Part shown: positions 1 through 39,995 of the stretch, piece by piece | How the letters are laid out: each line of letters begins with the position of its first letter | How positions within the stretch are numbered: position 1 is the first letter of the stretch | Assembly: GCA_030690835.1 (NCBI GenBank) | Contig: JAUYFW010000175.1 | Coordinates: 1 to 39,995 of the forward strand | Direction: 5' to 3' | Origin: Sulfurimicrobium sp. | GTDB taxonomy: Bacteria > Pseudomonadota > Gammaproteobacteria > Burkholderiales > Sulfuricellaceae | Length of the DNA stretch: 39,995 nucleotides | The notes under the pieces: generated by a model | Database searches by the model: none | What the model was told of the DNA's origin: nothing | Seen by the model: only the letters and a program-made list of their open reading frames with translations | Position numbers and translations under genes: made by a program

Positions 1-139
1 GTTTTGTGAAGCGTGAAGTCACTCGCTACGCTTTGTTTGTGAAACGTGAAATGTAAAAACACCCACTGATCCTGCTCTTTCATTTCACGCTTCACAGCAA
101 GGGCGTAGCCCAAGCGGTTTCACATTTCACTTGTCGCCT
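1..139. repeat. GTGAAAT heptamer dyad repeat
   Basis: TTGTGAAACGTGAAATGTAAA ... TTTCATTTCACGCTTCAC ... TTTCACATTTCAC; starts at or before the window edge. Confidence 0.75.
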
Positions 140-210
140 AGAGGCGCCTACTTTTGGTTCATGATTCTGGGCGGCATCTGCTGCCATGAAAGTTAGAGCC
201 AAAACACCGC

Positions 211-260
211 TGTAGGAGCGGCGCCCTCGCCGCGATTCGCGCCGGGGGCGGCGCTCCTAC
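211..260. repeat. REP-like palindrome of the GTAGGAGCGGCG family
   Basis: GTAGGAGCGGCGCCC...GGGGGCGGCGCTCCTAC imperfect inverted repeat; a related copy lies at 33135-33241. Confidence 0.75.
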
Positions 261-799
261 TCCGCCAGCAAGGGCTCGACCAGGTCCTTGAGGCGGGCGT
301 AGTGAACCTGGCCGCTGATCTTTTTTCTGACCCGGCCCTGCTTGTCGATCACAAACGAGGTCGGTAGCCGGCTCACCCCGCCAAATGCCGCAGAAGCCTC
401 CAGCGGCGCCATCGCCACGGGAAAATGGTAGCCCTCCTTGCCGATGAACGCCGCCACCTTGCCGATATCGTCGTCCTGGCTCAGGGCGATAATCTCGAAG
501 CCCTTGGCTTGGTAATCCTGGTAGAACGACTCCATGGCGGGCATTTCATGGCGGCAATAAGGGCACCAGGTCGCCCAGAAATTCACCAGCACCACCTTGC
601 CGCGCAGTTGTTCCAGATCCAGCCTGCGACCATCCAGCAAGCTTACCTGCAGCCCTGGCGTAGCGCGGCTCTCGTCGCTGACCCAGGCCGGCGGGCGAAA
701 CCAGACATAGGCGATGGCGGCGATAAGCAATAGCGTCCACACATCGGGGCGCCACTTTTTCCAGGAAAAAAATTCGCGCAAGCGCCGCGGTAAAGCCAT
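257..799 (-). CDS. TlpA-family thiol:disulfide redoxin, membrane anchored
   Basis: ORF with N-terminal TM segment and thioredoxin motif FWATWCPYC. Track start is 853; the start at about 799 (MALPRRLREFF) is preferred because the extra N-terminus lies in repeat-like sequence. Confidence 0.85.
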   Translation of the reverse strand: MALPRRLREFFSWKKWRPDVWTLLLIAAIAYVWFRPPAWVSDESRATPGLQVSLLDGRRLDLEQLRGKVVLVNFWATWCPYCRHEMPAMESFYQDYQAKGFEIIALSQDDDIGKVAAFIGKEGYHFPVAMAPLEASAAFGGVSRLPTSFVIDKQGRVRKKISGQVHYARLKDLVEPLLAE

Positions 800-1025
800 C
801 GCTTTAACCTGAATCTCGCGCAAGCGAGCCTTCGTCCCCCTCTCCCGTTTCACGGGGGAGGGCCGGGGTGGGGGAAACGGTCATGGCAAGTTTCATGACC
901 GGAAGCGAGACATTTGCCATGACCGTTAGTATCCTTCTTCAGAGTGTTGTCGCATGTGCCTGCATCATGGATAAAAGTACCGCGTATAATCCTACGCCAT
1001 CTTAACCCATGGTTATTCCTGTCCC

Positions 1026-1436
1026 ATGCTCTGGATCAAAGCACTTCACATCATTTTCGTCGTAAGCTGGTTCGCCGGCCTGTTCTACCTGCCACGCCTG
1101 TTCGTGAATCACGCCATGGTGGAGGATCAGGCCACGGCGGAGCGCCTTAAACTGATGGAACACAAGCTGTACCGCTTCATGACGCCGCTGGGGGTGCTGG
1201 CACTGGTGTTCGGCTTCTGGCTGTGGCTGGGCTTCGGCTTCAGCGGCGGCTGGCTGTACGCCAAGCTGGTACTGGTAACCTTGCTTGCCGCCTACCACCT
1301 CTACTGCGGCAGGATCGTGGCGGACTTCAGAAACGACCGCAACCGCCACGGCCATGTGTTCTATCGCTGGATGAATGAGCTTCCGGTACTGATTCTGGCG
1401 GCGGTGGTGATCCTGGTGGTAGTCAAGCCGTTCTAG
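1026..1436 (+). CDS. hemJ: HemJ/CopD-family membrane protein (protoporphyrinogen oxidase HemJ)
   Basis: 136 aa, MLWIKALHIIFVVSWFAGLFYLPRLFVNH... matches the HemJ family pattern. Confidence 0.85.
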   Translation: MLWIKALHIIFVVSWFAGLFYLPRLFVNHAMVEDQATAERLKLMEHKLYRFMTPLGVLALVFGFWLWLGFGFSGGWLYAKLVLVTLLAAYHLYCGRIVADFRNDRNRHGHVFYRWMNELPVLILAAVVILVVVKPF

Positions 1437-1440
1437 CCTT

Positions 1441-1573
1441 CAGTATTCAGTTGTTAGTTGATAGGCCGGCCTCCAACTAATAGCTGACGACTAATAGCTG
1501 ACGACTAATAGCTGACGACTAATAGCTGATAGCTGATAGCTGATAGCTGATAGCTGATAGCTGATAGCTATCT
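1441..1573. repeat. Intergenic heptamer-based repeat (AGCTGAT and CTAATAGCTGACGA units) with inverted arm
   Basis: Three tandem 14-mers CTAATAGCTGACGA followed by about six AGCTGAT heptamers; left arm CAGTTGTTAGTTG is nearly complementary to CAACTAATAGCTG. Confidence 0.9.
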
Positions 1574-1614
1574 AGTGTATATTTCCGCCTTCCCCATCAC
1601 CAGATTCCTGCATC

Positions 1615-2757
1615 ATGCCTGAAAATTTTTTCGCCCCTTGCCCGCGCGGCCTGGAAGCCGCGCTTGGCGCCGAACTCGAAGCCCTCGGCGCAAGCGCATT
1701 GCAAGCCACCGACGGCGGCGTCGGTTTTAGCGGACCATTCGAACTGTGCTACCGCGTCAACCTGGAAAGCCGCATTGCCAGCCGCGTGCTGTGGCGCATC
1801 GGCGGCAACCGCTACCGCCGCGAGGAGGACATTTACAAAGCGGTATACGCCCTGCCCTGGCTCGACTGGTTCGATGTCACGCGTACCATCATGGTCAAGG
1901 TAAGCGCCAGGCGCTGCCCGTTACAGAGCCTGGATTTCATTACGCTCAAGATCAAGGATGCGGTATGCGACAAATTCCGCAACCTCGGCGGCGAACGCCC
2001 GAGCGTCGACACACATCTGCCGGACATTCGCATCCACGCCTTCCTCGAACAGGACTCCTTTGCCCTATATATCGACACCTCCGGCGAAGCGCTGTTCAAG
2101 CGCGGACTGCGTCGGGCAACGGTGGAAGCACCGCTACGCGAAAATCTCGCCGCCGGCATTCTCCATCTCTCCGGCTGGAAACCGGGCGAAACCCTGCTTG
2201 ACCCGATGTGCGGCAGCGGCACCTTCCTCATGGAAGCCGCGCAAATGGCGCTCGACATCCCGCCCGGCCTGGGGCGCGAATTTGCCTTCAGCAAACTGCT
2301 CAACTTCAAGGAGAAAACCTGGGAAAGCCTGCGCACAGAGGCTGCGGCACGACGCAAGCCGATGCAATTCTGCAATATTTACGGCAGCGACAAATACGGC
2401 GATACACTGAAAGTGGCACGGGAAAATCTGGAAACCGCCGGACTGCTGGAAGCGGTGGAGCTGAAACAATGCAACGTGCTGGAAGTCCCCGTTCCCACAC
2501 CGGAAGGCGTGCTGGTGACCAACCCTCCCTACGGTGTACGAATCGGCGAAGAGGAAGAACTGGCCGCTCTTTACCCCGAACTCGGCCATCTGCTCAAGCA
2601 AAGATTCACCGGTTGGCGCGCTTACTTTTTCACCGCGGATTTCCGTCTGGCCAAATTGATCCGGCTATCCGCCTCACGCCGCATTCCGCTATTCAACGGC
2701 GCGCTGGAATGCCGTTTGTTCGAATACAGGATGGTGGCGGGAGGGATGCGGAAGTAG
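1615..2757 (+). CDS. THUMP-domain class I SAM-dependent RNA methyltransferase (RlmL N-terminal/YpsC-like)
   Basis: N-terminal FAPCPRGLEAALGAELEALGA, SAM motif LLDPMCGSGTFLMEAA, catalytic TNPPYGVR. Confidence 0.9.
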   Translation: MPENFFAPCPRGLEAALGAELEALGASALQATDGGVGFSGPFELCYRVNLESRIASRVLWRIGGNRYRREEDIYKAVYALPWLDWFDVTRTIMVKVSARRCPLQSLDFITLKIKDAVCDKFRNLGGERPSVDTHLPDIRIHAFLEQDSFALYIDTSGEALFKRGLRRATVEAPLRENLAAGILHLSGWKPGETLLDPMCGSGTFLMEAAQMALDIPPGLGREFAFSKLLNFKEKTWESLRTEAAARRKPMQFCNIYGSDKYGDTLKVARENLETAGLLEAVELKQCNVLEVPVPTPEGVLVTNPPYGVRIGEEEELAALYPELGHLLKQRFTGWRAYFFTADFRLAKLIRLSASRRIPLFNGALECRLFEYRMVAGGMRK

Positions 2758-2835
2758 CTATCAGCGTTCAGCGTTCAGCCATCAGCCAAACCGGTTCTGC
2801 TGACAGCTGATAGCTGATAGCTGACTGCTGATAGC
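2757..2835. repeat. Dyad repeat of the AGCTGAT heptamer family
   Basis: GCTATCAGC (2757-2765) and GCTGATAGC (2827-2835) inverted arms with internal TTCAGCG and AGCTGAT repeats. Confidence 0.85.
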
Positions 2836-2843
2836 CGCCTTCC

Positions 2844-3980
2844 TCACACAATCCCCAAGTGGTCGATGCCGGACATCAGATCCTTGTCCTTGGACTCCTG
2901 GCCGTGCAGTTTGATCTTGAGTCGCAGATCGTTGACCGAATCAGCATTGCGCAATCCATCCTCGTAGCTGATCATGCCGGCCTCATAAAGATCGAACAGC
3001 GACTGGTCGAAGGTCTGCATGCCCAGTTCGCGCGACTTGGACATGATTTCCTTGATCTCGTGCACCTCGCCCTTGAAGATCAGGTCGGAAATCAGCGGTG
3101 AGTTGAGCATGATCTCGATCGCTGCTGCCCGCCCCTTGCCTTCCTTCATGGGAATCAGGCGCTGCGAGACAAAGGCCTTGAGGTTGAGGGAAAGGTCCAT
3201 GAGCAGTTGCTGGCGCCGCTCTTCCGGGAAGAAGTTGATGATCCGGTCGAGCGCCTGGTTGGTGCTGTTGGCGTGCAGGGTGGAGAGGCACAGGTGGCCG
3301 GTTTCGGCAAAGGCGATGGCGTAGTCCATGGTTTCGCGGTCGCGAATCTCGCCGATCAGAATGACATCCGGAGCCTGACGCAGCGTATTTTTCAGCGCTG
3401 CAAACCAGTTTTCGGTATCCACCCCGACCTCGCGCTGCGTGATGATACAGTTTTTGTGATCGTGCACATATTCCACCGGGTCTTCAATGGTGATGATGTG
3501 GCCGAAGCTGTTTTCGTTGCGATAACCGACCATCGCCGCCAGCGAGGTGGATTTGCCCGAACCCGTACCGCCGACGAACACCACCAGGCCGCGCTTGGTC
3601 ATGGCCACGTCCTTGAGCACTTCCGGCAGGCCCAGTTCCTCGAATTTCGGAATTTTGGCCGTGATGGTACGCAGCACCAGGCCGACGCGCGACTGCTGCA
3701 CGAAGGCATTGACGCGGAAACGGCCGATATCCGGCGGGCTGATGGCGAAATTGCATTCCTTGGTGGACTCGAACTCCGCCGCCTGCTTGCCGTTCATGAT
3801 CGCCATCGCCAATTCCTGCGAATGGGCTGGCGTGAGGGTCTGGTTGGACACCGGGGTGACCTTGCCGTCCACCTTGATGGCGGGGGGGAAACCGGCAGTG
3901 ATGAACAGGTCCGAGCCCTTCTTGCTGACCATCAGGCGCAGCAGATCATGCATGAATTTCTGCGCTTGTTCGCGTTCCAT
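2844..3980 (-). CDS. pilU: Type IV pilus retraction ATPase PilU
   Basis: Walker A GGTGSGKST, GEIRDRETM, ATLHANSTNQALDRIINFFPEE; adjacent to pilT. Confidence 0.93.
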   Translation of the reverse strand: MEREQAQKFMHDLLRLMVSKKGSDLFITAGFPPAIKVDGKVTPVSNQTLTPAHSQELAMAIMNGKQAAEFESTKECNFAISPPDIGRFRVNAFVQQSRVGLVLRTITAKIPKFEELGLPEVLKDVAMTKRGLVVFVGGTGSGKSTSLAAMVGYRNENSFGHIITIEDPVEYVHDHKNCIITQREVGVDTENWFAALKNTLRQAPDVILIGEIRDRETMDYAIAFAETGHLCLSTLHANSTNQALDRIINFFPEERRQQLLMDLSLNLKAFVSQRLIPMKEGKGRAAAIEIMLNSPLISDLIFKGEVHEIKEIMSKSRELGMQTFDQSLFDLYEAGMISYEDGLRNADSVNDLRLKIKLHGQESKDKDLMSGIDHLGIV

Positions 3981-4034
3981 GGTGTTTCCTTTTCGCTAGG
4001 CGTGTTAACACGCCCTAGATACTCACTCCGGTCT

Positions 4035-5078
4035 TCACCCGCCGAAGCTGTCCTTGTTCACCGCCTTGCCACGTGCCTCGTTGGGCGCAATCACGTTACG
4101 CCGCACCAGGTCGGTGAGGCATTGATCCAGTGTCTGCATGCCCAGATTCTGGCCGGTCTGGATCGCGGAATACATTTGAGCGATCTTGTTTTCGCGGATC
4201 AGGTTCCGGATAGCCGGGGTACCGATCATGATTTCGTGCGCCGCGACCCGGCCGCTGCCGTCCTTGGTCTTGAGCAGGGTCTGCGCAATGACCGCGCGCA
4301 GGGATTCGGAAAGCATGGAACGGACCATTTCCTTTTCCGCCGCCGGGAACACGTCGATGATACGGTCGATGGTCTTGGCCGCGGAGCTGGTGTGCAGGGT
4401 ACCGAATACCAGGTGGCCGGTTTCAGCAGCGGTCAGCGCCAGACGAATGGTTTCCAGATCGCGCATCTCGCCCACCAGGACGATGTCCGGGTCCTCGCGC
4501 AGCGCCGAACGCAATGCATTGGCAAAGGACAGGGTATGTTGCCCCACCTCGCGCTGGTTGATCAGGCACTTCTTGCTCTCATGCACGAATTCGATCGGGT
4601 CTTCCACGGTGAGGATGTGGCCGTACTCGTTCTCGTTGATGTGGTTGACCATCGCCGCCAGAGTGGTCGATTTACCCGAACCGGTAGGCCCGGTCACCAG
4701 CACGATGCCACGCGGCTGGTCAGCGATTTCCTTGAAGATGGGCGGACAATTCAGTTGTTCGAGCGTCAGCACCTTGGAGGGAATGGTACGGAAAACCGCG
4801 GCGGCTCCCCGGTTCTGGTTGTATGCATTGACGCGGAAGCGTGCCAGTCCGGGAATCTCGAAGGAAAAATCGACCTCAAGATTCTCTTCGTAAAACTTGC
4901 GCTGACCGTCGTTCATGATGTCGTACACCATGCCGTGCACGCCCTTATGATCGAGCGAATCCACGTTGATGCGGCGCACGTCGCCATTGACCCGGATCAT
5001 GGGCGGCAGGCCTGCGGACAGGTGCAGGTCGGACGCCTTGTTCTTGACCGAGAAGGCGAGTAGGTCAGAGATTTCCAT
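4035..5078 (-). CDS. pilT: Type IV pilus twitching motility ATPase PilT
   Basis: GPTGSGKSTTLAAM, GEMRDLETIRLALTAAETGHLVFGTLHTSSA. Confidence 0.96.
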   Translation of the reverse strand: MEISDLLAFSVKNKASDLHLSAGLPPMIRVNGDVRRINVDSLDHKGVHGMVYDIMNDGQRKFYEENLEVDFSFEIPGLARFRVNAYNQNRGAAAVFRTIPSKVLTLEQLNCPPIFKEIADQPRGIVLVTGPTGSGKSTTLAAMVNHINENEYGHILTVEDPIEFVHESKKCLINQREVGQHTLSFANALRSALREDPDIVLVGEMRDLETIRLALTAAETGHLVFGTLHTSSAAKTIDRIIDVFPAAEKEMVRSMLSESLRAVIAQTLLKTKDGSGRVAAHEIMIGTPAIRNLIRENKIAQMYSAIQTGQNLGMQTLDQCLTDLVRRNVIAPNEARGKAVNKDSFGG

Positions 5079-5125
5079 TTATAATCCCCCTGTTGCGGTC
5101 GCAATGACCGATAGATAAAGCCATT

Positions 5126-5830
5126 ATGACAACAATCACAAGCGCCATGCAAGCCGTTAAACATCGCATCCTTGCCGCGGCGGCACAAAATGGCCGGACA
5201 GCCCAGTCTGTCCGGCTCTTGGCGGTAAGCAAAACCTTTCCGCCTGAAGCCGTGCGCGAGGCTTTTGAAGCGGGGCAAACGGCGTTCGGCGAAAGCTATG
5301 TCCAGGAAGCGCTGGCAAAAATCGCGGTATTACGCGACCTGCCCCTGGAATGGCATTTCATCGGCCCGCTGCAAAGCAATAAAACGCGCCAGGTGGCGGA
5401 AAATTTCGCCTGGGTGCACAGTATTGATCGCGCAAAAATCGCCGAGCGCCTCTCCGCTGCCCGACCTGCGGAACTGCCGCCCCTGCAGGTATGCCTGCAA
5501 GTAAACGTCAGTGGCGAAGCCAGCAAAAGCGGCGTAGCGCCCGAGGAAGCGGAGTCGCTCGCGGCCCATGTAAAATCCTTGCCGCGTCTTCAACTGCGCG
5601 GGCTGATGGCGATCCCCGCGCCCACGGACGATGTGGCCCTGCAGCGGCGGCAGTTCCGCATCGTGAACGAACTGCTGACGCAATTGAATCGCCGGAATTT
5701 CCAGCTGGACACCCTGTCCATGGGCATGTCGGACGATATGGAGGCGGCCATTGCCGAAGGCGCCACCCTCGTCCGGGTCGGCTCGGCGATATTCGGTACA
5801 CGAAACTACACAAAAGAGTCATCCGGCTAA
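5126..5830 (+). CDS. YggS-family pyridoxal phosphate homeostasis protein
   Basis: LLAVSKTFP, GESYVQEALAKI, WHFIGPLQSNK, LSMGMSDDMEAAI; divergent from pilT as is common. Confidence 0.95.
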   Translation: MTTITSAMQAVKHRILAAAAQNGRTAQSVRLLAVSKTFPPEAVREAFEAGQTAFGESYVQEALAKIAVLRDLPLEWHFIGPLQSNKTRQVAENFAWVHSIDRAKIAERLSAARPAELPPLQVCLQVNVSGEASKSGVAPEEAESLAAHVKSLPRLQLRGLMAIPAPTDDVALQRRQFRIVNELLTQLNRRNFQLDTLSMGMSDDMEAAIAEGATLVRVGSAIFGTRNYTKESSG

Positions 5831-5879
5831 CAGTCAAACCATATAAAATCCGGCTTAGCCTCAACCAAGACCCTTCACC

Positions 5880-7322
5880 ATGCCAGACACCCGCGAAACC
5901 GCCCAGCACGAAAGCGTTCAGGAAAGCCTGAAACGCGTTGTCGCGCTTTTGCACAAGCATGAACTGGTGGAAGCCCTGGTGCACAAGCAGGACATGCCGC
6001 GCCACGACCTGGTGCAGCAACTGGTGCACAAGCAAAATCTGGCCGAGTTGCAGAAAACGCTGGATGCGCTGCACCCCGCCGACATGGCCTATATTCTCGA
6101 AGCCCTGCCGCTCGACCAGCGTCTGGTGGTATGGGAGCTGGCACGGGCGGATCGCGATGGCGAGATCCTGCTGGAAGTGTCCGATGCGGTGCGCGAATCC
6201 CTCATCGCCAGCATGGACAGCGACGAGTTGCGCGCCGCCGCCGAGCAGCTCGACACCGACGAAATCGCCGACCTGGCGCCGGATCTGCCACACGAGGTGA
6301 TCCAGGATGTGTTCGAGTCACTGGACAAGGAAGAGCAGGCGCAGTTGCAATCGGCACTGTCCTTCCCGGAAGGCACGGTAGGCGCGCTGATGGATTTCGA
6401 CATGGTCACCATACGCGAGGATGTCAGCCTGGAAACGGTGTTGATCGACCTGCGCAAACTGGGTGAACTGCCCAGCCATACCGACAAGCTATTCGTGGTC
6501 GACAGCAAGGAAAAACTGCGCGGCGTATTGCCCTTGAAGCGCCTGCTATTGCACAACCCGGACGCCCTGGTAGCGGCGGTGATGTCCGATGACCCGGTGA
6601 TTTTCAACGGCAACGACAAGGCCAGCGACGCTGCCTCGGCGTTCGAGCGCTATGACCTGGTCACGGCACCGGTAGTGGACGCTCACGACAAACTGATTGG
6701 CCGACTGACGGTGGACGAAGTGATGGACTTTATCCGCGACGAAGCGGAAAGCGACGCTCTCGCCATGGCGGGTTTGCGCGAAGAAGAAGACATGTTCGCC
6801 TCGGTATGGAAGTCCATGCAGAACCGCTGGACCTGGCTTGCCATCAATCTGGTGACGGCCTTTATCGCCTCGCGCGTGATCGGCGTGTTCGAAGGCTCGA
6901 TCGAGAAAATAGTCGCTCTCGCGGCGCTGATGCCCATTGTCGCCGGCATCGGCGGCAACTCCGGCAACCAGACCACCACCATGATCGTGCGCGGCCTGGC
7001 CCTGGGGCAGATTCACCCCAGCAACATGCGCAAGCTGTTCATCAAGGAACTGGGCGTGAGCTTGATGAACGGCCTGATCTGGGGTTCCATTCTCGGCCTG
7101 CTGGCTTATCTTCTGTATCGCAATGCCGCGCTCGGCGCGGTGATGACCGCCGCCATGGCACTCAACCTGCTGCTGGCAGCCGTCATGGGTGTACTCATCC
7201 CACTGGTCATGCACAAATTCGGGCGCGATCCCGCCGTGGGGTCGAGTGTGCTGATTACCGCCGTCACCGACAGCGGCGGGTTCTTTATTTTCCTCGGTCT
7301 CGCCACCATCTTTCTGATGTAG
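5880..7322 (+). CDS. mgtE: Magnesium transporter MgtE
   Basis: MgtE N domain, CBS domains, C-terminal membrane domain with GIGGNSGNQTTTMIVRGLALGQI. Confidence 0.95.
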   Translation: MPDTRETAQHESVQESLKRVVALLHKHELVEALVHKQDMPRHDLVQQLVHKQNLAELQKTLDALHPADMAYILEALPLDQRLVVWELARADRDGEILLEVSDAVRESLIASMDSDELRAAAEQLDTDEIADLAPDLPHEVIQDVFESLDKEEQAQLQSALSFPEGTVGALMDFDMVTIREDVSLETVLIDLRKLGELPSHTDKLFVVDSKEKLRGVLPLKRLLLHNPDALVAAVMSDDPVIFNGNDKASDAASAFERYDLVTAPVVDAHDKLIGRLTVDEVMDFIRDEAESDALAMAGLREEEDMFASVWKSMQNRWTWLAINLVTAFIASRVIGVFEGSIEKIVALAALMPIVAGIGGNSGNQTTTMIVRGLALGQIHPSNMRKLFIKELGVSLMNGLIWGSILGLLAYLLYRNAALGAVMTAAMALNLLLAAVMGVLIPLVMHKFGRDPAVGSSVLITAVTDSGGFFIFLGLATIFLM

Positions 7323-7327
7323 CCGGC

Positions 7328-7762
7328 TCAGGCCGGTTTCGACCCCGTCACCTCAACCGTCCGCACCTGTGCGGCCAGCTTGTCCAACACGCCGTTGACG
7401 TATTTGTAGCCATCCGTGCCGCCGTAACCCTTGGCCAGTTCGATGGCTTCGTTGATCACCACGCGGTAGGGAATTTCCACGTGATGCACGAACTCGTAGG
7501 TCGCCAGCAATAAAATGGCGCGCTCCACCGGACTCAATTCTCCCATTGGACGATCGAGGCAGGGCTGGATGCGCGCTTCCAGGGCGGTCGCATCCTTGAT
7601 CGCGCCACGCAGCATGGCGACGAAGTGCGCGTCGTCGATTTTCTCGTAGTCTTCGTTTTCACGTAGTTGCGCCTCGATGACCTCCACCGGGTCACCGGTC
7701 AACTGGCGCTGGTAGAGGCCCTGCAGGGCGAGTTCGCGCGCTTTGCGGCGGTTCTTTTTCAT
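7328..7762 (-). CDS. nusB: Transcription antitermination factor NusB
   Basis: RKARELALQGLYQ...ELSPVERAILLLATYE...VINEAIELAKGYGG. Confidence 0.95.
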   Translation of the reverse strand: MKKNRRKARELALQGLYQRQLTGDPVEVIEAQLRENEDYEKIDDAHFVAMLRGAIKDATALEARIQPCLDRPMGELSPVERAILLLATYEFVHHVEIPYRVVINEAIELAKGYGGTDGYKYVNGVLDKLAAQVRTVEVTGSKPA

Positions 7763-7773
7763 GTAGGGCCTAT

Positions 7774-8241
7774 TTAAATTTTCTTCAGCAGATTAGCCAT
7801 CTCGATTACCACGCGCGCGGCGTCGGCACCTTTTTCCGCCATGCGGACCAAGGCCTGCTGCTCGTCTTCGGTGGTCAAGATGGCGTTGGCGATGGGCAGA
7901 CCGCTGTCGAGCATGACGCGGGTCACGCCGCCCCCGGATTCGTTGGCCACCAGTTCGAAGTGATAGGTCTCGCCGCGAACAATTGCGCCCAGCGCGACCA
8001 GTGCATCGAACTTGCCGCTTTTGGCCATTTTCTGCAACACCAGGGGAATTTCCAGCGCGCCGGGCACGGTGGCGAGGTGAATGTCTTCCTTGGCCACGCC
8101 CAGCTTGAGCAGCTCGGTGACGCAGGCGCCCAGCAGCCCCTCGCACACGTCGATGTTGAAGCGGCTCATGGCGATGCCGACTTTCAGGCCGGCGCCGTTC
8201 AGGTCGGGATGGAATTCGGGCAGTTTATTGGGGGTTCCCAT
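7774..8241 (-). CDS. ribH: 6,7-dimethyl-8-ribityllumazine synthase
   Basis: [24 protein letters not shown]; adjacent to nusB and rib genes. Confidence 0.95.
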
Positions 8242-8251
8242 ATCTGATTTC

Positions 8252-9343
8252 CTATTTCGGTTCGTAATAGCCGGTCACTTCCAGATCGAAGCCCGCCATG
8301 CTCGGCATCTTGCGCGGCACGGCCAGAAGGCGCATTTTGGTGACATTGAGGTCGCGCAGGATCTGCGCGCCGATACCGTAGTTGCGCAGGTCCACCTTGG
8401 CCGGGGCCTTGGGTTCGCTGCGCTTGATGCGCGCCAGCAGGTCGGCGGAGGACTCTCCGCCTCGGCGCATCAGCACGATCACGCCCTTGCCAGCCTCGGC
8501 CACGGCCTGCAGCGCCTGATGCACGCTGAAGGAATGCTCGAAGCTGGTGGTGTCAATAAAATCCATCACCGACAGGGGTTCATGCACCCGCACCAGGGTT
8601 TCCTCGCCCGCCTTGATCTCGCCCTTGACCAGCGCCAGATGCACTTCGTTGGCGGTCTTGTCGTGATAGGTCACGAGATGGAATGCGCCATAAGCGGTAT
8701 GCACCGTTTTCTCCGCCACGCGCTCCACCAGGCTCTCGGTCTGGCTGCGGTAGTGGATCAGATCGGCGATGGTGCCGATTTTAAGATCATGTAGTTTGGC
8801 GTATTCCAGCAGATCCGGCAGCCGGGCCATCTCGCCGTCTTCCTTGAGAATTTCGCAGATCACCGCTGCCGGCTCCAGTCCCGCCAGGGCGGCAAGATCG
8901 CATCCGGCTTCGGTATGTCCGGCGCGCACCAGTACACCGCCATTCTGCGCCTTGAGGGGGAAGATGTGGCCTGGCTGCACGATGTCATGCGCGCTCGCAT
9001 CCTTCTTCACTGCTGCCAGCACCGTTTTGGCACGGTCGGCTGCGGAAATGCCGGTGGTCACGCCTTCCGCCGCTTCGATGGAGACGGTGAAATTGGTGCC
9101 CAGCGGGGCCTTGTTGCTCGACACCATCAGCGGCAGATCGAGCTGGCGGCAACGCGCCTCGGTCAGCGTCAGGCAGATCAGGCCACGGCCATGCTTGGCC
9201 ATGAAATTGATCGCTTCCGGCGTGGCAAACTCGGCTGCCAGGACCAGGTCGCCTTCGTTCTCGCGGTCTTCCTCATCCACCAGAATGACCATTTTGCCGG
9301 CCTTGAAGTCGGAGATAATGTCTTGTATCGGACTGATGTTCAT
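8252..9343 (-). CDS. ribB: 3,4-dihydroxy-2-butanone-4-phosphate synthase fused to a degenerate GTP cyclohydrolase II-like domain
   Basis: N-terminal DHBP synthase ([23 protein letters not shown]); C-terminal RibA-like domain lacks the CxxxxxxxxCxC zinc cysteines. Confidence 0.92.
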
Positions 9344-9939
9344 TCTTTTTCCTTACCGTAACTCAGCATTCTTTCGAGATAACGCGCGACCAGATCCACT
9401 TCCAGGTTGACCTGTTTGCCGGCGCACAAATGTTTGAAATTGGTCGCCTGAATGGTGTGGGGGATCAGGTTGATGCTGAAGTCCTCATCTTTCACCCAGT
9501 TGACCGTCAGGCTCACCCCATTGACCGTAATCGACCCCTTGTGGGCGATATAGCGCGCCAGCGATTTGGGGGCGCGAATCACCAGTTCATGGGATTCACC
9601 GAGCGGCGCGAACTTCACCACCTCGCCCACGCCATCGACGTGGCCACTTACCAGATGGCCGCCAAGGCGATCTGCCAGGCGCAGCGCCTTTTCCAGATTG
9701 ACCTCGCCGGGTTCGCCCAGCCCCACGGTGCAATTGAGCGTTTCGCGCGACACGTCGACCTGGTAGCCATCGGCGGTTTTAGCGATCACCGTCAGGCATA
9801 CGCCGTTGGCGGCGATGCTGTCGCCAACGGCGACGTCGCTCATGTCCAGATCGGCGGCGTCGATCGTCAAGCGCACGCCCTGCTGCAGCGGTTCGATGGC
9901 GGCAATTTTTCCCACCGCCTGAATGATGCCGGTAAACAT
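9340..9939 (-). CDS. ribE: Riboflavin synthase alpha subunit
   Basis: MFTGIIQAVG, duplicated lumazine-binding domains, HLVSGHVDGVG. Confidence 0.95.
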   Translation of the reverse strand: MFTGIIQAVGKIAAIEPLQQGVRLTIDAADLDMSDVAVGDSIAANGVCLTVIAKTADGYQVDVSRETLNCTVGLGEPGEVNLEKALRLADRLGGHLVSGHVDGVGEVVKFAPLGESHELVIRAPKSLARYIAHKGSITVNGVSLTVNWVKDEDFSINLIPHTIQATNFKHLCAGKQVNLEVDLVARYLERMLSYGKEKE

Positions 9940-9989
9940 TTAACATTCCTCTTTTGCAACGCCACACTGTTTACTCGAACGAAATGCCA

Positions 9990-10118
9990 ACATGTAGGTT
10001 GGGTTAGGCGCGTTTTTTGCGCCGTAACCCAACAAACCCAATCTTCCCTTTAAAAACCGGTTTTGAATATTTGGGTCTGTTGGGTTACGCGATAAAGCCG
10101 CTAACCCAACCTACATGT
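9990..10118. repeat. Nested-palindrome MITE-like element (TGTAGGTTGGGTTAG family)
   Basis: Outer inverted repeat ACATGTAGGTTGGGTTAG / CTAACCCAACCTACATGT; inner inverted repeat GTAACCCAACA / TGTTGGGTTAC. Confidence 0.9.
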
Positions 10119-10148
10119 GGCCGTTTCCTTAAGCAAACAGTATCGCCT

Positions 10149-11237
10149 TTAAACACAAAAACGCGCCACGATGCGCATATCGCGCCCCACCATGCGCAGA
10201 TCCTTGATTTCCAGTTCCTGGCGCTGATTCATTTCCTCGATTTCCGGCACGCCGAACATGCCGCGCGCCCTGTCGCCGAACAGCATGGGCGCGAGATAAA
10301 ACACCAGTTCGTCCACCACGCCGGCATGCAGCAGGGCGCCATTGAGCACCTTGCCGGCTTCCACCGTAATTTCGTTCAGCCCGCGCCGGCCCAATTCGTG
10401 CAGCAGGCGGGCCAGGTCGATCTGCCCGTGCTCGGCCGGCAACACCAGCACCTCGGCGCCGGTATCCTGCAATTGCCGGATACGATCTTGCTCGTCACAA
10501 CCGGTGGCAACCAGCACCCTGGCGCCCTGCAATATTTTTGCATCGAGCGGCATGCTCAGGTTGGCGTCCACCACCACCTTGAGCGGCTGGCGTGGCGTTT
10601 CGATGTCGCGCACGGTGAAGGACGGATCGTCCGCCAGCACCGTGCCGATACCGGTCAGCATGGCACAGGAACGGGCGCGCCAGCGGTGTGCGTCACGGCG
10701 CGCATCGGGGCCGGTGATCCACTGGCTGACGCCATTGTTCAGCGCCGTCTTGCCGTCCAGCGTGGCGGCCACCTTGAGCCGCAGCCACGGCCGGCCTCTT
10801 TCCATGCGCGAGATGAAACCGGCATTCAGCTCGCGCGCCTCGTTTTCCAGCACACCGCAAGCCGTGGGAATCCCCGCCAGTTCAAGCATGGCAATGCCCT
10901 GCCCGGCCACCATGGGATTGGGGTCGCGCATCGCCACCACCACGCGCGCCACGCCCGCCTTGATCAGCGCCCCGGCACAGGGCGGGGTGCGGCCGTAATG
11001 GCTGCACGGTTCAAGCGTGACATACACCGTCGCGCCCCGCGCGGCTTCTCCCGCCCGGTTTAACGCATGGACCTCGGCATGGGGTTCGCCGGCACGCTCA
11101 TGCCAGCCCTCGCCCACCACCTTGCCATCGCGCACGATGACGCAGCCCACGCGGGGATTGGGGGTTGTGCTGTACAGACCGCGCTCCGCCAGCTGCAAAG
11201 CGGACGCCATATATGCGTGGTCGGCGGAGGTAAACAC
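10149..11237 (-). CDS. ribD: Bifunctional pyrimidine deaminase/reductase RibD
   Basis: PNPRVGCVIV, GEPHAEVHAL, TLEPCSHYGRTPPC, C-terminal reductase domain. Confidence 0.95.
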   Translation of the reverse strand: MFTSADHAYMASALQLAERGLYSTTPNPRVGCVIVRDGKVVGEGWHERAGEPHAEVHALNRAGEAARGATVYVTLEPCSHYGRTPPCAGALIKAGVARVVVAMRDPNPMVAGQGIAMLELAGIPTACGVLENEARELNAGFISRMERGRPWLRLKVAATLDGKTALNNGVSQWITGPDARRDAHRWRARSCAMLTGIGTVLADDPSFTVRDIETPRQPLKVVVDANLSMPLDAKILQGARVLVATGCDEQDRIRQLQDTGAEVLVLPAEHGQIDLARLLHELGRRGLNEITVEAGKVLNGALLHAGVVDELVFYLAPMLFGDRARGMFGVPEIEEMNQRQELEIKDLRMVGRDMRIVARFCV

Positions 11238-11242
11238 GGCTG

Positions 11243-11692
11243 TTACTTGTCCAGGTCGCGGATCGCGTCGCGGAAGTCTTCCACATCCTCGAAACTGCGA
11301 TAAACCGAAGCGAAGCGGATATAGGCCACCTTGTCCAGCTTGCGCAATTCGTTCATCACCATCTCGCCCACCTGGCGCGACGGCACTTCGCGCTCGCCCA
11401 GGCTTAACATTTTCTGCTCGATGTGCTGGATGGCGCTATCCACCAGATTGGTGGAAACCGGGCGCTTGTTGAGGGCGCGCATGAAGCTGGTGCGGATCTT
11501 GTCGCGGCTGAATTCCTCGCGGCTACCGTTCTGCTTCACCACCTGCGGCAAGCGCAGCTCGGCGGTTTCATAAGTCGTGAAACGCTTTTCGCAACCCGCG
11601 CAACGCCGCCGGCGACGCACGCTGTCGCCTTCCTCGCTGACGCGTGAATCGATCACCTGGGTATCGTCGGCACCGCAAAAGGGGCATTTCAT
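11243..11692 (-). CDS. nrdR: Transcriptional repressor NrdR
   Basis: [17 protein letters not shown]...[19 protein letters not shown]-cone domain. Confidence 0.97.
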
Positions 11693-11698
11693 TTTTTA

Positions 11699-11777
11699 TG
11701 TGAAGTGTGAAATGTGAAATGTGAAACGCAGCAAAACACCCCGCCACGTTTCACCCTTCACTCTTCACATTTCACGC
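11699..11777. repeat. GTGAAAT heptamer dyad repeat
   Basis: TGTGAAGTGTGAAATGTGAAATGTGAAACG ... CGTTTCACCCTTCACTCTTCACATTTCACG; related copy at 1-139. Confidence 0.85.
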
Positions 11778-13019
11778 TCCATAAACCGGATACTTCGCGC
11801 ACATCGCCTTGGCTTCGTTGGCCACGCGCGACAGCACGGTTTCGTCGGTGGGCGCGGCCAGCACGTCGGCAATCAGGTTGGCCAGGTGCTCGGCCTCGAT
11901 TTCCTTGAAGCCGCGCGTGGTCATGGCCGGGGTACCGATGCGGATGCCGCTGGTGACGAAGGGCTTTTCCGGATCGTTGGGGATGGCGTTCTTGTTCACC
12001 GTGATGTGCGCCTTGCCCAGCGCGGCTTCGGCTTCCTTGCCGGTGAGCTTCATGGCGCGCAGATCGACCAGGAAAACGTGCGATTCGGTGCGCCCGGAAA
12101 TGATGCGCAGGCCACGTTCGGTGAGCACCTTGCACATCACCAGCGCATTGGCGATCACCTGCTCCTGGTAGTGCTTGAAGTCCTTGCTCGCGGCTTCCTT
12201 GAAAGCCACCGCCTTGCCGGCGATGACGTGCATCAGTGGTCCGCCCTGCAAGCCTGGGAAAATGGCTGAATTGATGGCCTTTTCGTGTTCCGCCTTCATC
12301 AGGATGACGCCCCCCCTTGGTCCCCGCAGAGTCTTGTGGGTGGTGGTTGTAACCACGTCGGCGTGCGGCACCGGGTTGGGGTAAACGCCAGCGGCAATCA
12401 GCCCGGCATAGTGCGCCATGTCCACCATGAAAATCGCGCCGACGGCCTTGGCCACCTTGGCGAAGCGCTCGAAGTCGATCTTCAGCGCATAGGCCGAGGC
12501 ACCGGCGATAATCAGCTTGGGCTTGTGTTCATGCGCCAGAGCCTCCATGCGCTCGTAGTCGATCTCTTCTTTTTCGTCGAGACCATAGGCGACGACATTG
12601 AACCACTTGCCGCTCATGTTGAGCGCCATGCCGTGGGTAAGGTGACCGCCCTCGGCCAGGCTCATGCCCATGATGGTGTCACCGGGCTTGAGGAAGGCCA
12701 TGAAAACAGCCTGATTGGCCTGGGAGCCGGAGTTGGGCTGGACGTTGGCTGCCTCGGCGCCGAACAGTTTCTTGACGCGGTCGATGGCGAGCTGCTCGGC
12801 GATATCCACATATTCACAGCCACCATAATAGCGCTTGCCGGGATAACCCTCGGCGTACTTGTTGGTCAGCACCGAGCCCTGCGCCTCCATCACCGCCGGG
12901 CTGGTGTAGTTTTCGGAAGCAATCAGCTCGATATGGTCTTCCTGACGCTGGCGTTCCTGCTCGATCGCCCGCCACAATTCAGGATCATAGCTGGCAAGGG
13001 TATTTTTTGCGCTGAACAT
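11772..13019 (-). CDS. glyA: Serine hydroxymethyltransferase
   Basis: [34 protein letters not shown]. Confidence 0.97.
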
Positions 13020-13128
13020 GGTGGTCTTTCACTCGGCTTGGAAAAAACGGGAATTTTAGCATGACCGACAAGGGTTTAACCAACTTCGCGCGGCCACGTT
13101 GCCGGTTTCCTTGAAGTGCGACGGGCTC

Positions 13129-13965
13129 CTAAATTTCCTCGCTGACGGGCGATTTCTTCACCGCATCCACTGGCGCATCCTGGCTAATCAAGCCATGGCG
13201 CTGCAATTCGGCGCGCATTTCGGCAATTTCGCGGCGCAATTCCAGGACATTCTGGTGCATTTCGCGGCGCAAGCGTCTTTCATCCTCGCCGACGAACAAA
13301 GCGGAAACGCTCGCCGTCACCAGGGAAAACACGGTAAACCCGACGATCACCATCACCACCGCAAAAGCGCGCGAGATGGATGTGGTCGGCACATAATCCC
13401 CATAACCCACGGTTGCACCGGTAGTGAAAGCCAGCCACAGGCCTTCGCCGAAGCTGTGGACGGTGGGTTCCAGCCAGTAAAATCCCGCACCGGCGGAAAT
13501 CAGGGTAACCAGTCCCAAGGCGAAAGCATACGGAATGGCATTGGTGGAAAACAGGATGCGCACCGAGCCCAGCATGCGCGCCAGAATCAGGGCCACATAA
13601 GCCACCCGCAGCAAGCGCACCAGCGGCAACCACTCGCTGGGGAGTCCGACCAGGCCCAGGGCGGAAGCCCCGATAATCATCAGATTGAGCCAGTTGTACC
13701 TGAGATAGTCCATTTTTCTGTGGCAAAGGTGCAGCATCCACGCCGTTTCCAGGCTAAAAGCGACGAAGATGAAAAGATCCAGCGCCCAGCCGACATGTTG
13801 CAGCGGCACATCGCGTTGCAGCGCTTCGAGGAAGAAGGCCGGCACCGCCAGCAGCGCAACGGCAATCATCACCCAGTGCAGACGCCGCTCCCAAACATAG
13901 GCCCGTGGGTTATCGTGGGCCGGCACGCCGCCCATGCCAAACCAGCGCCGCAGATCAATTGCCAT
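13129..13965 (-). CDS. Voltage-gated-like potassium channel protein
   Basis: Six-TM-like organisation and selectivity filter TTGATVGYGDYVPT. Confidence 0.88.
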   Translation of the reverse strand: MAIDLRRWFGMGGVPAHDNPRAYVWERRLHWVMIAVALLAVPAFFLEALQRDVPLQHVGWALDLFIFVAFSLETAWMLHLCHRKMDYLRYNWLNLMIIGASALGLVGLPSEWLPLVRLLRVAYVALILARMLGSVRILFSTNAIPYAFALGLVTLISAGAGFYWLEPTVHSFGEGLWLAFTTGATVGYGDYVPTTSISRAFAVVMVIVGFTVFSLVTASVSALFVGEDERRLRREMHQNVLELRREIAEMRAELQRHGLISQDAPVDAVKKSPVSEEI

Positions 13966-14078
13966 GCTTACTCCCCGTTAACATGGCAATTATTCTACAA
14001 CGTATCTTATGGCTATGCGTTTCCATGCTTATGGCGGTATTGCTATCATGGGCACCCCTGAATTGGAATAATTTCGCC

Positions 14079-16151
14079 ATGCAAAAAAACCCCCTGCAAT
14101 CCCTGTGGTGGCTTGCTGTCGCCGTTCTCGGCGCGTTGGCCCTGGGCGGCATCGCCCTCAGCCGCGGCGAATCCATCAATGCCATCTGGCTGATCACTGC
14201 CGCCGCCTGTGTCTTCGCCCTCGCGTACCGCTTTTATGCTGCCTGGATTGCAGCCCGGGTACTGGTGCTGGACGAAACCCGCGCCACGCCGGCGGAGCGT
14301 TTCGACAACGGGCGCGACTTCATCCCCACCAACAAATGGGTCGTGTTCGGCCACCACTTCGCCGCCATCGCCGGCCCCGGCCCGCTGATCGGCCCGACCC
14401 TGGCAGCGCAATTCGGCTACCTGCCGGGTACGCTATGGATTATCGTTGGCGCCGTGCTCGGCGGCTGCGTGCAGGACATGACCATCATGTTTTTCTCCAT
14501 GCGGCGCAACGGCAGGAGCCTGGGGCAGATGGCGCGCGACGAACTCGGACCGATCGGCGGCATCGCCGCGCTGGTGGCGACGCTGATGATCATGGTGATC
14601 CTCATCGCCGTGCTTGGGCTGGTGGTGGTCAACGCCATGAAGCACAGCCCCTGGGCCACCTCCACCGTCGCCGCCACCATCCCGATCGCGGTGCTGGTTG
14701 GCCTGTACATGCGCAACATCAGGCCCGGCCGGGTACTGGAAGGCTCGGCACTGGGACTGGCGCTGCTCTTGCTGGCGGTGGCGGGCGGCGGCTGGATCGA
14801 CCACAACCCAACATTGCGCCCCCTCTTCGACCACGAGGGCCTGACCCTGGCCTGGGTGGTGATCGCCTATGGCTTCGCCGCCGCCATCCTGCCGGTGTGG
14901 CTGCTGCTCGCACCGCGCGACTATCTTTCCACCTTCTTGAAGCTGGGCACCATTCTTTTACTGGCCATCGCCATCGTGGTGATGCAGCCGGAAATCAAGA
15001 TGCCCGCGCTGACGCAATTCATCGACGGCAGCGGACCGATTTTCGGCGGCAGCGTTTTCCCCTTCGTCTTCATCACCATCGCCTGCGGCGCGGTGTCCGG
15101 CTTCCACGCCCTGATCGCATCCGGCACCACGCCCAAGCTGCTGTCCAACGAAAGGGACATCCGCATGATCGGCTACGGCGGCATGCTGCTGGAATCATTC
15201 GTTGCCATCATGGCCATGGTCGCCGCCACCGTGCTCGACCCCGGCGTGTTCTTCGCCATCAACAGCCCGGCTGGCGTGGTGGGAAAAACCGCTGCCGACG
15301 CGGTGGCAACCATCTCCGCCTGGGGTTTCCCGGTCACGGTGGCGCAGATGGATCAGCTCGCCCGCGACATGGGCGAAACCACCCTGTTTGCCCGCACCGG
15401 CGGCGCGCCCTCGCTGGCCGTCGGCATGGCCAGCATCTTCGGCAGCGCCTTCGGGCAGGGCATGCTGGCGATGTGGTACCACTTCGCCATCATGTTCGAG
15501 GCGGTGTTCATCCTCACCACGCTGGATGCCGGCACCCGCGTCGGGCGCTTCATGCTGCAGGATTTCCTCGGCAATTTCTCGCCGCGCCTCGGCCAGACTT
15601 CCTGGTATCCCTCGGTGATCCTCACTTCCGGCATCATCGTTGCGGCCTGGGGCTATTTCCTCTACATCGGCGTGATCGACCCCAACGGCGGCGTCAATAT
15701 CCTGTGGCCGCTGTTCGGCATTTCCAACCAGATGCTGGCGGCCATCGCCCTCTCGGTTGCAACCGGCATCCTGGTGAAATCCGGCAAACTGAAATATGCC
15801 TGGATCAGCGCGGTTCCCCTCGCCTGGCTGGCCGTCGTCACCACCACGGCAGCCTGGATGAAAATAACCAGCCCGGACGCGCGCATCGGCTTCTTCGCCG
15901 CTGCCAGCGACCTTGCCGCCAAGCTGGCCGCGGGCAAACTGCCGCCGGAGAAAGCCGCCGTTGCGCCGCAACTCATCTTCAACCAGCAACTCGATGCCTG
16001 GCTCACCCTGTTCTTCGTTATCCTGCTGTGGGTGATTATTATCGACATGCTGCGCGTGTGCGCCAACCACCTCCGGGGCAAACCCGTGCCGCCTTTGACT
16101 GAATCCCCCCACGAGCCGAGCCGGTTGGCGGAAAACTGGGTGAGGGACTGA
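14079..16151 (+). CDS. cstA: Carbon starvation/pyruvate transporter CstA
   Basis: DFIPTNKWVVFGHHFAAIAGPGPLIGPTLAAQFGYLPG...; ORF track starts at 13905, the start at 14079 (MQKNPLQSLW) is preferred. Confidence 0.93.
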   Translation: MQKNPLQSLWWLAVAVLGALALGGIALSRGESINAIWLITAAACVFALAYRFYAAWIAARVLVLDETRATPAERFDNGRDFIPTNKWVVFGHHFAAIAGPGPLIGPTLAAQFGYLPGTLWIIVGAVLGGCVQDMTIMFFSMRRNGRSLGQMARDELGPIGGIAALVATLMIMVILIAVLGLVVVNAMKHSPWATSTVAATIPIAVLVGLYMRNIRPGRVLEGSALGLALLLLAVAGGGWIDHNPTLRPLFDHEGLTLAWVVIAYGFAAAILPVWLLLAPRDYLSTFLKLGTILLLAIAIVVMQPEIKMPALTQFIDGSGPIFGGSVFPFVFITIACGAVSGFHALIASGTTPKLLSNERDIRMIGYGGMLLESFVAIMAMVAATVLDPGVFFAINSPAGVVGKTAADAVATISAWGFPVTVAQMDQLARDMGETTLFARTGGAPSLAVGMASIFGSAFGQGMLAMWYHFAIMFEAVFILTTLDAGTRVGRFMLQDFLGNFSPRLGQTSWYPSVILTSGIIVAAWGYFLYIGVIDPNGGVNILWPLFGISNQMLAAIALSVATGILVKSGKLKYAWISAVPLAWLAVVTTTAAWMKITSPDARIGFFAAASDLAAKLAAGKLPPEKAAVAPQLIFNQQLDAWLTLFFVILLWVIIIDMLRVCANHLRGKPVPPLTESPHEPSRLAENWVRD

Positions 16152-16152
16152 C

Positions 16153-16323
16153 ATGCTGAACCAACTTTGGCGGCTCATTCGCCACCTCAGCGGTGACGAT
16201 GCCTATGAACGCTATCTGTCGCACCATGCAACCGCCCACCCCGGCGAACCCACATTAGGCCGCAAGGCGTTTTTCAAACGCGAGCAGGAACGCAAGTGGA
16301 ACGGAGTGAGGCGCTGCTGCTGA
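16153..16323 (+). CDS. YbdD/YjiX family small protein
   Basis: 56 aa ORF not in the track: MLNQLWRLIRHLSGDDAYERYLSHHATAHPGEPTLGRKAFFKREQERKWNGVRRCC; typical position directly after cstA. Confidence 0.9.
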   Translation: MLNQLWRLIRHLSGDDAYERYLSHHATAHPGEPTLGRKAFFKREQERKWNGVRRCC

Positions 16324-16339
16324 AGCGCTTACCCGCGGG

Positions 16340-16369
16340 TTGACGGCCGCCCCGGTTTCAAAGGATAAT
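16340..16369 (+). promoter_or_regulatory. Sigma70-like promoter for tRNA-Val
   Basis: TTGACG (16340-16345), 18 bp spacer, GATAAT (16364-16369), about 27 bp before the tRNA. Confidence 0.65.
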
Positions 16370-16395
16370 TCGCGACTCGCGGAATTTGGCGATTC

Positions 16396-16470
16396 GGGTG
16401 GTTAGCTCAGCGGTAGAGCACTGCCTTCACACGGCAGGGGTCACTGGTTCGAACCCAGTACTACCCACCA
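16396..16470 (+). tRNA. tRNA-Val (anticodon CAC)
   Basis: GGGTGGT acceptor pairs with ACTACCC; anticodon stem-loop CTGCC-TTCACAC-GGCAG; GGTTCGAACCC T-arm; encoded CCA. Confidence 0.95.
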
Positions 16471-16475
16471 AACAT

Positions 16476-16506
16476 AAGGGCTTACGAAAGTAAGCCCTTT
16501 TCTTTT
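16476..16506 (+). terminator. Rho-independent terminator after tRNA-Val
   Basis: AAGGGCTTAC-GAAA-GTAAGCCCTT followed by TTCTTTT. Confidence 0.85.
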
Positions 16507-16622
16507 GCCACCAATCCCCACCCCGGCATGGCTGGCGTCAGCCGATTGATATTCTTGGCCAGACAATTTACGGAACATGGCAAACTACCAATCAGACCGC
16601 ACCAGAATCGAGGAATGAAACC

Positions 16623-17306
16623 ATGACGGAATCCACCTGGCAGGACATGGCTCTGTTGCTATTGTGCTGGCTGGGCTACTTCGCCCTGCATTCGGCGCTC
16701 GCCTCGCTACGGGTCAAGCACTGGATCGCAGTGCTTCGCCCCGGGTTGATGCCGGCTTACCGGCTGGCGTTCAACACGCTGTCCGTGTTGCTATTGCTGC
16801 CGATACTCTGGCTCATGTACCGCACCCCCGGCCCCACGCTATGGCACTGGGACGGCGCCGCCGCCTGGCTGGCAAACGGCATGGCGGTGGCGGCGTTGCT
16901 GGGATTCCAGCGCACGCTGAAAGACTACGACATGCAGGAATTTCTCGGCCTGCGTCAGTGGCAACTGCATACCCGGCGCGTGGAGGACCAGGAGCACTTC
17001 CATCTTTCCCCGTTCCACCGCTTTGTGCGTCACCCCTGGTATTTCTTCGGGCTGGTGCTGATCTGGACGCGCGACATGAACGCGTCGCTCCTCCTTTCCA
17101 GCGTGATGATGACGCTTTATTTCATTGTCGGATCGTGGCTGGAAGAAAAGAAACTGCTGGTTTATCACGGCGAGGTTTATCGCCGCTATATGGCGCGTGT
17201 TCCCGGGCTGGTGCCGCTGCCATGGAAATCGTTAAGCCAGGTGGAAGCGGCGGAACTTACGCAAAAGCACGCCGAAAATCCGGCTGGCACCAGTCAAAAC
17301 ACTTAA
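16623..17306 (+). CDS. NnrU/isoprenylcysteine carboxyl methyltransferase-like membrane protein
   Basis: Multiple TM segments, HRFVRHPWYFFGLVLIW, E-H-G-Y-RRYMARVPGLVP C-terminal motif. Confidence 0.75.
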   Translation: MTESTWQDMALLLLCWLGYFALHSALASLRVKHWIAVLRPGLMPAYRLAFNTLSVLLLLPILWLMYRTPGPTLWHWDGAAAWLANGMAVAALLGFQRTLKDYDMQEFLGLRQWQLHTRRVEDQEHFHLSPFHRFVRHPWYFFGLVLIWTRDMNASLLLSSVMMTLYFIVGSWLEEKKLLVYHGEVYRRYMARVPGLVPLPWKSLSQVEAAELTQKHAENPAGTSQNT

Positions 17307-17324
17307 CAAGGAGGTAATAACGGC

Positions 17325-17726
17325 ATGCTGGACAATCTGCTCGAATTTCTGGCCCACTGGGGAATCGCGGCCCTGTCCCTGTGGCTGGTCAGCTTCATGT
17401 TTCACGGCATCACCTTCTCGAACAAGCAATCGCTGCTTATCGCGGCATTGTTGCTCGGTTTTGCCAATGCGATCGTGCGGCCGATTTTCATTCTATTAAC
17501 ATTGCCACTCACCTTGATCACGTTCGGCTTTTTCCTGCTGGTGATCAATGCCTTGATGCTGCTGCTGGTGGCGGCTCTCGTCGAGGGTTTCAAGGTTTCC
17601 GGTTTCTGGACGGCCTTTTTCGCCAGCATCATGGTCGCCATTTTCAGTTTCCTGATCGGGCTGTTCATATTCCAGTCGGGCGGGCACCCGCTCGTAATAC
17701 CGACGCGCCACGGCATGATGGTTTAA
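17325..17726 (+). CDS. Phage holin family 4-like / MvrL-type small membrane protein
   Basis: Four TM segments; FANAIVRPIFILLTLPLTLITFGFFLLVINALML motif. Confidence 0.8.
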   Translation: MLDNLLEFLAHWGIAALSLWLVSFMFHGITFSNKQSLLIAALLLGFANAIVRPIFILLTLPLTLITFGFFLLVINALMLLLVAALVEGFKVSGFWTAFFASIMVAIFSFLIGLFIFQSGGHPLVIPTRHGMMV

Positions 17727-17852
17727 CCTAGAAACCTTAGTTGGACGAAGCCGCTATCGCGGAGAAAAGCGCCCCATCAATTTGGTTCAAAGTCATAATT
17801 ACTCCTGCGCCCCGCAAGGGATTTTTTGCACTTTAGCATGAGGAGAATGATT

Positions 17853-18296
17853 ATGAAACTCGAATATCCACAGCCCTTTGCACGGCATTATGACAGCCTG
17901 CTCAAGCGTCTGAAGCTGCGCGGCATGCAGCCCAAGACGATCGAATCGTACAGCCACGGTGTGCGCCGGGCTGCTGCGCATTTCGACTACCGCATCGATG
18001 ACCTGAGCAAAGACCAGTTGACCGATTACTTCGCGCAGATTCTGGATCAACTGTCGTGGAGCACGCTCAAGCACGACTTGTATGGGCTGAAGTTTTATTA
18101 TGCCTACGTTCTGGACAAACCCTGGCCCGGCGCCGAGTTGACCAAGGCGCCCAAGGTGTCGCGCCTGCCGGATATCGTGACGGTGGCGCAAATGCAGCAG
18201 ATCGTGGACGCGACGCGGGTGCTCAGTTACCGGGTGTTCTTTTTTGTCCTGTACAGACAAAGATTCTATTCTTGCCATGCGGGACATACTCAATAA
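17853..18296 (+). pseudogene. Truncated IS91-type tyrosine recombinase (N-terminal SAM-like domain only)
   Basis: MKLEYPQPFARHYDSLLKRLKLRGMQPKTIESYSHGVRRAAAHF...VFFFVLY, then unrelated sequence; the catalytic R-H-R-Y domain is missing. Confidence 0.85.
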
Positions 18297-18705
18297 CACT
18301 GAAGCCGGCCCCATCCTGGTTTACAACCAGGAGGACGAATGCACACAGATGAGAGAACTGGCCAGGGCTTTCCCTGATCTGGCGCCCGCCCTTCATGCGG
18401 CGATCGACCGTGTTGTGGACTTAGGGCCTATAACCTGCGTCAACTACTACCATCCAGATATGCGCGGCTCGTGCTCACTCAATGCAGTGCTTCCTACCAT
18501 CGACCCCAAATTTTCATATGATGAAATGGCGGTTGCGGATAGCGTCATGGCCCAAGAAGCGTTCTTTGAAATGATGCAAACGGAAACCACCCCGAGACGC
18601 CATGAGCAGCTACGCCAGGCATTGCTCGATTACTGCGCCTTGAATACCTTCGCAATGGTTCGACTGACTCAATTCTTTATGGAGCACCAACATGCCAGCA
18701 GGTAA
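18244..18705 (+). pseudogene. C-terminal remnant of a DUF2779-type (DnaQ-like exonuclease-containing) protein
   Basis: GPILVYNQEDE...LARAFPDLAPALHAAIDRVVDLGPI...YYHPDMRGSCSLNAVLPTI...LLDYCALNTFAMVRL resembles the C-terminal half of DUF2779 proteins; the N-terminal part is absent. Confidence 0.72.
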
Positions 18706-19708
18706 AACCCAGAGCAGCCTTGCCCGCCAATGGGAGCTACTCAGACGCCTACCCTCCCGTGGTCCCGGCAAAACAGCGAAACACCTGACCGAGGAATTGA
18801 AGGATGCTGGTTTTGATGTAACCAAGCGCACCGTGGAGCGAGACTTGTCCGATCTGTATGATGCTTTCGACCTTGCCTGCAACAACGCCGGCGTCCCCTA
18901 CGGTTGGCACTGGATACCCGGCGCCAGCCCAGAGCTACCTGGCCTCACTCTGGCCGAGGCGCTGTCCTTGCGCTTACTTGAAAACTACCTGAAACCGCTC
19001 CTGCCAGCATCGATATTGTCAGTCCTGGCTCCACGTTTCAGCTCCGCCACGAAGAAGCTCGACTTACTGGCCGATGAAAACTCCGTTGCCCGCTGGACCG
19101 ACAAAGTACGTGCCATATCGCCATCCCTGCCCTTCCTGCCACCAAAAATGGCCGAAGGCGTCCTGGAAACTGTACAGGAAGCGGTATTGCTGGAAAGGCA
19201 GATCGAAGTTGAATACAAAGCCTTCCACGCCACCGAAGCTACAACACAGCGATTGCATCCGCTTGCTATTGTGCAACGCGGGCCAGTAACCTACCTGGTT
19301 GCCACCGCATTTGACTACGGTGACATCCGGCTTTACGCCGTGCATCGCATCGTGGCAGCCAAATTGACGGAAGAACCAGCAAAGAGCAACAACGACTTCA
19401 ATCTGGACACCTATATCGCCCACGGTGCCTTGCAATTCAGCGACGGCGAAACCATTCGCCTTGAAGCGCGCATTTCTGAAAACCTCGCCTGGGTGCTGAG
19501 GGAAACACCGATTTCCGAAGATATGACGCTCGAAGCAGAGGGTGAAAAATGGAAACTCACTGCAACGGTAGCCGATTCATGGCAATTGCAATGGTGGGTA
19601 TTGTCGCAGGGGGTAGGAATTACAATTCTTGCGCCGAAGGCGTTTAGGGCGGCGATTGCGGAGGAGTTGGAACAAAGCCTTGCGGGCTATCGTGACTGCA
19701 TACAGTAA
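18692..19708 (+). CDS. WYL-domain transcriptional regulator
   Basis: N-terminal HTH (QWELLRRLPSRGPGKTAKHLTEELKDAGFDVTKRTVERDLSDL) plus WYL-type core (LHPLAIVQRGPVTYLVATAFDYGDIRLYAVHRI) and WCX region. Confidence 0.9.
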   Translation: MPAGKTQSSLARQWELLRRLPSRGPGKTAKHLTEELKDAGFDVTKRTVERDLSDLYDAFDLACNNAGVPYGWHWIPGASPELPGLTLAEALSLRLLENYLKPLLPASILSVLAPRFSSATKKLDLLADENSVARWTDKVRAISPSLPFLPPKMAEGVLETVQEAVLLERQIEVEYKAFHATEATTQRLHPLAIVQRGPVTYLVATAFDYGDIRLYAVHRIVAAKLTEEPAKSNNDFNLDTYIAHGALQFSDGETIRLEARISENLAWVLRETPISEDMTLEAEGEKWKLTATVADSWQLQWWVLSQGVGITILAPKAFRAAIAEELEQSLAGYRDCIQ

Positions 19709-19795
19709 CGTGGGATTTCATTGAAGTCAGTGTTTCAAATTCATCGTGGGCAGGCTCATATTGGCTGAACTTGCGAGCCAAACAGGTACGAATCT

Positions 19796-19826
19796 GGGCA
19801 CACCAACTGGTGTGCCCATTTTTGTT
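19796..19826. terminator. Strong, possibly bidirectional rho-independent terminator
   Basis: GGGCACACC-AACT-GGTGTGCCC followed by ATTTTTGTTT, between convergent WYL and integrase genes. Confidence 0.85.
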
Positions 19827-19861
19827 TGGTTGAGCCACATCATTTGCCAAGTTGCCATACC

Positions 19862-21553
19862 TTATTTCGATTTCTGCCGGATGACCGCACACCCGGGAAG
19901 CTCCAGCCATTTGTCTTTCGGGTGAGTGAGGTCGATTCCGAAATCCAGCGCGACCAGATGGGGGAACACCACGCCTGCAGGCAGATCCTTCATGTAGCGC
20001 TGTTCCGATTCGCTTTTGCCGCGTTCATGCCCCATCAACTGGAGTGTGACCGGTAACGGCGTCAGCAGGTTGCCCAGCTGGGTGGCGAAGCCGTGGCGGA
20101 AGCTGTGGAATACCCGGGTTTCTTCCGTGATGCCACAACGGCGCTTGAAGCGGCCGAACCATTTGGAAGCGGTTTGGGAATAACCATCGCGCAGTTTCGC
20201 CAGTTCCATGAAGAGACGCGTATTGTTCCGTTGCCTGCGGTGATTCACAAAGTCCAGGAATCCCAGTTCGATCAGTTTTGGGTGCAGCGGGATGAGTCGG
20301 ACAGCAGACTTGGTCTTGAGTTTTTTGTCATGTTGTTCATTGATGGAGAGGCAGAGCACGCCCTCTTCTTCCACGATGTCCTCGCAATGGAGGGAGCACA
20401 GTTCTTCTATGCGGGCGCCGGTGAAAAGCCCCAGAAGTGGCAACCAGAACTGGTAGGACTCTCGAAATGCACGCTTTTGATACGTTTCACTGTTAAAGAT
20501 TTTGCTGAGATCAGCCTGGCTGAATACCTCGCGCTGTTCCTTGTCGCTCTTTGTACCCTTGAGCAACAGGCCTTGGGCATAGCTCTTGTCGAAATAGCCC
20601 TGCCGTACACCCCAGTCGTTGAATTGCGACATCAGCGATAAATGCTGGTTGACGGTTTTGACGGCCAGCGTGGGGCCGTAATCTCCGCTGATCAGTTGTT
20701 CTACCGATAATCCCTGAAGTCCGCGCATTTTGCTGCGGTTGGCGGGCAGTTTCATGAGCGCGGTTTTGTATTGGCGTGCGGCTGCGAAGCCAAATGTGGC
20801 CGAAGGCATATCGCCGATAACCTCAAGCATGACGTTGAAACTTGCCTTGAAGGAGTGCTCCGTCTTGGCAGACCAGTTGCTGCGGGCTTCGGCGATGTAG
20901 TCGTCCACCAGTTCGGAAAGTTTTTTGTCGGTCGAGGTTGGTGTGGAAGCCAGACTGGATTGAGGTGGTGCAACAGGCAGCGTTTGATCGCCGGAATAAT
21001 CTCCGACAGTGCGCTGGCGTTCGATGCGCAGGTGCTGGGTGTCAATCTTGAGGTATTCCCGGCAGGCTGCACGAAATTCCGGGGACGTTGGATCGAGGCG
21101 GATGCCGCCTTCATCCAGGAAATTCCTGACGATAGAAGCAACACGGGTGTAGTCGCAGGTGGCGAGCAGGGTTTGGGTGTCCCTGAGGAGGTAATCCAGC
21201 GCCAGCACTTCTCCGTCCACCTCGGATAGGGGCTGGGGCGGTTGGGCTACACGGAATTGTTCACGTTCTTCCAGTGCGCTATGGAGATGCTTGGCCAGCA
21301 GGGTCTGGATTTGCGGTTGGGTCATGCTGTTCATCTTCGAATCCTCAGAAAGGTTTGCGAAGAATCGTTCAGCCTGAAGCAACATAGCCATGGCACGGCG
21401 TGAAGCGAGCCGGCGGTAGCCTGTGCGTAATGAGTAACGTAGTTCCCCGATACCAATAAGTCTCCGAATCGGAGCGGGAATCGTCAAGCGAAAATGCCAT
21501 GTTTCGCGTTTTTTGAACAAAAAAGACGAAAACTGGACTGAGGGGGAGCGCAT
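19862..21553 (-). CDS. Tyrosine-type site-specific recombinase/integrase
   Basis: 563 aa; TGARIEELCSLHCEDI, HSFRHGFATQL, MGHERGKSESEQRYMK; N-terminus faces the 3' end of tRNA-Ser. Confidence 0.93.
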   Translation of the reverse strand: MRSPSVQFSSFLFKKRETWHFRLTIPAPIRRLIGIGELRYSLRTGYRRLASRRAMAMLLQAERFFANLSEDSKMNSMTQPQIQTLLAKHLHSALEEREQFRVAQPPQPLSEVDGEVLALDYLLRDTQTLLATCDYTRVASIVRNFLDEGGIRLDPTSPEFRAACREYLKIDTQHLRIERQRTVGDYSGDQTLPVAPPQSSLASTPTSTDKKLSELVDDYIAEARSNWSAKTEHSFKASFNVMLEVIGDMPSATFGFAAARQYKTALMKLPANRSKMRGLQGLSVEQLISGDYGPTLAVKTVNQHLSLMSQFNDWGVRQGYFDKSYAQGLLLKGTKSDKEQREVFSQADLSKIFNSETYQKRAFRESYQFWLPLLGLFTGARIEELCSLHCEDIVEEEGVLCLSINEQHDKKLKTKSAVRLIPLHPKLIELGFLDFVNHRRQRNNTRLFMELAKLRDGYSQTASKWFGRFKRRCGITEETRVFHSFRHGFATQLGNLLTPLPVTLQLMGHERGKSESEQRYMKDLPAGVVFPHLVALDFGIDLTHPKDKWLELPGCAVIRQKSK

Positions 21554-21642
21554 TATTTTTCTCCTTAATGGACACGTAAACGGACACGTTTTCGTGCATG
21601 AAGCAGAAAAATACTGGTTAACTCATTGATTCTAAATAAATC

Positions 21643-21735
21643 TGGCGGAGAGAGAGGGATTCGAACCCTCGGTGAGGTATTAAGCCCCACGCTCCCTTAG
21701 CAGGGGAGTACCTTCGACCACTCGGCCATCTCTCC
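21643..21735 (-). tRNA. tRNA-Ser (anticodon GCT)
   Basis: Minus strand GGAGAGATGGCCGAGTGGTCGAAGG...CTCCC-CTGCTAA-GGGAG...GGTTCGAATCC...TCTCTCCGCCA; long variable arm. Confidence 0.95.
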
Positions 21736-21796
21736 GTTTTTCGAGCAAACGGAAGAATACCGATTATTCAGCTTCAGGTCAAACTGGCGACGGCGC

Positions 21797-22306
21797 TCAT
21801 GGTCGTGTTGGGGAACGAATTTTCTCCAACGCCTGATCAATCGCCGCATCCAGATAGGCGCCGTAAAAATCCGGGGTAGAGAGGCCGACCAGCGGCTCGA
21901 TCAGCGAATTGCCCGCGGCATCAAACAGCTTGATGGTGGGGGTGAGCTTGATTTTGTGTTGTTTACAAAACCGGGCGTGAGTCGTCACATTACCAGAGAA
22001 GTCCACCAGTTTGCGCTGGCTTTGCATATCTACCTGGCGGAAAATTACCTTGTCCGCGTATTCGGGATTACGCTGCATCGGCAGCAGGAATTCCTGCTTC
22101 ACCTGCTCGCAGTAGGCGCAGTTCGGGGCGGTAAACAGGATCAGGACGGGAATCTGCCGGGTTTGCGATATTGCGGCTTCGCGCGTCAGGTCGCTGGCGA
22201 AAGCCAGTTCGTCGGCCCTTGCCGCAGCGCCGGCAGCCGCGATCCATGCTAAACTTGCCAGCCCCAGGCAAAGTGCCAGGGCCTTTGAAAATAAACGGTT
22301 AATCAT
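21797..22306 (-). CDS. Thioredoxin-fold protein (SoxW/DsbE-like), secreted
   Basis: Signal peptide [21 protein letters not shown], motif [16 protein letters not shown]; track start 22393, preferred start 22306. Confidence 0.85.
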
Positions 22307-22328
22307 CAATCTCGGGCGGAACACTGTT

Positions 22329-23252
22329 GTGAATAGAACTCTCGTCATCGCGTCGCGTGAAAGCGCCCTGGCAATGTGGCAGGCGCGGCACATTCAAAGC
22401 CGGCTGCAGTCATTATATCCGCAATTGGAAGTCTCAATCCTCGGCATGACCACCACCGGCGACCAGATCCTCAACTCGCCGCTGGCCAAGATCGGCGGCA
22501 AGGGGCTGTTCGTCAAGGAACTGGAGCAGGCGCTGGAAGAAGGACGGGCCGACATCGCGGTGCATTCCATGAAGGACGTGCCCATGAACCTGCCGCCCGG
22601 CTTCATGCTCGCCGCCACCGGGGAGCGCGAAGACCCGCGCGATGCCTTTGTCTCCAACCAGCACCCCAATCTCGCAGCGCTGCCCGAAGGTAGCGTGGTC
22701 GGCACTTCCAGCCTGCGCCGCGAGTGCCAGTTGCGGGCACGCTTTCCTCACCTGATAATCGAACCGCTGCGCGGCAACGTGCAAACCCGGCTGCGCAAAC
22801 TGGACGAAGGGCAATTCGCCGCCATCATCCTCGCCGCCGCCGGCCTGAAACGACTGGAACTGGGCCACCGCATCACCGCGCTGATCGAGCCGGAACAAAG
22901 CCTGCCCGCCGTGGGCCAGGGCGCGCTGGGCATCGAATGCCGCGAAGGCCGCGACGACCTGGTGGCCTTGCTGGCCCCCCTGCATCACGCCGAAAGCGCC
23001 GCTTGCGTGATGGCGGAACGCGCCATGAGCCGGGCCTTGCAAGGCAGTTGCCAGGTGCCGCTGGGCGGCTTCGCCCAGATCGTCGACGGCGAACTGCGCC
23101 TGCGCGGTTTCGTCGCCAGTGTGGACGGCCAGCGCATGATTCGCGACGAAGTGCGCGGCAAGCCGGAGCATGCCGAACAACTGGGCACCGAAATGGGGCA
23201 ACGTCTCATCGCCTTGGGCGCGGACAAGATTCTCGCCGAACTCGCGATTTAA
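22329..23252 (+). CDS. hemC: Hydroxymethylbilane synthase
   Basis: [57 protein letters not shown] start. Confidence 0.96.
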
Positions 23253-24037
23253 TGACGGAGCAATCGCCGCTCCAGGGCATGGGCATCGTGGTGACGCGCC
23301 CGGCCCACCAGGTGCAACATCTCACACAACTGATCACGGCAGCCGGCGGAGAGGCGATTCTCTTCCCGGTGCTGGAAATTCTCGATGCTGCGGATTTGCA
23401 CCCGCTCAACGCGCTGATTGCCCGTCTGGACAGCTTCGATGTGGCGATCTTCATCAGCCCCAACGCGGTTGGCAAGGCGATGAACCTGATTCGGGCGCAG
23501 CGCGAACTGCCCTCGCAATTGACCATCGCCGCCATTGGCCAGGGCAGCAAGAAGGAACTGGAACGCTGCGGCGTACAGCAGGTCGTCGCGCCGCAACGGC
23601 AATTCGACAGCGAAGGTTTGCTTGAACTGCCGCAGTTTCAGAACATGGACGGCAAGCGGGTGGTCATTTTCCGTGGCGAAGGCGGGCGCGAAATGCTCGG
23701 CGACACGCTGCTGGCGCGCGGCGCGCAGCTGGAATACGCGGAATGCTACCGGCGCGGCAAACCCGATATTGATGCCGCGCCCCTGCTCCATCGCTGGGCG
23801 CGGGGCGAGGTGCAGGCGGTCACCGTGACCAGCAGCGAGAGCCTGCATAATTTATTTGATCTGTTGGGCGAACTTGGCCAACAATGGCTGAAGAAGACAC
23901 CGCTGTTCGCGCCGCATGCCAGGATTGCCGCCGCCGCCCGCAGCTTGGGGCTGGAGCAGGTGGAGACAACGGCGGCAGGAGATGAAGGTTTGTTAATGGG
24001 CTTGATCGAATGGCGGATGTACCACAAGAAGCCGTGA
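23252..24037 (+). CDS. hemD: Uroporphyrinogen-III synthase
   Basis: ATG overlaps hemC stop; IVVTRPAHQ, FISPNAV, VTVTSSESLHNLFDLLG. Confidence 0.92.
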   Translation: MTEQSPLQGMGIVVTRPAHQVQHLTQLITAAGGEAILFPVLEILDAADLHPLNALIARLDSFDVAIFISPNAVGKAMNLIRAQRELPSQLTIAAIGQGSKKELERCGVQQVVAPQRQFDSEGLLELPQFQNMDGKRVVIFRGEGGREMLGDTLLARGAQLEYAECYRRGKPDIDAAPLLHRWARGEVQAVTVTSSESLHNLFDLLGELGQQWLKKTPLFAPHARIAAAARSLGLEQVETTAAGDEGLLMGLIEWRMYHKKP

Positions 24038-25059
24038 ACCACACGGCGCCGGGCACACCCAGGGAATCCTGGCTGGACCGGCTGAATATCGCGCTGATCC
24101 TGGCGCTTCTGGCCCTGCTGCTGCTCGGCTGGCAGTGGCTCGACTCGCGCCAGCGCAATGCCGACCTGGAACTCACCCTGAGCCGCCGTCTCGGCGCTTT
24201 CGAAATACACAACAAGGAAAGCGAGATACTCGCCCGCCAGGCTCAGGAAGCCACGCGCGAAGCTCAGGCCAAGCTCGATCTGCTGGAACAGAAACTGGCC
24301 GAATCCCAGAGCCATCAGATCGCACTGGAAGAGATGTACCAGGAAATGTCGCGCAACCGCGACGAATCGGTACTAGCCGAAATCGAACAGATTCTCCTGA
24401 TCGCCAGCCAGCAGTTGCAACTGGCCGGCAACGTCAAGGCCGCGCTGGCGGCACTGCAAACCGCGGATGGCCGCCTGCAGCGCATCGACAAGCCGCAATT
24501 CTTTACCCTGCGCAAAGCCATCAACAAGGATATCGAGCAATTGCAGTCGCTGCCCCTGCTGGACGTGGCGGGGCTCAGCCTGCGCCTGGACAACCTGGTA
24601 GCGGAAGTGGATCAGCTACCCCTGATTCCGGGCCGCGTCAGCGGCGCGGAAAAACCGTCCCCGACAGGCCCCCGGCCGGAAAGCTTCTGGCAGCGCCTGG
24701 GAACGGAAGCATGGCAGGACTTCAAGCAACTGGTGCGTATCCAGAACCTGAAAAAGCCCGAGTTGCCGCTACTGCCGCCGGACCAGGCCTATTTCCTGCG
24801 CGAAAACCTCAAGCTGCGCCTGCTCACCGCCCGCCTCGCCCTGCTCCAGCGCAATGAAGCAAGCTTCAAGGCAGACATCAAGGCTGCGGAAGATTGGCTG
24901 AAGCGTTATTACGACATCAAGGACAAAAGCGTCCATGTCGCCCTTGCCAGCCTGCAACAGCTGGGCCAAAGCCGCCTCGCCATCGACCTGCCGGACATTT
25001 CCGCCAGCCTCGGCGCAGCGCACACGTTCAAGCTGGGGCGGGAAAAGGACGGCAAATGA
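24010..25059 (+). CDS. hemX: HemX-like uroporphyrinogen-III C-methyltransferase family membrane protein
   Basis: Single TM plus coiled coil and VLAEIEQILLIASQQLQLAGNVKAALAALQTAD; position after hemD. Confidence 0.9.
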   Translation: MADVPQEAVNHTAPGTPRESWLDRLNIALILALLALLLLGWQWLDSRQRNADLELTLSRRLGAFEIHNKESEILARQAQEATREAQAKLDLLEQKLAESQSHQIALEEMYQEMSRNRDESVLAEIEQILLIASQQLQLAGNVKAALAALQTADGRLQRIDKPQFFTLRKAINKDIEQLQSLPLLDVAGLSLRLDNLVAEVDQLPLIPGRVSGAEKPSPTGPRPESFWQRLGTEAWQDFKQLVRIQNLKKPELPLLPPDQAYFLRENLKLRLLTARLALLQRNEASFKADIKAAEDWLKRYYDIKDKSVHVALASLQQLGQSRLAIDLPDISASLGAAHTFKLGREKDGK

Positions 25060-25532
25060 ACGTTCTGTTGCGGGTTCTGGCGATTCTGGCCATGGCGGTA
25101 GCGCTCACCATAGCCGTCAAATACAACACCGGCTACGTGGTGCTAATCTTCCCACCGTACCGGGCAGAATTTTCCCTCAGCCTCTTGATCGTCATGCTGC
25201 TGGCCGTCTTCTTCCTCGCCTATGGCCTGCTGCGCCTCGGCGCGCACACCCTCAACCTGCCCGCCGAAGTCCACGCCTTCAAGCAGGAACGCCAGCGGGA
25301 GAAGGCCAGAGCCGCCATGCGGGACGGAATGGCAGAGTTTGCCGCTGGCCACTACGCCAAGGCGGAAAAGCTCGCCGTCAGCGCCATGGAACAGGGCGAA
25401 GAAGCGGGAATCAACGCCATTATCGCCGCCCGCTGCGCCCACGCACTCGGGGCAAGCGACAGAAGGGATGCCTATCTGGCGCAAGTGGGCAAGACTTGTT
25501 CCGACTACCCGGATGCTTGGATGGCGCCGTAG
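25056..25532 (+). pseudogene. hemY: HemY N-terminal domain protein, truncated
   Basis: HemY-type N-terminus (two TMs, LRLGAHTLNLPAEVHAFKQERQREKARAAMRDGMAEFAAGHYAKAEK) but stops at 158 aa; typical HemY is about 400 aa with TPR repeats. Confidence 0.8.
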
Positions 25533-25566
25533 ATTGGCGATGAGCGCAGCGAAACCCCACAACACG
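25527..25566. repeat. Partial repeat resembling the GTAGGTTGGG...GCGAAACCCAAC family
   Basis: GCCGTAGATTGGCGATGAGCGCAGCGAAACCCCACAAC; the TAG within it is the hemY stop codon. Confidence 0.6.
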
Positions 25567-25648
25567 CTGCCAGGCTGATCGCCAGCGTGGCTTGCATGCC
25601 GCCCTGTGATACACTTTTTCATTAACGTATATCCACAAGGAGCAAGCC

Positions 25649-25891
25649 ATGCAAGTCGCAAAATGGGGCAACTCCCTCGCCGTCCGCCTTCCCGCCGCCA
25701 TCGTGCAGGCGCTCGACCTGAAAGAGGGCGAGGAAATCGAACTGCACGCGATTAACGCCAGAACCTTCGAAGTTTCCAAAAAGCCCGAAGTCAAGGAACT
25801 GCTCAATCGTTTGCGCCAGTTCCGTGGCCGCCTGCCTGCCGATTTCCACTTCGACCGCCTTGAGGCCAACGAACGGGATCACGGCAATTGA
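25649..25891 (+). CDS. AbrB/MazE-type antitoxin
   Basis: MQVAKWGNSLAVRLPAAIVQALDLKEGEEIELHA swapped-hairpin domain; RBS AAGGAG. Confidence 0.92.
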   Translation: MQVAKWGNSLAVRLPAAIVQALDLKEGEEIELHAINARTFEVSKKPEVKELLNRLRQFRGRLPADFHFDRLEANERDHGN

Positions 25892-26283
25892 GCCTGGCAT
25901 TCATCGACAGCAACATTATCCTGTATTTGCTGTCTGGCGATCCTGCCAAGGCCGATCGCGCCGAAGCCATACTGGGTGAAGGCGGCATCATCAGCGTGCA
26001 GGTACTCAACGAAGTCGTTTCCGTTTGTTTACGCAAGCTGAAAATGACGTGGGATGAAATCGATTGTTTGCTGCTTGCTGTCAAGGCGGCTTGCGATGTC
26101 GTTCCGCTGACAGTGGAGTCACACGAAAAAGCCGTGGAAATTTTCAGACGCTACAAGATATCGTTCCATGACGCCCATATTTGCGCGTCCGCCGTTTTGT
26201 CTGGCGCGGGAATCTTGCTGTCGGAAGACATGCAGGATGGAATGCACATCGACGAGATGACCATAAGAAATCCGTTCCGGTAA
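25888..26283 (+). CDS. PIN-domain ribonuclease toxin (VapC family)
   Basis: TTG start overlapping the antitoxin stop; FIDSNIILYLLSGDP, NEVVSV, HDAHICASAVLSG acidic PIN motifs. Confidence 0.92.
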   Translation: MSLAFIDSNIILYLLSGDPAKADRAEAILGEGGIISVQVLNEVVSVCLRKLKMTWDEIDCLLLAVKAACDVVPLTVESHEKAVEIFRRYKISFHDAHICASAVLSGAGILLSEDMQDGMHIDEMTIRNPFR

Positions 26284-26666
26284 TTCCCAGTGAGTAGCAT
26301 TAACCCTCCGCTCCTACTCTTACGCATCAACCGATAGTCACTTTTCGACCCGGTGCAGACTGTCGTGGCTTGGGCTTCGCCGTCCGCTTAGCAGCAGGAG
26401 TAGTCAACCAGTTTTGGCAGGTTGGACGGCTTTTCATGCGGTGCCTAGGGTGCAGAAACCTGCATTTCCACTCATGATTGTATTCAATCCACTTGTCGTA
26501 TCGAGCGCAATACGAATTCATCAAATCGCCAACTGTCTACAAAACCACTAGATTCAGCCTGAATAGAATAACGCCTTCGTTCCATCCATTCCGGCTGGAA
26601 ACACTCTTCCGCCCTCCGTCAAGTGACAAAAGTTTGCAAGCCCTTTACCAGTGAAAAGCACAACAA

Positions 26667-26741
26667 TGCATATTGTCTATATGCACGGTTGACATTGCTG
26701 ATGGAGTGTGGGTACAATGCTCACATATTGTACATATGCAC
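26667..26741 (+). promoter_or_regulatory. Sigma70 promoter bracketed by two copies of a CATAT-N5-ATATG operator
   Basis: TGCATAT-TGTCT-ATATGCA (26667-26685); TTGACA 26689-26694; 18 bp spacer; TACAAT 26713-26718; CATAT-TGTAC-ATATG (26724-26738). Confidence 0.8.
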
Positions 26742-26760
26742 ACTATGGAGGTAACAGGGA

Positions 26761-27912
26761 ATGGCTAAGAAAATCACTCAAATGAAAGACGCGCCCGAAC
26801 CCAATCAGACCCAAGGTAGCGGATTACCTGTTCCATTTGCTCTGGAGAAACTTCGGGAGATGATCCTGACCCTGTATTTCCAACAGGTCAGAACGATAGG
26901 CTGGATGACAAACAAACCTGCTGTCGCCTGGGAGATTATTGGCAAGCCACAAGATGCACATGACAATGATTTATTCTCTCTTGATCTCGACCCCGAGCAG
27001 CTTGGGCTTCGCTACGAATCTATTCGCAAAACCCATTTTGCGGAATGCATAGAAAAGATGTACCAGTTCGCCTACTTCGGCATTTTGGATGAAAGCGGGG
27101 AACAGATGGAATATGAAAGCATTTATACGTGGATAACATCCCTACTCATGGACATGAAGAATTCACAAATGTTCTATGAAATGGGAAGCTATTCTGCTGC
27201 ATCCATGACGCTCGACGAAGCGAAGAAATGCTTTCAGGTAGCTGAGCTGGCAAATGCTAGGATAGTTCTGGAAGGAGGTGAAAATTTCTTCATATCTGGA
27301 TTCGGCAGCAACAACAAGGACGACGACTCAATCGGATATAGCGGACTGACCGTGCGTCAAATGGCGCTTCTATCCGGAATGGAGGAAATGAGTATTCGGG
27401 CAGCGGCAAACCCCAAACGAGCTAACCCTTTACGCACCTTCTCTGATGAAGGACGTACCCGCATTTCCATCGAAGCTGCAAAAGCCTGGCTACAAGCCAA
27501 AGGGCGTTATGTGAGCATCACACGCGAATGGGGAACAGGGGAAATCGACTTGGTAAAACGTAGATTTGCATCGGTTAATGAGCTGGAAGAAGCGCTTGAC
27601 TCCAGGTTTCAAATGCTTGCACTACGTGATCAACAAAGAGATGTGCTAGTTGCACAACTTTCTGAAGCTGGTATTAAAGTTATCAAGACAATTGCCAATA
27701 AAAATGGCGAAATTGAAATAGATAGGGCTTGTCTTTCAAACATCAGTCTCATCCATAAGCTGGCAGAGATTCTGGAACTTCCCTCAGATTTACTCACCCT
27801 ACGGGCGCGGGAAGCCCTCGCCAAAGAAGAACTCGCTTCAGTGGAGCGTGAACTTCGGCTTCTCGCCGAGTCACAAAAAATCAGTCCGCAGGAGAAAAAT
27901 AATGATCGATAA
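26761..27912 (+). CDS. Hypothetical protein with predicted central HTH
   Basis: 383 aa ORF, RBS GGAGG upstream; candidate DNA-binding segment LTVRQMALLSGMEEMSIRAAANPKRANPL...RISIEAAKAWLQAKGRY. Confidence 0.85.
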   Translation: MAKKITQMKDAPEPNQTQGSGLPVPFALEKLREMILTLYFQQVRTIGWMTNKPAVAWEIIGKPQDAHDNDLFSLDLDPEQLGLRYESIRKTHFAECIEKMYQFAYFGILDESGEQMEYESIYTWITSLLMDMKNSQMFYEMGSYSAASMTLDEAKKCFQVAELANARIVLEGGENFFISGFGSNNKDDDSIGYSGLTVRQMALLSGMEEMSIRAAANPKRANPLRTFSDEGRTRISIEAAKAWLQAKGRYVSITREWGTGEIDLVKRRFASVNELEEALDSRFQMLALRDQQRDVLVAQLSEAGIKVIKTIANKNGEIEIDRACLSNISLIHKLAEILELPSDLLTLRAREALAKEELASVERELRLLAESQKISPQEKNNDR

Positions 27913-28321
27913 ATCAAGCGTTGCTGCATTTGTTGCTGAACGTATTCGATTAACCGGCAAAGCTCAAACTGAAATCGCATTCGAGGCGGGATTCGAAAAA
28001 CCCAACATGATCACTATGATTAAGCAGGGAAAGACGAAATTGCCGCTTGCAAAAATTGGAGTAATGGCCAAGTCGCTTGAAACCGATCCAACACACCTGC
28101 TTAAGCTGTGCCTGGCCGAATACCAGCCAGAAACCTGGGCTGCAATCAGCCCCTACATGGAAGAAATGCTCACTGGCGATGAGCTTTCTTTGCTACGGTC
28201 TCTTCGTACATGGGTTGGGGCGCCATACCTTGTTGCTCTCACTGAAAATCAGCGAAACAAGCTAGACGGTTTTATGAATTCCATGAAAGACACATCAAAT
28301 AAACCTGAAGCAAGCCACTAA
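27902..28321 (+). CDS. Small Cro/CI-like HTH protein
   Basis: MIDKSSVAAFVAERIRLTGKAQTEIAFEAGFEKPNMITMIKQGKTKLPLAKIGVMAKSLETDPTHLLKL; ATG overlaps the upstream stop (11 nt). Confidence 0.8.
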   Translation: MIDKSSVAAFVAERIRLTGKAQTEIAFEAGFEKPNMITMIKQGKTKLPLAKIGVMAKSLETDPTHLLKLCLAEYQPETWAAISPYMEEMLTGDELSLLRSLRTWVGAPYLVALTENQRNKLDGFMNSMKDTSNKPEASH

Positions 28322-28343
28322 CAACAATCAGAAGGGGAGCGAA

Positions 28344-28613
28344 ATGTCCATGAGTCAACATGCCAGCAAGCGGGCCCAGCAACGGGGTGTTCCACCATTA
28401 ATTATTGACTTGCTTATTCAATTTGGCACCCGTGAATACGATGGCAGGGGCGCAGAAATCTGCTTTTTTGATCATCGTGCAAAAAAACGCCTGCAATCTT
28501 ATGCCGGGGGTCTTATCAGCAACTTAAGTGAACAGCTCGATGCCTATGCAGTTATTTCGGGAGAGGAAGTGATTACAGTCGGGACTCGCCTTAAACGAGT
28601 TAACCGCGTTTAA
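28344..28613 (+). CDS. DUF4258-like small protein (RelE/BrnT-like size and pattern)
   Basis: 89 aa, QHASKRAQQRGVPPLIIDLL...EICFFDHRAKKRLQSYAGG...LDAYAVISGEEVITVGTRLKRV; RBS GGGGAG. Confidence 0.6.
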   Translation: MSMSQHASKRAQQRGVPPLIIDLLIQFGTREYDGRGAEICFFDHRAKKRLQSYAGGLISNLSEQLDAYAVISGEEVITVGTRLKRVNRV

Positions 28614-28635
28614 TTTTTAGGAAAATAAAAACATT

Positions 28636-29430
28636 ATGAATACTCAAACACTTTTTCCAAAATATGCAGAAATCATCCGTAACCTTGATATTGATTCGAT
28701 CAAAGATGTTCAGTCACTTCCGAATAGCCTTCAAATGGTTAAAGATGGAAAGTTGTCCATCTATTACACCCCATTCGATTTTATTAATCCCCTGGCCCGT
28801 ATTGTGCTGGTCGGCATTACCCCCGGCTTCACTCAACTTGTAAATGCACTTCGTGAAGCACAGATACAGATTAAATCCGGTGCCGATCATTTGACGGCAT
28901 TACAAGCAGCAAAGCGTACTGGTGCATTTTCTGGAGCAATGCGCCCCAATCTCGTTGCCATGCTTGATCATGTCGGACTTAATAGATGGCTCGGCATTAG
29001 CAGCAGTGATGCATTATTTAGCAGCGCAAATCATTTGGTTCACACCACCTCAGTGCTACGTCACCCGGTCTTTGTGGATAGTGAGAATTACAATGGCACA
29101 CCCAGTATGATCAAGAACCCGGCCCTTCGAAGCTTTGTGCTGGAACATTTCGCGAAAGAAGCCGCTACACTTAAAAATGCAGTTTTTATTCCACTGGGGC
29201 CGAAAGTTTCCGAGGCTATGGCATGGCTTGCCGCAGAGGGGGAAATTGACGGTTCGCGGGTGCTGGATGGAATGCCCCATCCATCTGGAGCAAATGCCGA
29301 ACGCATCGCATATTTTCTTGGGAAAAAGGGCAAAAGCAGCCTCTCTTCCAAAACCAATTCAGCTAAGTTGGACAGCGCCAAGGCAAGTATGATGGCTAAG
29401 ATGTCTGGGATCAGAAAAGCGGACGAATAA
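28636..29430 (+). CDS. Uracil-DNA-glycosylase-superfamily-like protein
   Basis: 264 aa; motif-1-like ARIVLVGITPGFTQL, FIPLGPKVSEAMAWL, motif-2-like GMPHPSGANAERIAYF. Confidence 0.65.
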   Translation: MNTQTLFPKYAEIIRNLDIDSIKDVQSLPNSLQMVKDGKLSIYYTPFDFINPLARIVLVGITPGFTQLVNALREAQIQIKSGADHLTALQAAKRTGAFSGAMRPNLVAMLDHVGLNRWLGISSSDALFSSANHLVHTTSVLRHPVFVDSENYNGTPSMIKNPALRSFVLEHFAKEAATLKNAVFIPLGPKVSEAMAWLAAEGEIDGSRVLDGMPHPSGANAERIAYFLGKKGKSSLSSKTNSAKLDSAKASMMAKMSGIRKADE

Positions 29431-29607
29431 GCACAAATGCTACAAACAGCCACAACAAGTGCGATGATGCCTACAGCTTATTGGGACTGGCCTTCAAAAA
29501 CAATGTTCGACAATGACATCGCACGAATGTGTAGATGATCATGTTTATATGAAGAAATCCCTAGCTGGCCTGGGCCGGGTAACAATTTATTAGGTGCCGA
29601 TAAAAAA

Positions 29608-29997
29608 ATGAATGTATGGAACGCCGAATTCGCCGTCGACCTGTTGGCAAAACGGGGCTTGTACTGCCACTACCATAAAGCTAAGGCGGCCTGCTTCCGC
29701 ATCAAAGGGGCGCAACCGCGTGAGTTGTCCATCGCACTGGCACGAAAGGGTGTCGTGACGACTTACGTTAATCTACGATCGGTTTCAGGTGAACTCTTCC
29801 CGGAAAATGGCATTGAAGGCATTGATGTTGTTGAGCGATATATGCGAGGACATAAAGGACTCCAGGAAAATCCTGGGATATCCGGTTCGGTGGCGCGTAA
29901 CAATCCATCATTGAATCCAGCTAGCCACGATGTCTTACGGGTACATGTTCTCGATGAAGCCAGCATCGAAAAATTATTGAAGTGGTATGAAGCTTGA
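29608..29997 (+). CDS. Hypothetical protein, no recognised family
   Basis: 129 aa ORF in the AT-richer accessory region; codon structure plausible, no motif recognised. Confidence 0.5.
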   Translation: MNVWNAEFAVDLLAKRGLYCHYHKAKAACFRIKGAQPRELSIALARKGVVTTYVNLRSVSGELFPENGIEGIDVVERYMRGHKGLQENPGISGSVARNNPSLNPASHDVLRVHVLDEASIEKLLKWYEA

Positions 29998-30158
29998 ATT
30001 TATTCGGCCCGGTTTTTTGAACGGGTACGTTTTTAACATTATTTTTCTTCAACTTGGCCTATAGCGTTACATTTCACCCCATGTGCGAAGGAGGGATGCA
30101 AGATACCTGACTGACCGCTTTGGGGGAAATTCTTCTGTGACCGGCACAAAGCTGCCCC

Positions 30159-31175
30159 CTACACTCCCGTCGAAAACGTAAACGCATCGGCGAAATACTC
30201 ATCCTCCGGCAATCCCCTTGCCGCAAAAGCCTGTCGCCCAGCCTCTACCATCTGCGGCGCGCCACAAGCGTAGACTTGATAACCTGAAAGATTAGCAAAG
30301 TCATCCAGTATCGCCTGATGCACCAGCCCGGTACGGCCCGGCCAGTTGTCTTCGGGAAGCGGCTCGGAGAGTACGGGAATGAAGGTGAAATTGGGATGCT
30401 CCTGCTGCCACTGCCCGGCAAGCTGGGGCATGTAGAGGTCGCGCAGGCTGCGCGCTCCCCAGTACAGCACCATTTCGCGCTTGCAGTGGGCCTGCAGGGC
30501 GTGTTCGACGATGGCCTTGACAGGCGCGAAGCCGGTGCCGCCAGCCATGAAGATGATCGGCTTGTCGCTGTCCTCGCGCAGGAAGAAGCTGCCGTGGGGG
30601 CCTTCGAAGCGCAGGATGGCTTTTTCCTGCATGCTGCTGAATACGGTGTCAGTGAACAGGCCGCCGGGGATGTGGCGGACGTGCAGTTGCAGGAATTCGT
30701 CGTCGTGCGGTGCGTTGGCGAGAGAAAAGCTGCGCCGCTTGCCGTCCTTGAGCAGGATGTCGATGTACTGTCCGGCGAGAAACTGCAGGCGTTCGTTGGC
30801 CGGCAGCTTCAAATGCAATACCATCACGTCATGGGAGACCTTTTCCATTTTCTGCACGCGGCAGGGCATGGTTTTGATCGGGATATCGCGCGCGGCCCCC
30901 ACTTCCCTGCACTCGATCACCACATCGGTGAGTGGCTTGGCGGTGCAGAACAGGGCCATTCCGGCGTGTTTTTCATTTTCTGAAAGCGCGTTTTCCTGGT
31001 AATTGCCGTAATCCACCCGGCCTTCGAGGATATTGCCCTTGCAACTGCCGCAGGCGCCGTTGCGGCAGCCGTAGGGCAGGGCGAACCCTTCGCGCAGGCC
31101 GGACTCCAGAAGAGTCTCGTGCTCGTCGGCCTGATATTGGTGATTGCTGGGTTTGATGGTGACTTGAAATGACAT
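30159..31175 (-). CDS. CDP-6-deoxy-delta-3,4-glucoseen reductase-like 2Fe-2S/FAD oxidoreductase
   Basis: N-terminal plant-type ferredoxin CRNGACGSCKGNIL; FAD/NAD reductase motifs RSFSLANAP, FMAGGTGFAPVKAI. Confidence 0.9.
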   Translation of the reverse strand: MSFQVTIKPSNHQYQADEHETLLESGLREGFALPYGCRNGACGSCKGNILEGRVDYGNYQENALSENEKHAGMALFCTAKPLTDVVIECREVGAARDIPIKTMPCRVQKMEKVSHDVMVLHLKLPANERLQFLAGQYIDILLKDGKRRSFSLANAPHDDEFLQLHVRHIPGGLFTDTVFSSMQEKAILRFEGPHGSFFLREDSDKPIIFMAGGTGFAPVKAIVEHALQAHCKREMVLYWGARSLRDLYMPQLAGQWQQEHPNFTFIPVLSEPLPEDNWPGRTGLVHQAILDDFANLSGYQVYACGAPQMVEAGRQAFAARGLPEDEYFADAFTFSTGV

Positions 31176-31200
31176 GGAACAACCCTGAATTAAGAAACGA

Positions 31201-32076
31201 ATGCAAAATTTACTGATTGTTGGCTATGGCGATATCGGCGCGCGTGCCGCCGAATTGCTGTCCTCGCGCTATCGCATTTATGCCCTGACGCGCAGCGAAA
31301 GCGCACTGCAGCGGGCCCGCCACCAAGGCATAACACCCGTCCCCGGCGACCTCGACCACCCTGCCACGCTGGACAGGATAGCCGGCCTGGCTGACGCCGT
31401 GCTGCACTTCGCCCCGCCGCAACGCAATGGCCGGCGCGACCGGCGCACGCGCCACCTGCTGGCGGCCCTGGCAAGGGGCAAAATTTTACCACGGCGTTTA
31501 ATTTATATTAGCACCACCGGTGTCTATGGTGATTGCCACGGCGAGCGCGTGGATGAAACCCGCGCCACCCGTCCCACCACGCCCCGTGCGCTGCGCCGCG
31601 CCGATGCCGAGGCCAGCCTGCGGCGCTGGGGCACACGCAACGGCGTCAGGGTCAGCATCCTGCGCGTGCCGGGCATCTATGCACCCGGCCGCCTGCCCGT
31701 GGAACGACTGGAGCAACGCATCCCGGCCCTGCGCACGGAAGACGACGGCTACACCAACCACATCCACGCCGACGACCTGGCGCGTATCGTCGCCGCAGCT
31801 TTGACACATGGCCGCCCCGGCAGGGTTTACAATGCCGCTGACGATACGCCGATGAAGATGGCGGACTATTTCGACCTGGTGGCGGACCATTACCAGCTTG
31901 AGCGTCCGCGGCGCATTTCATGGCAAGAGGCACAAAAAGAAATCTCCCCAGGCATGCTGTCCTATATGAATGAATCGCGCCGCATTGCCAACGAACGCAT
32001 CAAGCAGGAACTGGGCGTCCGCTTGCGCTACCCCGGTGTCAGGGAAGGATTGGAAGGAATGTCAGATGCAAAATAA
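31201..32076 (+). CDS. SDR/NAD-dependent epimerase family protein (YeeZ-like)
   Basis: MQNLLIVGYGDIGARAAELL Rossmann start; YISTTGVYGDCHGERVDE. Confidence 0.9.
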   Translation: MQNLLIVGYGDIGARAAELLSSRYRIYALTRSESALQRARHQGITPVPGDLDHPATLDRIAGLADAVLHFAPPQRNGRRDRRTRHLLAALARGKILPRRLIYISTTGVYGDCHGERVDETRATRPTTPRALRRADAEASLRRWGTRNGVRVSILRVPGIYAPGRLPVERLEQRIPALRTEDDGYTNHIHADDLARIVAAALTHGRPGRVYNAADDTPMKMADYFDLVADHYQLERPRRISWQEAQKEISPGMLSYMNESRRIANERIKQELGVRLRYPGVREGLEGMSDAK

Positions 32077-32872
32077 CCCCAACAACGCCATCGGCGTATT
32101 CGACTCCGGCGTGGGTGGTCTCACCGTGGTGCGCGCCCTGATGGAGCGCCTGCCGTTCGAGAACATCATCTACTTCGGCGATACCGCGCGGGTGCCCTAC
32201 GGCGTGAAGTCGGTGGAAACCATTGCCCACTACACGCGGGAAATCGCCGAATTCCTGCTGCAAAAAGAGGTCAAGCTGCTCATCATCGCCTGCAACACCA
32301 TGGCGTCGGTGGCCTCCCAAGTGGTGAAGGATCTCTCCCCGGTGCCGGTGCTGGACGTGATCGACGCCGGCGCACTGGGCGCCATCGCCGCCACCAGCCG
32401 CAAGCAGGTGGGCGTCATCGGCACTCCCACCACCATCAACAGCAACGCCTACGCCCGCGCCATCCACCAGTACGAGCCGGACGTGCGCATCTTTTCCCAG
32501 GCCTGCCCGCTGTTCGTGCCGCTGGTGGAAGAAGGCTGGCTCGATCACCAGGTCACCCGCCTCACCGCCCAGGAATATCTCAAGCCGGTGCTGGCGCAGG
32601 ACATCGACACGCTGGTGCTGGGATGCACCCACTACCCGCTGCTCAAGCCCTTGTTGCAGGAGGTTGTCGGGCCGGGCGTGAAACTGGTGGATTCCGCCGA
32701 AGCGATGGCGGAGGAAACCGCCGCCCTGCTGGGCGACCTCAATCTGGCCAACCCCCAGCGCGGCCGGCCGGATTACCAGTTTTACGTCACCGACGTGCCG
32801 CTGCGCTTCCAGACTATCGGCGAACGCTTTCTCGGGCGCACGCTATCCAATGTTCATGTCGTGAAGTGGTAA
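32066..32872 (+). CDS. murI: Glutamate racemase
   Basis: IGVFDSGVGGLTVVRAL, IYFGDTARVPYG, IACNTMA, LGCTHYPLL; start at 32066 (MQNNPNNAIGV) preferred over 31970. Confidence 0.95.
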   Translation: MQNNPNNAIGVFDSGVGGLTVVRALMERLPFENIIYFGDTARVPYGVKSVETIAHYTREIAEFLLQKEVKLLIIACNTMASVASQVVKDLSPVPVLDVIDAGALGAIAATSRKQVGVIGTPTTINSNAYARAIHQYEPDVRIFSQACPLFVPLVEEGWLDHQVTRLTAQEYLKPVLAQDIDTLVLGCTHYPLLKPLLQEVVGPGVKLVDSAEAMAEETAALLGDLNLANPQRGRPDYQFYVTDVPLRFQTIGERFLGRTLSNVHVVKW

Positions 32873-32885
32873 TGGAGTATCAATA

Positions 32886-33131
32886 ATGGCAAAGATTTTG
32901 TATTTCTCCACCCTCGCCGAGCGCGTGGGGGAAACCATGGAAGAGATCAAGCTTCTTCCCGGCGTCGAGGATCTGCGCGGCTTGCTGAAACTGTTGCGCA
33001 TGCGCGGCGGGGAATGGCCGGTGTACCTGGTGGACGACCGAATCCAGGCCACGGTGAACAAGAACTTCGTCGAACTGGACGCCAAAATCAACGATCGGGA
33101 TGAAATCGGCCTGATGCTGACCCGGCGTTAA
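32886..33131 (+). CDS. MoaD/ThiS-like beta-grasp protein lacking a C-terminal Gly-Gly
   Basis: MAKILYFSTLAERVGETMEEIKL...VELDAKINDRDEIGLMLTRR. Confidence 0.8.
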   Translation: MAKILYFSTLAERVGETMEEIKLLPGVEDLRGLLKLLRMRGGEWPVYLVDDRIQATVNKNFVELDAKINDRDEIGLMLTRR

Positions 33132-33134
33132 AAG

Positions 33135-33241
33135 GTAGGAGGCCCGCCCTCGGGCCGAATTATTCGCGGCGAGCCCCCGGCCACCCGGCCAAACCACCCG
33201 AGGACAAGCAAAACACCCGAGGACAAGGGCGCCGCTCCTAC
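33135..33241. repeat. REP-like element of the GTAGGAGCGGCG family with internal direct repeat
   Basis: GTAGGAGGCCCGCCC ... GGGCGCCGCTCCTAC, with two copies of ACACCCGAGGACAAG-like sequence inside. Confidence 0.7.
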
Positions 33242-33654
33242 ATGTCACGCCGGTCGCCCAGCTTCTTGCCCTCTTCCCGTTGCCATTCGCCCTCGATGAT
33301 AATTTCCTCCGGCGCCGGGTTGCCAGTGCGCATCGCCTTGGGGCGCGGCAACAACAAGAGCACCAGCGCCACGGCATCGCTCACCACGCCGGGGAAGATC
33401 AGCAGCACCCCGGCGAACAAGGTGCGCAGGCTGTCCAGCATGGCATAACCGAGGGGCTGGCCGGATTGGAGTGAGGAAAACAGGCGGCCGAAGATGGCCA
33501 TCTTTTCTTCCTGGATCAGCGTCCAGCCGGCAAACGCGGCCAGAATCAGCCACAGCAGCAGCCACCAGCCAATTGAGCCGGCGAGTTTCGCCAGCACGAA
33601 AATCTCCAGCGCCGGGAAACCGAGTAAAATGAACAGAATTAACAGGAAACGCAT
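33238..33654 (-). CDS. fxsA: FxsA family membrane protein
   Basis: FPALEIFVLAKLAGSIGWWLLLWLILAAFAGWTLIQEE. Confidence 0.9.
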   Translation of the reverse strand: MRFLLILFILLGFPALEIFVLAKLAGSIGWWLLLWLILAAFAGWTLIQEEKMAIFGRLFSSLQSGQPLGYAMLDSLRTLFAGVLLIFPGVVSDAVALVLLLLPRPKAMRTGNPAPEEIIIEGEWQREEGKKLGDRRDM

Positions 33655-33660
33655 GGTGTT

Positions 33661-33990
33661 GTGGAACCTATATTAGTGATAACCAATTTGCCGGACCAGG
33701 ACAGCGCCCGCCGCGTGGCGGAAGCCCTGATTGCCGGGCATCTGGCTGCCTGCGTCAACCTGCTGGCGCCCTGCACCTCGGTGTATCGCTGGCAGGGCAA
33801 GATCGAAACCGTCCAGGAAGTCCCGCTGCTGATTAAAACACTGGCGTCCCATTACGGCAAGGTCGAGGCGGCGATCAGGCTGCACCATCCTTATGAACTT
33901 CCCGAAATCATCGCAGTCCCAATCAGCGCCGGGTTGCCCGAATACCTGGCCTGGATCAACACCGAAACCGAACAAGGAAAACACTCATGA
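33661..33990 (+). CDS. cutA: Divalent cation tolerance protein CutA
   Basis: LVITNLPDQDSARRVAEALIAGHLAACVNLLAPCTSVYRWQGKIE; HPYELPEIIAVPI; GTG start. Confidence 0.93.
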   Translation: MEPILVITNLPDQDSARRVAEALIAGHLAACVNLLAPCTSVYRWQGKIETVQEVPLLIKTLASHYGKVEAAIRLHHPYELPEIIAVPISAGLPEYLAWINTETEQGKHS

Positions 33991-36266
33991 TGCGTCTACT
34001 CTTCAGCGTCCTTTTCATGCTGCATGCCCTGCTGGCTCATGCCGGCGAGGAGGATCTGCTAGAACCGGAACAGGCGTTCAAGCTTTCCGCCCGGGCGCTG
34101 GATGCAGGCACGATCGAGGTGCGATACCAGATCGCCAACGGATATTACCTCTACCGGGAAAAATTCAAGTTCTCCGTCGAACCGGCGGGCGTGGCGCTGG
34201 GTATCGCGCAGTTTCCGGCGGGAAAAATCAAACAGGACGAATACTTCGGCAAGGTGGAAACCTACCGCCAGAATATCGCCATCAAGCTCCCCGTCACGCT
34301 TGCCGCCGGCTCGGGTCGGAACATCACCCTGAAAGTGGTTTCCCAGGGTTGCGCCGATGTCGGGGTCTGCTATCCGCCCGTCACCCAGACGGCGCTGCTT
34401 ACCATGCCTGCGGCAGCTCCGGCCATGCCTGCGGCAACTCCTGCCATGCCCGCCGCGAAACCGGAGCCTGCCGCCAGCGGTGGTGGCCTGGCGGCGCTAG
34501 CCTCGCTGGCGGGTATCGGCAGCGGCAAGCAGGACGAGTTTCTTGAACCTGACCAGGCCTTCAAGCTGCGGGTCACCGCCAGGGACGCGCAAACCCTGGT
34601 AGCCAGCTTCACGCCAGCCGAAAGCTATTACCTGTATCGGGACAAGATCAAGCTCACCCTCAAAAACGCTGCGGGAACGAGCATTGCCAAAGTGGAACTA
34701 CCCAAGGGCGAAATCAAGAGCGACCCCAATTTCGGCGCCAGCGAGGTTTACCACCATCCTTTCGAGGCCATCGTTCATCTTCAGGGAGCCGACCAGAAAG
34801 TTACCCTGATGGCCAGCTTCCAGGGCTGCAGCGAAAAGGGCGTGTGCTATCCGCCGATACTAAAAACTTTTGATTTGACCCTGCCGGCTCAAGGCGCGCA
34901 AGAAAATACCCCGGCGGCCACTCCCCCATCCGCCGCCGCAACGGACTTGCCCGCAAATGCCGCCAACAATTCCGAATCCTCCCGGATTGCAGATCTGCTC
35001 AAGGGCGGCAATTTCTGGCTGGTGGTGGCGAGCTTCTTCGGCTTCGGCCTGTTGCTGGCGCTCACGCCATGCGTGTTCCCCATGATCCCCATCCTCTCCG
35101 GCATCATCGTCGGCCAAGGCCATCAACTGACCAAACCGCGCGCCTTCATCTTATCCCTGGCCTACGTCATGGGCATGGCGATCACCTATGCCGCCGCCGG
35201 CGTGGCTGCCGGGCTGTCCGGCACCCTGCTGACCAATGCCCTGCAAAATCCGGCGGTGCTAAGCGTGTTTGCCCTGACATTCGTGGCCCTGGCGTTTTCC
35301 ATGTTCGGCTTTTACGAGTTGCAAATGCCGAGCTTCATCCAGAGCCGCTTCAACGACGCCAGCAACAAGATGAAGGGCGGCAATCTGACGGGCGTGTTCG
35401 CCATGGGCGCGCTGTCGGCGGTCATTGTCGGCCCCTGCGTTGCCGCACCGCTGGCGGGTGCGCTGGCCTACATCGGCCTCACCCGCGACGTGTGGCTGGG
35501 CGGCTGGGCGCTGTTCGCCATGGCGCTGGGCATGGGCGTGCCGCTGCTGGCGGTGGGCCTCTCCGCCGGGGCACTGCTGCCGCGCGCCGGGGGCTGGATG
35601 GAAGCGGTCAAGGCGTTCTTCGGCGTGCTGCTGCTGGGCGTGGCGATCTGGCTGATTTCCCCCGTTATCCCGGCGGTGGCGCATATGCTGCTGTGGGCGG
35701 CGCTGCTGATCGTGTCGGCGATTTATCTTCATGCTCTCGACCCCCTGCCTCACCCGGCCAAGGGCTGGCCCAAGTTCTGGAAAGGCTTCGGCGTGGTGGC
35801 GCTGATCGCAGGCGTAGCCCTGCTGGTCGGCGCACTCTCGGGCGGACGCGACATTCTCCAGCCGCTGGCCGGCCTGCGTGGGGCGGGAAGCGCACAGACG
35901 GCGGAAAGCAGCCATGCCAGCTTCGAGAAAGTCAAAAGCGTGGCCGAACTGGAACAGCGCCTGCAGCAAGCCGGCGGCAAGCTGGTCATGCTCGATTTTT
36001 ACGCCGACTGGTGCGTGTCGTGCAAGGAACTGGAGCGCTTCACTTTCAGCGATGCCAAGGTACAGGCGCGGCTCAAGGACGTAATTTTATTGCAGGCCGA
36101 CGTCACGGCAAACAGCGACGACGACAAGGCGTTGTTGAAAAAATTCGGCCTGTTCGGCCCGCCGGGGATCATCTTTCTCGATTCGTCCGGCAAGGAGAAG
36201 GGCCGCGTGATCGGCTACGAAAACCCGGAAAAATTTCTCGCCAGCACGGACGGAATACTCAAATGA
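33987..36266 (+). CDS. dsbD: Thiol:disulfide interchange protein DsbD with two tandem N-terminal domains
   Basis: Two DsbD-alpha-like modules (both with GYYLYRxKxK/SYYLYRDK and QGC..xGVCYPP), CcdA-like TM core (LTPCVFPMIPILSGII), C-terminal DFYADWCVSCKELE. Confidence 0.93.
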   Translation: MMRLLFSVLFMLHALLAHAGEEDLLEPEQAFKLSARALDAGTIEVRYQIANGYYLYREKFKFSVEPAGVALGIAQFPAGKIKQDEYFGKVETYRQNIAIKLPVTLAAGSGRNITLKVVSQGCADVGVCYPPVTQTALLTMPAAAPAMPAATPAMPAAKPEPAASGGGLAALASLAGIGSGKQDEFLEPDQAFKLRVTARDAQTLVASFTPAESYYLYRDKIKLTLKNAAGTSIAKVELPKGEIKSDPNFGASEVYHHPFEAIVHLQGADQKVTLMASFQGCSEKGVCYPPILKTFDLTLPAQGAQENTPAATPPSAAATDLPANAANNSESSRIADLLKGGNFWLVVASFFGFGLLLALTPCVFPMIPILSGIIVGQGHQLTKPRAFILSLAYVMGMAITYAAAGVAAGLSGTLLTNALQNPAVLSVFALTFVALAFSMFGFYELQMPSFIQSRFNDASNKMKGGNLTGVFAMGALSAVIVGPCVAAPLAGALAYIGLTRDVWLGGWALFAMALGMGVPLLAVGLSAGALLPRAGGWMEAVKAFFGVLLLGVAIWLISPVIPAVAHMLLWAALLIVSAIYLHALDPLPHPAKGWPKFWKGFGVVALIAGVALLVGALSGGRDILQPLAGLRGAGSAQTAESSHASFEKVKSVAELEQRLQQAGGKLVMLDFYADWCVSCKELERFTFSDAKVQARLKDVILLQADVTANSDDDKALLKKFGLFGPPGIIFLDSSGKEKGRVIGYENPEKFLASTDGILK

Positions 36267-36793
36267 ATAGCGTTAAAATCTTGTCCGCCCTGCTGCTCGG
36301 CGTCCTGCTGGTCTCGGGACTGAGCGCCTGCTCCGAACAGGGTAAAACCCCTGCTTCAGCAGCGGTTCAAACAGATACCGCAAAAATCTTCGCTGCCTCC
36401 CTCCCCGATCTGGAAGACAAGCTCCAGCCCTTGAGCCAGTGGCGGGGCAAAATTCTGGTGCTCAACTTCTGGGCGCCCTGGTGTCCGCCCTGCCGCGCCG
36501 AAATACCCGAATTCATCAAGTTGCAGGAAAAATACCGGCAACAGGGCGTGGTGTTCGTCGGCGTGGCTCTGGACCAGAAGGACAAGGTGCAGGTATTCGC
36601 CGACGAGATGGGCATCAACTACCCCATGCTGCTGGGGGAAAGCGATGCGGTGGAAGTGGCAAAACTGGCGGGAAACCGCTTGGGCGGCTTGCCCTTTACC
36701 GCTATTTTCGCCAAAAATGGCGACATCGTGTCCACCGTGACCGGCGAACTGAAGCGCGAGCAACTGGAGGCCACGCTCAAACCCCTGTTATAA
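36263..36793 (+). CDS. TlpA-family lipoprotein-like redoxin
   Basis: Lipobox-like [27 protein letters not shown] overlaps dsbD stop. Confidence 0.92.
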
Positions 36794-36920
36794 GGCGGTA
36801 AAACAGGATTTCAACGGATTTCAGAAACGGCATGTTCCGTTAATTTGTAGCAAAAACTGGCAATTTGCCCCCATTTGCGGCAAACTTGCACTTATGGAAA
36901 CCACACCGACAGGTGGCCGG

Positions 36921-37367
36921 ATGCCCGCGACAGACAAGAAAATACTGGTATTGCACGGCCCCAATCTGAATCTGCTGGGTAGCCGTGAACCCCAACACTA
37001 TGGGCGCGACAGTCTGGAAGACATCAATCAGCGCCTCGTCCAACTGGCCCAACATAAAGCCGCCAGCCTGGATACCTTTCAAAGCAACAGCGAAGCCGAA
37101 CTCATTGGCCGCATTCATCAGGCAGGGCGTGATGGAGTGAATTTCATCCTCATCAATCCCGCCGCGTTCACCCATACCAGTGTCGCCCTGCGCGATGCCC
37201 TGGCGGGGGTGAACATTCCTTTCGTGGAGATTCATCTCTCCAACGTTTTCGCCCGCGAATCCTTCCGCCATCACTCTTATTTTTCCGACCTCGCCGTGGG
37301 CATCATCAGCGGCCTCGGGGCAAAGGGTTACGAACTGGCGCTGGAATTCGCACTGGCACAACCTTAA
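36921..37367 (+). CDS. aroQ: Type II 3-dehydroquinate dehydratase
   Basis: [48 protein letters not shown]; track start 36894, MPATDKK start preferred. Confidence 0.95.
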
Positions 37368-37379
37368 CAAGGGCTCATC

Positions 37380-37835
37380 ATGGATCTGCGCAAACTCAAG
37401 AAATTAATCGACCTGGTGGAAGACTCCGGCATTGCCGAACTGGAGATTACCGAGGGTGAAGAAAAAGTACGCATCAGCCGCTATGGCCAACAAGCGCCGC
37501 AAATGATGCATTACGCAGCGCCGCAGCACATGATGTCCGCGCCGGCCCAGGCCGGTCTGCCCGTCGCTCCGGCTGTTGCCGAGGAGCCGGCCCAGCCCGA
37601 AGGCCACGTGGTGAAGTCCCCCATGGTGGGTACTTTCTACCGCTCCTCCTCGCCCGATGCCAAGTCGTTCGTGGAAGTGGGGCAAAACGTCACGGCGGGG
37701 GAAACCCTGTGCGTTATTGAAGCCATGAAGCTGCTCAACGAGATCGAAGCCGACCAGAGCGGCGTGATCAAGGCCATCCTGGTCGAGAACGGGCAGCCCG
37801 TCGAATACGGCGAACCCCTGTTCATCATCGGCTAA
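37380..37835 (+). CDS. accB: Acetyl-CoA carboxylase biotin carboxyl carrier protein
   Basis: [28 protein letters not shown]; biotinyl motif [11 protein letters not shown]. Confidence 0.97.
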
Positions 37836-37844
37836 GGGACACAT

Positions 37845-39203
<1,359 letters not shown>

Positions 39204-39213
39204 AAAACCAATT

Positions 39214-39336
39214 TACCACGGAGTTCACGGAGAGCACGGAGCAAAACGAATGAACTGCATATTGTTCGTCAATCTCCAATTGGATGTAGTCATGCTGCCA
39301 TTGACCTTCTCTGTGCCCTCCGTGTTCTCCGTGGTT
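39214..39336. repeat. Intergenic inverted repeat with CACGGAG arms
   Basis: ACCACGGAGTTCACGGAGAGCACGGAG ... CTCTGTGCCCTCCGTGTTCTCCGTGGTT. Confidence 0.9.
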
Positions 39337-39366
39337 CAAAAACGCAGTTTCTAGGGTAGTCAAATC

Positions 39367-39995
39367 ATGGCCTGGCAAGCATTGAAAATCGCGGCGGATG
39401 CTAAAACCGCCGAAGGCCTGAGCGAAGCCCTGATGGATCTGGGCGCGCTGTCGGTGTCCATCGAGGACGCCCATGCAGGTACCGAGGAAGAGCAGGAAAT
39501 TTTCGGCGAACCGGGCGAGCCGCCGGCGGGAGTATGGCAGGACGCGCTACTCAACGCCCTGTTCGAGGCCGATGCCGATTTACCCGCCATCGTGGCGGCG
39601 GCTGCAGAAGCTGCTGGACTCGACACCCCCCCCGACTTCGAAGTGGAAGCGGTCGCGGAACAGGACTGGGTGCGTCAAACCCAGGCCCAGTTCACGCCGA
39701 TTCCGATTTCGCCACGCTTGTGGATCGTGCCCACCTGGCACGAATCGCCCGACCCCGCCGCCATCAATCTCATCCTCGACCCCGGCCTGGCCTTCGGTAC
39801 CGGCAGCCACCCCACCACCCGTCTCTGCCTGCAATGGCTGGACCGCAACCTGCACGGCGGCGAAACGCTGCTCGACTACGGCTGCGGCTCGGGCATTCTG
39901 GCCATCGCCGCATTGAAACTGGGTGCCGGCCGGGTAGTGGGCGTGGACATCGACCCCCAGGCGATTCAGGCCAGCCGCTTCAACGCCGAGCAGAA
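39367..39995 (+). CDS. prmA: Ribosomal protein L11 methyltransferase, partial (runs off window)
   Basis: [51 protein letters not shown]...; [42 protein letters not shown]. Not in the ORF track because no stop is in the window. Confidence 0.95.

What the first reader, a model, noticed from the sequence alone, without database searches (positions are those of the whole stretch)
26640..29430. Candidate undescribed four-gene cassette: two HTH proteins + DUF4258-like protein + UDG-fold protein
Four same-strand genes are tightly packed (11 nt overlap, then gaps of about 22 nt each) behind one strong promoter. They lie in an AT-richer accessory region directly after a PIN toxin-antitoxin pair. The cargo combines an uncharacterised 383 aa protein with a predicted HTH, a small Cro/CI-like HTH protein, a RelE/DUF4258-sized protein and a UDG-superfamily-like protein. 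That layout (regulators, possible small toxin, base-recognition enzyme) fits a defence or element-maintenance module. DNA-glycosylase-based anti-phage immunity is known (Brig1), but I know of no described system with this composition. Operon structure and motifs are seen directly; function is inference.
Basis: partly seen in the sequence, partly recalled or inferred. Interest (0 to 1): 0.8.

Follow-up and report, generated by a model that had tools for sequence, protein, structure and literature searches.

The report
Mobile DNA-glycosylase operon with toxin-family gene
A small self-regulating operon, shared by distantly related plasmids, viral contigs and chromosomes, carries an undescribed branch of the base-removing DNA glycosylases next to a toxin-family protein, and may be a way for mobile DNA to recognise and damage unusual bases in invading DNA.

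Summary
Four same-strand genes (26761-29430; 11-nt overlap, then two 22-nt gaps) follow one near-consensus promoter in a 45-48% GC island of a ~61% GC chromosome, behind a MazE-like/PIN pair. Two copies of a 16-bp operator-like site, found nowhere else in the window, bracket the promoter; a close form sits beside the promoter of homologous operons on a Caballeronia plasmid and in another genome. Gene 4 has a confident UDG-superfamily fold but forms a separate clade: motif A is GITPG with Thr invariant in 37/37 relatives, where described families have D, N, A/G or Q; motif B is SMUG1-like. Gene 3 belongs, through its relatives, to DUF4258, a BECR-fold toxin family of unknown activity. Genes 1 and 2 are helix-turn-helix proteins. 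Genes 1, 3 and 4 co-occur in several orders on plasmids, viral contigs and chromosomes; gene 2 is optional. A second DUF4258 operon carries a different UDG-type enzyme. Best reading: an autoregulated mobile module in which a TA-like pair (1/2 plus 3) accompanies a glycosylase that excises a non-uracil, probably modified base, working like but not shown to belong to the Brig anti-phage glycosylases. Function is untested.

The parts
26670..26685 (+). upstream operator-like site ATATTGTCTATATGCA, 3 nt before the -35 box
   Evidence: only two matches to ATATTGTNNATATSSA (<=1 mismatch) in 39,995 bp, 0.01 expected; close form upstream of g1 in L029 and L018
26689..26718 (+). sigma-70-type promoter TTGACA-18-TACAAT
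   Evidence: 11/12 consensus
26725..26740 (+). downstream operator-like site ATATTGTACATATGCA, just after the -10 box
26761..27912 (+). g1: 383-aa regulator; central helix-turn-helix domain (residues ~195-255, nt 27343-27525) and a diverged Cro/CI-like C-terminal region
27902..28321 (+). g2: 139-aa Cro/CI-type HTH protein (optional component)
   Evidence: PHROG transcriptional regulator E 5e-4; relatives annotated as HTH regulators
28344..28613 (+). g3: 89-aa DUF4258-like protein (BECR-fold toxin family); conserved HA..R..QR and Y..V...T
28636..29430 (+). g4: 264-aa UDG-superfamily protein
28813..28836 (+). g4 motif A, residues 60-67 GITPGFTQ (T62 invariant, Q67 at +5)
29275..29295 (+). g4 motif B / predicted DNA-insertion loop, residues 214-220 PHPSGAN

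Best explanation
This is a mobile, autoregulated module whose effector is a diverged UDG-superfamily DNA glycosylase (g4), coupled to a toxin-antitoxin-like pair. Shown: gene arrangement, UDG fold, operator-like pair, recurrent co-occurrence on mobile DNA. Inferred: g1 (with g2 where present) binds the two sites flanking the promoter and keeps the operon nearly silent. When repression is lifted, g4 flips a non-uracil, probably C5-modified pyrimidine out of foreign DNA and cuts its glycosidic bond, leaving abasic sites that block replication, as Brig1 and Brig3 do. g3, a DUF4258/BECR-family protein in antitoxin-then-toxin order behind g1/g2, is most likely a toxin held by the HTH partner(s), serving addiction and perhaps as a guard or back-up.
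For: g4 model pLDDT 93.9; the best Foldseek hits are SMUG1, UdgX, family-4 and family-1 UDGs (prob up to 0.99, E-values only 6e-3 and weaker). Motif A GITPG: T62 invariant 37/37, Q67 33/37, S139 35/37, H215 36/38. The host has three ordinary UDGs, so g4 is not housekeeping. Read by eye against those host enzymes, the TN of family 4/5 aligns with T137-T138 of g4, so the uracil-reading Asn is lost; Q67 lies 5 residues after the motif A position, as E55 follows N50 in Brig3, where E55 reads the 5-hydroxymethyl group (PMC13160076). Co-occurrence: 15 of 37 g4 relatives have g1 and/or g3 alongside, spread over the g4 tree with at least 6 changes; relatives sit on plasmids (35 records) and viral contigs, and in about 2% of genomes sampled. 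Second DUF4258+UDG operon L102/L120. DUF4258 is listed as a BECR toxin family with antitoxin-toxin order (PMC11980606). An endonuclease/exonuclease/phosphatase-family gene with an Ada-like Zn domain lies 32 nt upstream of g4 on a Pseudomonas plasmid, fitting abasic-site processing. Operators. Defence neighbours in some relatives: Zorya and DUF262 beside g1-g3, Abi and type I RM S subunit, C5-cytosine methylases near g4 in 4 loci.
Against: No activity data. T62 replaces the catalytic D/N of families 1-3, and family 4's Glu position is Ile, so catalysis could be weak or absent. 22 of 37 relatives have neither g1 nor g3 alongside, so these are not required. Brig1 and Brig3 carry an acidic residue (E147, D127) at the base-reading position that is Thr here. 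g3 has no Pfam match alone and its toxicity is untested. PADLOC finds nothing in the cassette. Neighbourhood defence genes were not compared with a mobile-element background.
Confidence: 0.45

Rival explanations
1. A toxin-antitoxin / maintenance module (g1[+g2] antitoxin-repressor, g3 DUF4258 toxin) that stabilises the mobile element; g4 is a passenger cargo gene that travels with it.
For: g1+g3 (or another regulator+g3) occur without g4 in L020, L021, L024, L121; DUF4258 is catalogued as a type II TA toxin family with antitoxin-first order; paired operators are typical of TA autoregulation.
Against: g3 and g4 are directly adjacent, sometimes overlapping, in many lineages and in several gene orders, and a second UDG type has joined DUF4258, which argues for a functional link. 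g1 is far larger than usual antitoxins.
Confidence: 0.27
2. g4 serves the mobile element itself: base-excision repair or counter-defence, for example removing damaged, deaminated or host-modified bases from plasmid or phage DNA.
For: Many relatives are on plasmids and viral contigs, several beside integrases or plasmid replication/partition genes.
Against: Many relatives are in chromosome-sized contigs; the uracil-reading Asn and catalytic D/N are lost; a repressed-looking operon with paired operators and a toxin-family gene suits a harmful activity better than repair.
Confidence: 0.15
3. g4 is a non-catalytic UDG fold that binds a base or DNA and acts as sensor or scaffold for g1/g3 (or a covalent trap as UdgX is).
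For: Invariant Thr in place of the catalytic residue; UdgX shows that a motif A change can go with redirected chemistry (PMC10359453).
Against: Motif B His and the likely pocket residues (Y44, P46, F98, R103, S139) are conserved, as expected of an enzyme; UdgX's motif A (GEQPG) is not present; 22 of 37 have no g1 or g3 beside them.
Confidence: 0.1

Closest known systems
Brig1 / Brig3-BapA anti-phage DNA glycosylases (PMC11078745, PMC13160076)
   Same: UDG-superfamily protein of ~260 aa on accessory DNA, in an operon with other genes; a long stretch between motif A and the base-stacking aromatic (Brig3 N50 to Y97/W100; g4 T62 to F98); a polar residue at motif A +5 (Brig3 E55, matched by Q81 in Brig1; Q67 here).
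   Different: No Brig sequence was available for a direct comparison. Thr instead of Asn at motif A; Thr instead of the acidic base-reading residue; partners are HTH and DUF4258 proteins, not a BapA/ASCH glucosyl hydrolase.
SMUG1 (family 3 UDG)
   Same: Top Foldseek hits; motif B HPSGAN resembles HPSPRN.
   Different: Motif A GITPG instead of GMNPG; about 11-14% identity in the structural alignments; extra helices between motif A and F98.
DUF4258 / RelE-ParE (BECR) type II toxin-antitoxin modules (PMC11980606)
   Same: g3 belongs to the DUF4258 group by its relatives; regulator-first order.
   Different: Partner is a large HTH protein plus an optional Cro/CI protein, and a glycosylase follows.
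Family 4 UDG and UdgX
   Same: Fold; the F98-x-G stretch resembles the PFVG segment of the host family-4 enzyme.
   Different: No GE(A/G/Q)PG motif A; no TNAV.

Membership tests
UDG superfamily | UDG alpha/beta fold | tested here: met
   AlphaFold2 pLDDT 93.9; top Foldseek PDB hits are UDGs with prob up to 0.99, E 6e-3 and weaker; 14/14 relatives match PF03167
UDG superfamily | motif A G-x-x-P-G and motif B with HP[S/A] | tested here: met
   GITPG and HPSGAN
UDG families 1-4 / UdgX | family-specific motif A residue (D, N, A/G or Q) | tested here: not met
   Thr in 37/37 relatives against motifs quoted in PMC10359453; family 5-6 motifs were not compared in full
Brig anti-phage glycosylases | excises a modified base from phage DNA and blocks replication | not testable with these tools
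   needs assay
Brig anti-phage glycosylases | sequence homology to Brig1/Brig3 | not tested
   Brig sequences (OR880862, PX942695) were not in hand; no Brig structure among PDB hits
Brig anti-phage glycosylases | acidic base-reading residue (Brig1 E147, Brig3 D127) | tested here: inconclusive
   by-eye motif alignment puts Thr138 there; no structural superposition was possible
DUF4258 toxin family | PF14076 match | tested here: inconclusive
   window protein none; 9/15 relatives match, best 3.7e-4; one relative annotated DUF4258
type II toxin-antitoxin module | toxicity neutralised by the partner | not testable with these tools
   needs expression test
type II toxin-antitoxin module | antitoxin-like DNA-binding partner in a tight operon with operator-like sites | tested here: met
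known defence system (PADLOC 2023) | match to a model | tested here: not met
   0 hits for the four proteins

The most novel reading that the evidence does not exclude
Addiction-guarded base-excision immunity: a new UDG clade with a Thr-type motif A excises a phage- or plasmid-specific modified base, while the HTH/DUF4258 toxin pair guards it, so that an invader which blocks the glycosylase or the repressor releases the toxin.
Probability: 0.13. Interest if true: 0.87.

Novelty: new variant of a known kind. Interest (0 to 1): 0.6.

Why it matters
Base-excision immunity has only a handful of described enzymes (Brig1-3). This is a separate UDG clade, spread over Proteobacteria and Firmicutes mobile DNA, with a motif A unlike the families compared and a recurrent DUF4258 toxin-family partner. 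If the reading is right it would widen the range of bases that bacteria can police, give the DUF4258 toxins a first biological context, and provide ready test cases on small plasmids.

Tried and rejected
Four-gene unit as the conserved system: rejected, gene 2 is optional. Gene 1 fold: AlphaFold2 with 5 diverged sequences failed (pLDDT 50), not interpreted. Truncation of hemY by the insert: rejected, the congener G004 has the same short hemY. Phage-borne origin: no g4 relative in 50,697 phage records, though 11 viral contigs hold one. PDB homologues by sequence: none credible for g4; the HTH of g1 relatives hits a phage immunity repressor weakly. Searches for g1 in viral contigs: nothing. The A2 profile includes doubtful g1 members, so a narrower HTH profile was used for counting. 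The 129-aa gene 29608-29997 downstream has no Pfam or PADLOC match and no plasmid relative, so it was not counted as part of the module. The L102 enzyme was checked as a possible Brig3-like protein: it has N-P-G-x-x-E, but TN at the base-reading site, so it was not called Brig. hhalign of g4 against the host UDGs gave only partial alignments.

Full report
Observation. One promoter, TTGACA-18-TACAAT at 26689-26718, stands 42 nt before g1 and is the best match in the region. GC falls to 45-48% between flanks of about 61%. The flanks (hemX/hemY on the left, an NADH-type reductase on the right) are syntenic with a complete congener genome at 85-90% identity, but the congener has unrelated genes between them, and in another congener the flanks lie about 1 kb apart; none of the seven congeners searched has g4. 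This is therefore an accessory segment in a variable chromosomal spot. A MazE-like antitoxin and PIN toxin precede it.

Operators. The sequence ATATTGTNNATATSSA occurs twice in the 40-kb window, at 26670-26685 and 26725-26740, directly upstream of the -35 and downstream of the -10; 0.01 matches are expected and no shuffle reached two. Of 70 loci held at that point, only the operons of Caballeronia plasmid p2 (L029) and genome G009 (L018, with its duplicate L004) have a close form (ATATTGTNNATATNSA), again a few bases before TTGAC. Their g1 proteins are 38-42% identical to this one, so the site is conserved across diverged operons. The likely reading is autorepression by g1 and/or g2; binding is inferred.

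Gene 4. Pfam UDG is weak for this protein alone (E 0.0014) but all 14 relatives tested match it, up to 1e-6. An alignment of 12 gives a model of pLDDT 93.9, pTM 0.90, whose top PDB neighbours are SMUG1, UdgX, family-4 and family-1 UDGs (E 6e-3 to 1e-1, TM about 0.4, so a distant relative). The fold assignment is supported. Across 37 relatives T62 of G-I-T-P-G never varies; Q67 is kept in 33, S139 in 35, and H215 of motif B in 36 of 38. Described families have GQDPY, GINPG, GMNPG, GE(A/G)PG or GEQPG (PMC10359453), so this clade is separate from them. Motif B, HPSGAN, is closest to family 3 (HPSPRN). Comparison by eye with the host's own three UDGs places T138 where uracil enzymes have Asn, and F98 where the stacking Phe sits, after an unusually long segment. 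In Brig3 the residue 5 after the motif A Asn, E55, reads the hydroxymethyl group of 5hmC, and Q81 of Brig1 is its counterpart (PMC13160076); Q67 is at the same +5 distance here. These residue equivalences are inference, since no superposition or Brig sequence was available.

Gene 3. Nine of 15 relatives match DUF4258; an Aminobacter relative is annotated so. A 2025 survey lists DUF4258 as a BECR-fold toxin family in antitoxin-then-toxin modules, of unknown activity (PMC11980606). The order g1(-g2)-g3 fits that pattern.

Genes 1 and 2. g1 relatives share a central helix-turn-helix domain (consensus ALLA.M.E.SVRNAA.P...L.T....RT.V...DA..WL..R.GF) and, in several, a C-terminal Cro/CI-like domain. 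The structure prediction of g1 failed. g2 is Cro/CI-like.

Co-occurrence. g4 relatives were found on 35 plasmid records from Proteobacteria and Firmicutes, in 11 viral contigs, in no phage record, and in about 2% of genomes sampled from the class and the phylum. In 15 of 37, g1 and/or g3 lies alongside: g1-g2-g3-g4 (window, Thauera sp. K11 L008, T. humireducens L009), g1-g3-g4 (L006, L010/L029, L026, L063), g1-g4-g3 (L041), g3-g4-g1 (L042, L064, probably L057), g1-g4 (L013, L018, L040) and g3-x-g4 (L011). The g1 assignment is weak in L041 and L063 (E 2e-4 and 2e-3). Junctions overlap by 4 nt in L006, L008, L026, L042 and L057. These loci are spread over the g4 tree (at least 6 gains or losses). 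The background for g3 is about one genome in twelve having any copy, so such adjacency is far beyond chance. g1+g3 also occur without g4 (L020, L021, L024; L121 as g1-g2-g3), and pPNAP04 keeps g3 next to a remnant of g4 (L022). In genome G855 another kind of regulator, a DUF4258 protein and a different UDG-superfamily enzyme (PF03167, 1e-6, above cut-off) form an overlapping operon (L102/L120). The pairing of DUF4258 with a UDG-type enzyme is therefore seen with two distinct glycosylase types.

Mechanism. Shown: arrangement, fold, conserved likely pocket residues, operator-like pair, mobile distribution, repeated association. Inferred: repression by g1/g2, base excision by g4, toxicity of g3. 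The most economical reading is a repressed mobile module with a DNA-damaging glycosylase effector plus a TA-like pair. Supporting context: an endonuclease/exonuclease/phosphatase-family protein with an Ada-type Zn domain encoded 32 nt upstream of g4 on a Pseudomonas plasmid; Zorya and DUF262 genes beside g1-g3 in Nitrosospira; DNA methyltransferases within 5.5 kb of g4 in several loci, four of them C5-cytosine enzymes. No background rate for mobile elements was computed for the last point.

Novelty. No paper in the held library has both DUF4258 and uracil DNA glycosylase. The parts are known kinds; the clade and the combination appear undescribed, within the limits of an open-access library.

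Noticed in passing
L102 671-2549 (same region as L120 2821-4708): Overlapping operon: a different regulator, a DUF4258 protein, and a different UDG-superfamily enzyme with GQNPGGAE motif A and TN base-reading site.
   Followed up: partly
L122 2577-4639; L022 4001-8186: DUF4258 gene with an ADP-ribosylglycohydrolase directly next to it (L122) or about 3 kb on (L022); Brig1 and Brig3 also lie near ADP-ribosyl glycohydrolases in the published islands.
   Followed up: no
L028 565-5223; L098 1465-3103: DUF4258 gene next to RecB-like (TM0106 / DUF2779) nuclease genes, in L028 with a divergent WYL regulator.
   Followed up: no
L014 3799-5717: Endonuclease/exonuclease/phosphatase-family gene with an Ada-type Zn-binding domain, 32 nt upstream of a g4 relative on Pseudomonas plasmid pPniHBP1_1; possible abasic-site partner.
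   Followed up: partly
L009 2112-5774: T. humireducens plasmid carries two g1 paralogues before g2-g3-g4.
   Followed up: no
L026 4001-5269, L044 3920-5149, L048 5001-6158, L046 4311-5657: g4 relatives fused to extra C- or N-terminal stretches of unknown kind.
   Followed up: no
L017 8953-9804; L026 5452-6759; L009 1-727; L041 7944-9194; L042 355-1623: DNA methyltransferase genes near g4 relatives, directly adjacent in L017 and L026.
   Followed up: partly
L111, L116, L117, L118: Congeneric chromosomes hold a WYL-type regulator + DUF4258-like + DnaQ-type exonuclease in a row; function unknown.
   Followed up: no
window 29608-29997: 129-aa gene downstream of the cassette with no family match and no plasmid relative.
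   Followed up: partly
L006 (contig of a 'Dehalococcoidales' MAG): Closest g4 relative (69%) on a 3-kb contig labelled Chloroflexota; probably misbinned betaproteobacterial or plasmid DNA.
   Followed up: no
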